A DNA stretch of 64,000 nt from Archangium violaceum. Lineage in GTDB: Bacteria > Myxococcota > Myxococcia > Myxococcales > Myxococcaceae. Positions 1-64,000 of this stretch are shown here, in pieces. The stretch is from positions 10,109,501 to 10,173,500 of the forward strand of contig NZ_CP069338.1 of assembly GCF_016859125.1 (NCBI RefSeq), in the 5' to 3' direction. A program made the translations under genes and the position numbers. The first letter of the stretch is position 1; the number at the start of each line of letters is the position of its first letter. A model generated the notes under the pieces. It was not told where the DNA came from. It saw only the letters and a program-made list of their open reading frames with translations, and ran no database searches.

Positions 1-2
1 TG

Positions 3-516
3 CTCCAGCACGCCTCGCCCGCGAGCCTGAAGCAGGCCACGGTGGCCCTGCGGCGCATCCGTGAGGGTCTGAGCCCCCTCTCGTCCGCCATGCGCACCGA
101 GCGCCTCTTCTTGCCGCTGAGCGCATTCGGCCAGGTGCTCGCCCCCGAGCAACTCCATGCCCTTCCGGCCGGAGCGCGGGCCCTCTTGGGGCAAGGCCAG
201 GCCGACCTGGTGGACATCCCCTTCTTCACCCCCGCCTTGATGCACCACGCCCTCGTCGAGTTCATGCGCCTCGCGGGGGAGGTCATGCCGCTCGTCGATC
301 TTCCGCTCGCGGAACGCAAGGCTCCCTTCGACGCGCTGGGCCAGGAGGCCGTGCGGTCGTGGAACCCGCTCGTCCGCATGGGCCTGCCCGACTTCAGCGG
401 ATCCGCCGCCCGGGTGGACCTGCAGCGGGCCCGAGGCATACCTCCAGGGACTCTCGGCCGTCCTGGACCCGGAGGTGGCCCGGCTCCAGGAACTGACACT
501 GACGGCGACGCCCTGA
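3..516 (+). pseudogene. 3' end of an unrecognised gene, frameshifted near 420-430
   Basis: The reading frame is open from the first bases of the window, so the 5' end lies outside. It reads as a normal high-GC coding sequence up to about 420. Beyond that, the same frame gives a Gly/Pro-rich composition unlike a protein. From about 430 another frame reads plausibly (SGPEAYLQGLSAVL...ELTLTATP) and stops at 514-516. This points to a one- or two-base indel, either a real lesion or a sequencing error. I do not recognise the family. The visible part is mostly helical, Leu/Ala-rich, with no signal peptide or membrane segment in view. If the indel is an assembly error, the gene is simply an intact hypothetical. 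Confidence 0.5.
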
Positions 517-622
517 GCACGCGGGACCCAGGGTCACGGCTCACGGCGTGTACTTCACCGCCGTCATCCCCAACCGGTGCGGGCTCCGCGTGTGGAGCCC
601 CGGGCTCGATGCGCCAGGGGCC

Positions 623-1288
623 TCACTTCAGCAGCGGAGCCAGCGCGGGCCAGACATGGTCGCGCAGCTTGGGCTGCACGGCGGCGACGGGGTGGATGTT
701 GTCGGCCTGGAAGGAGGCGCGGTCCATGGCAATGGGCTCCAGCAGGAATGGGAGCAGGGACACCTTGTGCGCCTCGGCCACGGCTCGGTAGTTGGCCGCG
801 AAGCCCTCCGTGTAGGCCTTCCCCAGGTTGGGCGGCATGCGCATGCCCACCAGCAACACCCGGGCGCCAGAGGCCTTGGCCGCGCTCACCATCTTCTCCA
901 GGTGGGTCCGGGTCTGCTTGAGCGACAGGCCCCGCAGCCCGTCGTTGCCGCCCAGGGCGATGACCACCACCGCTGGCTGGTTGCGCGCGAGCTCTCGTTC
1001 GATTCGCGCGGCTCCGCCCGCGGTGGTTTCTCCACTGACGCTGGCGTTCACCACCCGCCATCCAGGCGTCTCCTTGGCCATCCGCTCGGCCGTCAGCGCC
1101 ACCCAGCCCTCCTCCGGCGCGAGCCCGTAGGCGGCGGACAGCGAGTCCCCCATCACCAGCACCGTCCGCACGGGCCCGGCCTCCGCGACCGATGCTCCCA
1201 GCGTGGCCAGCCCCACGGCCAGTGCCACTACCAGGCAACCGAGCACACCGGCGGTCCGGGTGTGATCCCTCTTGTATCCTTGGCTCAT
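623..1288 (-). CDS. tesA: TesA-type SGNH/GDSL esterase (arylesterase/lysophospholipase)
   Basis: SGNH-fold hydrolase of the TesA family, which cleaves ester and thioester bonds of lipids, usually in the periplasm. The block I Ser is in MGDSLSAAYGL, the block III Asn in GGNDGL, and the catalytic Asp/His pair in DNIHP near the C-terminus. The ATG at 1288 is chosen because a GGAGG lies about 11 bases before it and because the protein then begins with a basic stretch and a hydrophobic signal segment ending near VAEAGP. An in-frame start 72 bases upstream would add an uncharacteristic leader. The gene is divergent from a ybbA-ybbP pair, the same neighbourhood as in E. coli, which supports the orthology. 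Length (about 221 aa) fits the family. Confidence 0.88.
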   Translation of the reverse strand: MSQGYKRDHTRTAGVLGCLVVALAVGLATLGASVAEAGPVRTVLVMGDSLSAAYGLAPEEGWVALTAERMAKETPGWRVVNASVSGETTAGGAARIERELARNQPAVVVIALGGNDGLRGLSLKQTRTHLEKMVSAAKASGARVLLVGMRMPPNLGKAYTEGFAANYRAVAEAHKVSLLPFLLEPIAMDRASFQADNIHPVAAVQPKLRDHVWPALAPLLK

Positions 1289-1362
1289 CCGCTGCAACTC
1301 CTCCGGGCCGCCGTTACAAGCCTGCTCCGCGAACAGGCGCTCCCCTGACGAAGAACCCAAAT

Positions 1363-2090
<728 letters not shown>

Positions 2091-2094
<4 letters not shown>

Positions 2095-4619
2095 GACTGC
2101 TCGGGATGGCCTGGCGCCAGCTGCGCCGTGACTTCGCCGCCGGAGAGCTCCGCATCCTCCTCGCCGCCCTGGTGCTCGCGGTGTTGGCCGTGACGTCCAT
2201 CGGCTTCGTCACCGACCGCGCCGAGCGCGCGCTGGCCCTCGAGGCCAACCGGCTGCTCGGCGGAGACGCGGTGGTGCTCGGCGACACGCCCTTCGATGGG
2301 GTGGTGCGCGAGGCGGCGAAGGCGCCCGGGCTGCGAAGCACCGAGACGCAGGAGCTGCCCAGCATGATCCGGGTCGGCGACGCGGACGATGAGCGGCTCA
2401 AGCTCGGAGAGCTCCGGGCGCTCGGAGAGGGTTTTCCCCTGCGAGGCCGCTTCCGCATCGTGGACTCAGTGGACGGCCCCGAGCGCGACGCCACGGGCAT
2501 TCCCGAGCGGGGCAGCGTGTGGCTGAGCCGCGCGGGCGCGGACGCGCTGGATGCCAGGCTGGGGGACATGATTGGCATTGGCGAGTCGCGGCTGCGGCTC
2601 TCCGCGCTGGTGGTGAGGGAACCGGACGCGGCGATCGACTACTTCAACATCGCGCCCCGGGTGTTCCTCAACCTCGCCGACCTGCCCGCGACGGGGCTGG
2701 TGCAGGAGGGCAGCCGGCTGCGCTACCGCCTGGTGGTCGCCGGAGAGCCGGACGCGGTGGAGCGCTTCGTGCGCACCGCGCGTGAGGGGCTCGCGCGTGG
2801 CCAGCGCCTGGAGACGGTGAAGGACGCGCGTCCGGAGATGCGCTCCGCGCTCGACAGGGCCGACCGCTTCTTGAGCCTGGCGGCGTTGGTGTCGGTGGTG
2901 CTGGCGGCGGTGGCCGTGGCCATGGCGGCGCGCCGGCACAGCGAGCGGCACCTGTCGAGCACCGCGGTCATGCGGTGTCTGGGCGCGAGCCAGCGCACGC
3001 TGGTGGCCACCCACGGTGGCGAGCTGCTCCTCGCCGGCCTCATCGCGAGCTCCATCGGCGTCCTGCTCGCCTTCCTCATGCAGTGGCTGGTGGGAAGGTG
3101 GCTCTCCGAGGCGCTGAAGCTGGACATCCCGGCGGCCGGCTGGGTGCCGGCGGTGCAGGGGTATGGGGTGGGGCTGGTGGTACTGCTGACCTTCGGTGCA
3201 CCCCCCATCCTCGCGCTGCGCCGGGTGCCCGCGCTGCGCGTGTTGCGGAGGGACCTCGACCGGACCGAGCCGAGCTCCTGGCTGGTGGGGCTCGCGGGCG
3301 TGGCGGGGCTGGCCGCGCTGCTGTGGTGGAAGGCCGGCTCGGCGGGGCTGGCGTCCGCGATGCTCCTCGGCATCGTCGCCACGCTGGGCGTGCTGGCCGC
3401 CCTTGCGTGGGGGCTCATCTCCGTCGTGCGGCGGCTGCGCTCGCGGCTGCGCGGGAGCCTACGCTACGGGCTGGCCAACGTGAGCCGGCGCGCGGCCACC
3501 AGCGTCGCGCAGGTGTCGGCGCTCGGCCTGGGGCTGATGGCGCTGCTGCTGCTCACCTTCGTGCGCACCGACCTGCTCGACCGCTGGCAGGTGGCGCTCG
3601 CCAGGGAGGCCCCCAACCGCTTCATCGTCAACGTGCAGGAGGATCAGCTCGAGCTGGTGCGTGCGTTCATGGCCGAGCAGGGGTTGCCCGCGCCGGACCT
3701 CTTCCCCATGGTGCGTGGCCGCCTGGTGGCGCACAACGGCGAGCCGGTGAAGGCCACGCCCGCCGAGGGTGCCGCCAACACCGAGGAGGAGCGTCGCGGG
3801 CGGCGACGGAGGGACCGCGAGTACAACCTCTCCAGCGTCACCACGCTTCGCGACGACAACCGCATCACCGCGGGCACGTTCTGGGGACAGCGGCGCCCGG
3901 AGAAGCCGGAGCTCTCCGTGGAGGAGGACTTCGCCTCCGCGATGGGCTGGAAGCTCGGAGACCGCGTGGCCTTCGACATCGCGGGCCAGCGGCTCGAGGC
4001 CACCGTCACCAGCCTGCGCGAGGTGGAGTGGGAGAGCTTCCGGCCGAACTTCATCGTGCTGGTGTCGCCGGGCTCGCTCGCGGGCTATGCGGCCAGCTAC
4101 ATCACCGCGATGCACGTGCCCCCCGAGCGCACGCGCTTCACCGCGGAGCTGGTGTCCCGCTTCCCCAACCTCTCGGTGGTGGATGTGGATGCGCTGCTCG
4201 AGCAGGCGCGCGGCACCGCGGACCAGGTCTCCACCGTGGTGGAAGTGGTGTTCTACTTCTCGCTGCTCGCGGGCCTGCTGGTGCTGATGGCCGCGGTCAG
4301 TGCCAGTCAGGACGAGCGCCTGCTGGAAGGTGGCGTGATGCGGGTGCTGGGCGGCAGCCGCCGGCAGTTGCGGCTCGCGCAGGCCTCGGAGTTCGCGGCC
4401 ATTGGCCTGCTGTCGGGCCTCACCGCGGCGTTCGCCGCCTCCATCCTGGCCGGGGTCATCGCCACGCAGGTGTTCGAACTGCCATGGCAGGCGGACTGGC
4501 GGCTGGTGGGGGTGGGTGGCGGGCTGGGGGTGCTGGCGGCGGTGAGCGCGGGAATGTTCGCCACCCGGCGCGTGCTGGACGCGCCACCCTCGGTGACGCT
4601 GCGGGAGTTGCAGGGCTGA
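2091..4619 (+). CDS. ybbP: YbbP-type FtsX-family ABC permease
   Basis: Large FtsX/MacB-like permease of about 842 aa, the membrane partner of the upstream YbbA ATPase. A hydrophobic segment near residues 17-40 is followed by a large periplasmic domain. Two clusters of membrane helices follow (about 255-450 and 470-500), then a second periplasmic domain, then the C-terminal FtsX four-helix part (about 715-830), whose MRVLGGSRRQLRLAQ stretch is the usual coupling-helix region. This duplicated-FtsX layout matches YbbP. The ATG overlaps the ybbA stop. A perfect hairpin directly after the stop probably closes the operon. Confidence 0.87.
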
Positions 4620-4628
4620 GCCCGAGAG

Positions 4629-4649
4629 CACCTCGAGACGAGCGAGGTG
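4629..4649 (+). terminator. perfect 7-bp hairpin after ybbP
   Basis: CACCTCG and CGAGGTG form a perfect 7-bp stem around a 7-base loop, starting 10 bases after the ybbP stop. No T-run follows, so it is either a weak or Rho-assisted terminator or a 3' RNA-stabilising hairpin. Confidence 0.4.
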
Positions 4650-4755
4650 GAGCCGATGCGCGACGAGGGCCACTCATGCTCGTCATGTCACGCTCTCCTC
4701 CTGGGCTATGGTGAGCGCTGGCGGCTGGCGGGGGGTCCGCCGCGCCACTCCACTC

Positions 4756-6600
4756 ATGACACATCCTTCACGAAGCTCCTCGTTCTCCCACTGGCTCGTC
4801 CGTGGGCTCCTGCTCGTCATGGCCTGCGCACCCGCGCAAGAGGCGAAGGAGATTCCGGTGGTCGGAGCGCCCTCCGCCGCCGTCGACGTCTCGCCCCCCT
4901 TCGACGTCCACGCCGTCATCCGCCGCGTGGAACAATCCTTCCGTTCCCAGGAAGGCTTCTTCACGGGTGACCAGGACACCTACGCGGTTCGCGTGGGAGA
5001 GGACGGCACGATCCGCTTCTCGCCGCGCGCCTGGCGGGAAGCGCACGCGTCCGCCACCCCCTCCCCTACCGCGGTGCAGGGAGCTCCCTTGGAGGTGCGC
5101 ACGGTGTCGATCTCCCGGGGCGAGCGTCCCCTGGCCCAGGCGCCGCGCGTGTCGGTGCGCGAGGACGGCGCGTTGGCCGTGCAGCGGGGTCCCGTGGTGG
5201 AGGTGCTGCGAAACGGCGACGGAGTCCTTGCGCAACGCTGGGAGATGGCCATCCGCCCCGAGGGCACGGGCGATCTGGACGTGCGAGTGGAACTGGCCGG
5301 GCTCGAGTACGTGGGCAAGACGTCCCAGGGGCACCACTACGTAGATCCCCAGACGCGGCTCGGGGTGCGCTACGGACAGGCCACGTGGGTGGACGCGAGA
5401 GGCGTGCGGACTCCCGTACAGACCGTCCGCGAAGAGGGCGTCCTGGTGATGCGCGTGCCCGCGCGCGTCCTGGAGGATTCAACCTGGCCGGCGGTGCTGG
5501 CTCCGATCATCTCCCCGGAAATCAGCGCGGATGAGCCCGTACCCGCTCCACCGGGAACCCCTACGAACTCGGGTGCTGTCGCCTCGGGTGAAGGCATCTA
5601 CCTGGTGACGTGGCTGAGAAGTTTCGGCGACACGGACATGATCCATGCCACCCGTGTACGAGCCGTGGACGGGGTTCTCCTCGACCCGAATGGTTTCATC
5701 GTGCAGGGCTCGGAGCAGCGGGTCAGCAAGCTCTCCGTGGCCTCGGTGGGGAACGACTTCCTGGTGGCCTTCTCGGGTGCTCGTCCAGGCTTCCACGCGT
5801 CCATCCAGGCCGTACTCGTGCGAGGCGCGACGAAGCAGGTGCAATCCGTTGGCACCCTGTCCTCCTCCACTCCGGGAAGCCATGAAGAGCCCGTCGTCGC
5901 CTTCGACGGAAGCCAATTCCTCGTGGCGTGGAGCCGTGTCGAGAGAAAGATCGTGGGGGATAAGGTGTACGAAACCTCGGTCCTCAGAGGCAGGCGCGTG
6001 AGGGCGTCGGATGGACAGGTTCTCGACACCACGGAGATTCCCATATCCTCCATGGAGGGGGTGCCCAGAAAGCCCTCGCTGGCCTTTGGTGGAAGCCACT
6101 TCCTGGTGGCCTGGCAGGCCGATCCACAACAAACCGGGGATTCCAACATCTACGGCGCGCGCGTGAGGGCGTCGGATGGACAGGTCCTCGATACCACCCC
6201 CCTCTCCATTTCCACCGCCACGGGCGCCCAGCTCGCCCCCGCCGTGGCCTTCACCGCGGGCCAGTTCCTCGTGGCATGGAACGATCGGCGCACGGATGCC
6301 TCCGGCGACGTCTATGGCGCACGGGTGCGTGCCGGGGATGGGCAGGTGCTCGATGCCTTGGGAATTCCCATCGCCACCGGCCCCGCGGCCCTGGTGGACA
6401 ACGCTTCAATCGCCGCCAGCGCCAGTGCGAATGACTTCCTGGTGGTGTGGCCACAGCAGGAGAACTCCAGCTCCACCTTCTACGGAGCACGGGTTGATTC
6501 GAATGGAAACGTGCTCGATGCCAGCGCCGTGGCCTTCTCGACGCCCGATACGACGAGCCGCTCGGCCGCTCAAGAGCGCTCGATAAATCCCAGGAAGTGA
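4756..6600 (+). CDS. repeat-containing surface lipoprotein, function unknown
   Basis: A predicted lipoprotein of about 614 aa. The ATG at 4756 gives a classic type II signal (LLLVMAC lipobox); an upstream in-frame start would add a non-signal leader. The mature N-terminal third has no recognised domain. From about residue 285 it consists of repeats of roughly 50-60 residues built around FLVAW or FLVVW cores and GARVRASDGQVLDTT-like segments, typical of beta-propeller or beta-sandwich repeat lipoproteins common in myxobacteria. The last repeat ends abruptly (SAAQERSINPRK), only 30 bases before the left inverted repeat of an IS remnant, so the C-terminus may have been cut by that element. No enzymatic motif is visible. 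Confidence 0.75.
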   Translation: MTHPSRSSSFSHWLVRGLLLVMACAPAQEAKEIPVVGAPSAAVDVSPPFDVHAVIRRVEQSFRSQEGFFTGDQDTYAVRVGEDGTIRFSPRAWREAHASATPSPTAVQGAPLEVRTVSISRGERPLAQAPRVSVREDGALAVQRGPVVEVLRNGDGVLAQRWEMAIRPEGTGDLDVRVELAGLEYVGKTSQGHHYVDPQTRLGVRYGQATWVDARGVRTPVQTVREEGVLVMRVPARVLEDSTWPAVLAPIISPEISADEPVPAPPGTPTNSGAVASGEGIYLVTWLRSFGDTDMIHATRVRAVDGVLLDPNGFIVQGSEQRVSKLSVASVGNDFLVAFSGARPGFHASIQAVLVRGATKQVQSVGTLSSSTPGSHEEPVVAFDGSQFLVAWSRVERKIVGDKVYETSVLRGRRVRASDGQVLDTTEIPISSMEGVPRKPSLAFGGSHFLVAWQADPQQTGDSNIYGARVRASDGQVLDTTPLSISTATGAQLAPAVAFTAGQFLVAWNDRRTDASGDVYGARVRAGDGQVLDALGIPIATGPAALVDNASIAASASANDFLVVWPQQENSSSTFYGARVDSNGNVLDASAVAFSTPDTTSRSAAQERSINPRK

Positions 6601-6630
6601 AAGCTGGGTGATCCAAAGGTGGGTGGGGAA

Positions 6631-7042
6631 GGCAAAGCCCCACCCCTGGGGTTCGGGTGCAAGAGGTACCATGTGAAGTAGGCAGGGGGAGTGAGCCAGA
6701 AGAAAGCGCGGGCAGCAGAGGGAAGAGTCCGGACGAAAGAGCCGGACAGGTCGCAAGGCTGGCTGTTCAAGCAGATGCCGGAGCAGTTGGTGGAGCCGGA
6801 GCACCCGGTGCGGGTAGTGGCGGCGGCGGTGGAGGCGTTGGACCTGAGAGGTTTTCTGGCCGGGGCCAAGGCGGTGGAGGGACATGCGGGACGCCCGGTG
6901 ACAAGTCCCCGGTTGCTGTTCATCCCGGTGCTGGCGATGAATGGTGCCGGGCAGCCGGTGCTGGCGTGGAGCATGCCGCTACCAGCAAGCGGCGCTCCAG
7001 GCCCTTGCCCCATGGGAAGCCCCAGGGGCTGGGGCATTGCCC
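6631..7042. mobile_element. remnant of an IS1182-type insertion sequence
   Basis: Inverted ends are visible: 6631-6653 reads GGCAAAGCCCCACCCCTGGG(G), and the reverse complement of 7018-7042 reads GGCAATGCCCCAGCCCCTGGGG, with only a few mismatches. Between them is about 410 bp holding only the N-terminal part of an IS1182-like transposase, so the centre and 3' part of the element have been deleted while both ends remain. This is effectively a small non-autonomous (MITE-like) derivative. I could not identify a target duplication. Confidence 0.6.
6691..6920 (+). pseudogene. N-terminal fragment of an IS1182-family transposase
   Basis: Starts with GTG. Readable homology covers the typical N-terminal segment of IS1182-like transposases (LVEPEHPVRVVAAAVEALDL, then VEGHAGRPVTSPRLL), which normally precedes the DDE core. 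After about position 6920 the frame no longer resembles a transposase, and no catalytic residues remain. It lies inside the inverted ends of the remnant and cannot be functional. Recognition of the family is from the conserved N-terminal pattern only. Confidence 0.6.
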
Positions 7043-7099
7043 GAGGGGCGGCCATGCTGCCGAGCAAAGCGGACGCCCCATCTCCACTGTGTGACGACC

Positions 7100-7645
7100 A
7101 TGGGACTTCTAGACCGCATCCTCGGTGGGGGTTCCCGCTCCATGCAGCCGAACCGGGGAGGAGGGGCGGTTCCCTCCGCCGACGAGCAGGCGCTTGCCCG
7201 CTACCGGTATCTGCTGCGGACGGCGCCGCCGGAAGCCATCGAGCAGGCGCATGCGGAAGCCTTCGCGCAACTGACGCCCGCGCAACGAGCGCGGGCCCTG
7301 CGGGAGTTGAGCGAGGACCTGCCTCCGGCGGAACGGAGGGCCGCGGCCTCGAATGACCCGGAGCCCCGAGCGTTGGCGCGAATGGCGACACGGGCCGAGA
7401 TGCGTCGGCCCGGGACGCTGGAGCGCTCCTTCGGGGGGATGAGCCTCGGCGGAATGTTCGCTGGGAGCCTATTGGGCAGCATCGCCGGGACGGTGATTGG
7501 CTCGGCGATCGCCCACCAGTTCCTGAGCGACTTCGACGGCGGATCCTGGGAGGATGAGGCCGGGCTGGACTCCGCCCAGACGGAGGACGTGGCCGCGGAA
7601 GACGACGCTGGCTACGGGGATGACCTGGGCGACTTCGACTTGTGA
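7100..7645 (+). CDS. conserved hypothetical protein with acidic tail, paired with a BI-1/YccA protein
   Basis: A 181-aa protein starting MGLLDRILGG. Residues 30-100 are helical (ARYRYLLRTAPPEAIEQ and AFAQLTPAQRARALRELSED), followed by a Gly-rich stretch at about 120-145 (GGMSLGGMFAGSLLGSIAG) that could insert in or pack against a membrane, and a strongly acidic tail. Relatives with this architecture are widespread, mainly in actinobacteria, and are often mislabelled as cation-transporting ATPase; nothing in the sequence supports that activity. It ends 17 bases before the YccA-like gene, with which it probably forms an operon. It lies just beyond an IS remnant, so its native promoter may have been disturbed. 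Confidence 0.75.
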   Translation: MGLLDRILGGGSRSMQPNRGGGAVPSADEQALARYRYLLRTAPPEAIEQAHAEAFAQLTPAQRARALRELSEDLPPAERRAAASNDPEPRALARMATRAEMRRPGTLERSFGGMSLGGMFAGSLLGSIAGTVIGSAIAHQFLSDFDGGSWEDEAGLDSAQTEDVAAEDDAGYGDDLGDFDL

Positions 7646-7662
7646 CCGATAGGGGACGAGAC

Positions 7663-8370
7663 ATGGCTTGGAACACTGCTACTGGGGGGATGATCGCCGC
7701 CGAAGCTCCGGTCTCGGAGCGGGTGGCCTTCATCCGGAAGACGTACCTCCACCTGGGGGGCGCGGTGCTGGCCTTCATCGCGTTGGAGGCGGCGCTCCTC
7801 AACTCACCGCTCGCACAGCCGATCGTGCAGACGATGCTCGGTGGGCGCATGAGCTGGCTCATCGTCCTGGCCGCCTTCATGGCCGTGGGGTGGGTGGCTG
7901 ATCGATGGGCCCAGTCCGCGAGCTCCCCCGCCATGCAGTACCTCGGGCTGGGTCTCTACGTGGTGGCGGAAGCCATCATCATGCTCCCGCTCCTGTACGT
8001 GGCGGCCTACTTCTCCAGGGACCCGAACATCATCGCCAAGGCGGGGGTGCTCACCGGGCTCGTCTTCGTGGGGTTGACGGGAACGGTCCTCCTCACCCGG
8101 CGCGACTTCTCGTGGCTCCGTCCGGCGCTGACGATCGCCGGGTTCGCGGCCCTCGGCTTGATCGTCGTCTCGCTGCTCTTCGGCTTCACCCTGGGGACGA
8201 TCTTCGCGGCCGTGATGGTCGTGGTCGCCGCCGGGTACATCCTCTATTACACGTCCAACGTCCTTCATCACTACCCGGTGGGCTCCCACGTCGCGGCGGC
8301 GCTGGCCCTGTTCTCGGCCGTGGCCCTCCTGTTCTGGTACATCCTCCGGATCTTCACGGACCGGCGCTGA
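7663..8370 (+). CDS. Bax inhibitor-1/YccA family membrane protein
   Basis: A 235-aa integral membrane protein with about seven hydrophobic segments and the usual BI-1 layout: a soluble N-terminal arm (SERVAFIRKTYLHL, the family's opening motif), six or seven helices, and a short basic C-terminus (ILRIFTDRR). BI-1/YccA proteins act as pH-sensitive calcium leak channels or as regulators of membrane proteases such as FtsH; which applies here is unknown. The ATG at 7663 is preferred over the in-frame GTG at 7642 because AGGGGA lies 6 bases before it. Confidence 0.88.
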   Translation: MAWNTATGGMIAAEAPVSERVAFIRKTYLHLGGAVLAFIALEAALLNSPLAQPIVQTMLGGRMSWLIVLAAFMAVGWVADRWAQSASSPAMQYLGLGLYVVAEAIIMLPLLYVAAYFSRDPNIIAKAGVLTGLVFVGLTGTVLLTRRDFSWLRPALTIAGFAALGLIVVSLLFGFTLGTIFAAVMVVVAAGYILYYTSNVLHHYPVGSHVAAALALFSAVALLFWYILRIFTDRR

Positions 8371-8469
8371 AGCGAGCGGAAGCCTGGTTTCAGGAGGGCT
8401 CGGGGCCGCGTTCGTGCGGCACCGGGCCCTCCTTCCGTCCGCGGGCGCCGTATGGCGCACAGCTGCCGC

Positions 8470-9164
8470 TCTGCTCCAACGGCTGCTCTTCGAGCAGCCC
8501 CTGCATGAGCTGGCGGTTGTAACGAAGCACCGGCGTCTGCCCGGTGAAGAAACCGATGCGACCTCGCCCAACCGAGCCCGAAGCGCATGCGCAGGTTACC
8601 CTGCTGCGAGGCCTCGTCCTTCGCGCCCGGATCCTCCGTGACGTAGAGCCCCGGGATGCCGATGGATCCACCCGCCCGGGTGATGGCCATGAGCGAGTTG
8701 AGCACCGTGGCGGGTGCCTCCGTCCCATGCTGGGCACCGTGGCCGCGCGCCTCGAAACCGACCGCGTCGATGGAGGCATCGACCTCGGGCACACCGGTAA
8801 CCGCGGCGATCAACTCCTCCAGCTTGTCGCTCTTCGTGAGATCGATGGGCTCGAACCCGACGGACTTCGCGTGCTTCAACCGCTCCGGGTTGATGTCGCC
8901 GATCATCACCACCGCTGCCCCGAGCAGGTGGGCCGAAGCCGCGGCGGCGAGCCCCACTGGGCCTGCCCGCCCACCCAGCCGCCCATGTCCACATAGCCAT
9001 AGGCGCCGCCGGGACGTGACGCGTTGACGTTGAGACACACGCCCGTCTGCTGCTCCCGGCACGTGCGGCAGCGTCCGCAGGCAACGTTGAAGGGCACCGT
9101 GACGAGATCGCCCAGCTCCAGGTACTCGACGTCCTTGCCTTTCTCGATGATCTCCCCGGTGATT
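8470..9164 (-). pseudogene. fdhA: glutathione-independent formaldehyde dehydrogenase, fragmented
   Basis: Three frames on the minus strand together read as a zinc alcohol dehydrogenase of the FdhA type. 9164 down to about 8950 gives ITGEIIEKGKDVEY and the structural-zinc cysteines in CGRCRTCREQQTGVC, then YGYVDMGGWVGGQAQ. After a frame change and a gap of about 45-50 residues relative to family members, the Rossmann part follows (VGLAAAASAHLLGAAVV, about 8940-8570). After another frame change it ends with FFTGQTPVLRYNRQLMQ. The first 60-70 residues, including catalytic zinc ligands, are missing, and the C-terminus is lost. It is clearly dead: two frameshifts, one internal deletion and both ends truncated. 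Confidence 0.8.
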
Positions 9165-9167
9165 ATG

Positions 9168-9320
9168 AGTGGCGAGGACGCCGACCGTGCGCGCTCGCTG
9201 ATCAAGGGCGTCGAGTTCCACAAGGTCGACACGGGCCACTCCTTCCACTCGGAGAAGCCCGAGCAGTTCATCAGGCTCATGGTCGACTTCAAGAAGCGGG
9301 TCGGTGCCTCTGGCCGGTAG
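9168..9320 (+). pseudogene. C-terminal fragment of an alpha/beta hydrolase
   Basis: About 50 residues starting MSGEDADRARSLIKGVEFHK and containing TGHSFHSEKPEQF. This resembles the last strand-helix of alpha/beta hydrolases (dienelactone-hydrolase-like), with the His of the catalytic triad in GHSFH. No nucleophile or acid region precedes it: the upstream sequence is the oppositely oriented fdhA fragment, and the two fragments abut at about 9165. It must therefore be a rearrangement scar. Confidence 0.5.
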
Positions 9321-10048
9321 AAGCCACGGAGGAAGAATTGCGCGGGTGCGCAGTGCACGTTGCAAGGACGCCTGTCGGTCCCCACGCGCAGGTGCTCGGC
9401 GGGACGGTGAGCGGGAATGCCCGGATCGACGGTCACGCCGGGCTCGGCTCGCGTGGGAACGGAGTTCACGGGGCCAATCGGACCGCGCCCGTGGTCGAAG
9501 TGACGGCGCCGCCTCCGTACACGTGGAGGCCGTGAGCCCTCGAGCAGTCATGGGGACCTGACACGCGAGGAGGCGGCGGCAATCAGGCCGCGCTCCGCCT
9601 GCCGTCTCCTCGCGAGCCCAGCACCGTGCCGAACTGGATGTGGGCGGACTCCGGCTCGAGAAGTTGCAGGAAGGCCTCGGCGCACCGTCTACCGTGACGT
9701 CGCCACCTTGCAGGGCTTCGGACCAGGCCGCTGACGCACAGCCCCCGAAGCTTTCCAGCGATCCGGCGGAGAATCTGCTGAAGCAGGTCCGCGAAGAGGA
9801 CGCCCGGGGCTTTGCTGACAGGCAGCGGGACGCCCTGCACCCGCATCTTCTCCTTCCAGTGGCGGACCTGCGGCGGGTCGCGGAGATACGCCATGAAGCC
9901 CTCGGGGGTGGGCTCCAGCTCGTCATGGACATCTACTTCGGTGATTGCGTTCTCGTGGCTCAGGTCGGGCTTCCCTCCAAAGCACTCTTCCTGAATCCGC
10001 CACCGCTTCTCCAGGAGCTCCCCCTTTGGACGCTCGCGGAGGCAAATG
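9321..10048. other. decayed region, no intact gene seen
   Basis: This stretch holds no convincing complete gene. At 9380-9535 (+) a short segment reads AQVLGGTVSGNARIDGHAGL, similar to the hexapeptide or beta-helix tails of some secreted myxobacterial proteins. At 9640-10040 (-) a continuous frame has a protein-like composition (for example KRWRIQEECFGGKPDLSHEN), but I recognise no family and it lacks its own start. Both look like further fragments of rearranged genes. Confidence 0.45.
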
Positions 10049-10447
10049 TCAGGGCAAAGCCGCCAGGAAGGCCCGCTGCACGTCGAGGTACCCAGGCACG
10101 AACACCTGCCGTGGTGCGTAGCCGGCGCGGGCGAACGCCTCCCAGATGGGTCGGTAGAACCCGTCGCTCGTCGCGTCCACCGGGCCGTCGCCGTGTACGA
10201 ACACGACGAGCCCGACCGGTCGCGTGGTGCCCGGCGGCAGCGCGAGCACGCCGTCGAGGTCGCCGGCCGGGCCGGGGATCGCGATCCGCCGCTCGTCCAG
10301 GTCATACGTGTGACCCATGACCGCGATCCCCGCGACGGCCGCGAGCAGCGCGCCGACGACGACCAGCGCCGTGAGTACCCACCGGACAACGTGGCGGCGT
10401 GGGGAGTGAGCCGGCCTCACGGTGTCAGCATCTATCGATTCATTCAC
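10049..10447 (-). pseudogene. truncated alpha/beta hydrolase with N-terminal membrane anchor
   Basis: 132 aa from a GTG start. There is a membrane segment at about residues 20-45 (VVRWVLTALVVVGALLAAVAG), then the opening of an alpha/beta hydrolase domain (RRIAIPGPAGDLDGVLALPP, then VVFVHGDGPVDATSDGFYRP, the oxyanion-strand HG motif). Family members continue for more than 250 further residues with the GxSxG nucleophile elbow, which is absent. Homology stops after FARAGYAP and the frame closes shortly afterwards. It is divergent from an acetyltransferase-PaaX pair whose codon usage and family relationships look actinobacterial, suggesting the trio arrived together before this gene was cut. Confidence 0.7.
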
Positions 10448-10469
10448 GACCGTATTATATATGATAGAT
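10430..10469. promoter_or_regulatory. AT-rich divergent promoter region with inverted ATCTATC arms
   Basis: ATCTATC (10430-10436) and GATAGAT (10463-10469) are exact inverted copies flanking TATTATATATGATA, the only strongly AT-rich patch in this neighbourhood and a good -10 candidate. It lies between the divergent hydrolase and acetyltransferase starts and could be the operator for the PaaX-like regulator encoded just downstream. Inference only. Confidence 0.35.
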
Positions 10470-10476
10470 TCGAGTC

Positions 10477-11130
10477 ATGACGACACCGACCCGACCCGAC
10501 CCCCGCGGCAGTGCCGTGCCTCCGCCGGACGTCCGCGTGCTCGACGGCGTGCCCGCTGGGGCGGCGGAAACGGTTGCCCGGCTGTACTGGACCGCGTTCG
10601 CCCACAAGTTCCGCCCCGGCCTCGGCGATGCCGAGCACGGCGTCCCCGCCCTCCGCGAGGCCCTCGCCTCGGACCGGCTCAGCTGCGCCGTCGGGCCCGA
10701 TGGCACCGTCCTCGGGGTCCTCGGGCACCACCTGGCCGCTCGCGGGGCCATCGACCTGCGCTTCCAGACGTTGCTGCGGCACTTCTCTCCGTGGAGCGCG
10801 CCCTGGCGGGCCCTGCTCCTGATGCCGCTGCACCGCGAAGCCCGGCCAGATGAACTGCTGCTGGACGGAATCGCGGTCGACGCGGCGGCGCGTGGCCGGG
10901 GCATCGGCACCCGACTGCTGGCGCATGCCGCCCATCTGGCGCGCCGAGCCGGGCTGCGACGGGTACGACTCAGCGTCGTGGACACCAACCCCCGCGCTCG
11001 GGCGCTGTACGAGCGTTGCGGGTTCGTCGCGGGGCGGACGCAGGACGTGTCGCTGCTCGGGACGCTCTACGGTTTCCGGAGCGTCACCGAGATGACGCTC
11101 GAGGTCTCCGAGCAGGGAGAGGGCACGTGA
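10477..11130 (+). CDS. GNAT family N-acetyltransferase
   Basis: A 217-aa acetyltransferase. The acetyl-CoA-binding motif A is clear in the second half: LLLDGIAVDAAARGRGIGTR (R/Q-x-x-G-x-G/A form), followed by LLAHAAHLARRAG, the beta5 strand LRRVRLSVVDTNPRA, and ALYERCGFVAG, the typical C-terminal beta6-alpha4 signature. The substrate cannot be inferred. The stop overlaps the GTG of the PaaX-like gene, so the two are translationally coupled. Synonymous codon choice is extremely G/C-ended, as in actinobacteria. Confidence 0.85.
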   Translation: MTTPTRPDPRGSAVPPPDVRVLDGVPAGAAETVARLYWTAFAHKFRPGLGDAEHGVPALREALASDRLSCAVGPDGTVLGVLGHHLAARGAIDLRFQTLLRHFSPWSAPWRALLLMPLHREARPDELLLDGIAVDAAARGRGIGTRLLAHAAHLARRAGLRRVRLSVVDTNPRARALYERCGFVAGRTQDVSLLGTLYGFRSVTEMTLEVSEQGEGT

Positions 11131-11948
11131 GCGCGGAGGTCACCCCGCGTTTCGTCATCGAGGCGCTCGTCGATGCCGACGGCGTGGCCGATCTCGGCAG
11201 GGTCTACGACGTGGCCGTCGCCCTCGGGCTCGGCGAGCAGCCGGTGCGGCTGGTGATCCGTCGCATGGTCGCGGCCGGGGACGCCGAGCAGCACGGACGC
11301 GGGAGACGCGGCACGCTGCGCCTGAGTCCGGCGGCCCGGGTGCGCGATCGGCACGACGTCGCCTTCGTGCACCACGCGTATCGGCAGGACGCCGGCGAGG
11401 CGCCTTGGGATGGGCTCTGGCGGCTGTGCGCGTTCTCCGTTCCCGAGGCCCGCCGGCCCACCCGCGACGCGCTGCGCGCGACCCTCGTCCGGCTCGGCGG
11501 TGCGGCACTCGGGCCGGGGCTGTACGTGAGCGCACACGACTGGGATGCCCTGATCGACGCGGAGACGGCGGACATCGACGGCTCCGGTCTGCTCACCCGT
11601 GCGACGACGGCCGACCTGCGCATCGGCGACCTGCGCGACCCACGCGCGATCGCCGCGCGCCTGTGGCCGGCCAAGCCCGTTCTGGCCGCCTACCGTCCCC
11701 TGGCCACGCAACTCGACGACGTGGCAGCCGGGGGCGCGGACACCGGGGGCGCCGACGAGCCCGAGCGGATCGCGCTGGCCCTGCACCTGGCCGTGGCGTT
11801 CGACCATGCCCTGCTCACGGATCCACTGTTGCCCCCCGAGCTGCGGCCCGTCCCGTGGCCGCCGACCGAGATCCGCGCCCGTTTCCGCGCCACCTGGGAG
11901 ACCTTGGCGGCCGATGCCGGACCGGCGCGCTTGTTCACCCGGTACTGA
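11127..11948 (+). CDS. PaaX-family transcriptional regulator
   Basis: A 273-aa regulator with the PaaX layout: an N-terminal winged-helix (about residues 1-70, including LGLGEQPVRLVIRRMVAAGD, which matches the family's recognition-helix region and its G(R/L)R wing) and the central PaaX domain starting WDGLWRLCAFSVPEARRPTR, followed by LGGAALGPGLYVS. PaaX proteins are repressors relieved by an acyl-CoA or similar ligand. The GTG at 11127 overlaps the preceding stop and fits the domain start exactly. It probably controls this short operon and the divergent, now broken hydrolase. Confidence 0.78.
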   Translation: MSAEVTPRFVIEALVDADGVADLGRVYDVAVALGLGEQPVRLVIRRMVAAGDAEQHGRGRRGTLRLSPAARVRDRHDVAFVHHAYRQDAGEAPWDGLWRLCAFSVPEARRPTRDALRATLVRLGGAALGPGLYVSAHDWDALIDAETADIDGSGLLTRATTADLRIGDLRDPRAIAARLWPAKPVLAAYRPLATQLDDVAAGGADTGGADEPERIALALHLAVAFDHALLTDPLLPPELRPVPWPPTEIRARFRATWETLAADAGPARLFTRY

Positions 11949-12017
11949 GGCCCGCCCCACCTGAGTGCGTGCTCTAGCGCGCCTCTCCATGGAGGGCTTC
12001 TCCCCGAAGCCCTGGCG

Positions 12018-15000
12018 TCAGCTGCCGGCGAGCCGGGGCTTCTCTCCCTCGGCGACGGGAGCGCCGTGGCCACCGGGGCCCGAGCCATGCTCGCCAGGGC
12101 CACCGGAGCGGCGGTGGAGCCGCCGGTCCAACCGCGTCTTCATCCGATCCGCCACCACGTAGAAGGCGGGCACCACCAGGAGGCTGAGCACGGTGGAGAC
12201 GGAGAGGCCTCCCAGCACGGCCACCGACATGGGGGCACGCGTCTCGCTGCCCGCCCCCAGCGCCAGCACCGCCGGCACCGCCGCCATCATCGTGGCCAGC
12301 GACGTCATGAGGATGGGCCTCAAGCGCACCGGGCCCGCCCGCTGCATCGCCTCCACCGCGTCCGCTCCCTGCTCACGCTGCAGCAGCGCATAATCCACCA
12401 GGATGATGGAGTTCTTCTTCACGATGCCCATCAACAGCAGCAGGCCAATCATGCTGAAGATGTTGAGCGTCGTGCCGGTGGCCCACATCGCGAAGGCCGC
12501 TCCCGCCACCGATAGAGGGAGGATGGTGAGCACCGTGACGGGGTGCAGGAACGAGTTGAACTGCGAGGCGAGCACCATGTAGGCCACCCCGATGCCCAGG
12601 ATGAGGGCGAACAGGAGGCTGCTCATGGACTCCTGGAAGGCCACGCTGGAGCCGCCGAACACCACGCGCGTGCCACCGGGCAGCTCCCGGGCCAGCCGCT
12701 CCACCGTCTCCAGCGCCTGCTGCTGGGTGGCCCCGGGCGCCACGTTGGCGAAGATACTGATGGCCCGCTCACGATCCTTGCGGGTGATGGCCTGGAGCGC
12801 CGGACGCTCCTCCTGCGTCACCAGCGAGGCCAACGGCACCAGTTCGCCCGTGCCGGTGCGCACCTTCAGCATCGCCAGGTCCTCCGGCCGCGAGCGCTGA
12901 TCCTTGAGCAGGCGCAGCCGCACGTCGATGCGGCGCCCGCCGGTGCTGTACCTGCCCACGCGCACCCCGCCCACCAGGGCGTTGAGGGTGGAGCCCACGT
13001 CCTGCATGGACACGCCCAGGTCCGCGGCGCGCGCCCGATCCGGCGTAATCCGCAGCTCCGGCATGCCGAGCTGGTAGTCCGTGTCCACGTCCACCACCGT
13101 GCCGCTCGCCTGGAGCTTGTCGCGCATCTCCGTGCTGGACTCGATGAGCCGCTCCCAGTCCGAGCCGCGCACGCTGAACTCCACCGGGAAGCCGCGCGAG
13201 GCCGTGAAGCCGCTCTGAGACAGATCCATCACCACCGCGCGCAGGCCCGGGTACGAGTTGAGCTCCTTGCGCACCATCTGGTTGAAGTCCGACATCGGCA
13301 TGCGCTGCTCCGGCGGCACCAGGGTGATGAACAGCATGCCGCCGTTCACCCCGCTGCCACCGCCGCCCACCACCGAGAACAGGCGGGTCACCTCGGGCCG
13401 GTTGCTCAGGTACTCCTCGGCCCTGAGGAAGAGCCGGTCCGTCTCCTCCACGGTGCTGCCCACCGCCGTCTGCAGCCGCACCATGACGCGGCCCTGATCC
13501 TGCGAGGGGACGAACTCGCTCGACAGGCTCTTGAAGGCGAAGCCGGACAGCGCCAGCAGCACCACCGCGCCCCCCAGCACCCACCAGGGCCGCTTCAGCC
13601 CCTGGGCCAGCACCCTCCCGTAGTGGTGCTCCAGCCAGGTGAAGGCCCGGTCCACGAGCACCCCCACCTTGCTGCGGCCCTCGCGGCCCGTCTTGAGCAG
13701 TTGCGCGCACCGCGCCGGCGCCAGGGTGATGGCCTCCACGTAGGACAGCAGCACCGCCACGCACAGCGTCACGCCGAACTGGAGGAAGAACTTGCCGATG
13801 ACCCCGCTCATGAAGACGACGGGGAGGAAGATGGCCACCACGGCCAGCGTGGCCGCCAGGGCCGCGAAGGTGATTTCGTGCGTGCCCTCGCGCGCCGCGC
13901 TCACCCGGTCCTTCCCCTCTTCCGCGTGACGGAAGATGTTCTCCATCACCATGATGGCGTCATCCACCACGATACCCACCGCCAGGGACAGGCCCAGCAG
14001 CGTGAAGGTGTTGAGGGTGAAGCCCAGGAAGTAGATGACCGCCACCGTGCCCAGCAGCGACATGGGAATGGCGAGGATCACGTTGAACGTGCTGGAGAGC
14101 GAGCCGAGGAACGCCCAGCACACCAGCGCCGTCAGCAGGCAGGCCAGCAGCAGCTCGAACTCGATCTCGTGGACGCTCTCCTCGATGAACCGGGTGGAGT
14201 CGAAGTTGACGCCCAGGTCCAGGCCCTCGGGCGCGTCCTTCTGCAGCTCGGCGAGCTTCGCGCGCACGCCCTGCGCCACGGCCACCGCGTTGGCGCCGCG
14301 CTGCTTGCGGATGCCGAGTCCCTGGGCCGGCTGGCCGTCGACACGGGCCAGGCGGCGCACGTCCTCGAAGCCGTCCTCCACCAGCGCCACGTCGGACAGG
14401 TAGACGGGGGAGCCGTTGCCCTCGCGCACCACCAGGTGGCGCAGCGTCTCCAGGTTCAGCGCCTCGCCCATGACACGGACGTTGACCTCGCGGCCCTCCG
14501 TCTCGATGCGGCCCGCGGGCAGCTCCACGTGCTCGCGCTGCAGCGCGGAGATGACGTCGGTGACGGTGAGCCCGCGCGCGTCCAGCTTCTGCGCGTCCAC
14601 CCAGATGCGCACGTTGCGCTCCAGCGAGCCGCCCAGCGTCACCTCGCCCACTCCCGGCACCGTCTGCAGCACCTCCTTCACGCGGTAGCGGGTGAAGTCG
14701 GCGAGGAACTGCTGCGAGAAGGGCCCGGACACCCCCAGCCACATGATGGGCTGATCCTCCGGGTTGCTCTTGGAGATGACCGGCGGATCGATGTCCTGCG
14801 GGAGCCGCCGCTGGGCCTGGCTCACCTTGGACGTCACGTCCTGCAGCGCCTGGTCCACGTCGCGCGACAGATCCAACTCCACGGAGATGCTGCCACCGCC
14901 CTGGCTCGACTTGGAGGTGATGGACTTGACGCCCTCCACCTGCATCGCCGCTTCCTCGAGCGGCTCGATGACGTCGTTCTCCACGGCCTCCGGCGAGGCC

Positions 15001-15158
15001 CCCTCCCACGTCACGCTGATGCCGATGACGGGGTAGTCCACGTCCGGGAACTGGCTGATGCCGATGCGCTGGGCGGCCACCAGTCCGAAGACGATGGTGG
15101 CCGCCATCAGCATCCAGGCGAAGACGGGCTTCTTGATGCAGACATCGGTGATGTTCAT
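12018..15158 (-). CDS. RND multidrug efflux permease (HAE1/AcrB-like)
   Basis: A 1046-aa inner-membrane proton antiporter. Seen in the sequence: the N-terminal opening (KKPVFAWMLMAATIVFGLVA), two periplasmic porter/docking halves, and TM4 with the proton-relay Asp pair in LAVGIVVDDAIMVMENIFRH. The second-half helix ILPLSVAGAAFAMWATGTTL is followed by LLLLMGIVKKNSIILVDYA, with the Lys typical of TM10. Length is the family norm. The last about 40 residues are charged and Gly-rich. Its start overlaps the end of the membrane-fusion gene by four bases (ATGA). With the two upstream genes it should form a tripartite pump; the substrate cannot be told. The order OMF-MFP-RND on one strand indicates a single operon. 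Confidence 0.92.
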   Translation of the reverse strand: MNITDVCIKKPVFAWMLMAATIVFGLVAAQRIGISQFPDVDYPVIGISVTWEGASPEAVENDVIEPLEEAAMQVEGVKSITSKSSQGGGSISVELDLSRDVDQALQDVTSKVSQAQRRLPQDIDPPVISKSNPEDQPIMWLGVSGPFSQQFLADFTRYRVKEVLQTVPGVGEVTLGGSLERNVRIWVDAQKLDARGLTVTDVISALQREHVELPAGRIETEGREVNVRVMGEALNLETLRHLVVREGNGSPVYLSDVALVEDGFEDVRRLARVDGQPAQGLGIRKQRGANAVAVAQGVRAKLAELQKDAPEGLDLGVNFDSTRFIEESVHEIEFELLLACLLTALVCWAFLGSLSSTFNVILAIPMSLLGTVAVIYFLGFTLNTFTLLGLSLAVGIVVDDAIMVMENIFRHAEEGKDRVSAAREGTHEITFAALAATLAVVAIFLPVVFMSGVIGKFFLQFGVTLCVAVLLSYVEAITLAPARCAQLLKTGREGRSKVGVLVDRAFTWLEHHYGRVLAQGLKRPWWVLGGAVVLLALSGFAFKSLSSEFVPSQDQGRVMVRLQTAVGSTVEETDRLFLRAEEYLSNRPEVTRLFSVVGGGGSGVNGGMLFITLVPPEQRMPMSDFNQMVRKELNSYPGLRAVVMDLSQSGFTASRGFPVEFSVRGSDWERLIESSTEMRDKLQASGTVVDVDTDYQLGMPELRITPDRARAADLGVSMQDVGSTLNALVGGVRVGRYSTGGRRIDVRLRLLKDQRSRPEDLAMLKVRTGTGELVPLASLVTQEERPALQAITRKDRERAISIFANVAPGATQQQALETVERLARELPGGTRVVFGGSSVAFQESMSSLLFALILGIGVAYMVLASQFNSFLHPVTVLTILPLSVAGAAFAMWATGTTLNIFSMIGLLLLMGIVKKNSIILVDYALLQREQGADAVEAMQRAGPVRLRPILMTSLATMMAAVPAVLALGAGSETRAPMSVAVLGGLSVSTVLSLLVVPAFYVVADRMKTRLDRRLHRRSGGPGEHGSGPGGHGAPVAEGEKPRLAGS

Positions 15159-16357
15159 CGCGCCGCGCCTCCATTGCCGCCGTCCGTCTCACGGCGCGGC
15201 TCTCCGGTGAAGGAGGGCTTGGGGCCCTCGGCGATGCGCACCGCGGCACCGTCCTTGAGCGCCTCCCCGCCACGCACCACCAGTTGCTCGCCGGGCTCGA
15301 GCCCCTCGCGCACCTCCACGAGCCCGTCCGCCGTGCGCAGGCCGAGCTCCACCACGCGCTCGCGCGCCTTGCCGTCCCGCACCACGAAGGTCAGGAAGCC
15401 GCGCTCGCTGGGGCGCACCGCCGTCTGGGGGATGACCGGAGCTCCCCGGGCCGTCTCCACCGGGACCGACACCGTGGCGAACGCCCCCGGCCGCAGCGCC
15501 TTGGCCTCCGGGCCGCTCACCTCCGCCGTCACCTTCACCATGCGGCTGGCGGGATCCGCCGCGTCCGCCACGTAGCTGATGCGGCCCGTGTACGTGCGCC
15601 CGTCCGAGCGCACCGTGAAGCGCGCCGGCATGCCCGTCTTCAGCCGGCCCACGTCCGACTCGGCCACGGTGAAGCGCAGGAGCAGCGGATCGCGCCGCAG
15701 CAGCGTGGCCAGCACCGTGCCCGGCTGCACGTACTGCCCCGTCTGCACCGTGCGCGTCTGCAGCACGCCCTCCATGGGCGCCCTCACGTACGCGTCGCGC
15801 AGGTTCAGCTCGGCTTGATCCAACGCCGCCTTCGCCGCGCTCGCGTCCGCCGCGGCACTGCGCGCCCGGGCCTCGGCGGTGTCGATCTGCTCGGCCGGCA
15901 GCAGCCCTGGCTTCAGCTCGTTGGCCGCCGTGCGCCGCCCCGCCGCCGACTCCGCCTCCGCCTTCGCCGCCTGCGCCTTCTCCAGCGCCGCCTGCGCCGA
16001 GCGCACCGCGATGCTGTAGCGCGTGGGCTCGATCTCCGCGAGCACCTCGCCCTTCTTCACCGTCTGGCCTTCCATGAAGCGCACCTGCTCCACCACGCCC
16101 GCCACGCGCGCGGTGATCTGCACCTGCTCGAAGGCCTCCACCGAGCCCACCGCGGAGATGACGTACTCCACGTCCCGCGCCTCCACCGGCGCCACCTCCA
16201 CCGGGAACTGGATGGGCCCCCGGCCACCCGGGCCTCCTCCCCTCCCCCCCTTCCCACCCTGCTCCGCCTGCGCGCCGGTGCCGCCCGAGCCCTTGCCACA
16301 CCCCGTCCCCAGGGCGAGCGCGGCGCCCAGTGCCATTGTCACCACACGGATCTTCAC
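15155..16357 (-). CDS. RND periplasmic adaptor (membrane fusion) lipoprotein
   Basis: A 400-aa HlyD/AcrA-type adaptor. It has a lipoprotein signal (LALGTGCGKG), then a Gly-rich linker and an N-terminal beta-barrel/lipoyl half (VEYVISAVGSVEAFEQVQIT and RVAGVVEQVRFMEGQTVKKG, the biotinyl-lipoyl motif). An alpha-hairpin of about 70 residues rich in Ala/Glu follows, then the returning lipoyl half (AELNLRDAYVRAPMEGVLQ) and the beta-barrel and membrane-proximal domains. It bridges the RND pump and the TolC-like channel. It lies one base downstream of the OMF gene's stop and overlaps the permease start, so all three are co-transcribed. Confidence 0.92.
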   Translation of the reverse strand: MKIRVVTMALGAALALGTGCGKGSGGTGAQAEQGGKGGRGGGPGGRGPIQFPVEVAPVEARDVEYVISAVGSVEAFEQVQITARVAGVVEQVRFMEGQTVKKGEVLAEIEPTRYSIAVRSAQAALEKAQAAKAEAESAAGRRTAANELKPGLLPAEQIDTAEARARSAAADASAAKAALDQAELNLRDAYVRAPMEGVLQTRTVQTGQYVQPGTVLATLLRRDPLLLRFTVAESDVGRLKTGMPARFTVRSDGRTYTGRISYVADAADPASRMVKVTAEVSGPEAKALRPGAFATVSVPVETARGAPVIPQTAVRPSERGFLTFVVRDGKARERVVELGLRTADGLVEVREGLEPGEQLVVRGGEALKDGAAVRIAEGPKPSFTGEPRRETDGGNGGAAR

Positions 16358-17710
16358 TTACGGCTCCTTCCCCAGCGGATCGAGACCCACGGCGGACCGC
16401 AGCTCCAGCAGAGCGGTTCCCAATGCATAGTGAGCCTGGGCGAGCGACACCTCGGCCTCGAACTGCCTCACCTGCGCATCACTCAATGCCAGGGACGAGG
16501 CGAGCCCCTGACGGTACAGGATGGTCGTCTCCTCGGCGTTCTGGCGGGCGGCCTCCATGGCCACCTGGCTGCGGCTCAGGGCGGCCTGGGCGGTGCGCAG
16601 CGACACGTGCGCGCGCTCCACGGATACGTCCACCCCCCGGACCCTCGCCGCCGTGTCCAGGTCCAGGGCCCGCGTCAGGGCCAGCCGCTCACGGCGCTCG
16701 GCGTAACGCGCCCCGCCATCGAAGAGGGTCCAGGTGAGATCCAACCCCAGGAAGCCATTGAAGGTCTGGCCGTTCAGGCCCGACTCGTTGGTGACGCTGC
16801 CCTGCGCGGAGGCCGTCAGCGAGGGGAATAGCCGGGCGAGGGGCTCGCGCGCGAGGGCCCGCTGCTGCTCCACCCTCAGCTTCGCGGAGAGGATGTCCGG
16901 GCGGCGCTCCAGGGCCTTGTCGGCCAGCCCCGCGAAGGAGTCCACGGGACGCGAGGCCTCGCCGAGCAGCGTCTCGGGCGGGGCCAATGCTCCCACCTCG
17001 GGCACCACCAGCAGGTAGCCCAGCTGCAGGCGGCTCGTCTCGGCCTGACCCACCGCGTCAACCAGCTCCGCCTCCGCGGTGGCCACGTCCAGTTCCGCGC
17101 GCGTCACGTCATTGGTGCTGGCCAGTCCCGCCTGGGCCCGGGCCCGGGCCTCCTCGAGCGACTGCCGGGCGTAGGCGAGCCGGCGCTCGGCGGCCTCGGC
17201 CACCTGCTGCAGGCCCAGCGTGGAGAGGAAGGCCGTGGCCGCCTGGAAGGCCACCTGACGGCGCACCTCCCTGGCATCCAGTGCCGTGGCCTCGCTGTCC
17301 CGCTTCGCCGCCTGGTAGAGCGGAAAGCCGCGCGCATCGAAGAGGGTGATGCTGGCGATGGCATTGCCGCCCAGGGCATTGAAGCGCTGGAGCACCACCG
17401 TCTGATCTCCCACCTGCCGCGTCGACTCCTGGGGGCGGCGGGTGTAGCCGCCGTTGACGACGAGCCTCGGAAAGAAGAAGGCGCGAGCCTGGGCCACGCG
17501 GGCCTCGGCCGCCTCGGCGCGGGCCTGGGCCGACAGCGTGGTCTCGTTGCGCTCACTCGCGAGCGACACCGCGCGCTCCAGCGTCAGTGGCTCCTGCGTG
17601 GGCTGCCCCGGCCCGGACGCGGGCTGCTGCTCCTGCGCGCGCGCATCGGGCACACATAGAGCCAGCCAGGCACACACGGAGACGACAACGGCGGAGCGGA
17701 TCAGGTGCAT
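16358..17710 (-). CDS. TolC-family outer membrane efflux protein
   Basis: A 450-aa TolC-like protein. A cleavable signal peptide ends at CVPDARA. The mature chain has the duplicated OEP arrangement: long amphipathic helices rich in Ala, Glu and Arg (for example ARAEAAEARVAQARAFFFPR, then VNGGYTRRP) and a second repeat with the equivalent LFPSLTASAQGSVTNESGLN and LTWTLFDGGARYAERRE. The ATG at 17710 is selected because the signal peptide begins there; an in-frame start 108 bases upstream would prepend a non-signal leader. It is the first gene of the efflux operon. Confidence 0.9.
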   Translation of the reverse strand: MHLIRSAVVVSVCAWLALCVPDARAQEQQPASGPGQPTQEPLTLERAVSLASERNETTLSAQARAEAAEARVAQARAFFFPRLVVNGGYTRRPQESTRQVGDQTVVLQRFNALGGNAIASITLFDARGFPLYQAAKRDSEATALDAREVRRQVAFQAATAFLSTLGLQQVAEAAERRLAYARQSLEEARARAQAGLASTNDVTRAELDVATAEAELVDAVGQAETSRLQLGYLLVVPEVGALAPPETLLGEASRPVDSFAGLADKALERRPDILSAKLRVEQQRALAREPLARLFPSLTASAQGSVTNESGLNGQTFNGFLGLDLTWTLFDGGARYAERRERLALTRALDLDTAARVRGVDVSVERAHVSLRTAQAALSRSQVAMEAARQNAEETTILYRQGLASSLALSDAQVRQFEAEVSLAQAHYALGTALLELRSAVGLDPLGKEP

Positions 17711-17746
17711 GGTCGAGCGGGAGGGATGGCGATCCGGGGGGAGGAC

Positions 17747-17772
17747 GGCTGGCTCATATATAGGACCCAGCC
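17747..17772. promoter_or_regulatory. inverted repeat with TATATA core upstream of the efflux operon
   Basis: GGCTGG (17747-17752) and CCAGCC (17767-17772) are inverted around CTCATATATAGGAC, about 37 bases before the OMF start. The AT-rich core could be the -10 of the efflux operon and the arms an operator for an unlinked repressor. No regulator gene lies beside the operon. Confidence 0.3.
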
Positions 17773-17885
17773 AGGCACGGCCATGGGAACCCGCCTGTCT
17801 GGACGCTGCATCGCACATCGGGCTAACTGGGAAACGGACGGAGACTTTTCACGTCGGGCGCGGCGCGCCCGGGAATGATCGAGCG

Positions 17886-19814
17886 ATGCGTTTATTCCTG
17901 CTGTTGATGGGAATGTGGGTGATGGCGGGTTGTCGAAGCGCGGACGCGGGCGCCGTGCGCGTGGAGATCTTCTACGCGACCTTCCGTCCCGGGTGTCTCA
18001 CCGTGACGGCCGTGGACGCGGCGGACCCGAGCCACTCCGAAACGCAGCAACTCACAGTGGAAGACCGGCACAGCGACAGCAAAACGGTGGCGGTGTTCCG
18101 CAAGTCGGACTGGAGCCGCGACCTGCGGGTGACGGCGAGCGCGCACGAGGCCTCGTGCACGGGGCCGGAGGTGGCCACGAGCACGCAGCGGATCCAGGTT
18201 CCCGAGAAGGGTTCCACGGTGGTGTACCTGGACCTGCGCGCGGAGGATCTGGACGGAGACGGCTTCGTCTCGGCGCTGGCGCCCGGGAGGGGCACGGACT
18301 GCGACGACACGGATGCCACCGTGTACCCCGGAGCCCCGGAGACGTGCGACGGCAAGGACAGCAACTGCTCCGGTGACGAGAGCGACGCCACGGACCCACG
18401 CGGCTACTACGTGGACGCGGACGGGGATGGTTACGGCGACGCCACACGCCCGGTGGTGCGGGCCTGCGTGGCGCCCGCGGGCAGGGTGATGGAGGCCGGG
18501 GATTGCGACGACACGGACGCCACCGTCCACCCGGGACAGGCCGAGTTGCTCTGTGACGGGCGGGACCAGGACTGCGACGGCACGGCGGACGAGGACTTCC
18601 TGTTGGGCTCCGCGTGCAAGACGGAGTTCGGCTGCTCGGGCGTCCGGGTGTGCTCGGCGGATGGCTTCGGGGTGCGGTGCTCCAGTTCCGAGTCTCCGAC
18701 GACGTGGTACGTGGACACGGACGGAGATGGGCGCGCCGGCTCGTTCGCGACCTTCTACTGCGAGGGGCCTCCCGGCTCGAAGCCCACCTCGGACGACTGC
18801 GATGACACCTCGCGCTTCATCGGCGGTTCAGAGGAGTGCGATCGGCTGGACAACGACTGCGATGGCAGCGTGGACGAGGATGCCTGCCTCACCCAGGACT
18901 GGACGGCGCGGACCGTCGGCGGTGGCTCGGCCTGGGAGGCGGTGACGACCTACACGACGGGTAGTGCCTGGCTCGCGGGCGCCGGGGGCCGGCTCGCGCA
19001 CGTGAGCGGCTCCGCGGTCACGGACATCTCCGCCTGCGGCGCGGACGACGACTGGAAGGCGGCCTGGGCGAGGCCGAGCGACGGGCGTGTCTTCCTCGGC
19101 TCGACGCGGGGGAAGATCGCCACCACCACCAGCGCATCGGGAGCGGAGTGCGCCACGACCTCCGCCGAGGGCATGACGAGCGTCATCACCGGCATGGTGG
19201 GCTTCGAGCGGAACGGCGTCACCACGGTGTACGCGGTGACGAGCGGTGGCCATGTGCTGCGCTGGGAGTGGACGGACGCACCGGTGACGCCCACCCCTCC
19301 GGTGGTGATGGAGCAGGTGGCGGCGAAGCTGCGGAGCATTCACGGTCAGGGCCCGGACTCACTGTTCGCCGTGGGCGCCGAGGACTACCGGCCCGATCAG
19401 GTCCTGCCACGGATCTTCCGGCTCGACACGGACTCGGGGCGCTGGGTGCGCGAGAGCCTGCCGGGAGACGTGGGCACGGGCTCTCTCCAGGGCGTGTTCG
19501 GAGTCGGTGGCGGACTGGCCTACGCGGTGGGTGATCGGGGCCTGGTGCTCGAGCGACACGACGGCTCCTGGCGGAAGCTGCCGGCCCCCGATGACGCGGC
19601 GGCGCCGGATCTGCTGGACGTGGTCGCCTTCCACCCCACCGTCGTGCTCGTCCTCTCCAACAAGGGCGGCACGTACCTCCACCAGTTCGATGGCTCGAAC
19701 TGGAGCGAGCCCGCCCCCCAGGCCCAGGCGCTCCTGTCGCTGGATGCGATCGCGCCCCAGGAGCAGTGGGCCGCCGGAGAGGGCGGCACGCTGGTGCGCT
19801 GGAGCTCCCCTTGA
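17886..19814 (+). CDS. MopE-like lipoprotein with putative metal-binding Cys/Asp repeats
   Basis: A 642-aa lipoprotein (signal MRLFLLLMGMWVMAGC). Residues 120-330 carry at least three copies of the putative metal-binding motif typical of MopE-like proteins: DGDGFVSA...DCDDTDATVYPGAPETC, then DADGDGYGD...DCDDTDATVHPGQAELLC, then DTDGDGRAG...DCDDTSRF...EECDRLDNDCDG, with regularly spaced Asp and Cys residues suited to calcium or copper binding. The C-terminal half (about 335-640) is Trp/Gly-rich and repetitive and probably forms a beta-propeller. It is divergent from the efflux operon and ends 12 bases before the mla-like genes, so read-through into them is possible. Confidence 0.8.
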   Translation: MRLFLLLMGMWVMAGCRSADAGAVRVEIFYATFRPGCLTVTAVDAADPSHSETQQLTVEDRHSDSKTVAVFRKSDWSRDLRVTASAHEASCTGPEVATSTQRIQVPEKGSTVVYLDLRAEDLDGDGFVSALAPGRGTDCDDTDATVYPGAPETCDGKDSNCSGDESDATDPRGYYVDADGDGYGDATRPVVRACVAPAGRVMEAGDCDDTDATVHPGQAELLCDGRDQDCDGTADEDFLLGSACKTEFGCSGVRVCSADGFGVRCSSSESPTTWYVDTDGDGRAGSFATFYCEGPPGSKPTSDDCDDTSRFIGGSEECDRLDNDCDGSVDEDACLTQDWTARTVGGGSAWEAVTTYTTGSAWLAGAGGRLAHVSGSAVTDISACGADDDWKAAWARPSDGRVFLGSTRGKIATTTSASGAECATTSAEGMTSVITGMVGFERNGVTTVYAVTSGGHVLRWEWTDAPVTPTPPVVMEQVAAKLRSIHGQGPDSLFAVGAEDYRPDQVLPRIFRLDTDSGRWVRESLPGDVGTGSLQGVFGVGGGLAYAVGDRGLVLERHDGSWRKLPAPDDAAAPDLLDVVAFHPTVVLVLSNKGGTYLHQFDGSNWSEPAPQAQALLSLDAIAPQEQWAAGEGGTLVRWSSP

Positions 19815-19826
19815 GCCCGGAGTGAC

Positions 19827-20525
19827 ATGGAGCTGCGCGCGGACAGGCTGTCGGTGCTACGAGGCGAGAGGCCCGTCCTCCGGAACTCGAGCTGCACGCT
19901 TCCGCCCGGCAGCCGCGTGCTCATGCTGGGACACTCGGGCGCGGGCAAGACGACGCTGTTCAAGGCGCTCGCGGGGCTGGTGACACCGTCCAGTGGGCAG
20001 GTGCTCTGGAATGGCGAGGACGTGGCCCGGATGGCGCCCACGGAGAAGCGCGCGCGGCAGGCGGCGTTCGGCATGGTGTTCCAGACGGATGCCCTCTTCG
20101 ACTCGCTGACGGTGCGCCAGAACGTGCTGCTGCCGCTGGAGCGCCGGCGAGTGCCCCGCGAGGAGGCGGAGGCACGCGCGGACGAGGTGCTGCGCGCGGT
20201 GGGCCTCACGGAAGCGGCGGACGCCCTGCCCGAGCGGCTGTCCGGAGGCATGCGCAAGCGGGCCGGCATCGCGCGGGCGCTGGCGGCGAGGCCCTCGGTG
20301 CTGCTGGCGGATGACCCCTTCGCGGGGTTGGATCCGGGCACGGCGCGGCAGGTGGCGCGGGTGCTGCTGGAGGTGGCCGGGAGCGGCTCGCTGATCGTCG
20401 CCGCGCCCGATGTGCCCCCGGAGCTGCCGCTCGCGCGCTGGCTGTACCTGCGGGACGGAGCGCTGCTGTACGACGGCCCCCCGGCTCCGGAGGTGGAGAC
20501 GCTGACGGACGAGGCGCTCGCATGA
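19827..20525 (+). CDS. MlaF-like ABC ATPase 1 with degenerate catalytic site
   Basis: A 232-aa ATPase of the MlaF family (phospholipid or toluene-tolerance ABC importer/exporter). Walker A GHSGAGKT (35-42), Q-loop GMVFQTDALFD and signature LSGGMRKRAGIARAL (138-152) are canonical. Two catalytic positions are not: Walker B reads VLLADDPFAGLD, with Asp163 where the catalytic Glu belongs, and the switch-loop His is replaced (IVAAPDV, Pro194 at the aligned position). On its own a homodimer should hydrolyse ATP poorly. The second MlaF in this cluster has the opposite defect, suggesting they pair. It overlaps the MlaE1 start by four bases. Confidence 0.85.
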   Translation: MELRADRLSVLRGERPVLRNSSCTLPPGSRVLMLGHSGAGKTTLFKALAGLVTPSSGQVLWNGEDVARMAPTEKRARQAAFGMVFQTDALFDSLTVRQNVLLPLERRRVPREEAEARADEVLRAVGLTEAADALPERLSGGMRKRAGIARALAARPSVLLADDPFAGLDPGTARQVARVLLEVAGSGSLIVAAPDVPPELPLARWLYLRDGALLYDGPPAPEVETLTDEALA

Positions 20526-21298
20526 GCGCGGCGCTGGCCTGGGTCGGACAGGAGACGCTGGGCGCGGTGCGGGCCGTGGGAGCGCTGGCGCTGGTGCTGG
20601 CGAGGACGGTGCTGGCGCTGGCGCGGATGGAGCGCCGCGAGTTGCTGCGAGGGCTGGAGGAGTTCGGCTGGGGCTCGCTGCCGCTGGCGCTGGCGACGGG
20701 GGCGCTGACGGGGGCGACGGTGGTGGTGCAGACGTCGCTGTACGTGCAGCGCTTCGGGGCGCGAGGGGTGCTCGGGTGGGCGGCGGGCTACGCGGTGCTG
20801 TGGGAGTTCGGCCCGCTGCTGCTGGGATTGGTGATGGCGGCGCGGCTGGGTGCGCGCAACGCGGCGGAGCTGGCGACGATGCAGGTGGGCGGGCAGCTCG
20901 AGGGCCTGCGGGGCATCGGGTTGGATCCCTTCGCGGTGCTGGTGGCCCCGCGCGTGGTGGCGATGACGGCGAGCGTGTCGGCCCTGTCCGCCCTCACCTT
21001 CCTGGTGGCGGTGCTCTTCGAATCGATGGCGGCCTTCTTCACCATGGGGCTGCCGGTGCGGGCCTTCTTCGACAGCTTCGAGCACATGCTGCACGTGACG
21101 GACATCCTGGGCGGCGTGGTGAAGGCGAGCGCCTTCGGGCTGGCGATCGCGCTGGTGTCGACGGCGGTGGGACTGAGGGCCCGGGGAGGCGCGAGGGCGG
21201 TGGGCCAGGCGGCGGCGGGCGCGGTGGTGATGGGGTGCGCGGCCATCTTCCTGTTGGACTTCGTGCTCACCACCACGCTGGCGATGTGGCTGAGCTGA
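20522..21298 (+). CDS. MlaE-like ABC permease 1
   Basis: A 258-aa permease of the MlaE family. It has about five or six membrane helices and the family signature region WEFGPLLLGLVMAARLGARN followed by AAELATMQVGGQLEGLRGIG and DPFAVLVAPRVVAM. It differs from the more canonical MlaE2 downstream (REFGP...AELSTM...EQVEALE). MlaE normally dimerises in the MlaFEDB complex, so two divergent MlaE subunits fit a heterodimeric channel. It is translationally coupled to MlaF1. The downstream gene converges on it, with only 21 bases between. Confidence 0.87.
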   Translation: MSAALAWVGQETLGAVRAVGALALVLARTVLALARMERRELLRGLEEFGWGSLPLALATGALTGATVVVQTSLYVQRFGARGVLGWAAGYAVLWEFGPLLLGLVMAARLGARNAAELATMQVGGQLEGLRGIGLDPFAVLVAPRVVAMTASVSALSALTFLVAVLFESMAAFFTMGLPVRAFFDSFEHMLHVTDILGGVVKASAFGLAIALVSTAVGLRARGGARAVGQAAAGAVVMGCAAIFLLDFVLTTTLAMWLS

Positions 21299-21319
21299 GC
21301 CCCCCTGGCCCGCGTGAGC

Positions 21320-22486
21320 TCACGGCCTGCGCATCACGCGCTGGTTTCCGGAGAACGCATCGATGGTCACGATGACGTTATTCGAGCTCCGCTCGAAGAG
21401 GCCTGGCGTGTAGTTCTGGGTGCTGCCGGTCCAGATCGCGCTCGTGCCCGACCAGGTCTCGAAGTTCGTGGTCGTGCTGACGTACCCGACGTGGCACTGC
21501 CGTTGCGCCGGGGACGTGCTCGAGAGATCGGGCGCCGTGGTCTTGTCCTCGTCGGTGCAGAAGGCGACGCCCACGGGACCATTGCCCACCCGGATGGCGT
21601 AGGGCGCGTAGGCGTTGTAGCGCCGCCCGGTGCCCGAATGGATTCGCGACTGGTAGACGGTTCGGCGCATCGAGTCGTCCCAGGTCCTCCCGCCGTCCCA
21701 CGACTGGGTGGAATGAATGACGTTGGCGCGGACTCCACCCGTCGGGAAGGGCTCGACGCCCTCGGCGACCACCATGAGGCGATCTCCGCCGAGCCGCACG
21801 ACGGTGGGCATTCCCTCGCGGGACAGTGCTCCAGCCGCCTTCTCCCGCGAGACAGTGACGACGCCGTACGCGGTCCAGGGGCCGGTCCTCCCGTTGCGGC
21901 CCTGCATCGCGATCCACTGGTGGCCGGGATAGCCCCTGGCCGCGGCCAGCTCCTCGGAGTCGTAATAGACCTGGAGGTCGCCGTTGGCCCGGAGGAAGAG
22001 GAACGGCGCGCCGACGAAGCGGGAGACGGGTCCCACGACGGTGCTGTCGTAGACCCAGCTGTTGCCGTCGTTGTCGCTCCGGGTGACGGTGACGCGGAAC
22101 TGCCCGTTGGCATGCTCGCGGAAGGCACAGAAGATGGTGGCCGTGCCGGGGATGCGGAGCATCGTCACATCGCCGAAATCGACGGCCGCGTTCTTGGCCA
22201 CGGAGCCGTGGCGGAACCAGCTCGCGCCCTCGTTGCTACTGGCCCAGACCTCGATCTCGTGTCCAGAGCTGCGCGGGCCGATCAGCCACCCGTCGGAGCG
22301 GCGGACGATGCTGCGGATGGGCGCTGGACCGCTTGCCTGGAGGACGGTCCAGCCCGCCCCCGTCAGTGCTTCTTCGCTCCGTACGGCGGGTTCGTGGGCG
22401 CCACCAGCGTCCCCGTCGGAGCCGCACGCGGAGAGGAACGCGGTGAAGAGGAGGGACGCAGCCACTGCTCCAAGTCTCTGGTTCAT
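21320..22486 (-). CDS. sialidase-like (Asp-box) secreted lipoprotein
   Basis: A 388-aa predicted lipoprotein (signal ending SLLFTAFLSAC). The mature part has several Asp-box-like turns of the sialidase/BNR fold (SSNEGASWF, SDNDGNSWVY, SWDGGRTWDD) regularly spaced, indicating a six-bladed beta-propeller. No clear arginine triad of true sialidases was identified, so glycan hydrolysis is not assured; binding is equally possible. The gene is antisense inside an otherwise co-directional mla-like cluster, splitting MlaF1-MlaE1 from MlaE2-MlaF2-MlaD, and was probably inserted later. Confidence 0.72.
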   Translation of the reverse strand: MNQRLGAVAASLLFTAFLSACGSDGDAGGAHEPAVRSEEALTGAGWTVLQASGPAPIRSIVRRSDGWLIGPRSSGHEIEVWASSNEGASWFRHGSVAKNAAVDFGDVTMLRIPGTATIFCAFREHANGQFRVTVTRSDNDGNSWVYDSTVVGPVSRFVGAPFLFLRANGDLQVYYDSEELAAARGYPGHQWIAMQGRNGRTGPWTAYGVVTVSREKAAGALSREGMPTVVRLGGDRLMVVAEGVEPFPTGGVRANVIHSTQSWDGGRTWDDSMRRTVYQSRIHSGTGRRYNAYAPYAIRVGNGPVGVAFCTDEDKTTAPDLSSTSPAQRQCHVGYVSTTTNFETWSGTSAIWTGSTQNYTPGLFERSSNNVIVTIDAFSGNQRVMRRP

Positions 22487-22692
22487 GATGCCTGCCTTCT
22501 GGGTCGCCGCGGGGGCCGAGGAGACGAATGGACCGCTGGCGGTTCCAGGGAAAGGACGGCCCCTGCCCTCCGCCGTCCCAAGAAAAAAGCTCTTCCCAGG
22601 CCGGGGAGACGGCGAGGAGACGGAGCCAGCCAGCCCCATCGGCACCGTGCTTCCGAGGGGTTGCGCATGGCTGGTAGCATCCCAGCGCCCCC

Positions 22693-23436
22693 ATGAACCT
22701 CCTCGCCTTCCTCGGAGCCCCGACGTTGATGCTCGCGCGCGCGGTGAGGGCGAGCGTGCGCGACGGGCTGTCCTGGCGCGAGTGCGTGAACCAGTTGCAT
22801 GAGCTGGGCGCGCGCAGCACGTGGCTGGTGGCGTCGGGCATGGCCTTCTTCGGGGCGGTGCTGGTGACGTTCGCGGACAGCCAGGCACGCAAGGTGACGG
22901 GGAACCTGCCGGTGGTGGGCCCGCCCTACTTCGAGCTGCTGGTGCGCGAGTTCGGCCCGGTGGTGTCGGCGCTGCTCGCGGCGGCGCGCGCGGGGGCGAG
23001 CCACAGCGCCGAGCTGTCCACCATGAGCGTGAACGAGCAGGTGGAGGCGCTGGAGATGTCGGCGGGAGACCCGTACGCGGACCTGGTGGCGCCGAGGGTG
23101 GTGGCGGGGCTGCTGGGGGTGCCGCTCTTGTGCGTGGTGGGAACGATGGCGGCGACGCTGTCGGCGGTGGCCACGGCGAGCTGGGTGTTCGGGGTGGACG
23201 GGACGGCCTTCATGGACGCGCGGTACGTGGACGGGTGGGATCTGCTGGCGGGGCTCGCGAAGGGAGCGGGTTGCGGCCTCTACATTCCCCTGGCCGCGGC
23301 GGTGGCGGGCCTGTCCGCGCGCGGAGGCGCCGAGGCCGTGGGCGAGGCCACCACGCGCGGGGTGGTGGCGGCGTGCTTCGGCTGCCTGCTGATCGACTTC
23401 GTGGTCGCGCTCGGCTTCCAGGCGATGGGGGTGTGA
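22693..23436 (+). CDS. MlaE-like ABC permease 2
   Basis: A 247-aa permease with the canonical MlaE motif block: VREFGPVVSALLAAARAGAS, then SAELSTMSVNEQVEALEMSA, then GDPYADLVAPRVVAGLLGVP. About six hydrophobic helices and a soluble N-terminal helix. It lies six bases upstream of MlaF2, in one operon with MlaD. Together with MlaE1 it gives two different permease subunits for one MlaD. The start at 22693 matches family length. About 205 bases separate it from the divergent sialidase-like gene, enough for its own promoter. Confidence 0.88.
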   Translation: MNLLAFLGAPTLMLARAVRASVRDGLSWRECVNQLHELGARSTWLVASGMAFFGAVLVTFADSQARKVTGNLPVVGPPYFELLVREFGPVVSALLAAARAGASHSAELSTMSVNEQVEALEMSAGDPYADLVAPRVVAGLLGVPLLCVVGTMAATLSAVATASWVFGVDGTAFMDARYVDGWDLLAGLAKGAGCGLYIPLAAAVAGLSARGGAEAVGEATTRGVVAACFGCLLIDFVVALGFQAMGV

Positions 23437-23442
23437 GCGGGG

Positions 23443-24165
23443 ATGCTGCGCTTCTCGGAGGTGGAGGTGACCTTCGAGTCCGGCCGGCGGGTGCTGGCGG
23501 GGCTGAGCGCGGACCTGTCCACGCACGAGCTGACCTTCGTGGCCGGGGCGAGCGGTGCGGGCAAGAGCGTGTTGTGCCGGTTGGCGGTGGGACTGCTGCG
23601 GCCGGAGGCGGGCCGGGTGGAGCTCTTCGGCGCGCGGGTGGACACGCTGCCCGAGCGGGCCCTGCGTCCCCTGCGTCGGCGTGCGCCCTACCTGGTGCAG
23701 GGCCCGGCGCTGCTCGACTGGCGGACGCTGCGGGAGAACGTGGCGATGGCGGCTCCGGGTCTCTCACCGGACGCGGTGCACGAGGCGCTGGCACAGGTGG
23801 GATTGGAAGCGGTGGCCGAGCGGCTGCCCACCGAGTTGGGACCCGGGGCGAAGAAGCGGGCGGCCATCGCCCGGGCGCTGGCGCTGCGGCCGGAGTACCT
23901 GTTGCTGGACGAGCCCACCACGGGCCTGGATCGAAGAGCGGCGGCGCAGGTGGAGGAGGTGCTCGCCTCGCTGAAGGCGAGAGGGCTGGGCGCACTGGTG
24001 GTGTCCCACGACTACCGGCTGCTGAGGAGGCTGGCGGACAAGGTGCTGGTGGTGGGCGGGGGGCGCTGCGCCTTCCTGGGCACACCCGAGGCGTTCCTGG
24101 CATCCTCCGAGCCGGAGCTGCGGGCCCTGACGGCGCCCTTTCTGGAGGCCGCATCGGATGGATGA
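23443..24165 (+). CDS. MlaF-like ABC ATPase 2 with degenerate signature motif
   Basis: A 240-aa MlaF-family ATPase. Walker A GASGAGKS (35-42), Walker B YLLLDEPTTGLD with Glu157, and the switch His189 (VVSHD) are intact. The signature motif that should read LSGGM reads LGPGA (132-136), losing the Ser and one Gly. This mirrors MlaF1, which has a good signature but bad Walker B and H-loop. A heterodimer would have one fully consensus site (MlaF2 Walker A/B/H plus MlaF1 signature) and one doubly degenerate site. Its stop overlaps the MlaD start. Confidence 0.86.
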   Translation: MLRFSEVEVTFESGRRVLAGLSADLSTHELTFVAGASGAGKSVLCRLAVGLLRPEAGRVELFGARVDTLPERALRPLRRRAPYLVQGPALLDWRTLRENVAMAAPGLSPDAVHEALAQVGLEAVAERLPTELGPGAKKRAAIARALALRPEYLLLDEPTTGLDRRAAAQVEEVLASLKARGLGALVVSHDYRLLRRLADKVLVVGGGRCAFLGTPEAFLASSEPELRALTAPFLEAASDG

Positions 24166-25171
24166 GCGTCGCTTGGAGATGAAGGTGGGCGGGCTCGTGC
24201 TCGTGGCGCTGGCGGGGGTGCTCGGGCTGCTGTGGCTGATGGGCGAGCTTCGGGTGGGCCGCGACACGGTGCTCTCGGTGGACTTCAGCCACACGGGCAA
24301 CGTGGTGAAGGGCGCGCCGGTGAAGCTGGGCGGCGTGGTGGTGGGCCGGGTGGAGGAGATCCACCTGGAGCCGGACCGGAGGGACACGCGGGGCCAGCCG
24401 CTGCCAGTCCGGATGGGGCTGTCGGTGAAGCCCGAGGCGCTGGCGGCGCTGCGGGAGGACACGCGGGTGACGGTGGCCACGGTGGGGCCGCTGGGCGAGC
24501 CCTACCTGGAGCTGAACCCGGGCTCCGCGTCCGCCCCTCCCCTCCCCGCAGGCGGCGCGCTGCGAGGCACGGATGCACCGCGGCTGGACCTGGTGGCGCA
24601 ACAGCTCTCCGCCTTCCTGGACGTGGCGAGCGGCGCGCTCGCGGAGGATCCGCAGGGGCTCCAGACACTGGCGAGCAACGTGTCACGGCTGACGGGAACG
24701 CTGGACGGCGTGCTGAACGAGAACCGGGGAGACCTGAAGACGCTGACGGCGGAGCTGACCGCGGCGTCGAAGGACCTGCGGGCCCTGGCGAAGCTCGCGC
24801 GGGAGACCCTGCAGCCCGGAGGCAAGGGGGCGCAGTTGCTGGGCGACGCGGCGGAGACGGCGGCGCTGATGAAGCGGGAGCTACCCGGCATCTCCGGCTC
24901 GGCGGCGAAGACGCTCAATGGCTTGTCAATGATGACGGCCGGGCTCGACGCGAAGGATGGCGAACGGCTGAAGCTGGCGCTGGAGCACTACACGGCGGCG
25001 GGCGAGAAGCTCGACCAGATGGCCGCGCGAGCGGACCGGCTGCTCACGCGCATCGAGGCTGGAGAGGGCACGGTGGGCGCGTTGCAGAAGGACAAACAGG
25101 TCTACGAGGATCTGCGTAGCCTCCTGTCCGACCTGCGCAAGCACCCGTGGAAGGTGCTCTGGAAGGACTGA
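24158..25171 (+). CDS. MlaD/MCE-domain substrate-binding protein
   Basis: A 337-aa MCE-family protein: one N-terminal membrane anchor (residues 10-28), the MCE domain (about 38-120: SVDFSHTGNVVKGAPVKLGG, VVVGRVEEI, then TRVTVATVGPLGEPYLELNP), then a long helical tail (about 150-320) with heptad-like repeats, as in longer MCE proteins that form a periplasmic tunnel or needle. It would collect or deliver lipids to the MlaE channel. It starts inside the MlaF2 stop region (8-base overlap). It is the only MCE gene in the cluster, consistent with one complex built from both MlaF/MlaE pairs. Confidence 0.86.
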   Translation: MDERRLEMKVGGLVLVALAGVLGLLWLMGELRVGRDTVLSVDFSHTGNVVKGAPVKLGGVVVGRVEEIHLEPDRRDTRGQPLPVRMGLSVKPEALAALREDTRVTVATVGPLGEPYLELNPGSASAPPLPAGGALRGTDAPRLDLVAQQLSAFLDVASGALAEDPQGLQTLASNVSRLTGTLDGVLNENRGDLKTLTAELTAASKDLRALAKLARETLQPGGKGAQLLGDAAETAALMKRELPGISGSAAKTLNGLSMMTAGLDAKDGERLKLALEHYTAAGEKLDQMAARADRLLTRIEAGEGTVGALQKDKQVYEDLRSLLSDLRKHPWKVLWKD

Positions 25172-25186
25172 GGACTCCAGGGGCAC

Positions 25187-26674
25187 TCAGGGCTTCTGGC
25201 TCGACGACTGCTGACAGGCCCGCTCGTACTTGTCGAGCCTGTCCTGGAGGATCCGCCGCTGCGACTCCGGCGTGCTCTCGTGCAACACGTCCAGGGCACG
25301 CCGCTGGAGCCGGAGACTGTCGGGACAGTTGCCGGACTGGAAGAGCACCGCCGCGTAGGTATCGAGGATGGACGCATCCGCGGGCGCCAGCGCGACGGCC
25401 CGCTTCGCCAGCTCGAAAGCCTTCTGAGGGTTCTCCGAGCCCACGTAGAACCAGGCGAGGTTGTTGAGCACGGTCGCGTTCTGGGGCTGGAGCTCCACCG
25501 CGCGCCGCAATGCCTGCTCCTGCTCCTCCGCCGGACCGCCCGACTGTCTGAGTGCGTCCCCCAACATCGCCCACGCCTTCCCACTGTCGGGCCGTGCCTT
25601 CACCAGCTCCCGCGCGAGCGCGAGCCTCTGGGACGCGTCTTCGCTGAGCATCGCCTGGAGGAAGACGGCGCTGACATTCGTCGGATCCTCGCGGAGCGCC
25701 TGGGCGATCTCCTGCGCGGAATGCTGTCGGCGCTGCTCCTGCGTCGCGGACCCCGGGGCCATCAAGTGCAGCCGCGCGCGAATGGCATGCACCTCCGCGC
25801 CGTCGAGCTCCCGCGTCTCCACCTTCGAGGGCACCTCGGGCAGCAGGATGGTGAGAATGGAGTAGCGGCCGGTATCGACATAGGTCCGCAGGCCCCCCGA
25901 GAGATCCTTCACGCCCTGGAAGGACGCCTCGAAGGCCCGGCGTGGCTCCTCGGCGCGCGCGAGCCGCCCCTGGAAGTCCGCGAACTGCTCCCCGTGCACG
26001 TTCATCAGGTAATGCACCCACAGCCAGGAGGACGCGTAGTAGCGCGTCAGCTCGATCTCACTCATGCCGTTGATGGCCCGCCAGGCCCAGAGATCCTCCA
26101 GGCCCAACCAGCCGTGTTCCCGCACGTAGCCGAGCTTCCACCGGTCGGGCCTGCCGAGGATGACCTCCGCCGAGGCGCCCTTGAAGTAGAGGGTTTCGAG
26201 GTAGGAGGCGAATCCCTCTGCGATCCACCGGGGCTGGCGCAGCAGCACGAAGCTGCTGAGGTAGTGAGCCAGCTCGTGCGCCTGGATTCGCTGGTCCGCG
26301 GACGATTCGCCCATCAGGAAGCTGTCCCCGCTCATGACCAACAGCGGGCCGTTCTCCCCCCTGCCCGCGAAGCCGGCGATCTTGGCATCCGTGAACTCCT
26401 CGAGCTGATCGGGGCTGCGCAGGATGATGGCCTCGACCTCGCCCGGCGGGTCGAACTCGTTGTCCCAGGCGAGCAGCAGGGCACGCCGGAACTTCTCCAG
26501 CTCCAGGGCCGTCTTCTCCGCGGCTTCGGCATTCAGGTTCGTCTGCACACGGAAGTGCGTCGACCTCACCTCACGCCAGGGATGACCGCCCTCCGCGGGA
26601 CACGTCGCCCGCATCCCCGCACACCCCACTCCGAAGATCATGACCACCAACAACACACCATGAACAGGATTCAT
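25187..26674 (-). CDS. lipoprotein with HExxH gluzincin-like domain and TPR repeats
   Basis: A 495-aa lipoprotein (signal ending MIFGVGC). Residues 35-240 resemble DUF1570-type gluzincin domains: QAHELAHYLSSFVL carries HELAH (the zinc-binding HExxH), followed about 20 residues later by WIAEGFASYLET, the third ligand Glu. This suggests a metallopeptidase. The C-terminal half is TPR-like helical repeats (SGKAWAMLGDALRQSGGPAE, NATVLNNLAWFYVGSENPQK, DASILDTYAAVLFQSG) for protein contacts. It converges on mlaD with 15 bases between the stops. The 112 bases upstream hold nothing recognisable apart from its promoter. Confidence 0.75.
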   Translation of the reverse strand: MNPVHGVLLVVMIFGVGCAGMRATCPAEGGHPWREVRSTHFRVQTNLNAEAAEKTALELEKFRRALLLAWDNEFDPPGEVEAIILRSPDQLEEFTDAKIAGFAGRGENGPLLVMSGDSFLMGESSADQRIQAHELAHYLSSFVLLRQPRWIAEGFASYLETLYFKGASAEVILGRPDRWKLGYVREHGWLGLEDLWAWRAINGMSEIELTRYYASSWLWVHYLMNVHGEQFADFQGRLARAEEPRRAFEASFQGVKDLSGGLRTYVDTGRYSILTILLPEVPSKVETRELDGAEVHAIRARLHLMAPGSATQEQRRQHSAQEIAQALREDPTNVSAVFLQAMLSEDASQRLALARELVKARPDSGKAWAMLGDALRQSGGPAEEQEQALRRAVELQPQNATVLNNLAWFYVGSENPQKAFELAKRAVALAPADASILDTYAAVLFQSGNCPDSLRLQRRALDVLHESTPESQRRILQDRLDKYERACQQSSSQKP

Positions 26675-26786
26675 ACGCTGAGTTCTGCTACGACTGGGGG
26701 GCGCGGTAGAGCCGACACGTCAATGTCGCTGCACACACGCATTGAGGCCGGAGGAAGGGCACGACGCTCGTCATTTCGGCTCCAGC

Positions 26787-26818
26787 TCACTGCCCGCTGT
26801 TCGCCGCGCCCACGTTCT
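26787..26818. repeat. direct repeat, distal copy (3' end of TIR-like gene)
   Basis: 32 bases matching 27925-27956 at 29 positions (core GCTGTTCGCCGCGC is identical). It encodes the shared C-terminal AANSGQ-stop of the TIR-like protein. With the other copy it brackets about 1.1 kb of low-GC DNA, which looks like an insertion into the 3' end of the SPFH gene that rebuilt the gene end. Confidence 0.8.
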
Positions 26819-27863
26819 TTCGACCCCTTTGCTGACTTTCAATTCGCGCAAAATACTCCTCCGCCCAATCCGGAAACCTAGCCACACCGACATCCCGAAC
26901 CCATTGAGAGGAAGTCATGTTCTTTTCATGAGGAAGACGCTTCAAGGCGCGCTCAGGCTCATCATCAGAAATCCACCACCCCCCCTCGAATCGATCTTTC
27001 GTTACAATCTTGAGATAGGTGTACCCTTCAAATGAACCATCAAACCATCTAAAGCGCCCCAACAGGGACTGCCCAACCAGTCGGAAATTATAATACTCGC
27101 CTGTTGCCGCATCGAGAATCCCACCAAAAGAATAGACATACCTCATCTCGCCATTGACAATCCGCGCATAACCAACCGTCCCCGACTCCAACTCCCTCCA
27201 TGCGCCTTGCATAAAATCGAGACTCTCGGCATCGCGACCGAAATATCCTTTTTCAGCCGCCCCCGCGCTCCCTTTTCCAGAAGTCAAAGATCTCAAAATC
27301 TGGCGCATACTCTCCGCCTGGGCTGCAAGCTCCTTCTTTAGAACAGCAATCTCAGCGGAGAGCCGCTCCCCCGACTCCGACGTCAAATTCGCATGAGCAG
27401 CGGGCGTACTGCGCTGCACATTCTGAATAGCTGACTTGATTTGAGTACAGACGGACCCAAGAGCGGCGTGCAGGTTGTTGTCGGTTCTCTTTCCAAAAGA
27501 CGCGACCGTCACTCCAGCCAGATCGGTCGGCAGGTCGATGGGCACATCCCGGCAGTAGACGATGTATGTGCGCTCTCGTCCAAGCGCTCCCATGAAAAGA
27601 CCCAGCTCGAAGAGAACATTATCTCGCGGGCTGCTCCTGGTTTTCCCTCTCTTCTGAACGAGATCGTCCGGCGTCAGCACCAACACCGCGAAATCAAACT
27701 CCTCCACTGCACGCGAGAGGCTCTCGAGCGTACCTCCGGACAAACCGAACACGCCTTGAGACCAGATCGTGCATTCAGCATCGTAATCCAGCCCTAGCTG
27801 AATGGACTCAGCAATAGGCAGTCCTTCCACCGAGGATCCAATAAATATGCGTGGCTTGGACAT
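26787..27863 (-). CDS. TIR-like (CAP12/PF10137-type) protein with novel C-terminal domain, candidate defence effector
   Basis: A 358-aa protein. The N-terminal about 130 residues match the TIR-like nucleotide-binding domain seen in TIR-STING and related effectors: PRIFIGSSVEGLPIAESIQ at the start, FAVLVLTPDD, and SPRDNVLFELGLFMGALGRER, in which Glu86 occupies the catalytic NADase position. Residues about 160-190 form a coiled coil. Residues about 205-345 are a beta-rich, aromatic domain I do not recognise (YVYSFGGILDAATGEYYNF, RFRWFDGSFEGYTYLKI). Codon usage and GC are far lower than in the neighbours, a sign of recent transfer. Its last residues (AANSGQ) and stop are duplicated in the adjacent SPFH gene (see the direct repeats). 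No cyclase or STING partner is adjacent. Confidence 0.75.
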   Translation of the reverse strand: MSKPRIFIGSSVEGLPIAESIQLGLDYDAECTIWSQGVFGLSGGTLESLSRAVEEFDFAVLVLTPDDLVQKRGKTRSSPRDNVLFELGLFMGALGRERTYIVYCRDVPIDLPTDLAGVTVASFGKRTDNNLHAALGSVCTQIKSAIQNVQRSTPAAHANLTSESGERLSAEIAVLKKELAAQAESMRQILRSLTSGKGSAGAAEKGYFGRDAESLDFMQGAWRELESGTVGYARIVNGEMRYVYSFGGILDAATGEYYNFRLVGQSLLGRFRWFDGSFEGYTYLKIVTKDRFEGGWWISDDEPERALKRLPHEKNMTSSQWVRDVGVARFPDWAEEYFARIESQQRGRKNVGAANSGQ

Positions 27864-27924
27864 TGACGTTCCCAGTTTTCCTCAGTTGACGAATGGCTTC
27901 GAATCGGTGCTGCAGACGTAAGAG

Positions 27925-27956
27925 TCACTGTCCGCTGTTCGCCGCGCTCGCGTTCT
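27925..27956. repeat. direct repeat, proximal copy (3' end of SPFH gene)
   Basis: Second copy of the 32-base repeat. It is the genuine 3' end of the SPFH gene (SAANSGQ-stop), in the GC-rich native context. The mismatches to the other copy are C/T, C/T and A/G. Confidence 0.8.
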
Positions 27957-28983
27957 GCGTGACCTTGGCCGCCGAGTACTGGGTGAGGATCTGGTTCATG
28001 TCCATCGTCTGGAGCGTGGCCCCGCTGCGCCCGCTGGGGATGAAGATGATCTGCTTGCCTTGCAACGCCTCGGCGATCCGCAGCTTCACCATCGTCCGGC
28101 CACCCGCTCCCGCCAGCGCTTCATTCTCCTTGGCGATGCCCTTCGACTTCGCCTCGGCCTCCTTGAGGATCGCCGTCGCCTCGTTGGTGGCGCGCACCAG
28201 CTCCGCGTCCGCCGCCAGCTTCGTCTGCTCCAGCTCGCCCATCGCCTGGGCGATCTTCTGCGACACCGTGCCCTTGGCCGACTCCAGGTTCCGCTTGGAC
28301 TCCTCCGCCGCCGCCTGCGCCTCCGAGCGCAGCTTCTCCGCCATCTGCTCCGCCAGCTTCTTCTCGCGGATGACCTTCTCGTACTCGGGGTTGAAGCGGT
28401 GCTCCTGCAGGATCACCTGCTCCACGATGACGCCCTCGGGCTTGAGCGCGTCCTCCAGCAGCTTGCGCGCGTTCTCCGCCGCCGCGAAGCGCTTGTCCGC
28501 CGTGTAGAAGTCCTCCGAGCGCAGCACGTTCAGCGCGTCGCGCACCAGTGCCCGCGTCGCCGGCCTCACCAGCCGGTTCTCCACGTCCTGAGTGGAGCGC
28601 GCCACCTTCTGCACCAGGTGCGGCGCCTTCGAGGGATCGATCCGCCACGCCACCGTCACGTCCACGGCGATGTCGTTGCCGTCCACCGTCTTGAACTCGA
28701 TGTCGTCCGTGCGGCCCTTCTCGTTCTCGGCCTTCGCACGCATCCGCAGGTTCTGCAGCTTCGTCTCGAAGGTGGTCCAGTCCGTGGAGAACGGCGGGAA
28801 GAAGAAGTGCGTCGCGCCCGGCGCGTACGTCTCCGGCTGCACGCCCCGCGAGCCCACCAGCGTGAACTTCCGCGTGAGCACGCCCACCTCGTTCGCGTCC
28901 GTCGAGTGGCACGCGCACCCCTGCACCACTGACAACGCCAGCACCACGAACAGCCCCAGCATCCGCAAGTCCATGCGCTTCAT
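27925..28983 (-). CDS. SPFH/prohibitin-domain lipoprotein 1
   Basis: A 352-aa SPFH (band 7) protein. A lipoprotein-type signal (ALSVVQGCAC) anchors it to a membrane. The SPFH domain spans about 30-210 (LTRKFTLVGSRGVQPETYAP, VTVAWRIDPSKAPHLVQKVA) and is followed by a long Glu/Ala-rich coiled coil (about 190-290: EKVIREKKLAEQMAEKLRSE) and a C-terminal GRTMVKLRIAEALQGK segment. SPFH proteins form ring or cage scaffolds on membranes, often regulating proteases. It sits directly behind a paralogous SPFH gene (five-base gap), so the two likely hetero-oligomerise like HflK-HflC. Its 3' end is the site where the TIR-like gene was inserted. Confidence 0.85.
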   Translation of the reverse strand: MKRMDLRMLGLFVVLALSVVQGCACHSTDANEVGVLTRKFTLVGSRGVQPETYAPGATHFFFPPFSTDWTTFETKLQNLRMRAKAENEKGRTDDIEFKTVDGNDIAVDVTVAWRIDPSKAPHLVQKVARSTQDVENRLVRPATRALVRDALNVLRSEDFYTADKRFAAAENARKLLEDALKPEGVIVEQVILQEHRFNPEYEKVIREKKLAEQMAEKLRSEAQAAAEESKRNLESAKGTVSQKIAQAMGELEQTKLAADAELVRATNEATAILKEAEAKSKGIAKENEALAGAGGRTMVKLRIAEALQGKQIIFIPSGRSGATLQTMDMNQILTQYSAAKVTQNASAANSGQ

Positions 28984-28987
28984 GGCT

Positions 28988-30043
28988 TCACATCCCCTTC
29001 ACGTCGAAGCGCTTGAGCGCCGCGTTCAAATCCAACGGGTTCACCCCACCCTCCCCGTCCGTGGGCACCACGATGACCTGCGTGCCCCCGAGCACGTCCG
29101 CCATCTTCAGGCCCACCATGTTCTCGCTGCCCGAGCCACGCAGCGCCACGTTCTCCAGTTCGATCCCCTTGGCCCGGGCCAGCTTCACCACCAGATCGCC
29201 CTCGGCCGCCTTGGTGCGCCGGTACAGCTCCGCCTCCGAGCGCAGCTTGGCCACCTCCGCGTCTCCGCGCGACAGCTCCACCTGCACCGTGGCTTGGCCC
29301 TCGGCGATGATCCGGTTCTTCTCCGCCTCGGCCTGCGCCGCCGCGGCCTCCGCCATGTTCTTGAAGACCGACTGGTCCTGGATCTTCCGCTGCTCGATGG
29401 CCTGCTGGTAGCGCGTGTCGTACCGGTACTGGCGCAGCAGCACGTGCGTCACCTGGATGCCCCGGGGCTCCAGCTCCGTGACCAGCAGCTTCTGCGCCTG
29501 CTCCATCGCCTTGTCGCGCTGGTCGCCCTTGTAGAAGTCGTCCGAGTCCAGCACGCCCAGCGTCCGCCGCAGCACCTGCTCCGCGCGCGGAATCACCGCC
29601 GAGTCCTCGTACAGCCGCCCCGGTCCGATCTGCGTGATCACCTTGTAGGGGTTCTCGATGCGGTAGAGCACCGTGACGTCCGCCGACACGGTGTAGCCCT
29701 CGGACGTCTGGATCTTGATGGCTCGCACCACGCGGTGATCCGCGCCCTCGCCCACCTCGGCGGGGTTGTCCGCCATCTCCAGCACCTGCAGATCCGCGGG
29801 GAACAGGTGCATCCGCTCCGCCCCCGGCGTCACCCAGTGCAGGCCCGGCCCGTACACCGTCTCCCGGATGCCCTTCTCCCCTCCGAGGATGACCTGCTTC
29901 ACCCCCATCTCGTACGGCCGCACGTAGACGGTGCACGCGTTGTACGCGAAGAGGCCCGCGAAGAGCGCCACACCGACCGGCCAGAGCGCCCGTGTCCGCG
30001 GCTGCTTCAGGGCCGCGAGGATCCGCTCTCTCGTCTTGCTCAT
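28988..30043 (-). CDS. SPFH/prohibitin-domain membrane protein 2
   Basis: A 351-aa SPFH protein. One N-terminal transmembrane helix (about residues 21-36, ALWPVGVALFAGLFAYNACT), then the SPFH domain (YVRPYEMGVKQVILGGEKGI, TVYGPGLHWVTPGAERMHLF, VTVLYRIENPYKVITQIGPG) and the coiled coil (AEAAAAQAEAEKNRIIAEGQ). The family C-terminal segment ENMVGLKMADVLGGTQVIVV closes it. The ATG at 30043 overlaps the stop of the upstream gene (ATGA) and is chosen because the basic-then-hydrophobic anchor begins immediately after. It probably partners SPFH 1. Confidence 0.87.
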   Translation of the reverse strand: MSKTRERILAALKQPRTRALWPVGVALFAGLFAYNACTVYVRPYEMGVKQVILGGEKGIRETVYGPGLHWVTPGAERMHLFPADLQVLEMADNPAEVGEGADHRVVRAIKIQTSEGYTVSADVTVLYRIENPYKVITQIGPGRLYEDSAVIPRAEQVLRRTLGVLDSDDFYKGDQRDKAMEQAQKLLVTELEPRGIQVTHVLLRQYRYDTRYQQAIEQRKIQDQSVFKNMAEAAAAQAEAEKNRIIAEGQATVQVELSRGDAEVAKLRSEAELYRRTKAAEGDLVVKLARAKGIELENVALRGSGSENMVGLKMADVLGGTQVIVVPTDGEGGVNPLDLNAALKRFDVKGM

Positions 30044-30753
30044 ACCTTCTCCTTGGAATTCCTCGAAGTGGACTCGAGCGCCGGCGGGACGGACTCGTCC
30101 AGCGGCCGGTAGGTCTCGAGCTGCTGCTGCTCCACGCCCATCTCCCGCACCAGCGTGGCGAGCTGCCGCCGGTAGCGGCGCTCGTAGAAGGACTCCTGCA
30201 TGTCCGGCAGGAAGGGGCCGAAGAGGACGAATGCCAGCGGCAGCGGCTCGAGCCAGTTCGGCACCCGCGACAGCGCGATCACCACCGCCACGACGATGCC
30301 CGCTCCCGTGTAGACCGCACGCGAGATCAGATCTCCCCCGCGCCACAGGCCGTACTTGCGGCGCTGCAGCGCGTGGTGCTCGCGGGCCAGCTGGAAGTAA
30401 CGCGGCAGCGCCACCGTGAAGATGCCGTGTGCCAGGCGCTCCCAATAACCGGGATCCTCCGCCACCTCGGCGAAGCGCCGGGACACGTCGGCCAGGGCCA
30501 GCCGCGCCTCGGCCGACAGCTGGGCCTCGACCTCCGCGTCCCACTCTCCGAAACCGGGCCGGCGCCGCTCGAGCCACGCCAGAACATGCTCGGTGACCTG
30601 GGGCAGCCGGAAACGATCGGGATACACGCTGGGATTCCCCCTCCATGCCGCGGCGATGGCGGCGCGCCGAGTCTTCCATGTGCGCCCATTCCCCCACAAT
30701 GCCCGGCCACTCCACGCGCTCCCGGGCGATCCGGATCGGACCGGGCGCTCCAT
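30040..30753 (-). CDS. hypothetical membrane protein coupled to the SPFH genes
   Basis: A protein of up to 237 aa that I do not recognise. The first half is soluble and charged (QVTEHVLAWLERRRPGFGEW). Two adjacent hydrophobic stretches at about 140-185 (VYTGAGIVVAVVIALSR and LPLAFVLFGPFLPD) form a membrane hairpin. The C-terminal part is charged (ESFYERRYRRQLATLVREMG). It overlaps the start of SPFH 2, so the three genes form one operon, and it may be a membrane partner of the SPFH assembly. The start is uncertain; 30753 is the only good ATG. Confidence 0.65.
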   Translation of the reverse strand: MERPVRSGSPGSAWSGRALWGNGRTWKTRRAAIAAAWRGNPSVYPDRFRLPQVTEHVLAWLERRRPGFGEWDAEVEAQLSAEARLALADVSRRFAEVAEDPGYWERLAHGIFTVALPRYFQLAREHHALQRRKYGLWRGGDLISRAVYTGAGIVVAVVIALSRVPNWLEPLPLAFVLFGPFLPDMQESFYERRYRRQLATLVREMGVEQQQLETYRPLDESVPPALESTSRNSKEKV

Positions 30754-30906
30754 CCCTGTGCGCCGGAATGGGGCAGCCGACCGCCTCTATCGTCCCGGAA
30801 TCCCAGCGAATCCGGCCATTTGGCGTTGGCAACGTCCTTGCTTTACCGCTGGGGCATGAAGGGCGGACCCGACCTGGACCGCCCCAGCCTTCGAGGAGGA
30901 GCGGCC

Positions 30907-31752
30907 ATGGAAGTGCGTTTCTACGGAGTGAGGGGGAGCATCGCGGTGTCGGGAGCGCACGCGGCGCGGATCGGGGGCAACACCTCGTGCGTGGAGGTGA
31001 CGAGCCAGGGGCACCGGCTCATCCTGGACGCCGGCACGGGCATCCGCGCGCTGGGCGAGGCGATGATGCGCGAGGGCGAGCCGCGGAAGGCCACGCTCTT
31101 CTTCTCGCACCTGCACTGGGATCACGTGCAGGGCTACCCCTTCTTCACGCCGGGCTACCTGCCCACGACGGAGCTGACGCTGTATGGCCCGGGGCCGGAC
31201 GGGGCCCAGGCGCTGCGGTCGGTGCTCGCGCGGCAGATGGAACCCCCGAACTTCCCGGTGCCGCTGTCCACCATGCGCTCGCGGATGACGTTCGAGTCGG
31301 CGCTACACGGGCGGACGGTGGAGGTGGGCCCCTTCCGGGTGACGCCCTTCGACGCGCCGCATCCTCAGGGGTGCCTGGCCTACCGCGTGGAGGCGGATGG
31401 CCACTCGTTCGTCTACGCCACGGACATGGAGATCTCCGTGGCCACGTTGGAGCCCCGCGTGGCGCGACTGATGGAGGGGGCGGACGCGCTGTGCCTGGAT
31501 GCGCAGTACACCCCGGACGAGTACACCGGGAAGAAGGGCATCCCGAAGAAGGGATGGGGGCACTCCACCATGGTGGATGCGGCGCAGGTGGCCTCGGCGG
31601 TGAACGCGCGGCGGCTGTTCCTGTTCCACCACGATCCCGCGCACAACGACGACATGGTGGAGAACATGGCCGAGGAGGCTCGCAACCACTTCGCCGCCAC
31701 CGAGCCGGCGCGCGAGGGCAAGCGGATCGTACTCGGTGCCGCCTGCGCGTGA
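30907..31752 (+). CDS. metallo-beta-lactamase-fold hydrolase
   Basis: A 281-aa MBL-fold protein of the RNase Z/PhnP-like type. It opens [16 protein letters not shown] and has the metal-binding HxHxDH in [16 protein letters not shown]; further ligands are in DAPHPQG, YATDME and [11 protein letters not shown]. These proteins cleave phosphodiesters or cyclic nucleotides; the GVRGS start is typical of a myxobacterial subgroup of unknown substrate. The ATG at 30907 is preceded by GAGGAGG at good spacing. The next gene, a sigma-54 regulator, starts 70 bases after the stop. Confidence 0.85.
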
Positions 31753-31822
31753 TGGGGAGGGGCGTATGGGCCCACACTGCGATAGTCTTCCCCCGGACTT
31801 CACGCTTCCTCCCCTGCCCTTC

Positions 31823-33340
31823 ATGGCTACTTCCTCGGATGTCAGTCAGGTGCTGCTGCCCATCGGCGGGCTCGTCGGACGCGAGGTCGAGCTCGATGCG
31901 TTCCTGCAGACGTTGATGGATCGCATCGCGGTGACGATGCAGGCGGATCGGGGCACGCTGTGGTTGTTGGATCCGGCGCGGGGCGAGCTGTTCTCGCGCG
32001 CGGCGCACCTGCCGGAGGTCTCGCAGATCCGGGTGAAGCTGGGACAGGGCGTGGCCGGCTACGTGGCCGAGCACGGCGAGCCCGTCAACATGCCGGACCC
32101 GAGGGGTGAGAGCCGCTTCTTCGCGGACATCGATCGAATGACGGGCTACCGCACGTCGACGATCCTCGCGGTGCCGCTGCGAGACGCGGGCGGAGCGCTC
32201 TACGGTGTGTTGCAGGTGCTCAACCGGCGCGGGGGTGGACGCTTCACGGACGACGACGTGGAGCGGCTGATGGCCATCGCGGCGCAGGTGAGCCAGGCGT
32301 TGCAGAGCACGAGCCTGTACCAGGAGCTCCAGCGCGCGAAGGATCAGCCGCACGCGCCGGTGGGCTACTTCTTCAACCGGATCATCGGCGAGTCCGAGCC
32401 GCTCAAGGTCATCTACCGGCTCATCCAGAAGGCGGCGCCCACGGACGCGACGGTGCTGCTGCGGGGCGAGAGCGGGTGCGGCAAGGAGCTGTTCGCCAGG
32501 GCGGTGCACGTCAACGGTCCGAGGCGGGACAAGCCATTCGTGAAGGTGGACTGCGCGGCGCTGCCGGCGACGCTGATCGAGAACGAGCTGTTCGGGCACG
32601 AGAAGGGAGCCTTCACGGGGGCGGACCACCGGGTGCCGGGCAAGTTCGAGGCGGCGGATGGCGGCACGGTGTTCATCGACGAGATTGGAGAGTTGCCGCT
32701 GCCGGTGCAGGGCAAGCTGCTGCGGGTGCTGCAGGACCGTGAGTTCGAGCGGGTGGGCGGCACGCAGACGCTGAAGGTGGACGTGCGGATCGTGGCGGCG
32801 ACGAACCGGGATCTGACGAGGATGGTGGCGGAGGGGAAGTTCCGGGAGGATCTGTACTACCGCATCAAGGTGGTGGAGCTGGTGCTGCCGCCGCTGAGGG
32901 AGCGCGGTGGAGAGGACATCGAGCGGCTGACGTCGCACTTCATCGCGGCGGCGGCGAAGCGGCACCGTCTGCCGTTGCCGAAGCTGAGCGCGGGAGCGCT
33001 GGAGCGGCTGAAGCGCTACCGGTGGCCGGGCAACGTGCGAGAGCTGGAGAACTGCATCGAGAGCGCGGTGGTGTTGAGCGAGGGGGAGATCCTCGAGGAG
33101 CACCTGCCGTTGCCGAAGGTGGTGGGCACGACACCCGCCCCGGCGCAGAGCGGAGACACGGCGATACCCGAGGGCCCCACGGGCGAGCTGCTACCGCTCG
33201 CCGAGGTGGAGAAGCGGCACATCTTGAGAGTGCTGGACTCGGTGAAGGGAAACCGGACAGCGGCGGCGAAGGTGTTGCAGATCGGCCGCAACACGCTGGG
33301 CCGGAAGCTCAAGGAGTACGGTATCGCGGACGAGGGATGA
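31823..33340 (+). CDS. sigma-54-dependent transcriptional activator with GAF sensor
   Basis: A 505-aa enhancer-binding protein. The N-terminal GAF domain (about 25-175: [20 protein letters not shown], then [16 protein letters not shown]) senses a small ligand. The AAA+ domain (about 190-425) has Walker A GESGCGKE, the sigma-54 contact loop GAFTGAD, Walker [15 protein letters not shown] and the arginine finger region. A Fis-type HTH lies at the C-terminus ([20 protein letters not shown], then [15 protein letters not shown]). Such activators are abundant in myxobacterial development and signalling. The last 80 bases of the gene and the region behind it are repeated 17.6 kb downstream, at the other side of the accessory island. 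Confidence 0.92.
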
Positions 33341-33475
33341 TTGTTCGCCATCGAACCGAGTCCCGGTTCTCATCCAGACACGCCCCAGCATTGGACAACA
33401 CGGCTATGCTGCGAACACCTCGGCATTTAACGAGGGGTTATAAATGGAGGACGAAGAGAAAGAAGAGAAAGACGA
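33261..33475. repeat. island direct repeat, left copy (3' end of sigma-54 gene plus intergenic region)
   Basis: Homologous to 50856-51070 over its length. It covers the last HTH helix (NTLGRKL is encoded in both), the intergenic region, and the first codons of the next reading frame (ATG plus an acidic GAAGAGAA-rich stretch). The most conserved block is 33394-33440. The two copies bracket the whole accessory island. Confidence 0.75.
33394..33440 (+). promoter_or_regulatory. conserved upstream block, left copy
   Basis: GACAACACGGCTATGCTGCG and the following bases are almost identical to 50990-51038, although the flanking DNA has diverged more. In both copies the block ends a few bases before an ATG. 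The extra conservation suggests a promoter or operator; CTATGCT is a possible -10. No sigma-54 GG-N10-GC pair was found. Confidence 0.4.
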
Positions 33476-33599
33476 AGGCTCCTGTGGTTCCATGGACGGC
33501 ATCCAGGCATCGCGCAGCAAGATAGACTCTCAACGCAAGACTCCGAAAAGAAAACACCAATGCTTCGAACACACATGGCAGAAATGGAGAGACATTTAA
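33444..33599 (+). CDS. small acidic/basic ORF, truncated paralogue of the downstream EcsC-like gene start
   Basis: A 51-codon frame opening MEDEEKEEKDEG, which aligns with MADEEKDEG at the start of the EcsC-like gene at 51042. After these codons the similarity ends and the remainder is Lys/Arg/Ser-rich. It overlaps the DUF6602-type gene in another frame. It is most likely a broken remnant whose body was replaced by the incoming DUF6602-type DNA, but it keeps a start and upstream block and could still be translated as a leader. Confidence 0.35.
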   Translation: MEDEEKEEKDEGSCGSMDGIQASRSKIDSQRKTPKRKHQCFEHTWQKWRDI

Positions 33600-34333
33600 T
33601 CGCAAGCGGTAGAATTCCAGCATCGACTGGTCACTCGATTCATAAAGGTACCCCGCGCGAAACTTTTGTTCGCGAGTATCTCCAGAATCACCTGAGCGAG
33701 CGATTGGCCATCGGCAGCGGAGAAATCATCGATGCCAATTCCCAGCCTGGGCAGCCGCGCCCACAGATTGATATAGTATTATATAAAAGAGAATACCCTC
33801 GCCTTTCTTTTGGGGGAGGTATCCACGGGTTTCTTGCGGAGTCTGTAGTTGCTACAATCGAAGTGAAGTCCATTCTGGATCAGGCTGGATTTGAACAATC
33901 CGCCAAAACAGCACACTATCTGAAGTCACTAAAACGCAATACAATTCGGAGCTTTAGTTCTGGCTATATCCCGCCAGACATCCTCAGTTTCATCGTGGCA
34001 TACGACGGTCCCGCATCGATCTCGACTGTTCATGGATGGGTCGGTCCAACCTATCGGAGACACGGCATCCCCGACACGGCGCTACCGACTGACCCCATTG
34101 CCAGAGTATCCACAGCAAGTACTGCGCTCGATGGCGTCATCGTTCTCGGGAAAGGATTCATGTACTACGACAACGTCCCCTTTGGGTTTATCAGAGACGA
34201 TAAACGCACACAGCATCCCGATGCCAAATGGGTCTTTGCAGATACCGCGACGGACAATTTGCTACTACTCTTTCTATTCTTGACCACAGCAGCAAGGGGT
34301 GTGGCTCTCGTACTGAGCACTGCCCAGGCTTGA
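33560..34333 (+). CDS. DUF6602-type protein, PD-(D/E)xK nuclease-like
   Basis: 257 aa with low GC and atypical codons, clearly foreign. The conserved core reads GHSIHKGTPRETFVREYLQN, then GSGEIID, then PQIDIVLYKREYPRL, then FLAESVVATIEVKSILD. Asp in QID followed by ExK in the next strand is the arrangement of PD-(D/E)xK restriction-like nucleases, and DUF6602 proteins share it. DNA or RNA cleavage is therefore possible but unproven. The stop codon lies within the left terminal repeat of the ISAs1 element, so the natural C-terminus may be lost. Family placement is from pattern recognition only. Confidence 0.62.
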   Translation: MLRTHMAEMERHLIASGRIPASTGHSIHKGTPRETFVREYLQNHLSERLAIGSGEIIDANSQPGQPRPQIDIVLYKREYPRLSFGGGIHGFLAESVVATIEVKSILDQAGFEQSAKTAHYLKSLKRNTIRSFSSGYIPPDILSFIVAYDGPASISTVHGWVGPTYRRHGIPDTALPTDPIARVSTASTALDGVIVLGKGFMYYDNVPFGFIRDDKRTQHPDAKWVFADTATDNLLLLFLFLTTAARGVALVLSTAQA

Positions 34334-36003
34334 TTCAAAGTCCCACGGGAGAGGTCATCCCACCCGGGCCTACGGCTGAAGTATAGTCCCGCCTACAGGC
34401 GCCCACCGGAGGCGAGCAGCCGCGGGCTGATCGCGAGAGGGGGAGCGCCAGCACAGAGCCGGAGACGGGCCGGACAGGTCCGGGGAGAAGAAGGATGAGT
34501 GGGAAGAAAAACCGGGGCGGGAGGACTGGCGGGCCCTCCACACCCCAAGCGGGAAACGGGAAGGGGAAGAAGGACGAGCAGGAAACCCCCTCCCGCGTGC
34601 AGAGGATGATGGCGAGCCTGGGGCTGACATTCAAGGGAGTAAAGGACCCGAGAGCACGCCGGGGACAGAGGCACCCGCTGGCGGCGATGTTGATGCTGCT
34701 GGTGCAGGCGCTGGCGGTGGGGCGGCGGGTGTTGAGGCATGCCGAGGCGCTGGGGGAGGACATGCTGCGCGAAGGCACGGCACCCGAGGGGCTGAAGCGG
34801 CCGGTGTCCGACACGACGTTGGACAGACTGCTGGGGAAGTTGGAGCCAGAGGGGTTGGAGCAGGAGGTGGAGCAGCTGGTGCGGCGTGGGTTGGACAAGG
34901 GGTTGATACGCCATGAGCTCTTCGCCCGTGGCGTCGTCAGCATCGACGGGAAGGCGGGGGAGAGCACGCCGGGGCAGGCGCCGTGCGAGCCGAGCCACAC
35001 GACGAAGGATGAGCAGGGACGGGAGTACTGGTACCCGTACGCACTGCGCGCCAGTCTCACCAGCAGCACGGCCCAGCCGGTGCTCGACCAGAAGTTGCTG
35101 GAAGGCAAGCAGGGAGAGGCGACGGCGTTCCCCGAGCTATTCAAGCGGGTGGTGGAGAAGTTCGGGCGCCACTTCGAGTACGTGACGGTGGACGCGGGAA
35201 TGACGAGCGCGGCCAATGCGCGGGTGGTGAGGGAGGCGGGCAAGCACTACCTGATGGCGCTCAAGGAGAACTTCCACCGGCTGCATGACAAGGCGTGGGT
35301 GGCGCTGGCGGTGGCGCCAGTGAAGGTGCGAGTGCGCGAGAGGGCGAAGGGGGAGTGGGTGGAGAGGGAGTTGAGGGTGGTGGACAAGCCGCCAGAGGAG
35401 GACTTTCCCGGCGCCCAGCAATGGGTATGGGTGAGGCAGACGCGAACCAGAGACGGCGAGCTGCCGAAGGTGGAGACGCGGCTGTTCCTCACCTCCATTC
35501 CCACAGGGCAACTGTCCCCGGAGCGGATGCTGACGTTGGTACGCCGGCACTGGGGGATTGAGAACGGGCCCAACTGGACAGCGGACGTGGTGCTGGAGGA
35601 GGACAGCGCCTCGCCCAGCCTGCGAGGCAATGCACCCCTGGTGCTCAGCTGGCTGCGTTTGCTGGCCTACAACCTGCTGGCCCTGGTGCGCACGCACCTG
35701 CCGACTCGCGACAAACGGCCCCAAAGCTTCGCACGCACCATGGAGGTGCTCTACCAGGGCCTGTTGGGTCTGGCCGTGCTGCCCGAGAGTCTGGCCACAC
35801 TTGCCTGCGCGCCCGCCAGCTGCTCCCGCTCCGGCCTTCCCGCGCCTCTTCTCCCCTGGCTGTTCGGCCTGTGTACCTTCACTCCTGTCCTTCCACGGCG
35901 CCCCTCTTTCGGGCGCCGTCCGGAGGGATGCTCCCTCTTTGCCTGTGAATGTCTGGACTTGCTCTCCGCCTCTTCAAAACCTCTCCTACGGACTTTGGAT
36001 CAA
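34330..36003 (+). mobile_element. ISAs1-family insertion sequence
   Basis: Imperfect terminal inverted repeats: the left end 34330-34355 reads TTGATTCAAAGTCC..., and the reverse complement of the right end 35979-36003 reads TTGATCCAAAGTCC..., with GGAGAGGT shared a few bases further in. The element is about 1.67 kb with one transposase. Both terminal TTGA sequences supply in-frame stop codons to the flanking genes, which therefore look truncated. I did not find a convincing target duplication. Confidence 0.65.
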
Positions 36004-36081
36004 TCCTGCCTACTGCCCGGGAAATCGAAATTCCATCGTGACTCCGAATGCTTACGCAACACCCGCTTAAAGGGCAGGTAG
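34495..36081 (+). CDS. ISAs1-family transposase
   Basis: 528 aa, DDE transposase. Features: the FKGVKDPRARRGQRHPL opening typical of ISAs1, first Asp in VVSIDGKAGES, second Asp in YVTVDAGMTSAAN, and the Glu region RRHWGIENGPNWTADVVLEE. The catalytic triad is intact. The reading frame continues about 78 bases past the right inverted repeat into flanking DNA, so the last 25 or so residues are not native. The N-terminal 40 residues are low-complexity (Gly, Lys). Confidence 0.85.
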   Translation: MSGKKNRGGRTGGPSTPQAGNGKGKKDEQETPSRVQRMMASLGLTFKGVKDPRARRGQRHPLAAMLMLLVQALAVGRRVLRHAEALGEDMLREGTAPEGLKRPVSDTTLDRLLGKLEPEGLEQEVEQLVRRGLDKGLIRHELFARGVVSIDGKAGESTPGQAPCEPSHTTKDEQGREYWYPYALRASLTSSTAQPVLDQKLLEGKQGEATAFPELFKRVVEKFGRHFEYVTVDAGMTSAANARVVREAGKHYLMALKENFHRLHDKAWVALAVAPVKVRVRERAKGEWVERELRVVDKPPEEDFPGAQQWVWVRQTRTRDGELPKVETRLFLTSIPTGQLSPERMLTLVRRHWGIENGPNWTADVVLEEDSASPSLRGNAPLVLSWLRLLAYNLLALVRTHLPTRDKRPQSFARTMEVLYQGLLGLAVLPESLATLACAPASCSRSGLPAPLLPWLFGLCTFTPVLPRRPSFGRRPEGCSLFACECLDLLSASSKPLLRTLDQSCLLPGKSKFHRDSECLRNTRLKGR

Positions 36082-36434
36082 GCTGCTCTCCGAGAGGGTA
36101 CTCGAGGCTTCCTCGGGGCGTGCTCAGCGTGAGAACCACACCCCTGGCTACCCTGCTCTCCCGGGCTGAGTCCACCCGAGGCGTACGTCTCCGAAGGCAG
36201 GCGCTCTGCGGCACTCACCATGCCATCCGTGAGCTGGCACTCCGTGAGCGCCAGCGCATCGCTGACTCCCAGTGCAGCCATCGCAGCTGACTCCGCCGCA
36301 CGCCACGCCGCCTTCGCCCGTGCCAGGCGCATCCGGGATTCGGCACTCCCGTCCAGCCCCGCGTACGCCGCCTGCAGCTCCGCCTCTACCCGCCCCAGGC
36401 GCTTCGCGAGCGCCCTCCGCTTCGTCATGTCCAT
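36000..36434 (-). pseudogene. helical hypothetical protein, 3' end cut by the ISAs1 element
   Basis: About 144 codons. The first 80 residues are helical and Ala/Arg-rich (RRALAKRLGRVEAELQAAYA, RLARAKAAWRAAESAAMAAL) with strongly G/C-ended codons, which supports real coding. The frame runs into the right end of the ISAs1 element and stops on its terminal TTGA, so the C-terminus is not original. The start is uncertain; an ATG at 36569 is also in frame. I recognise no family. Confidence 0.4.
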
Positions 36435-36775
36435 GGCCCAAGACGGAGAGCAGGGGGTGTGCCAACCTACCGACAACCTCTCTTCCCATCTGCTCGCCGC
36501 AACTCCCTCAGTGCATTCCGGTTGCAGGCGCTCCCTGAGGACCTGCCAGGTTGAGTGTGTGCTCGACATGCCTCAAGGTAGTCTGCCATCCCCCCACATT
36601 TGCAGTGGGGCGCGAGCGAAGGGGATTGACGGGCTGACCTGAAACCTGCTGACCTGAGTGCACGGCGTCGGCATTGGACCTGGGCTTCAGAGGTACGCGG
36701 AGCACCGTGGGGCCATGTACATGTGCCTCATGGCACCAAACGCCGGAAGGTACGCCTGGTCGGGGGACACGCAGC
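36435..36775. other. intergenic region before the type VI module, no gene seen
   Basis: About 340 bases upstream of the DUF6484 gene. Reading frames here have poor codon structure. It should contain the promoter of the type VI effector module, but I see no clear -35/-10 or -24/-12 pair. Confidence 0.4.
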
Positions 36776-37240
36776 ATGACGAAGACCGAAGAGCAGCACG
36801 GTGCGGAGCAGGTATGGGACGCACGCGAGGGCTATGTCGCGGGGACGGATGGAGAAGGCAGGCCGGTGGTCGACTTCGAGGGGAACCCAGCGGGCCCTCG
36901 GGTCGCTCTCACCACGGTGCCCATGGCAGGAGCCGCGCTTGAAGCGGCCGTTACGTCGCGCCAGCGCGTGCAACTGCGCTTCCAGGACGGCGACATTCGC
37001 CGTCCCGTCATCGTCGGCCTTTCACACGAGACACGACAGGGGGACGTGCCCCGTCGCCTGCATGGCGCCGGCGGCACCCGCCTGGAGGTCCTCGAAGACG
37101 AGGACGGCGTCACGCTGCGCGTGGGGAAAGCCAGCCTGCGACTGATGCAGGACGGGCGAGTCTTCCTCAAGGGCACCTACGTCGAGACATGCGCCGAGGG
37201 CCTCAATCGCATCAAGGGCGGTACGGTGGACATTGGCTGA
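36776..37240 (+). CDS. DUF6484-domain protein of the type VI effector module
   Basis: 154 aa. The DUF6484 beta domain is visible at 12-85: GYVAGTDGEGRPVVDFEGNP, then AGPRVALTTVPMAG, then QRVQLRFQDGDIRRPVIVGL. The remainder is a compact beta segment (VTLRVGKASLRLMQDGRVFL). DUF6484 proteins occur next to VgrG/PAAR effectors and probably act as adaptors or spike accessories. It is the first gene of a run of seven co-directional genes. The ATG at 36776 is close to a GGGGA and fits the domain start. Confidence 0.75.
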   Translation: MTKTEEQHGAEQVWDAREGYVAGTDGEGRPVVDFEGNPAGPRVALTTVPMAGAALEAAVTSRQRVQLRFQDGDIRRPVIVGLSHETRQGDVPRRLHGAGGTRLEVLEDEDGVTLRVGKASLRLMQDGRVFLKGTYVETCAEGLNRIKGGTVDIG

Positions 37241-37285
37241 GAGCGCCTCTCGCGCACGACGGGCCAGGATACGACGAGGCAACAC

Positions 37286-38614
37286 GTGAGCAGCATTCGG
37301 CAAGGGGGACTCCACCCGGAGGGGGGCAGCATGCCCCTGCGGCGCTGGAGAGGTTTCGCGCCGCGAGAGATTTCGGCCCTCTGCAACGAGGAGATGGTGG
37401 CGCTGCATGCCGGGGAGGCCGCCTTCCTCTGGACGCAGCGAGCCCGGGCCGTGGATGCCCCCCACTACCGACTGAAGGACCTCGTCCGGCTGGATGGGAG
37501 GTTGGAGGCGCACCTGGATGGATTGAGGACCGCGGGCGAGAAGGGGTGGGAGAAGTGCGTGGCGGCCCTGGACGTACCAGGGCCCGGAGAGGTGTTCGCG
37601 GCGGGGGTGGTGGCATGCGAGAGCCGCGACGGCAGTCGTATTGGCACGGTGGTGAAGTTGGCGCTTGAGACCCGCGAGTGGGAGCGCGCCTGGGTGTCCG
37701 CCCTGGGCTGGCTGTCGTTTGCGGACGCCGTCCCCGTGCTGGAGGCCTTGTTGGAGGAGAGGGCCCCGGAGGTGCGCCGTCTCGGCGTCGCCGGTGCCGC
37801 CGCGCAGCGCTGGGACTTGGGGCCGCACTTAGGCCCGGCCCTCGGCGACGAGGCCGCACCCGTGCGGGCCTGTGCGCTGGAAGCCGTGGGGCTGCTGGCG
37901 CGAACGGACTTGCTGCCGAAAGTGCAGCGCGCGCTGACGCACGGGGACGAGGCGTGCCGCTTCGCCGCCGCATGGACGCTGGTACGCCTTGGGCAGCGCA
38001 CGGGGCCCACCCTCTCGTTGCTGCAGGCCTTTGGCGATTCAGCGGGCCCTCTCTCCAGGCGCGCCCTTTCCACGGCCTTGCGCTGCATGCAGCCGGCCCA
38101 GGCCCAGGCCTGGTATGCGAGGCTCCGTGAAGCGCCTCACACCCGCCGGCTCGCGGCCATTGCCGCGGGCGTGCTGGGTGACGTCGAGCACGTGGGAGAT
38201 TTGCTGGCGTGGATGTCAGAACCAGCCGTCGCGCGTGAAGCGGGCGAGGCCTTCACCCTGCTCACCGGCGTCGACCTGGCGTGGGACAACCTCGACGGCG
38301 AGGCTCCGCGGGAAGAAGTGGCCGTGGAGGATGAAGCGGCCGCGAAGGAGTCGGAGGACCTGCCCTGGCCCGATGCGGAGAAGGTGGCCGCGTGGTGGCA
38401 CCAGCACCAGCGCGACTTCCAGCGGGGCACACGTTACCTGGCGGGGAAGCCCATTTCGGACACCCACCTGCGAGACGTGTTGCGGCAGGGCACGCAGCGG
38501 CAGCGTGCGGCCGCAGCGCTGGAATGGGGACTGCGCAAGCCTCAGGCGCCTCTCTTCGAAGTACGAGCGCCAGGCGCCGCCCAGGCACGGAGGCTGGCCA
38601 CATGGACTTCGTGA
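37286..38614 (+). CDS. TIGR02270-family HEAT-repeat protein
   Basis: 442 aa. Mostly alpha-helical HEAT-like repeats (VLEALLEERAPEVRRLGVAG, HLGPALGDEAAPVRACALEA, VQRALTHGDEACRFAAAWTL), ending in a conserved GTRYLAGKPISDTHLRDVLR segment that is characteristic of TIGR02270 proteins. These are found only beside DUF2169/DUF4150 genes and are thought to help load or chaperone the PAAR-like effector. It starts with GTG at 37286; an internal ATG at 37331 is also possible. It overlaps the DUF2169 gene by 13 bases. Confidence 0.82.
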   Translation: MSSIRQGGLHPEGGSMPLRRWRGFAPREISALCNEEMVALHAGEAAFLWTQRARAVDAPHYRLKDLVRLDGRLEAHLDGLRTAGEKGWEKCVAALDVPGPGEVFAAGVVACESRDGSRIGTVVKLALETREWERAWVSALGWLSFADAVPVLEALLEERAPEVRRLGVAGAAAQRWDLGPHLGPALGDEAAPVRACALEAVGLLARTDLLPKVQRALTHGDEACRFAAAWTLVRLGQRTGPTLSLLQAFGDSAGPLSRRALSTALRCMQPAQAQAWYARLREAPHTRRLAAIAAGVLGDVEHVGDLLAWMSEPAVAREAGEAFTLLTGVDLAWDNLDGEAPREEVAVEDEAAAKESEDLPWPDAEKVAAWWHQHQRDFQRGTRYLAGKPISDTHLRDVLRQGTQRQRAAAALEWGLRKPQAPLFEVRAPGAAQARRLATWTS

Positions 38615-39714
38615 ATGAGACGCCCCTGGCGGCTGGGTGGACGGTGGGCTTCCAGCCAGACGGGAGGGAGGTGCTGGTGGTGGTGGCGAAGGGCACCTTC
38701 AGCCTGCCAGCGAGTGAGGAAGAAGCCTCACTCGCACCCGAGCAGGTTCCACTGGTAGAGGCTGACACCTTCACCGGGGAGCCGGGTTTCTCCGCGCCGC
38801 TGCATGAGGCCGACTTCGCCCACCGGAAACCCCGGTGCGACGTGCTCCTCAACGGGAATGCATGGGCGCCCGGCGGCAAGCCCGCCAAGGTGGTGCCCGT
38901 CTCCTTCTCCCTGGGGGGCATGACGAAGGCCTTCGCGGTGCATGGCCCACGTGTCTGGCGGAAGGGCCTGGTGGCAGGCCCGCGTCCGTCGGAGGCACAA
39001 CCCTTCACCTCCCTGCCCATCAGCTACGACAATGCCTTCGGCGGAGTGGACACCAGCCAGAAGGACGTCTCCAGGCACAAGGCCTTCCTCCCCAACCCCG
39101 TGGGGCGGGGCTTCCGGCACCACCTCGAAGAGGTGGACGGCGTCCCCATGCCCGATACGGAGGAGATTCGCACGCCAGTCACTTCCCCACGCGGCCCATA
39201 CCGGCCCATGGCCTTCGGTGCTCTGGGCCGCAATTGGCAGCCTCGTGCCGCCTACGCGGGCACCTACGACGAACAATGGCTGAGTGAGGGACTCCCCTTC
39301 TTCCCCAAGGACTTCGACGACAGGTACTTCCAGGCCGCCCCCGAGGACCAGCAGGTGCCCTACCCGCGCGGAGGAGAAACCGTCACCCTCATCAACCTCT
39401 GCGCCCGTGGGACGTTGCGCTTCCGCCTTCCACGCCTCCAGGTGCCTGTGGCCTTCATCCCCCACCAGGGCCCGGCGAAGCAGGTGGACGCAACGCTGGA
39501 CACCGTGCTGGTGGAGCCTGATGCCGAGCGCCTCCTTCTCACGTGGCGCCTCACGTGGCCCTTGCGGCGGGATGCCTTCGAGATGAAGCAGGTGGTGGTG
39601 GGAGGGCGCTCCCGCGGCTGGCTGCGCGCGCACGCCGTTGGCAAGACGTACTACCCCAACCTCGATGCTCTCGCGCGAGCGCGGGGCGCGCGGAAGGCGG
39701 GCCGCGATGGTTAG
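38602..39714 (+). CDS. DUF2169-domain protein (type VI effector accessory)
   Basis: 370 aa. The DUF2169 domain opens MDFVNETPLAAGWTVGFQPD. Further pieces are DVLLNGNAWAPGGKPAKVVP, SLPISYDNAFGGVD and NPVGRGF, which occur in nearly all members, and PMAFGALGRNWQPRAAYAGT in the C-terminal half. DUF2169 proteins are all-beta chaperone/adaptors (Tap-like role) needed to load PAAR-like effectors onto VgrG. It overlaps genes on both sides, indicating tight co-expression. Confidence 0.87.
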   Translation: MDFVNETPLAAGWTVGFQPDGREVLVVVAKGTFSLPASEEEASLAPEQVPLVEADTFTGEPGFSAPLHEADFAHRKPRCDVLLNGNAWAPGGKPAKVVPVSFSLGGMTKAFAVHGPRVWRKGLVAGPRPSEAQPFTSLPISYDNAFGGVDTSQKDVSRHKAFLPNPVGRGFRHHLEEVDGVPMPDTEEIRTPVTSPRGPYRPMAFGALGRNWQPRAAYAGTYDEQWLSEGLPFFPKDFDDRYFQAAPEDQQVPYPRGGETVTLINLCARGTLRFRLPRLQVPVAFIPHQGPAKQVDATLDTVLVEPDAERLLLTWRLTWPLRRDAFEMKQVVVGGRSRGWLRAHAVGKTYYPNLDALARARGARKAGRDG

Positions 39715-40750
39715 CGTGGCCATCAAGGCGTCTGGCCTGGTGACGGCCGTCGGCTTCAACGCCCCTGCTTCACTGGCCGCCATTCGCGCCGGTCTCAGCG
39801 GCGTGAAGGAGTCCCAGCTGTGGCATGCCCCTTCGGGGAAGTACCTCAAAGCGGCCAAGGTGGCGTTGCCGCAATGGTGGGAGGGGCTCGGCAATCTGGC
39901 GGAGCTGGTGGCCCCGGCCATTGGTGAGTGCCTGGAGGCTGCAGCTCCTGCGCCCGCGGACAGCGTCCCCCTCCTTCTTTGCGTCGCGGAGCCCTCGCGT
40001 CCCTTCAGGACGGAAGGGTTGGAGCAGTTCCTGGTGGCGGAGGTAGAGAGTCGCCTGGAACTTCGCTTCCACCCTGCCTCCCGGGTAATAGCGCGTGGAC
40101 AGGCCTCCGTTGCATTGGCGCTCCAGGACGCCCAGCGCATTCTCTCCACGCAGCGAGTGGCCTGCTGCATCATCGCCGGGGTGGACAGCTTGCTGAATCC
40201 CAAGACGGTGAAGGAGTACGCCCGCCGCAGGCGCGTGCTCGCCCCGGACAACTCCAACGGCTTCATCCCTGGCGAGGCTGGTGGAGCGGTGCTGGTGGTG
40301 CCCGCAGGCCGCCAACCGGGGGCCGAGTTGCGCCTGATGGGCCTTGGCATGGCACAGGAGAAGGCCACCATCCATTCCGAGGAACCACTCCGAGGCGACG
40401 GGCTGACAGTAGCCGTCAAGCATGCCCTCAAGGCGGCGGGCCTCACCCTCTTCGACGTGGCCTGGCGCATCACCGACTTGAATGGCGAGCACTACAAATT
40501 CAAGGAGGCGGCCTTCGTCGCCGCGCGTCTGCAACGCAAGCCGAAGGACGTCCCCTTCGACTTGTGGCACCCCATCGAGTACGTGGGTGAGGTGGGCGCC
40601 GCCATTGGCCCCTGCGCCCTTGCCTGGGCCCTCCATGCCGGCCAGAAACGCTACGCGCCCGGCGAGGTGGCCCTGTGTCATTTTGGAAGTGACGAAGGCG
40701 AAAGGGCGGCGCTGGTGATGAAGTACGAGGAGAGGAGCAGTCCGCGATGA
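39707..40750 (+). CDS. ketosynthase-like protein of the type VI module, probably inactive
   Basis: 347 aa with a thiolase/ketosynthase fold (ASGLVTAVGFNAPASLAAIR at the start, CCIIAGVDSLLNPKTV and GFIPGEAGGAVLVV in the middle). The catalytic residues of 3-ketoacyl-ACP synthases appear to be gone: the nucleophile region reads RVIARGQASVALAL (no Cys, about residue 131), and the second active-site His region reads EYVGEVGAA, with Glu in place of His (about 296). A condensing reaction is therefore unlikely; these proteins occur regularly in DUF2169/DUF4150 modules and may act structurally. It overlaps both neighbours. Confidence 0.75.
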   Translation: MVSVAIKASGLVTAVGFNAPASLAAIRAGLSGVKESQLWHAPSGKYLKAAKVALPQWWEGLGNLAELVAPAIGECLEAAAPAPADSVPLLLCVAEPSRPFRTEGLEQFLVAEVESRLELRFHPASRVIARGQASVALALQDAQRILSTQRVACCIIAGVDSLLNPKTVKEYARRRRVLAPDNSNGFIPGEAGGAVLVVPAGRQPGAELRLMGLGMAQEKATIHSEEPLRGDGLTVAVKHALKAAGLTLFDVAWRITDLNGEHYKFKEAAFVAARLQRKPKDVPFDLWHPIEYVGEVGAAIGPCALAWALHAGQKRYAPGEVALCHFGSDEGERAALVMKYEERSSPR

Positions 40751-41757
40751 GCACGAAGGTGTACGCCAACGGGCGTGAAATCTCCGGCAAGGCCTCGGGC
40801 AACAAGTCAGTGGCCGCCATGCCGGACGTGTGCCTCTCCCCACCAGGCCCGCCCGCCGGCCCCATTCCCATTCCCTACCCCAACACCGCGCAGTCGTCGG
40901 ACACGGGCGATGGCAGCAAGACGGTCTTCGTGAATGGGAAGGAAGTGGGGCTCAAGAACCAGTCCGTCTACAAGACGAGCAAAGGCGACGAGGCCGCCAC
41001 GCGCAACTTTGGCGGTGGCGTCGTCAGTCACACCATTACGGGGAAGACGAAGTTCGCGGCCTGGTCCTTCGACGTCAAGGTGGAGGGGCAGAACATCGTC
41101 CGCCACATGGACCTGACGACACACAACCACCAGAACCCGACGAACGGTGCTATCACCCTCAATACCGGCAGCATGTTCCTCGGCGGTGGCGAAGCGCCTG
41201 AAAAGTCTTGCAATGAGCTGCAAGCCGAGAATGGGGAACTCCGGAAGACCGCCGACCCGAGCAACGGCCCCAGCGAGGGACAGCTGGAGGAGGCCACCAC
41301 GCTTACTACCGCCCAATACTTCAATTCGGGCGATTCGACCAGATACAACATGCGAGCCTTTAGCCGACAGGTCGACAAAGACGGTTGGGCTCAGGGTGTT
41401 GGGACGCTCCAGTATTCAGAAATCGCCACCCGAAAGAGAGTTATCACGTCCTACGAGTCAAATATTCCTGGATTTAAATACAAGAAGACATCAAACATGC
41501 CCTTCTCGAGTCACACGGAGGCTCGAATCATTGAAGACATCTTTGCCGCAACAAACGGCAATCCCAAGGGGAAGGCACGCCTGCGCATTCAGTGGCATCA
41601 AAAAGCAAAGGGCTCCATGTCGTGCAAGGCATGCCCGGAGTGTCGGCGCATCATCTGTGCCGCAATGAACAAGGGGCTCGAAATTGAACTCTGCGACGAT
41701 ACCGGGAAGGCCAAGACGCCGGACTGGTGTGATGAATTCCCAGAATTCCAAGGCTAG
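40747..41757 (+). CDS. DUF4150 (PAAR-like) effector with C-terminal deaminase-type toxin domain
   Basis: 336 aa. Residues 1-145 are the PAAR-like DUF4150 domain (AAMPDVCLSPPGPPAGPIPI, then GSKTVFVNGKEVGLKNQSVY), which caps the type VI spike. After a linker (150-190) the C-terminal domain (about 195-336) carries His256-Thr-Glu258 (SSHTEARIIEDIF) and Cys293/Cys296/Cys299 (SMSCKACPECRRII). This H-x-E plus C-x2-C pattern is the zinc site and proton shuttle of the cytidine-deaminase fold used in bacterial toxins. The likely activity is nucleobase deamination on DNA, RNA or nucleotides in a rival cell. GC content and codons shift to lower GC at about 41340, the start of the toxin domain, a sign of modular toxin exchange. 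Confidence 0.8.
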   Translation: MSTKVYANGREISGKASGNKSVAAMPDVCLSPPGPPAGPIPIPYPNTAQSSDTGDGSKTVFVNGKEVGLKNQSVYKTSKGDEAATRNFGGGVVSHTITGKTKFAAWSFDVKVEGQNIVRHMDLTTHNHQNPTNGAITLNTGSMFLGGGEAPEKSCNELQAENGELRKTADPSNGPSEGQLEEATTLTTAQYFNSGDSTRYNMRAFSRQVDKDGWAQGVGTLQYSEIATRKRVITSYESNIPGFKYKKTSNMPFSSHTEARIIEDIFAATNGNPKGKARLRIQWHQKAKGSMSCKACPECRRIICAAMNKGLEIELCDDTGKAKTPDWCDEFPEFQG

Positions 41758-41765
41758 CGACTCGC

Positions 41766-42410
41766 ATGACTCTTGATTTTCCGAACTATATTCGAAACGC
41801 AGTCTCCCCTTCGGCGCCCATCAGTTTTGAATGGGACGATGAAACGAACGTTTTCCTGGAAGACGCGCGACTCGCCAAACGAATCGGCGTCACCACTTCA
41901 CGTGGAATGGCCGCACTCTGCATCGGCTGCGCCGAATGGGTTGTTTACAGATTCAGCGCGCTCTCGGATGACCCGATGCCGTTCCGTTACGTTGAGGCGG
42001 CATGGGTAGGGCTTTCTGACTGGAATTACATCAACATCAAGCACGGAGCCAAGATAAAGGACTGGACGGGGCCTGTTCGAAACCCGCTTTTTGTAACAAT
42101 TCGCACTCTCAAGGAGGCTCTTGAGATGGCAAGCGAAGGCGGATACCCCGCTGAATGGGCAGTCTATCTCCATTTCATGGCGCTCCACGTGCTGCCTGAC
42201 CGGAAACCTTTCATGAAGTGGCTCGACTCTGCGATAGGTCGCCTTGGGACCTACTATGCGGGCGATGGAATGGGCGACCCAGTCCCGCGTGAGGCGCTTG
42301 ATCCGGATTTCGACTTCAAGCCAGAGCAGGCCCGAGATTTGATTGCTCAACGCATTCGGAAGGTCGCATCGTCCGGAAATCCATATCTCATCTCCTCTGC
42401 AATTCCATGA
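41766..42410 (+). CDS. putative immunity protein 1 to the deaminase effector
   Basis: 214 aa, starting 8 bases after the effector and with the same moderate GC. It is a paralogue of the next gene: both share an FxWDDE/Q opening, an ALCIGCAEWVVYRF-like helix, VEAAW, and the near-identical segment GDPVPREALDPDFDF. No enzymatic motif. Placement immediately after a toxin with which it shares composition is the standard location of an immunity gene. I do not know the family name. Predicted cytoplasmic: no signal peptide or membrane segment. Confidence 0.65.
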   Translation: MTLDFPNYIRNAVSPSAPISFEWDDETNVFLEDARLAKRIGVTTSRGMAALCIGCAEWVVYRFSALSDDPMPFRYVEAAWVGLSDWNYINIKHGAKIKDWTGPVRNPLFVTIRTLKEALEMASEGGYPAEWAVYLHFMALHVLPDRKPFMKWLDSAIGRLGTYYAGDGMGDPVPREALDPDFDFKPEQARDLIAQRIRKVASSGNPYLISSAIP

Positions 42411-43108
42411 CACTCCCTGCGCAACCCTATATGCAGCGAGCAGGCATCCAGGACCGGACTCTGCGGTTCAGGTGGGATGACCAGCAGTACGAAAAGGTGT
42501 ACACGCCGCTCGATAGGGCGGCTCGTGCTCGGCTGGAGAAGCTTTCGCAACGAGCCATCCTTGCGCTCGCAATCTCCTGTGCAGAGTGGATATTCCACCG
42601 GTTCAAGCTCGTGTCGGAAGCCCCTCTTCTGGATGACTATGCTGAAGCCGCATGGGCTGTGGTCGTCGATGCGCGATACGCTAATTACTACCTGGAGCCG
42701 GGCGGGGAGGAATGGCAAGGACCTGACCGCAAGCCGCTTGCGGTCGCAGTGATGCTTCTGGTGGACACCATTGTCCGCGTTGAGAACGATGACCATCCTG
42801 ACATCGGCGCGCTGTCTCTGGCCAGCTTGGCAGCCCACGTCTTGACTGACCCGACGCCATTTCATGAGTGGCACGAGCGCATTGTGGCTCGACTGGAGCG
42901 CCTGTACCCACTGAATCCACAGGACACTCGCGGAGAGCCAGTGCCTCGCGAAGCTCTCGACCCGGACTTCGATTTCAGGCTCGAAATGGCGCCTGCGCTC
43001 ATCGGGGCGTTTTTGAAGAAGCTGGACTACAAGGCGAATCCATTCCTTCGCTCTCCTAGTGACATGCGGAAGCTTTACTTCGACGGAGTTCCGTACGAAC
43101 TGCCGTAG
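42407..43108 (+). CDS. putative immunity protein 2, paralogue of the preceding gene
   Basis: 233 aa, overlapping the previous stop by four bases (ATGA). It shares FRWDDQ, ALAISCAEWIFHRF, AEAAW and GEPVPREALDPDFDF with immunity protein 1, but the two are clearly diverged, and GC is higher here. Tandem immunity paralogues are common where effector C-termini are exchanged; the second copy may protect against a variant toxin carried by sister strains. Soluble, with no signal peptide. Confidence 0.62.
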   Translation: MTLPAQPYMQRAGIQDRTLRFRWDDQQYEKVYTPLDRAARARLEKLSQRAILALAISCAEWIFHRFKLVSEAPLLDDYAEAAWAVVVDARYANYYLEPGGEEWQGPDRKPLAVAVMLLVDTIVRVENDDHPDIGALSLASLAAHVLTDPTPFHEWHERIVARLERLYPLNPQDTRGEPVPREALDPDFDFRLEMAPALIGAFLKKLDYKANPFLRSPSDMRKLYFDGVPYELP

Positions 43109-43255
43109 CCCAACTCTGTCTACGCATGCTCTTCGTGTAGGCCTCATGAGGAGAGGACTCGACAGTTCCCTCGAATGCGGGCCGGCCGGCGTTCTCCTCG
43201 CCGGCCGCAGTCCCCCTTGCCGCCATCCCTACGCTGGGCCGGACTTCAGCCGATC

Positions 43256-44122
43256 ATGAGCATTCCCAGCGAGGTTGAGCATTTCCTCCGCACCGGCGAC
43301 TACGACGTCCACTGCACGGCCTGGCCGGGCGACGTCCTCGAAAGGGAGAGGCGGGCCCACGGTGAGCTCCGCCAGGCCCTCGTCATGGAGGTGCAGCGGC
43401 GCACCGCGGGCCTCGACGTTCCGGAGAAGCTCCAAGGCCTCGACGTCGTCGCCCTCACCCGCCGCAAGGTGGAGCCCATGGTGCGCGGCCTCTTCCCTCG
43501 CGCGGAGCAGGAGGCCGTCCTCGCCGTCCTGGAGCGCTCCGTCGTCTTTCTCACCCCGGCCAACATGTCCCAGGTGCTGGCGGAGTCGTCCTGGCTGAGC
43601 ACCGCCTGGGACTTGGCCAACCTGTACCTCCTCAGCGTCGGCGCCGAGCTGCTGGGAGAGGACGCGCCCCGCCTCCTCGGCCTCAGCGAGCACACCACGT
43701 GCTACGTCTCCCTCGCCTACTTCGAAGAGGAGTCCCCCTTCGCCGACTTCCTCGTCCACGAGGCGGCCCACGTCTTCCACAACTGCAAGCGCCGCACGGT
43801 GGGGCTGCCCGGGACGCGCAGGCGCGAGTGGCTCCTCGATATCGACTTCCGGAAGCGCGAAACCTTCGCCTACGCGTGCGAGGCGTACAGCCGCATCCTC
43901 GAGGCCGGCCGCAGCCCCCGAGAGCGCATGGCGCTCGCCGAGGAGTATGCGGCCTGCGCGGCGCCGGCCGACGAGCGCGTGTCGGTGGCCGAGGTGGTGG
44001 AGCTCGTCCGTGAGGCCGCGGCGGCGAGGAATGGGTGGAAGCGCATTCTCACGAGGTGTGCCCCGGCAGTACGGGACGTGACGCGTGTCGCAGTGGGAGG
44101 AGGCCTTTCCATCAGCCGGTGA
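43256..44122 (+). CDS. HExxH-containing hypothetical protein
   Basis: 288 aa. The only strong motif is FLVHEAAHVFHNCKRR (HEAAH, a zinc HExxH), with a downstream ETFAYACEAYSRI that could give the third Glu ligand, as in gluzincins. No secretion signal. The first 150 residues are helical with no recognised domain. It is separated from the immunity genes by about 147 bases and has high GC, so it may be an independent gene or a late addition to the module. The ATG at 43256 is chosen to keep a coherent protein N-terminus (MSIPSEVEHFLRTGDYDVHC). Confidence 0.6.
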   Translation: MSIPSEVEHFLRTGDYDVHCTAWPGDVLERERRAHGELRQALVMEVQRRTAGLDVPEKLQGLDVVALTRRKVEPMVRGLFPRAEQEAVLAVLERSVVFLTPANMSQVLAESSWLSTAWDLANLYLLSVGAELLGEDAPRLLGLSEHTTCYVSLAYFEEESPFADFLVHEAAHVFHNCKRRTVGLPGTRRREWLLDIDFRKRETFAYACEAYSRILEAGRSPRERMALAEEYAACAAPADERVSVAEVVELVREAAAARNGWKRILTRCAPAVRDVTRVAVGGGLSISR

Positions 44123-44239
44123 GGGGCTGTCGCGTCTGTAACCGTTCACCGCCTTGGCCTGGTTGAAGAGGAGCCGGGCACGAGGTGACCGGAGACGTGG
44201 TGCTGGACAAGAGGACGTCTGGCGTGGTGTAGCCAGGGC

Positions 44240-44399
44240 ATGGTGCAGGTGGATGCCCGAGACGTGCAGATAGCGCAGCTGGAGAAGAGGCTGGAAGCAG
44301 CGCTGGAGCGTATCGCGCAGCTGGAGGAAGAGAATGCGAAGCTGCGCGAGGAGAATGCGAAGCTGCGCGAGGAGAATCGACAGCTTGAGGAGCGGCTGG
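44240..44399 (+). pseudogene. tnpC: IS66 transposase, N-terminal part (interrupted by IS21)
   Basis: 53 codons beginning MVQVDARDVQIAQLEKRL. A leucine-zipper-like coiled coil (EEENAKLREENAKLREEN) is typical of IS66 TnpC N-termini. The frame is cut after CGGCTGG by the IS21 element. Reading directly into the sequence after the right target duplicate restores LEERLGLNSSNSSK, the classic IS66 junction. The gene was therefore intact before the IS21 insertion. Confidence 0.85.
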
Positions 44400-44485
44400 T
44401 GTTGGCGTTCACGAGGAAGCGCGGAAATTTGGACCGGGAAGCCGGAGGTGTGCCCGGGGTCCGGCCTCCCGGTCCGAGGTGAGGC

Positions 44486-45253
44486 TCAGCGCTTGGACTT
44501 CGCCTTCCTGGTCGTCGCGGCCTCCTCGGCCTCGCGGCGGCGGTAGCTCTCGCCTTCAATAGCGAGGACGTCCGCGTGGTGGATGACGCGGTCAATCAGA
44601 GCGGTGGCACACGCGGCGTTGGGAAAGATGGTCGGCCAGTCCGAAAACGCCAGATTCGTGGTCATCACCAACGAGCGTTGTTCATACCTGCGCGCCACGA
44701 CTTGAAAGAGGAGGTCCGCGTTGCGCGCGTCGTAGGCGAGGTAGCCCATCTCGTCGATGACGAGCAGGCTCGTGCGGCTGGTGTAGTGGCGCAGGCGGCG
44801 GTCCAGTGCGCGGCTGGTGTCCTGAGCGCCCAGGTCGAGCAGCAACTGGGAGGCGGTGACGAAGAGAGCGGAGTGCCCCTTGAGGACGGCCTGGTGGGCG
44901 ATGTTCTGCGCAATCATCGTCTTGCCCAGTCCCTGAGGGGCCACTATGACGACGTTGCGCGTGCGCTCCAGGAAATCCAGGCGCAAGGCGGACTCGATGG
45001 CCTCGCGGTCAATCTTCTTGGGCCATCCCCAGTCGTAGTCCGCCATGGGCTTGAAGCGGCCAAGGCGGCTGCGAGACAGGCGCCGCTCGAGACTTCTGCG
45101 GCCGCGCTCCTTGTGCTCCTCGTCGGCGAGGTGCTCCAGCAGCTCGGTGGCGCCCCACCTGGCCTTCGTGGCGCGGGCGATGAGGTCGGCGAGGCCCTGG
45201 GAGGTGGCGTGCAGCCCGAGGGAGGCGAGGCGGTCAGCGAGCGGAGTCGTCAT
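44486..45253 (-). CDS. istB: IS21 helper ATPase IstB
   Basis: 255 aa, AAA+ ATPase of the DnaC/IstB type that assembles on target DNA and activates the IstA transposase. Walker A is IVAPQGLGKTMIAQNIA (Ala for the usual first Gly), Walker B is SLLVIDEMGYLAYD, and sensor 1 is VMTTNLAFSDW. The IstB N-terminal domain opens MTTPLADRLASLGLHATSQG. The ATG at 45253 overlaps the end of istA by 20 bases, the usual arrangement. A longer in-frame start would add a low-complexity Thr/Pro leader and is rejected. Confidence 0.92.
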   Translation of the reverse strand: MTTPLADRLASLGLHATSQGLADLIARATKARWGATELLEHLADEEHKERGRRSLERRLSRSRLGRFKPMADYDWGWPKKIDREAIESALRLDFLERTRNVVIVAPQGLGKTMIAQNIAHQAVLKGHSALFVTASQLLLDLGAQDTSRALDRRLRHYTSRTSLLVIDEMGYLAYDARNADLLFQVVARRYEQRSLVMTTNLAFSDWPTIFPNAACATALIDRVIHHADVLAIEGESYRRREAEEAATTRKAKSKR

Positions 45254-46748
45254 CGGTGGAGTCCTTGTCGAGGAGGCGGTCGTAGTCGGCGAGGGAGTGG
45301 GGGCGGGTACGTGAGGCGGCGATGCGCGGGTCATCCGGCAGCACCACGCTGAGTGGTGGAGGTTGACGCTGGCGGCGAGCGCGCTGGTCCAGGAGGTGGG
45401 CCACGGCGGGGGCGCTCACCGCCCCCTTGCGCAGGGCCTCGGCGAGGGCCTCATCCAGGGCGCGTGCGCCGTGGAGCTCCAGTAACTTCAGCAATTGAGC
45501 AGTGTGGTGTGACAGCGAGAGGTCGCGCTGGGCGAGGGCCGCGAGGAAGCCCTCTGCCTGCGGGCAGGAGGCGCGCAGCAAGTCTCGGCCGCGCAGCTCG
45601 TGCGCGCGGGCCTTGGCGTCGGCGAGGGCGGCGAGGTGGCCGGGCTGCTCCAGAGTGCGGCCCTTCTCGAAGGAGCGCGGGTGGGAGGCCACCTCCTCGG
45701 AGCCGTCCAGCACGCGTACGCGTGTCTCGGAGGCCACCAGGGTGAGGGGCTTCTTCACCAGGGTGTGTGGAATGGAGTAGTCGTTGGAGTCAAAGCGCAC
45801 GTAGGGCGTCTTGCCAGAGGCGACGGGGCGCACCACGTCCGTGGGAAACGGGTGTGCGGGCAGGGGCAGCAGCCGCGGGCGTTCCTCCTCGAGGGCCGTG
45901 GCGACGGTGCGCCCGGTGACGTCGCCGGGCAAGTGGCGCGCGTGGGCCACCTCGGCCGCCCACCGCGCCGCTTGCGCGTTGAGGTCATCCACGCCGCTGA
46001 AGGTGCGCGCGGCGAAGAAGGAGTCGCGCAGGTAGCGGATGGTGCGTTCCACCTTGCCCTTCTCGTTGCCGCGGTAGGGGGCACAGGGCTTGGGGGCGAA
46101 GTGGTAGTGGCCGGCCAATTCCAGCAGGCGCGGGTGGAAGCGGATGGCGTCGCCGGCGCGCTCGAGCACCACGGACTTCAAGTTGTCGTACAGCAGCGCG
46201 CGCGGCACGCCCCCCAGCGCCTGGAAGGCCAGCACGTGGCCTTTGAGGAAGCTCTCCAGCGTCATGTCGAGGAAGAAGCGCGCGTAGAGGGCGCGGCTGT
46301 GGCCCAGCACCAGGACGAAGCAGCACAGAGGGCGGCGCGTGTTACCCACGGGCAGCGTGCCGAAGTGCCCCCAATCCACCTGGGCCTCCTCGCCCGGAAG
46401 CGTGCTGCGGCGCAGGAAGGCCTCGGCGCGAGAGGTGGGACGCACCGTGCGCACGTAACGGCGCACCTGGAGCGGGCCACCCACGTAGCCGCGCGCCTTC
46501 ACCATGTGGAAGAGGCGCATGGCGGTGAGGCGTGGGTGGGCCTCCAGGGTGGCTTGGATGAAGTCCTTGTAGGCATCCAGCAGCGTGGGCCTGACGGACT
46601 TCACCCCCGTGCCGCTGACGCGCTCGAGCGTCAGGGCGCGCCGGACGGTGTCGTGGTGCACGCCCAGCTCGGAGCAGATGGTGCCCACCTTCCAGTGCTC
46701 GGCGAAGTGCAGTCGGCGGATGCGGGCGGCGAGCTCGGGGGAAATCAT
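45234..46748 (-). CDS. istA: IS21 transposase IstA
   Basis: 504 aa, DDE transposase. An N-terminal HTH (AARIRRLHFAEHWKVGTICS, then LGVHHDTVRRAL) is followed by the catalytic core with Asp in EEAQVDWGHFGT, Asp in RALLYDNLKSVVL, and Glu in PYRGNEKGKVERTIRYL. The C-terminal beta-barrel includes VRFDSNDYSIPHTLVKKPLT, typical of IstA. Length and motifs are complete, so it is probably active. The last residues are highly acidic (KDSTDDDSAR). Confidence 0.93.
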   Translation of the reverse strand: MISPELAARIRRLHFAEHWKVGTICSELGVHHDTVRRALTLERVSGTGVKSVRPTLLDAYKDFIQATLEAHPRLTAMRLFHMVKARGYVGGPLQVRRYVRTVRPTSRAEAFLRRSTLPGEEAQVDWGHFGTLPVGNTRRPLCCFVLVLGHSRALYARFFLDMTLESFLKGHVLAFQALGGVPRALLYDNLKSVVLERAGDAIRFHPRLLELAGHYHFAPKPCAPYRGNEKGKVERTIRYLRDSFFAARTFSGVDDLNAQAARWAAEVAHARHLPGDVTGRTVATALEEERPRLLPLPAHPFPTDVVRPVASGKTPYVRFDSNDYSIPHTLVKKPLTLVASETRVRVLDGSEEVASHPRSFEKGRTLEQPGHLAALADAKARAHELRGRDLLRASCPQAEGFLAALAQRDLSLSHHTAQLLKLLELHGARALDEALAEALRKGAVSAPAVAHLLDQRARRQRQPPPLSVVLPDDPRIAASRTRPHSLADYDRLLDKDSTDDDSAR

Positions 46749-46757
46749 GGGCCCACC

Positions 46758-47216
46758 TCACGGCGGACGGGCAGCCCTGAAGCGCCGGCCCACGTGGGTG
46801 CGCGCAAGCGTGGTGTGGCGCAGGAAGGGACTCTGACGCCCGCACGAGGTGCAGGCGGGGATGGATGGTGGCGGTGCATACGGCAGTGGCCTCGCTGCGC
46901 TCGGCTCCGCGGCCACCTGCGTGGCGGCCGGGGCTGGCGCGACAGGCACACTGGCTGTCGGCGCCACGGCGGCGGGAGACTGATGCGTCACTTTCTCTCG
47001 CCGCCGCTCCCGCCAGGCCGCCTGCCGCGCGGCATGCGCGTGCCGTCCGTCCCGGGTGCGCTGGTAGCGCGCACCAGCAGCGCGCATTGACTCCGCTCGC
47101 GCCCTTCGACTGCACGGCGGCCCGCAGTAGCGCTGGCCACGGTCGCACGCGGAGCAGAGGAAGAACACCTGCCGACACTCGGGCCGGCCGCACACCACGA
47201 AGCGCAGCGCCTCCAA
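46758..47216 (-). CDS. Cys- and Arg-rich passenger protein of the IS21 element
   Basis: 152 aa. The N-terminal part holds a zinc-finger-like array (VVCGRPECRQVFFLCSAC, RGQRYCGPPCSRRARAE), followed by a basic helical segment (RYQRTRDGRHAHAARQAAWR). A Pro/Ala linker leads to another CxxC (IPACTSCGRQSPF). It lies upstream of istA, on the same strand and inside the element's ends, so it travels with the IS. The function is unknown; DNA or RNA binding is plausible. Classical IS21 elements have only istA and istB. Confidence 0.6.
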   Translation of the reverse strand: MEALRFVVCGRPECRQVFFLCSACDRGQRYCGPPCSRRARAESMRAAGARYQRTRDGRHAHAARQAAWRERRREKVTHQSPAAVAPTASVPVAPAPAATQVAAEPSAARPLPYAPPPSIPACTSCGRQSPFLRHTTLARTHVGRRFRAARPP

Positions 47217-47506
47217 CGGGGGCTCCTCGCACGCGCCTGCTTCTGGCGCCGCGCCCCGGAGTGCGCTACCTCTTGCTCATCGGCCCGCCCGACTCGCACA
47301 CCAGGGCGCGCCTCCAGGACGGCCCTCCAGTTGCCTCTGGTGGGCCTTCCGTCTTTCTGGGCGCGCGCGGTCGTGGACTTCACCGACGCACTCACCCCCC
47401 CTCAACTTCTCGGCTGAACCCATCGCTGGGAGTAGTCTTGAAGTCAGGCAACCCCCGGCGACACATGACCAGGAACCCGCGCTTCCTGGTGACCATCAAC
47501 AGCTGG

Positions 47507-48828
47507 GGCTCAACTCGAGCAACTCCTCCAAGCCACCCTCCTCGGATGCACCCGGCACCCGGCGCCAGCGCAAGAGGCCCACGGGCCGGCGTCCCGGGGG
47601 CCAGCCTGGACACAAGAAGCATGAGCGCGCGCTGCTGCCGCCCGAGCAGGTGCAGCACGTCGTGGAGTTGGTGCCCCAGGAGTGCAGGGGTTGCAAGCGA
47701 CGGCTGCGGGGGCAGGACAGCGCGCCCCGGCGGCATCAGGTGGTGGAGGTGCCGCCCCTGTCGGCCATTGTCACCGAGTACCGCTGCCATGCACTGCAGT
47801 GCCCTGACTGCGGGGTAGTGACTCGAGGGGAGGTGCCCGCGCATGCGCGCAGCGTCTTCGGCGACCGGCTCGCGGCGCTCGCCTCGTTGCTGGTGGGGAA
47901 GTACCGCCTGTCCAAAAGACTGGTGAAGGACGCCTTGTCGGACATGCTGGGTGTGGAGTTGTCGGTGGGCAGCGTCAGCAACCTGGAGGGTGAAATCTCG
48001 CAGGCGCTCGCGCCAGCGACGGCCGAAGCCCTTGCCTCCGTACGCGCCTCGGAGGCGGTCAACGCCGACGAGACGGGATTCACGCAGGGACGAGAGGGTG
48101 GCCGGGCCGCTCGCGCCTGGCTGTGGGTGGTGGCCACGGCGCTGGTGGTGGTGTTCCACATCGCCACAAGCCGCGGCGGCAAGGTGGCCCGCCAGTTGCT
48201 CGGCGCGGACTTCTCTGGCTTCCTCTCCACTGACAGGTGGAGCGCCTACGAGTGGGTGGACGCGGGGCTGCGGCAGCTGTGCCAGGCTCACCTCACACGC
48301 GACTTCCAGGGCTTCATCGACAGGGGAGGAAGGGGCGGGAAGATAGGCCGAGAGCTCATGCGCGAGCGCAACCGCTTCTTCAAGTGGTACCACCGCGTGC
48401 GCGACGGCACCCTGGCACGCGAGGATTTCGAAAAGCGCATGCGCGGTGTGGAACGCAGAGTCGGCCAACTGCTGCGCAAGGCAGCGCGGCGGGCGGAGAA
48501 GAAGACGGCCGGCATGGCCCGGGAAATCCTGAAGTGGGAGAAGTGCCTCTGGACGTTTGTCGATGTGCCTGGCCTGGAGCCCACCAACAACTTCGGCGAG
48601 CGCTGCATCCGGCACGCCGTCATGTACAGGAAGACGTCCTTCGGCACGCGGAGTGAGGAGGGCAGCCGTTTCGTGGAGCGCATCTTCACCGCCACCACCA
48701 CCCTCAAGCTGCAGGGCCGTGACGTGCTCTCATTCCTGACCGATACCCTCGCCGCACACCGCCGCGGCCTGCGCGGGCCTTCTCTCCTCCCCTCCGCCCC
48801 CGTACCTCAGCTCGCTCTCACCGCCTGA
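47507..48828 (+). pseudogene. tnpC: IS66 transposase, main C-terminal part
   Basis: About 440 codons resuming directly after the IS21. It begins GLNSSNSSKPPSSD, then RRPGGQPGHKKHERALLPPE, a zinc-binding segment (CRGCKRRLRG...CPDCG), the DDE core (VNADETGFTQGRE; LSTDRWSAYEWVDAGLRQLC; Glu in PTNNFGERCIRHAVMYRKTS), and the IS66 C-terminal FVERIFTATTTLKLQGRDVL. Joined to the N-terminal piece it would be about 493 aa, the normal TnpC length. It is inactive only because of the IS21 insertion. Confidence 0.9.
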
Positions 48829-48873
48829 GTTGGGTCGGGTGGCCCCGGGAGTTGCCGTCCCGGGGCTCCCACA

Positions 48874-48906
48874 GATCCGGACGTGCGGAACTACCGCATC
48901 CGGCTC
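48874..48906 (-). ncRNA. group II intron domain V
   Basis: On the minus strand this reads GAGCCGGATGCGGTAGTTCC then GCACGTCCGGATC: a 33-34 nt hairpin with the conserved GAGCCG...GCACG...CGG pattern of domain V, the catalytic heart of the ribozyme. A GC-rich hairpin (CCCCGGGA/TCCCGGGG) that fits domain VI follows at 48838-48872. Confidence 0.85.
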
Positions 48907-48912
48907 CTCGGT

Positions 48913-50250
<1,338 letters not shown>

Positions 50251-50844
50251 CTTTCCCTCCTACGGCTCCATGTTCCGGCGCCCCCTTCCCTCCACAGGGT
50301 CCGGACGGGTCCGTTCCCCTGCTTCCTCGGTACTACGAGGCGCTCCGACTCCCTGACGACCCTTCCGCCCGGCTTCGTTCTCCTTCGCCGCGGCGGTACC
50401 ACCGCCACCCGTCTTTCGCTCCCGTGGGTCTCGGGCGCCCACCTCCCACGGGCCAGGGTTGTTGACCGGCTTCCCCAACCGGCTTCCGACGTGGAGTCGT
50501 CAGGGCCTCCCAGGTTCCTGGGGGACCCTCTGTACACGTGCCCCGCTCTTCGACCCCGGCGAGACCGAGGGGCCAGACCTTCGCGGCCTCACGGTGCTGC
50601 CTTCCGCTCGTTCAACGGCGTCGGCTCTCGCACGAGTGTAACTTTCGAGGCTCAATCACGCGGCCCGCGCACTCGCTGTCTACGCTTCGCAGTTCGGGTT
50701 TCCCCGATACCACGCAAGACTCGCTTCCGGCTGGTGGCCTCCTTTACCGGACAGGGGTTGAACCTGCTGGGTCCCTCGTGAGGTTTCCACTCCGCTTGTC
50801 GCTACTGCATCGTTTCCTCCTCACCCAGGCTTCGCCTGGCGCAC
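50251..50844 (-). ncRNA. group II intron 5' ribozyme region (domains I-IV part)
   Basis: About 590 bases without a real gene upstream of the reverse transcriptase. It starts with GTGCG, includes the EBS1 element (50609-50614, minus strand TGAACG), and is rich in short GC stems, as expected for domains I-III. Other reading frames here are artefacts of RNA structure. Confidence 0.75.
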
Positions 50845-50855
50845 TGAACGGTTAC

Positions 50856-50940
50856 CGGCGGCGAAGGTGCTTCAGAGCGGCCACAACACGCTGGGCCGGA
50901 AGCTCAATGAGTGCGGCATCGTCGACAAGGATCGACTGTT
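50856..50940 (+). pseudogene. truncated 3' end of a second sigma-54 regulator
   Basis: Reads VLQSGHNTLGRKLNECGIVD in frame, a paralogue of the HTH end at 33261-33340 ([20 protein letters not shown]). Everything 5' of it has been replaced by the right end of the IS66, which abuts it without a gap. No proper stop follows at the equivalent position, so it has decayed. Confidence 0.75.
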
Positions 50941-50989
50941 GACCACCGAACCGAGCTCCTGTCCTCTTCCTGGCACGCCCCAACCTTCA

Positions 50990-51038
50990 GACAACACGGC
51001 TATGCTGCGAACACCTCTGCATTCAACGAAGGGGGACA
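50990..51038 (+). promoter_or_regulatory. conserved upstream block, right copy
   Basis: GACAACACGGCTATGCTGCG and the following bases match 33394-33440 almost perfectly and end just before the ATG of the EcsC-like gene; GGGGGACAG provides a Shine-Dalgarno-like site. Probably the promoter and leader of that gene. Confidence 0.45.
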
Positions 51039-51041
51039 GAC

Positions 51042-51740
51042 ATGGCGGATGAAGAGAAGGATGAAGGCTCGACGCTCCTGAAGTTCATCGAAAAGTGGGC
51101 AATTACCCCAGAAGACGCCAAAGAGATCTCTCGGAAGTACAGGCAACAGTCCGAGTCCAAATACCCAAATGACTCCGCAGCCAAGCATCAGGAGCGGGTA
51201 TCCGACAAGATCATCGCCCGGTATGCGAAGCTCTCTGCGATGTCTGGAGGGGCAACGGCCCTTACTGGCATCATCCCAGGATTGGGAACAGCACTTGCCG
51301 CATTGGGCGGTGGGCTCGCCGACACAGCGATTTGCATGAAGCTGCAAGTCGACATGACCTGCTGCCTTGCCGAAGCATTCGGCTATGATCTCAACCGGCA
51401 AGACGCTCGTGAACTCACCTTCCTCATCGCGGCCGGAGGTGCATTGGAAAAGGCGGGCGAAGAACTGGGAGTGAAAATCGCCTCAAAAGCGGGTGTTCGC
51501 CTCTTACGCCAATATCTCAAGGGGGCAGCACTTCAGGCCGTCAAGGCATTCTTCAGGCGCATAGGGATTGTTTTCACACGAAAGGCACTGGAAAGGGCCT
51601 TGCCATTCGGCGTTGGGGTCTTCATTGGCAGCAGCGCCAACTACGCCCTTACGAAGTACGTGGGAGCACAAGCCAAGGAGTGGTTCATCATCGACCGTGA
51701 AATGCCGGAAGCGGGACCCGACGAAGCCGAAGCAGCCTGA
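51042..51740 (+). CDS. EcsC-family protein
   Basis: 232 aa. An acidic N-terminus (MADEEKDEGSTLLKFIEKWA), a helical region, and the EcsC-like Gly-rich core SAMSGGATALTGIIPGLGTA, LAALGGGLADTAICMKLQVD, which is hydrophobic and probably membrane-associated. Then QDARELTFLIAAGGALEKAG, and a second hydrophobic stretch near 185-205 (LPFGVGVFIGSSANYALTKY). EcsC proteins are of unknown function. GC is lower than in the flanking housekeeping genes. A related start lies on the left side of the island at 33444, indicating that this gene, or a homologue of it, once stood behind both copies of the sigma-54 gene. Confidence 0.7.
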   Translation: MADEEKDEGSTLLKFIEKWAITPEDAKEISRKYRQQSESKYPNDSAAKHQERVSDKIIARYAKLSAMSGGATALTGIIPGLGTALAALGGGLADTAICMKLQVDMTCCLAEAFGYDLNRQDARELTFLIAAGGALEKAGEELGVKIASKAGVRLLRQYLKGAALQAVKAFFRRIGIVFTRKALERALPFGVGVFIGSSANYALTKYVGAQAKEWFIIDREMPEAGPDEAEAA

Positions 51741-51769
51741 ATCAGCAGCGCCCCGGCGATGATTTCCCC

Positions 51770-52165
51770 ATGAGCGGAAAGTCCAGCAGATCTCCCGTGC
51801 GGAGAAGCCCCCGCCGGAGCAGCGCGGTGACCCTCGACACGGTGCGCGAGCTCGCGCTGGCGCTGCCCGGCGTGGAGGAAGGGTTCTCGTATGGGACGCC
51901 CGCGTTCCGGGTCGGCAAGAAGCTCCTGGCCCGCATGCACGAGGACGGTGAGACGCTCGTCCTCAAGGTGGACCTCCTCGTGCGCGACTCCCTCCTGGTG
52001 GCCGACCCGGACACCTTCTTCATCACGGAGCACTACCAGGACCATCCGTACATGCTCGTGCGGCTCGCGACCGTCCAGCGCGAGCCGCTGAGAGGTCTGC
52101 TCGAAACGGCCTGGCGGAGCCTCGCCCCGAAGCGGCTCCTCGCCTCCAGGAAGGAAGGGGCCTGA
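51770..52165 (+). CDS. MmcQ/YjbR family protein
   Basis: 131 aa. A basic Ser/Arg-rich N-terminal extension (about 20 residues) precedes the MmcQ/YjbR core: VRELALALPGVEEGFSYGTP, AFRVGKKLLARMHEDGETLV, and the C-terminal PYMLVRLATVQREPLRGLLE and AWRSLAPKRL. The fold resembles a double-wing DNA-binding domain, but the cellular role is not established. It is a stand-alone gene convergent with the M28 peptidase gene. Confidence 0.85.
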   Translation: MSGKSSRSPVRRSPRRSSAVTLDTVRELALALPGVEEGFSYGTPAFRVGKKLLARMHEDGETLVLKVDLLVRDSLLVADPDTFFITEHYQDHPYMLVRLATVQREPLRGLLETAWRSLAPKRLLASRKEGA

Positions 52166-52198
52166 ACGAGGGCCCCTCCCCTCGAGGTCAACGCCGGC

Positions 52199-53455
52199 TC
52201 ACCGGCCGGTGTCGGCGTCCGCGGGCTGCAGGCTGGTGGCCGTACCCTTGGCCAGCTCGGCCACATAGGCCGCGGCGAGCTTCGCGAACTTGACCGAGTT
52301 CTGCGCGCTCCCGGCCGACTGCGTCAGGGTGTCGTTCGAGGTGTGGATGTACGGGTTGTCCTGGCCCATCAGCGCCTCGAAGGGGATGGAGGCCGGATAG
52401 CCCTGGTTGTGCCAGGAGGCGTGGTCCGAGCACCCATAGCCGCAGCGCGTGGTGGTCGAGGTCACTCCCGGCAGGTACTGCTTGATGAGGTTCGTGAGGA
52501 AGGTGTTCTGGGCGGCGTTGGTGTAATCGGACACCAGGACGATGTCGTAGCTGGAGCCCCGGTAGTTGGTCATGTCCAGCTGCAGCACGCCCACCACGTT
52601 GATGCCGCTGCTCTTGTGCTGGGCGGCGATCGCCCCCGAGCCCCTGAGCCCGATCTCCTCGGCGGCGTAGGCCATGAACTTCACCGTCCTCGCCGGCTTG
52701 TAGCCCTTGGCCATGGCCACGCGGATGACCTCGGTGAGCGAGGCCACGCCCGAGGCGTCATCGTCCGCGCCGGGCGCGCTGTAGGAGGAGCCGCTGCCGT
52801 TGATGGAGTCCAGGTGTCCGCCGAGCACCACCACCTCGTTGGGCAGCGTGGTGCCCTTGATGGTGAGGATGACGGACGGCTGCGGGGTGACGGTGCTGGA
52901 GTGCGTGAAGAGCGACACCGTGACGTCGCTGCGCCCGCCAGCGAGCGTCGTCCACTGGGTCTTCAGCCAGTTGGCCGCGTCGATGCCCGACTGCAGGTTG
53001 TGGCGGCGCGAGGTCCACTTCGTGGACAGCGAGGTGATGGTGCTCCGGATGTACGACTCCTGAACTCCGGACAGCAGCGCGTTCGCCGTCGTGGCGTTGT
53101 CGAGGGTGTAGCTGATCCGGGGCTGGGCGGCCTGCACGGTGTTGTGGGTCTCCACCGCCGTCAGCGCCTGCTCCTCGGTTTCATGGGCGATGAAGCCCGC
53201 GCACCGGTTGAGCTTGGAGTGCATCACCTCGGCCAGCTGATCCAGCTGGGACTCGCGCACGCGCAACATCGCCACGCCGTCCTTCTCGCGCACCGGAGCG
53301 GCCAGCTCCTGTCCCCGCCCCCGGAACGAGGCACGCACCGGCTCCAGCGCGTCCGTGCCGATGGTGATCCACACCTCCTTGTCCTGTGTTCCCGCGAACG
53401 CGGGCGTGGCGCACGCCAACCACAACGCAACTGCGGCGAACTTCGTCGTTCCCAT
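52199..53455 (-). CDS. secreted M28 family zinc aminopeptidase
   Basis: 418 aa. A signal peptide ends near ACATPAFAG. A propeptide of about 130 residues is followed by the M28 domain with its zinc ligands: VVLGGHLDSINGSG (His), PGADDDASGVASLTE (bridging Asp), MAYAAEEIGLRGSGA (catalytic and ligand Glu), LQLDMTNYRG (Asp) and NPYIHTSNDT (His). This matches bacterial leucyl aminopeptidases of Vibrio/Aeromonas type. It probably digests peptides outside the cell, as expected for a predatory bacterium. The ATG at 53455 is chosen at the signal peptide. Confidence 0.92.
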   Translation of the reverse strand: MGTTKFAAVALWLACATPAFAGTQDKEVWITIGTDALEPVRASFRGRGQELAAPVREKDGVAMLRVRESQLDQLAEVMHSKLNRCAGFIAHETEEQALTAVETHNTVQAAQPRISYTLDNATTANALLSGVQESYIRSTITSLSTKWTSRRHNLQSGIDAANWLKTQWTTLAGGRSDVTVSLFTHSSTVTPQPSVILTIKGTTLPNEVVVLGGHLDSINGSGSSYSAPGADDDASGVASLTEVIRVAMAKGYKPARTVKFMAYAAEEIGLRGSGAIAAQHKSSGINVVGVLQLDMTNYRGSSYDIVLVSDYTNAAQNTFLTNLIKQYLPGVTSTTTRCGYGCSDHASWHNQGYPASIPFEALMGQDNPYIHTSNDTLTQSAGSAQNSVKFAKLAAAYVAELAKGTATSLQPADADTGR

Positions 53456-53620
53456 ACAGTGCTCCTCGGCGGTGGGTACTTCCTCGAGTGGATTCCCACG
53501 GGACGGACATTCCCCGTCTCGCTGGGAATGCGGCTTATCCCCCACTCGAAGAAGCAATTCCACTTTCCGTATGCATGAGAATGACTTGGGGTGTGGCCTT
53601 TCGAACAACTCGCAGGTGGC

Positions 53621-54997
53621 TCAGCGCAGCTTGCGCCGCAGGTGGTTGAGCAGATCGATGCGGGTGATGAGACCGATGAACTCCTCCCCCGCCATGACGA
53701 TGGGCACGAAGCCCTTGTCGAGCAGCGTGAGCAGCTCGGGCAACGGGGTGCGCACATCCACGGTCTGGAGCCGCGTGGACATGAAGTCGCGCACCGGCAG
53801 GCGCAGGCGCGTCTCGTCGTTGATGGCCGCGAGCAGCAGGTCCGACTCGTCGATCATCCCCACCACCTTGTTGCCCTCGAGCACCGGGAGCTGGGAGACG
53901 TCGTAGAGCTTCATCCGCGCGTAGGCGACGAGCAGCGCGTCCGTGGGCGACAGCGTCACGACCGCCCGGTCCGCGTAGCGGCGGGTGATGACGTCGCGCA
54001 GGTCTCCATGGGCCTGGCGCGGCAGGAAGCCCTGATCCGCCATCCAGAACTCGTTGAACATCTTCGACAGGTACTTGTTGCCGCTGTCGCACACGAGTGT
54101 GCACACGCGCCTGGGCGTGGTCTGCTCGCGGCAGTAGCGCAGCGCCGCCGCCAGGAGCGTCCCCGTGGACGAGCCCCCGAGGATCCCCGCCTTCTTGAGC
54201 AGCATGCGCGCCGTCTCGAGGCTCTCCGCATCGGGAATCGAGTAGGCCTTCTTCACCCGGGAGAGGTCCGCGTTGGGCGGCAGGAAGTCCTCGCCGATGC
54301 CCTCGACGACCCAGGAGCCCGCCTTGCCCATCGTGCCCGTCTTCACGTAGTCCGCGAGCACCGAGCCCGCGGGGTCCGCGAGCACCATCTCGCACCCGGG
54401 AATGGCATTGGCGAAGTAGCGCGACAGCCCCGCGAGCGTTCCTCCCGAGCCGACGCCGCACACCATCGCGTCCAGCCGGTGGTCGAGCTGGGCGGCGATC
54501 TCCGGGCCCGTGGTGGTCTCGTGCGCGAGCGGGTTCGCCGGGTTGGCGAACTGGTTGACGTAGAAGGCCCCCAGCTCACGGGCGATGCGCTCGGCCATGT
54601 CCTGGTAGTAGTCCGGGTGGCCCTTCTCCACGTCCGAGCGCGTCATCACCACCTCGGCGCCGAGCGCCTTGAGGTGCAGGACCTTCTCCTGGCTCATCTT
54701 GTCCGGGATGACGAGCGTGAGCCGGTAGCCCTTCTGCGCCGCGACGAGCGCCAGGCCCAGGCCCGTGTTGCCCGCCGTCGCCTCCACGAGGTGCATCTGG
54801 TGCGGTCCGAGCTGGCCCGACTGCTCCGCCGCCGTGATCATCGACAGGCCGATGCGATCCTTGATGGAGCCGCCCGGGTTGTGGTTCTCGAGCTTGAGGA
54901 ACAGCTCGCACGGGCCGGTGTCGAGCTGGGTCACCTTCACCATGGGGGTGTTGCCGATGAGGCCAAGGAGATCGACGGGGAGTGGAGCGGTGCGCAT
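53621..54997 (-). CDS. PLP-dependent cystathionine beta-synthase/cysteine synthase with CBS pair
   Basis: 458 aa. A fold-type II PLP domain (about 1-320): NTPMVKVTQL, the PLP lysine in NHNPGGSIKDRIGLSMITAA, the substrate loop VEATAGNTGLGLALVAAQKG and the phosphate-binding GVGSGGTLAGLSR. A C-terminal pair of CBS domains (about 330-458: DVITRRYADRAVVTLSPTDA, QLPVLEGNKVVGMIDESDLL, and VRDFMSTRLQTVDVRTPLPE) allows regulation by adenosyl ligands. It condenses serine or O-acetylserine with homocysteine or sulfide in transsulfuration or cysteine synthesis. Single gene. Confidence 0.92.
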   Translation of the reverse strand: MRTAPLPVDLLGLIGNTPMVKVTQLDTGPCELFLKLENHNPGGSIKDRIGLSMITAAEQSGQLGPHQMHLVEATAGNTGLGLALVAAQKGYRLTLVIPDKMSQEKVLHLKALGAEVVMTRSDVEKGHPDYYQDMAERIARELGAFYVNQFANPANPLAHETTTGPEIAAQLDHRLDAMVCGVGSGGTLAGLSRYFANAIPGCEMVLADPAGSVLADYVKTGTMGKAGSWVVEGIGEDFLPPNADLSRVKKAYSIPDAESLETARMLLKKAGILGGSSTGTLLAAALRYCREQTTPRRVCTLVCDSGNKYLSKMFNEFWMADQGFLPRQAHGDLRDVITRRYADRAVVTLSPTDALLVAYARMKLYDVSQLPVLEGNKVVGMIDESDLLLAAINDETRLRLPVRDFMSTRLQTVDVRTPLPELLTLLDKGFVPIVMAGEEFIGLITRIDLLNHLRRKLR

Positions 54998-55077
54998 GGC
55001 CACGCACGGTACACGATCCGAACCCGGGACCCCGATACCCTCACCCCGTCCCTCTCCCAGGGGGCGAGGGGGAGTGT

Positions 55078-55977
55078 TCAGCCCGCGAGCACCCAGGCCG
55101 CGGCCACCGTGAGTCCCCCGGCCACCGCGAACATCCTCCATGCCCGGCGCGCCAGCACCGTGCCCGTCCCCTCGCCCGCGTTGCCCAGGATCACCATCGC
55201 CGGCCCCCCCTGCTTGCCGCGCAGCTCGTAGACCCCCGGCACCGGCCCCTTCTTCAGCTCCCCCACCACCAGGCACTCCTCGCCGAGCTTTCCCACCCGC
55301 TCGTACGACAGCGCCTCCTCCACCACCGAGCCCTGCGCCGGTACGCCCGTCCCCGTCTCCGCCAGCGGCTTGCCCATGTGGCAGCGGCGGATATGCATCG
55401 GCGCCAGCAGCAGCTTCGGCGAGAAGCTCACCGCGGCCTCCGCATGCTCCCCGCGCACCTGCAGCACCGGCGCGTAGCCCCGCTCCATCGACAGCAGGGG
55501 CCCCTTGCTCCCATCCGGCATCACGCCGCGCAGCTCCGCCTCGTAGAAGGCACACACCACGCCGCCCGGCGACGTCACCTGATCACTCGACGCCAGCCGG
55601 CCCCGGTACACACCCCACCCCGGCGAGCGTCCCTGGCGCAGCGCCGCCACGCCTTCGTCGATGCTCCGAGGTGCCTGGGCCCGCAGCGCATCCGCGCGCA
55701 CTCGCACCCTCGAGCCCGCCACCGCCAGCCCCGCCGCCGCCACCAACAGCGCGAAGCCCACCCCGTCGCCCATCGCTCCCGGCGACAACCACGTGAAGGG
55801 GCCGGCCCGGTAACGCAGCGCGACAATCGCGAAGAGCACCGTCAGCAGCCCGAACCAGGCCAGCGGCCATTGAGGCATGAAGGTACGGGCGTCCTTGCGT
55901 CCAAAGGAGAACGCCGCGATCACCAGCGCCCCAAGGCCCGCCGCGTACAGAGGGGCAAATGCCCACCGCAAGTCCAT
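55078..55977 (-). CDS. membrane protein of unknown function, GIDE-like layout
   Basis: 299 aa. Three membrane helices near the N-terminus (about 5-22, 38-55, 70-90) and one at the extreme C-terminus (MFAVAGGLTVAAAWVLAG). Between them is a soluble beta-rich part (GWGVYRGRLASSDQVTSPGG, VVCAFYEAELRG, then APVLQVRGEHAEAAVSF). The layout and the pattern of a V-G-x-L-x-S followed by a C-x-F/W-Y-x-x-E segment recall bacterial GIDE/E3-like domain proteins, but this is a weak resemblance. No neighbouring operon. Confidence 0.6.
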   Translation of the reverse strand: MDLRWAFAPLYAAGLGALVIAAFSFGRKDARTFMPQWPLAWFGLLTVLFAIVALRYRAGPFTWLSPGAMGDGVGFALLVAAAGLAVAGSRVRVRADALRAQAPRSIDEGVAALRQGRSPGWGVYRGRLASSDQVTSPGGVVCAFYEAELRGVMPDGSKGPLLSMERGYAPVLQVRGEHAEAAVSFSPKLLLAPMHIRRCHMGKPLAETGTGVPAQGSVVEEALSYERVGKLGEECLVVGELKKGPVPGVYELRGKQGGPAMVILGNAGEGTGTVLARRAWRMFAVAGGLTVAAAWVLAG

Positions 55978-56146
55978 GGCTCCCCCTGCCCGAAATCCAA
56001 CCCAGGCCCATGCCCTCCTTCGCCTCCTTCGGGACGGGCCCCAGCCCGGCAAAGGTGCGCTCACCTCCGCGCGGCCGCAAGGGCACACCAGGGCCGTGCG
56101 CCCGTGGACTACCGGACGCTCACCCGCTTTCGGGCAGGAGCTCCCG

Positions 56147-58093
56147 TCACTCCTGTTGGGTATCCGCCACCCTGTTGGACTTCTCGGTCTGGATGCCGCG
56201 CACCACCACGTCATCGAAGGTGCAGACGAGGTTGCGGCAGCCCAGCGCCACCTTCGCCGAGCGCCCCTGGAGGCCCTCCAGGAACTTTTGCACGAAGGGC
56301 TCGTTACCGCCGTTGAGGTAGGCACTCACCTCCACGCCGTTCTTCTTCTTCTTCAGCTGAAGCTTCACGCGGAAGGGACCCTGGGGCACCGGTGTCTCGT
56401 CCTGAACCAGGCTCTCCACGTCCTGCGAGCTGTTGCCCGCCACCTCCTGGCCATCCGCGGTGGTGTACTTCCAGCCCAGCCGCATGCCCGTCCCCGGGAT
56501 GGCGAAGACGGACACCTGCACGCCCTTGACCCGGTAGGACAGCTCGGCGAAGTGCTGCGCGTCCGGCTCCTCGGCGTAGCCCTTGCCCAGCGGGCTCGTG
56601 CTCATCCACGCCTCGGCGGAGAAGTCGTCGCTGGAGAAGTAGTAGTCGGACAGGTACGCGCGGGGGATCAACTGTCCGCCGCTCGCTTCATTGCCCCCCT
56701 GGATCGCATGGAGCTGGCCGTTCTCCAGCGTCCACGTCCCCGCATGGGCGCTCAGCTCCGCATGGCCCACCACGAAGTCCACGCCCAGGCGCACCCGTCC
56801 ATCCGGCAGGTCCTCCAGCGTCGAGGTCACGAAGAGGTCCGCATCGGTGTTGGCCGGCCACGGTTTGTCCACCGGCACCGCAACCAGCCGCGGACCCCAC
56901 GAGCCGAGCACCACCTTCTTGTCGCCCCACTGGAGAAGCGTCGCCGGGCCCAGCACCCTTCTCGCCCCGGCGAAGATCACCACCATCCCACCCAACACCG
57001 TCAGCGCCACCCGCATCGTGCGCCAGCCCGACCGCAGCCGGCGGCGCACCGGGCTGAGCGACTCGGCCCGCGCCAGAGCCGGCGGCAGCGAGATGCTCGA
57101 CACGAGCGCCTCGAGCGCCTGGCACACCTCGGCGGCCCGCGCATAGCGCGCCTCGGGCTCGTTCTCCAGCAGCCGCGCCACGATCTCGTCCACCCGCGAG
57201 TCCAGCCCCGGCACGCGCTCGGATGGCAGCTTGAAGCGCCCCACCGGCAGCTCGCCGGTGAGCATCTCGTAGAGCACCACGCCGAAGGAGAACAGGTCCG
57301 CGCGCCCGTCCACGCTCTTCGCGTCCCGGCGCTGCTCCGGGGCCATGTAGTTGAGCGTCCCCATGGCCACCGCAGTGGCGGTGAGCTGCAGCCGCGAGTC
57401 CGGACGGCGGATGCCCGCCAGCCCGAAGTCCGCCACCTTCACGTGCCCGCGCCCATCCAGCAGGATGTTCTCCGGCTTCAGGTCGCGGTGGATGATGTCC
57501 TTGTCGTGCGCGCACTCGATGGCCCGCGCCACCTGCAGCGCCATGCGCAGGGCCTCGGGAGGCGACAGCTCGCGCATCACCTCGCGCAGCGAGCGGCCCT
57601 CCACGTACTCCATCACGAAGTAGTAGTGCTCCCCGGCCACCCCGCGGTCGATGATCTGGACGATGTTGGGGTGGTTGAGCGCCGCGAGCGCCGTGGCCTC
57701 CTTGTCGAAGCGCGTGACGAACTCGGGATCCTTCGCCAGCCGCGGCGGCAGCACCTTCACCGCCACCCTGCGGCCCAGGGACTTCTGCCGCGCCAGCCAC
57801 ACCTCGCCCATCCCGCCCCGGCCCAGCACGCGCTCCAGCGCGTAGCCCGGCAACTCCACCGGCGTGCCGGCCGCGCCCTCCCCTTCGAGCACCCGCTGCT
57901 CCAGCGCCGTCCCCGCCGAGGGCAACGAGGGGCGCACCAGCGTGGGCGCGGACAACTCGGGATCCTCCTGGAAGGAGGCCGGCCCCATCCGCACCGGGAA
58001 GCGGGCCCCGCAGGCACACGTCACCTGGTGACCGTCCGGAAGAGCGCTCACGTCGTGCGCACGCGCACAGCTGGGGCAGTTCAAGGTGTTCAT
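56147..58093 (-). CDS. membrane Ser/Thr protein kinase with zinc-ribbon N-terminus
   Basis: 648 aa. An N-terminal ribbon (C6/C9...C26/C28: NCPSCARAHD and VTCACGARFP) is followed by a Hanks-type kinase domain (about 84-350) with glycine loop GRGGMGEV, Lys113 in VAVKVL, HRDLKPEN (Asp204), ADFGLAG and MAPEQ: all catalytic residues are present. One membrane helix lies at about 382-400, and the C-terminal 250 residues are extracytoplasmic and beta-rich, possibly a concanavalin/jelly-roll-like sensor. It starts within the stop of the upstream adenylate cyclase gene (ATGA), so the two are coupled. Confidence 0.92.
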   Translation of the reverse strand: MNTLNCPSCARAHDVSALPDGHQVTCACGARFPVRMGPASFQEDPELSAPTLVRPSLPSAGTALEQRVLEGEGAAGTPVELPGYALERVLGRGGMGEVWLARQKSLGRRVAVKVLPPRLAKDPEFVTRFDKEATALAALNHPNIVQIIDRGVAGEHYYFVMEYVEGRSLREVMRELSPPEALRMALQVARAIECAHDKDIIHRDLKPENILLDGRGHVKVADFGLAGIRRPDSRLQLTATAVAMGTLNYMAPEQRRDAKSVDGRADLFSFGVVLYEMLTGELPVGRFKLPSERVPGLDSRVDEIVARLLENEPEARYARAAEVCQALEALVSSISLPPALARAESLSPVRRRLRSGWRTMRVALTVLGGMVVIFAGARRVLGPATLLQWGDKKVVLGSWGPRLVAVPVDKPWPANTDADLFVTSTLEDLPDGRVRLGVDFVVGHAELSAHAGTWTLENGQLHAIQGGNEASGGQLIPRAYLSDYYFSSDDFSAEAWMSTSPLGKGYAEEPDAQHFAELSYRVKGVQVSVFAIPGTGMRLGWKYTTADGQEVAGNSSQDVESLVQDETPVPQGPFRVKLQLKKKKNGVEVSAYLNGGNEPFVQKFLEGLQGRSAKVALGCRNLVCTFDDVVVRGIQTEKSNRVADTQQE

Positions 58094-59778
58094 CGCCGCG
58101 AGTTGGTGATCTCCAGCCCGTGCACCCGATACGCCCGAACGCCCTTCTCCTTGCCCTTCACCTGGGTGACGGGCAGGGGCTCCGCGTCGAAGCCGCTCCC
58201 GGCCTTCTGGATGGTGCTCTGGTTGGCCACCACCTCGCCGCCCCTGGCCAGCCCACACAGGCGCGAGGCCGTGTTCACCGTGTCGCCAATGGCGGTGAAC
58301 TCATGGCGCTCGGTGCTGCCCATGTAGCCCACGACGGCCTGGCCGGTGTTCACGCCGATGCCCACCTCGATGGGCGGCTTGCCCGCGGCCATGCGCGAGC
58401 CGTTGAGGACCTCCACCGCGTCCTGCATCTCCAGCGCCGCGCGCAGCGCCCGCGCCGGATCATCCGGGTGCGACAGCGGCGGCCCCCACACGGCCATCAC
58501 GCAGTCGCCGATGAACTTGTCCAGGTTCCCCTCGTGGCGGAACACCACGCCCGCCATCAGGGTGAAGAACTCGTTGAGCATCGACACCACCTCCTGCGGA
58601 GACTCGCTCTCCGACAGGGTGGTGAAGCCGCGGATGTCCGCGAACAGGCACGTCACTTCCGCCAGCCGGCTCTGCCGCAGGTCCTCGGTCTCGCCGCGGA
58701 TCACCGCCTCGGCCACCGCCCGCGACAGGAAGCGGCTGAGCTCGGCGCGGGTGACGGCCTCGGCCTGGATCTGCGCCGCCAGCGCCGCGTTCTCCAGGGC
58801 GATCGCCGCCTGCGCCGCGATGCCCGAGAGGATGGTCAGGTCCTTCTCCGAGAAGGCGTTGGTCTGCTGGCGCGAGTCCAGGAACAGCACCGCCTCCAGC
58901 TGGCCCTTGCACATCAGCGGCACCGCCATGGCCGAGCGGATGCCCTGCGCCACGATGCTCTCCGAGGAGGAGAAGCGCTCGTCGATGATGGCGTCCGCGG
59001 TGAGCACCGCCTTGCGCGTCTCGGCCACCTTCTGCAGCACGGTGTCGGACACCATCACGTTGGGCGGGCTGCCCTGCCGGTGCTTCATGGCCACCGGGGT
59101 GAACTGGCCGTCCGCGCCCGGCTTGAGCACCACGCCGTGGTCCGCCGCCAGCAGCTGGAAGGCCACCGAGAGGATCTGCTCGAAGAGATCCGCCTGCTTT
59201 CCCTGCTGGCTCACCTGACGGTGGAACTCGTAGGCGATGCGCAGCTTCTCGTACTCGCGCTTGAGGGTGGCGAGCTCCTGGATCTGCTCGGCGGGCCGGA
59301 AGTTCTGCGGCACCTGCTGATCCATCTGCGCGAGGAACGCGGGGATGGAGTGCGACTGCGCCACCACCGTCACCCGAGGAGCGGCGCGCCCCGGGTTCGC
59401 TCCCGGCCCCACCGGAGCGGTCGCCTGGGCCGAGGCCCCGACCACCGTCTCCCCGGTGTAGAAGACGAGCTTGGAGGCTCCCAGGCTGATCTCATCCCCG
59501 TCGCGCAGCCGCAGCTCCGCCACGCGCCGTCCGTTGACGAACGTGCCGTTGGAGGAGCCCAGGTCGCGCAGGATGAAGTCCCGCCCCATGCGCTCGATGG
59601 TGGCGTGCTCCTTGGAGACCTCTCGGTCCACCAACCGCAGCGTGTTGGAGGGATGCCGGCCCAGGGTCGTCAGCTCCCCGAGCTGGAACTCTCCCGTCGT
59701 CCCATCCGGGAACCGCCCCTTGAGGTGCGGCCCCCGAGGACCAGCGGATTTTGAGGATTGGGTGGGGCCTTGACTCAC
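58090..59778 (-). CDS. class III adenylate cyclase with FHA and GAF domains
   Basis: 562 aa. FHA domain at 37-107 (LGRHPSNTLRLVDREVSKEH, LRDLGSSNGTFVNGRRV), a GAF domain at about 190-335 (LFEQILSVAFQLLAADHGVV, then IRSAMAVPLMCKGQLEAVLF), and a class III cyclase domain at about 375-550: metal Asp in TCLFADIRGFTTLSE and in DKFIGDCVMAVWG, and the adenine/transition-state segment FTAIGDTVNTASRLCGLAR. The FHA domain would read phosphothreonine, and the downstream overlapping gene is a Ser/Thr kinase, so a kinase-to-cAMP link is likely. All cyclase metal-binding residues are present. Confidence 0.93.
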   Translation of the reverse strand: MSQGPTQSSKSAGPRGPHLKGRFPDGTTGEFQLGELTTLGRHPSNTLRLVDREVSKEHATIERMGRDFILRDLGSSNGTFVNGRRVAELRLRDGDEISLGASKLVFYTGETVVGASAQATAPVGPGANPGRAAPRVTVVAQSHSIPAFLAQMDQQVPQNFRPAEQIQELATLKREYEKLRIAYEFHRQVSQQGKQADLFEQILSVAFQLLAADHGVVLKPGADGQFTPVAMKHRQGSPPNVMVSDTVLQKVAETRKAVLTADAIIDERFSSSESIVAQGIRSAMAVPLMCKGQLEAVLFLDSRQQTNAFSEKDLTILSGIAAQAAIALENAALAAQIQAEAVTRAELSRFLSRAVAEAVIRGETEDLRQSRLAEVTCLFADIRGFTTLSESESPQEVVSMLNEFFTLMAGVVFRHEGNLDKFIGDCVMAVWGPPLSHPDDPARALRAALEMQDAVEVLNGSRMAAGKPPIEVGIGVNTGQAVVGYMGSTERHEFTAIGDTVNTASRLCGLARGGEVVANQSTIQKAGSGFDAEPLPVTQVKGKEKGVRAYRVHGLEITNSRR

Positions 59779-59879
59779 GCGCGAGACCTCGAAGGTCCGA
59801 ACACCGACATCACCGGCGGGACACTACCAAAGCCGAGGGAGTCCCGGAACCGCCAGGGACGCCTGCCTGGAGAGCGGGC

Positions 59880-60839
59880 TCAGGTTCTCGGCATCCGCTT
59901 TCCCGGGTTTGACGGAGAATCCGGCGAATGTGTCCGGGGGCCCAGGGGCAGGGGGTTCTTGATGGCGAGACCCACAGAGGGGTACAGGGTGACCCCTCCC
60001 AGATCGCGCTGCTGGCCGAAGATGACCGGACGGCAGTCGGTATAGCCGGCGGTGAGCTCGGCGAAGAGGTGGACGTACCGGTAGCCCAGGGCGAAGCCCA
60101 GGCTGGCGCCATAGAAGTGGCTGGACACCCGGGCCGGCAGCCCCAGGTCGAAGCCCGTCACGTCCTTGCCGGACTGCGAGTAGTCCACCAGCTTCGCGTC
60201 CAGTGAGGTGCGGCTGAAGATGTACTTGGGCGCCGCGTACAGCTTGAAGATGTCCCCCAGGTCCATGCTCAGGTAGACGGGGACCTCGAGATCCCACCGG
60301 GAGAACTCGTCGATCTTCACGATCTCCAGGGCGTCCAGCACGGGGCTCTTGAAGACGTGCCGGGAGAAGCCCAGGCCGAGCGCCAGATCATAGGACTTGC
60401 GCCGGTAGTCGGGCAGGAGCGAGTCCTCGGCATCGCCGCCGTGCGCCAGACGCAGCTTGCCGTCGAACCGGACGGAGGTGGTGCTCAGACGCAGGCCCAC
60501 GTCCAGGGTGCTGGCCTCCAGCAGGCCGGCGCGGATCATCAGCTCGTTGGCGGGGCCCGGCGGGGCCACCGCGAGCGCCATGCCCACACCGAGCAGCCGC
60601 TGGGCCTCCGCCTCGGGCAGATCATAGGGCTGGCCCTCCTCGATGCGCTCCTTGATGGCCCCGCCCTGGTCGATGCCCTCGTCGATCAACGTGCCGAGCT
60701 GGCCCACCGGGGCGAAGACGCCCACGGCGCCGGACACCTGGAACTGGCCCCGGGCGAGCGGCTTCGCCGTCTGCAGGGTGGAGAGCGTGGAGGCACAGCC
60801 CGTCGTGGCCAGCAGGGCGAGCAGGAGGAAGAATCTCAT
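59880..60839 (-). CDS. outer-surface lipoprotein, beta-barrel-like, unknown function
   Basis: 319 aa. A lipoprotein signal (ALLATTGC) is followed by alternating hydrophobic/hydrophilic strands (SGAVGVFAPVGQLGTL, LDVGLRLSTTSVRFDGKLRL, VHLFAELTAGYTD) suggesting a beta-barrel or a porin-like fold on the outer membrane. I recognise no named family; similar single genes are frequent in myxobacteria. The start at 60839 is fixed by the signal. It is divergent from truD, with 96 bases between. Confidence 0.7.
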   Translation of the reverse strand: MRFFLLLALLATTGCASTLSTLQTAKPLARGQFQVSGAVGVFAPVGQLGTLIDEGIDQGGAIKERIEEGQPYDLPEAEAQRLLGVGMALAVAPPGPANELMIRAGLLEASTLDVGLRLSTTSVRFDGKLRLAHGGDAEDSLLPDYRRKSYDLALGLGFSRHVFKSPVLDALEIVKIDEFSRWDLEVPVYLSMDLGDIFKLYAAPKYIFSRTSLDAKLVDYSQSGKDVTGFDLGLPARVSSHFYGASLGFALGYRYVHLFAELTAGYTDCRPVIFGQQRDLGGVTLYPSVGLAIKNPLPLGPRTHSPDSPSNPGKRMPRT

Positions 60840-60935
60840 GACGGGACGGAACGTTACGCCGCCGGATGTCCGGTTGTCAGGCCCCCGGCCATTCGTTCCT
60901 TCCTCTGAGGCCGCTCTGGCTGTTAAGGGAGCCTG

Positions 60936-62453
60936 GTGCGAATCAAGCAGAAACCCGAGGATTTCTCCGTCAAGGAGTCCTACCGCTTCGACGAGGTGGC
61001 GAGCGGTCGCCACCGCGTCTACCTGATGGACAAGCAGAAGCTGTCCACCTTTGACGCGGCGGACCGCATCCGCGAGGCGTTCGGTCTCAAGCCGGGCTCC
61101 ATCTCGTATTGCGGATTGAAGGACAAGCAGGGCCGTACCGAGCAGCTCATCGCGGTGGACGGCGCGGACGTGGATATGCAGGACCCCGACCTGCGCCTGA
61201 AGTACCTGGGGCGCACGGACAAGCCCCTGTCGGCCGCCAACATCACCTCCAACCGCTTCGCCGTCACCGTGCGCATGCTGACGGAGGCGTCGATCGGCCC
61301 CCTCAACCAGGCCGCCGCGGAGATCAACCGGCTGGGCGTGGTGAACTACTTCGACAGCCAGCGCTTCGGCTCGCTCAAGCACGGCCAGGGCTTCATCGCC
61401 AAGGATCTCATCCGCGGCGACTTCGAGGCCGCGCTGCGCAACTACCTGGCCCAACCCTCGGAGCTGGACCGGACCGAGGACGCCAAGGTGAAGGCCTTCT
61501 GGCGCGAGAACTGGGGCCGGTGGGACGCGCGCGTGCCCTTCGAGGGCACCCGGAAGTACCACCGCATCCTCAAATCCCTGCGCGAGCACCCCGGCGACTA
61601 CCTGCGCGCCTTCCTGCAGATCGACGCGTCCTACCGCGCGATGCTGCTCTTCACCTACCAGAGCTACCTGTGGAACGAGGGCGTGCGGCGCTACCTCCAG
61701 CTGCTGCTGCCGCGCGAGAACCTCTTCCCCATGAAGTACCAGGCGGGCACCCTGCTCTTCCACCGCGACGCGGACCCCGAGGTGCTCCACCCCCTGCGCG
61801 AGTCCACCTTCCCCCTGCTCGCCCCGGACAGCCACTTCGAGGATCCGAAGGTGAAGCAGGCCGTGGACTGGGTGCTCGGCCGGGAGAAGCTGTCCCTGTC
61901 GGACCTCCGCGTCGAGGAGGCCCCGCGGATGCTCTACTTCAAGCACGAGGAGCGTCCCACGATCGTCGTCCCCCACAAGCTCGTCATCGGCCGCGTCCAG
62001 AACGACGACCTGAACCGGGGCTTCCTCAAGGTCAACATCGCCTTCACCCTGCCCCCGGGTGCCTACGCCACGCTCGTCATCAAGCGGCTCTTCCACTTCG
62101 CCTACCAGGAGGAGAGCCCCCAGCAGATCCGCGACTCCTGGCGGACCCCCGTGGAGGACCGGGACGGAGCGACCGCGGACACGGCCTATGCCCCCCGAGG
62201 TCCCCGGAGGGCCCCCGCGCCCACGCCTCCCCTCCCTGATGCCCGGCCAGCCGCCAGGGCCGCCCGCCGCTCCCCGGCCGCAGGTGCCGCCCCCACCCCG
62301 GGCAGGCGTCCCCAGAGCCGCGAGGCGGTCGACACCCGCCCCTCCCAGCCCTCGCCCAGCTTCCGCGAGCGCCAGCGCCAGAAAAAGGCCGCCAAGGAAA
62401 AGGCGCGCAGCGAGCAGGCGGCCAAGCGCCCGGAATCACGGAAGAAGAAGTGA
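60936..62453 (+). CDS. truD: tRNA pseudouridine(13) synthase TruD
   Basis: 505 aa. TruD makes pseudouridine at position 13 of tRNA-Glu. Motifs: KQKPEDFSVKESYRF at the start, the catalytic Asp in SYCGLKDKQGRTEQLIAVDG, NRFAVTVRML, GVVNYFDSQRFG (the conserved N-x-(Y/F)-G-x-Q-R-F block), and SYLWNEGVRRYL. The typical protein ends near residue 410; here about 95 extra residues of low-complexity Pro/Ala/Arg and Lys-rich sequence follow (KKAAKEKARSEQAAKRPESR), likely a disordered RNA-binding tail. GTG start at 60936. Confidence 0.93.
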   Translation: MRIKQKPEDFSVKESYRFDEVASGRHRVYLMDKQKLSTFDAADRIREAFGLKPGSISYCGLKDKQGRTEQLIAVDGADVDMQDPDLRLKYLGRTDKPLSAANITSNRFAVTVRMLTEASIGPLNQAAAEINRLGVVNYFDSQRFGSLKHGQGFIAKDLIRGDFEAALRNYLAQPSELDRTEDAKVKAFWRENWGRWDARVPFEGTRKYHRILKSLREHPGDYLRAFLQIDASYRAMLLFTYQSYLWNEGVRRYLQLLLPRENLFPMKYQAGTLLFHRDADPEVLHPLRESTFPLLAPDSHFEDPKVKQAVDWVLGREKLSLSDLRVEEAPRMLYFKHEERPTIVVPHKLVIGRVQNDDLNRGFLKVNIAFTLPPGAYATLVIKRLFHFAYQEESPQQIRDSWRTPVEDRDGATADTAYAPRGPRRAPAPTPPLPDARPAARAARRSPAAGAAPTPGRRPQSREAVDTRPSQPSPSFRERQRQKKAAKEKARSEQAAKRPESRKKK

Positions 62454-62455
62454 CC

Positions 62456-62483
62456 TTGCCCGCCGATTTCCCCGGCGGTGCAA
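62456..62483 (+). terminator. hairpin after truD
   Basis: TTGC-CCGCC pairs with GGCGG-TGCAA around a short loop, with one bulged base. It starts two bases after the truD stop, and a G-rich rather than T-rich tract follows. It overlaps an early GTG of the sigma factor frame, which argues for the later start of that gene. Confidence 0.35.
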
Positions 62484-62513
62484 TCGGGGGCCCCATGCTC
62501 CGTAGACCAGGGC

Positions 62514-63143
62514 GTGAACGCTCTCGCCCTCAACGCAGCAGACGTCGCGGACCTCGCCCGAGCCATCGGTATGCTGACGGCCGATGACGCCGCCGCCCCC
62601 CCCTGGAAGGCCGATGTGGTGGCCGCCCGGCGGGGGGATCCCTCGGCCTTCGAGTCGCTCGTCCGCAGTGTGCAGCGCCCGGTGTATGGCCTGGCGCTGC
62701 GCCTGCTCGGCAACGAAGCCGAGGCTTCCGAGATCGCCCAGGAGGCCTTCCTGCGCGCCTACCAGAACCTGCACAAGTACGACGAGTCGCGCCCCTTCGA
62801 TCTCTGGGTGATGGCCATCACCCGCAACCTGTGCCTGGACCTGCTGCGCCGGCGCACCAAGGTGAAGACGGAGGAGCTCGAGCCGATGAAGGAGTTCCTC
62901 CCCAGCGGCGAGGCCTCGCTCGAGGAGGGCGCCATCGCCCGCCAGGAGCGCCAGTCCCTGGAGGCGGCGCTCGCCACCTTGTCCGCCGACGACCGGGAGG
63001 TGCTCGCGCTCTACTACGTGCAGAAGCGCACCACGAAGGAGATCGCCCAGGTCCTGGGCTGCGCGCCCGGCACCATCATGGCGCGCCTGTTCCGCGCCCG
63101 GGAGAAGCTCCGCAAGAAGATGAGCCCGGAGGAACCCACATGA
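62514..63143 (+). CDS. ECF-type RNA polymerase sigma factor
   Basis: About 209 aa. Region 2 is in FESLVRSVQRPVYGLALRLL, NEAEASEIAQEAFLRAYQNL (core-binding helix) and FDLWVMAITRNLCLDLLRRR; region 4 is in LEAALATLSADDREVLALYY, then TTKEIAQVLGCAPGTIMARL with the HTH. The start is uncertain: GTG at 62478 would overlap a hairpin, GTG 62514 is used here, and ATG 62571 is also adequate because region 2 begins later. It overlaps the anti-sigma gene by four bases. It should direct a stress or envelope regulon. Confidence 0.88.
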   Translation: MNALALNAADVADLARAIGMLTADDAAAPPWKADVVAARRGDPSAFESLVRSVQRPVYGLALRLLGNEAEASEIAQEAFLRAYQNLHKYDESRPFDLWVMAITRNLCLDLLRRRTKVKTEELEPMKEFLPSGEASLEEGAIARQERQSLEAALATLSADDREVLALYYVQKRTTKEIAQVLGCAPGTIMARLFRAREKLRKKMSPEEPT

Positions 63144-63649
63144 CCCCCACGACCTGTGAGTGCCCGGACCTCGAGGTGCTCTTCACCGAGTTGGAGGCCG
63201 GCGAGGGCCCCGCCCTGGAGCACGCCAGGGACTGCCCGCTGTGCACCGCCATCATCGAGGAGCACCGGCTGCTGGAGAAGGATCTGTACCGGATGGCGGA
63301 TCCGCTCCCTCCACCGGACCTGGTGCACAAGGTGATGGCGCGGGTGGCCGCCGAGCCCCCTCCCGTGCGCAGCGAGTTGTGGACGGGCCTGTCCATCCTG
63401 GCCGCCTCGCTCCTGGCGGGACTCGGGGTGCTGCTCTCCAACGACGCGGCCCTGATCGGAGCCGGCACCGGCCTGGCCCGCTTCCTGGTGGACGGCAAGG
63501 CCTGCCTCGAGGCGCTGATGAGTGGAGCGCGCGCCCTGTGGAGTACCGCGGCGGCTCCCGTCGCGGGCGTGCTCGCCTTCCTCCTGTTCACCTCCCTGTT
63601 CGGAATCAAGCGGCTGGCCGGAGACGGCCCCACCCCTTCTGAAGCGTGA
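63140..63649 (+). CDS. putative ZAS-type anti-sigma factor with two membrane helices
   Basis: 169 aa, starting in the sigma factor's stop with GGAGGAA just before the ATG. The N-terminal cytoplasmic part has the zinc anti-sigma pattern His-x3-Cys-x2-Cys (LEHARDCPLCTAIIEEHR), preceded by a Cys-Glu-Cys. Two hydrophobic helices follow (about 77-95 and 135-155). It would hold the adjacent ECF sigma factor inactive at the membrane until a signal arrives. A gene order of sigma, anti-sigma and then a periplasmic STN protein suggests envelope sensing. Confidence 0.75.
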   Translation: MTPTTCECPDLEVLFTELEAGEGPALEHARDCPLCTAIIEEHRLLEKDLYRMADPLPPPDLVHKVMARVAAEPPPVRSELWTGLSILAASLLAGLGVLLSNDAALIGAGTGLARFLVDGKACLEALMSGARALWSTAAAPVAGVLAFLLFTSLFGIKRLAGDGPTPSEA

Positions 63650-63657
63650 GTGTCGCC

Positions 63658-64000
63658 ATGAAGATCTCCAAGCGCCTGTTGCTCCCCACCCTCCTGCTCG
63701 CATCGCCCCTCGCTCTCGCGCAGACGCCGGCCCCCACTCCCAACGCCGAGGCCCGCGCCCAGGACACCATCAACGTCCAGTTCCGCGGCTCCCTGCGGGA
63801 CGCGATCCAGAAGATCGCCGAGGAGGGCGGCCTCAACGTGGTCGTCACCGGCGACCTGGACTCCCCCGCCGAGGTCCGCCTGAAGAACGTCAGCGCCGAG
63901 CAGGCCCTGCGCACGGTGGCCCGCGCCTACTCGCTGAAAATCGATCAGGACAGCGGCATCTACACCCTGCGCCCGATGACGGCCGACGAGAAGGCCCAGG
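63658..64000 (+). CDS. secretin/STN-domain protein, 5' part
   Basis: The gene continues past the window end. The first about 114 residues show a signal peptide (MKISKRLLLPTLLLASPLAL, cleaved after ALAQ) and one STN domain: INVQFRGSLRDAIQKIAEEG, GLNVVVTGDLDSPAEVRLKN, VSAEQALRTVARAYSLKIDQ. STN domains occur at the N-terminus of secretins, TonB receptors and FecR-like sensors. It follows the anti-sigma gene by nine bases and is probably in the same operon. Confidence 0.75.
   Translation, partial: MKISKRLLLPTLLLASPLALAQTPAPTPNAEARAQDTINVQFRGSLRDAIQKIAEEGGLNVVVTGDLDSPAEVRLKNVSAEQALRTVARAYSLKIDQDSGIYTLRPMTADEKAQ

Follow-up and report, generated by a model that had tools for sequence, protein, structure and literature searches.

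The closest described systems are the MlaFEDB transporters and the mycobacterial Mce1 complex. In E. coli MlaF acts as a homodimer, its E170Q variant fails to complement, and LSGGM is the ABC signature typical of Mla (PMC7367683). The Mce1 system pairs a permease heterodimer, YrbE1A-YrbE1B, with a homodimer of the ATPase MceG (PMC9882608). Human degenerate-site ABC proteins always have a broken signature, followed in frequency by a change of Glu to Asp, often along with changes in the H-loop (PMC7756269). We here describe a locus of Archangium violaceum (phylum Myxococcota) which, judged from its genes and motifs and with a probability of about 85%, would encode one mixed Mla/MCE complex, where two different ATPases, MlaF1 and MlaF2 (F1 and F2), sit on two different permeases, MlaE1 and MlaE2 (E1 and E2), with MlaD, and form two ATP sites, of which one is catalytic and the other degenerate.

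The window analysed comprises 64,000 nucleotides of a genome that is a single contig of 12.68 Mb. Five transporter ORFs are present, all on the plus strand in the order mlaF1, mlaE1, mlaE2, mlaF2 and mlaD, and they clearly match the Pfam families ABC_tran, MlaE, MlaE, ABC_tran and MlaD, respectively. The features are, in window coordinates:

19827..20525, plus strand: mlaF1, ABC ATPase (PF00005, 9e-36), LSGGM signature intact, Asp163 and Pro194
20238..20252, plus strand: LSGGM, the signature of F1 and one half of the ATP site predicted to be consensus
20522..21298, plus strand: mlaE1, permease (PF02405, 1e-51), in the E1 clade that spans Myxococcota and Bdellovibrionota
21320..22486, minus strand: inserted ORF, predicted lipoprotein (PF13088, 2e-4, under the curated cut-off)
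22693..23436, plus strand: mlaE2, second permease (PF02405, 6e-45)
23443..24165, plus strand: mlaF2 (PF00005, 5e-24), Walker A, Glu157 and His189 intact, LGPGA signature
23836..23850, plus strand: LGPGA, the degenerate signature of F2 and one half of the ATP site predicted to be degenerate
24158..25171, plus strand: mlaD, single MCE protein of 337 aa (PF02470, 3e-13)

The two ATPases (232 aa for F1 and 240 aa for F2) are about 32% identical, and the two permeases, both well above the PF02405 cut-off, are 38% identical. The MCE domain of mlaD scores 50 bits, where the cut-off is 25. The AF2 model of F1 is a full NBD with a pLDDT of 90, and its best match in the PDB is MlaF (6xbd_I, TM 0.89). 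For MlaD the model is of low confidence and predicts an N-terminal helix, an MCE domain with its core at about residues 37-140, and a long helical C-terminal half. No STAS (MlaB) match was detected among the locus ORFs tested by Pfam, and a consensus scan revealed no prominent promoter. The whole genome holds four MlaE and three MlaD, hence there is no spare MlaD by which the locus could be split into two complexes. MlaF motifs are intact at the other two Mla loci of the genome, L086 and L087, which are both canonical. The sequence-only reading of this DNA had pointed to two diverged MlaE and a single MlaD in the locus, with a separate MlaD elsewhere as a possible objection, and both points came out in its favour.

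F1 carries a Walker A motif at residues 35-42 (GHSGAGKT), the signature LSGGM at residues 138-142 and an intact D-loop, while Asp163 occupies the position of the catalytic Glu (ADDP, residues 161-164) and Pro194 that of the switch His (AAPD, residues 192-195). F2 has its Walker A at residues 35-42 (GASGAGKS) and keeps the catalytic Glu157 (LDEP, residues 155-158) and the switch His189 (VSHD, residues 187-190), and its signature reads LGPGA (residues 132-136). These positions agree with the sequence-only reading, which had MlaF1 keeping Walker A and signature with Asp163 for the Glu and no switch His, and MlaF2 keeping Glu and His next to LGPGA. All motif changes map to one predicted composite ATP site, that of the F1 Walker motifs and the F2 signature. 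A signature broken on one NBD, Glu and His lost on the other and one site apparently intact is the constellation of degenerate-site ABC proteins.

The gap of 1394 bp between mlaE1 and mlaE2 (21299-22692) holds the minus-strand ORF for the predicted lipoprotein, with its weak BNR/sialidase-like match, which is unrelated to the transporter and lies outside it. In the remaining five species of the genus the E1-E2 gap spans about 1.3 to 9 kb with varying cargo, such as a TPR-like and a DUF4215-like protein in L068, and the gap is an insertion hotspot in this genus (the present locus, L068 and L228-L231). Outside the genus the insert is absent, and the five genes are contiguous in nearly all relatives. 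The complementary motif pattern survives the split of the operon by the insert.

We read the motifs in loci of Myxococcota genomes and of 58 Bdellovibrionota genomes, which gave 135 distinct F2 and 130 distinct F1 sequences. A profile search of the genome contigs with the F2 alignment returned, among the matches listed, mostly ordinary MlaF along with loci from Bdellovibrionota and Myxococcales. The signature of F2 is broken in all 135 sequences; its Walker A, Q-loop Gln and Glu are intact in 135 of 135 each, as is the His in all 134 where it could be read. For F1 the signature is intact in 130/130, the catalytic Glu is lost in 119 and kept in 11 of the 130, and the switch His is lost in 124 of 128. 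Walker A of F1 departs from GxxGxGK[ST] in 17 of 127 sequences, and two F1 have lost the Q-loop Gln. Control MlaF loci (n = 76) have Walker A, Q-loop Gln, Glu and every readable His intact, with an odd signature in two. As 130 F1 and 135 F2 share the pattern and the 76 controls follow the consensus save for these two signatures, we do not consider it to be due to chance. All defects fall in the site of F1 Walker and F2 signature, and the other composite site is free of defects in every readable sequence. The tally supports the earlier suggestion that the pair would have one consensus and one doubly degenerate site. P-values of Fisher's test are tiny, but the sequences are related and the counts are not independent.

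One of the two control loci with an odd signature is a tandem fusion. In a Proteobacteria MAG (SYOX01000301.1; L171:4828-6687) two tandem MlaF-type ATPase domains lie in one ORF, the first canonical and the second with ISNGQ and intact Glu and His; this fusion is outside the F1/F2 loci studied. An Elusimicrobia MAG (L149:5197-6771) has a lone MlaF with the signature LSVGM and all else intact.

On the tree, about six changes are needed for the catalytic residue, four for the His and two for the signature. The step from Glu to Asp in F1 is the most variable, as the Glu is retained in basal lineages and in several F1 that are unlinked. One genome (G164, locus L218) has an F1 with the Glu and a His, and there it is mainly the F2 signature that is broken. 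With the F2 signature always broken, the F1 His nearly always lost and the F1 Glu variable, the degeneracy of F1 is graded and not all-or-none. This ranking matches that of the human proteins (PMC7756269), except that loss of the His is as common here as loss of the Glu.

In the tree both F1 and F2 are placed among the sequences of MlaF. The F2 of both phyla group in a single clade (SH-aLRT 90), and the F1 of Myxococcota, the unlinked ones included, in another (SH-aLRT 86). In a quick tree the Bdellovibrionota F1 branch next to, and just outside, the Myxococcota F1; F1 may have a single origin across both phyla. E1 and E2 each form one clade with members in both phyla (SH-aLRT 94 and 76, respectively), and together they are split from single-copy MlaE (SH-aLRT 91). 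The simplest account of these trees would be an old set of paralogues that predates the split of Myxococcota and Bdellovibrionota or was exchanged between them.

Among 195 Myxococcota genomes, F1 and F2 are found together in 88 and are both missing from 101, with F1 only in three and F2 only in three; F2 of G193 and G194, and likewise eight F1, were taken from the reading of the loci and not by the cut-off. Five of the six genomes with a single gene are cases of contig ends or incomplete assemblies (G059, G143, G156, G116 and G148). The genome G191, which is 100% complete, carries E1-E2-F2-D (L226) with the F2 signature LGPGQ, and a search of it found no F1. Four genera (g2, g3, g4 and g11) are wholly without F1, F2 and the paired permeases.

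The set may also be broken up within a genome. Six Myxococcota genomes have an operon E1-E2-F2-D and an F1 elsewhere without adjoining MlaE or MlaD (L253, L254, L257, L261, L262 and L264). In three genomes of genus g26, E1-E2, F2 and F1 lie at three separate places and both motif sets are kept, as read for F1 in two genomes (L246 and L247) and for F2 in all three (L238-L240). The Bdellovibrionota have the gene order F1-F2-E1-E2-D, with the motifs ISGGM, DDP and TND in F1 and ISYGM, DEP and SHD in F2. Seven Bdellovibrionota without a nearby F1 were checked; six have it farther upstream or on another contig, always with DDP and with Asn at the His position, and the seventh (G294) is cut off by the end of its contig. 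In a Myxococcales MAG (G199; L380 and L396/L141), F1-E1 and F2-D are on different contigs, and this F1 has Asp for Glu, but a His is kept. The reading frames of F1 and F2 stay open across the relatives. What has been observed is the gene content, the motif pattern and how it is conserved, and the co-retention of F1 and F2.

The co-occurrence of the F1 and F2 motif changes, which the sequence-only reading had proposed to check in myxobacteria, thus holds across Myxococcota and Bdellovibrionota. Loci where only one of the two ATPases is degenerate, which that reading had named as evidence against itself, are seen in part, with the almost intact F1 of G164 (L218). In G191 there is an F2 without an F1.

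The latter genome, the F1 genes outside the operon in several genomes and the fact that no MlaB/STAS gene was seen adjoining the locus are in line with another arrangement, where E1-E2-D is driven by a homodimer of F2 whose signature is weakened, and F1 acts as a pseudo-ATPase with a regulatory role, bound otherwise, for instance replacing MlaB. We find this improbable, as the SGG signature kept by F1 in 130 of 130 sequences and its intact D-loop are mainly relevant to a half-site with a partner. Further, the signature columns of F1 are invariant in the order alignment (entropy 0 bits) while the switch region drifts (1.1 bits); the reverse is found for F2, with 0.6 bits in the signature and 0.26 bits in the switch region.

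It could also be that there are two homodimeric transporters, F1-F1 on E1-E1 and F2-F2 on E2-E2, with one common MlaD and with the odd motifs tolerated. The Myxococcota order F1-E1 / E2-F2-D is readable as two half-systems, which in the genus of the window are physically parted by the insert, and both MlaF (PMC7367683) and MceG (PMC9882608) act as homodimers. Against this, an F1 homodimer would lack the Glu and His, and an F2 homodimer a proper signature, at both sites and in more than 100 genomes. As the E170Q variant of MlaF does not complement (PMC7367683) and F1 is without that very Glu, an F1 homodimer is unlikely to work. We rejected two separate transporters, to which we give a very small chance, on the complementary fashion in which F1 and F2 are degenerate, the Bdellovibrionota order F1-F2-E1-E2-D, the single MlaD available and the joint gain and loss of F1 and F2.

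Ordinary decay of a redundant paralogue, which would fit a genome with another two Mla loci that are canonical and have an intact MlaF (L086 and L087), is contradicted by the conservation data and has next to no probability, since the same changes are kept up in both phyla, the F1 signature and the F2 Glu and His are never lost, the frames are open, and whole genera without one gene are also without the other.

We hence prefer the single mixed complex, which would be built of a MlaE1-MlaE2 permease heterodimer, a MlaF1-MlaF2 ATPase heterodimer and a MlaD ring. In a head-to-tail F1-F2 dimer, the consensus site would consist of Walker A, Q-loop, Glu and His of F2 together with LSGGM of F1, and the degenerate site of Walker A and Asp163 of F1, where the His is absent, together with the broken F2 signature. 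Hydrolysis of ATP at the rate of transport would most likely take place at the consensus site only. At the degenerate site ATP would be bound but turned over hardly or not at all, which may stabilise the dimer and lend asymmetry to the cycle, as with TAP, TM287/288, CFTR and the ABCC proteins. We infer heterodimer assembly, one-site hydrolysis and the stoichiometry of this complex, as well as a lipid substrate and the direction of transport. It seems probable to us, too, that we are dealing with an ancient class of MCE transporters of common source in both phyla, with an obligate MlaF1-MlaF2 heterodimer and one catalytic site, and that a CFTR/TAP-like engine has arisen independently within the MlaE-fold family, where the signature breaks differ by phylum (mostly GPG versus SYG).

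It has long been an unanswered question why so many ABC proteins retain an ATP site that is dead, and it has mostly been studied with multidrug-type exporters and CFTR. Another fold family with this putative design would let that question be tested, given its natural intermediates (the F2 signature is broken everywhere, the F1 His gone nearly everywhere and the F1 Glu changed to Asp in most). MCE lipid transporters, hitherto described with matching ATPase halves, could then have two different halves, and this in two phyla whose predatory members are well known. A literature search of partial coverage gave no previous description of a system with two MlaF, nor of the design suggested here, known from CFTR and TAP, for the Mla/MCE family.

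The locus resembles MlaFEDB of E. coli, Pseudomonas and Acinetobacter (type VIII ABC) in its MlaE-family permease, MlaF-family ATPase and MlaD. The canonical MlaFEDB has one MlaF and one MlaE, both as homodimers, with MlaF motifs intact, whereas we find two diverged ATPases and two diverged permeases. MlaF has 269 aa with a C-terminal handshake tail and is accompanied by MlaB; the ATPases here have 232 and 240 aa, and no MlaB was seen at the locus. With Mce1 the locus shares a pair of MlaE-family permeases with an MCE protein (PMC9882608), which the genes suggest to be a heterodimer here as well. In contrast, Mce1 uses a single ATPase, the MceG homodimer, and a ring of six different Mce, and the present locus has two diverged ATPases and one MCE gene. 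Judged from its motifs, it is like TAP1/2, TM287/288, CFTR, the ABCC family and ABCG5/G8 in having one consensus and one degenerate site, and the degenerate-site ABC proteins (PMC7756269) show the same division, with Glu to Asp and a lost His on one NBD and a broken signature on the other. The described degenerate-site proteins are of other folds and mostly exporters, whereas here the design would be joined to an MlaE fold and an MCE protein.
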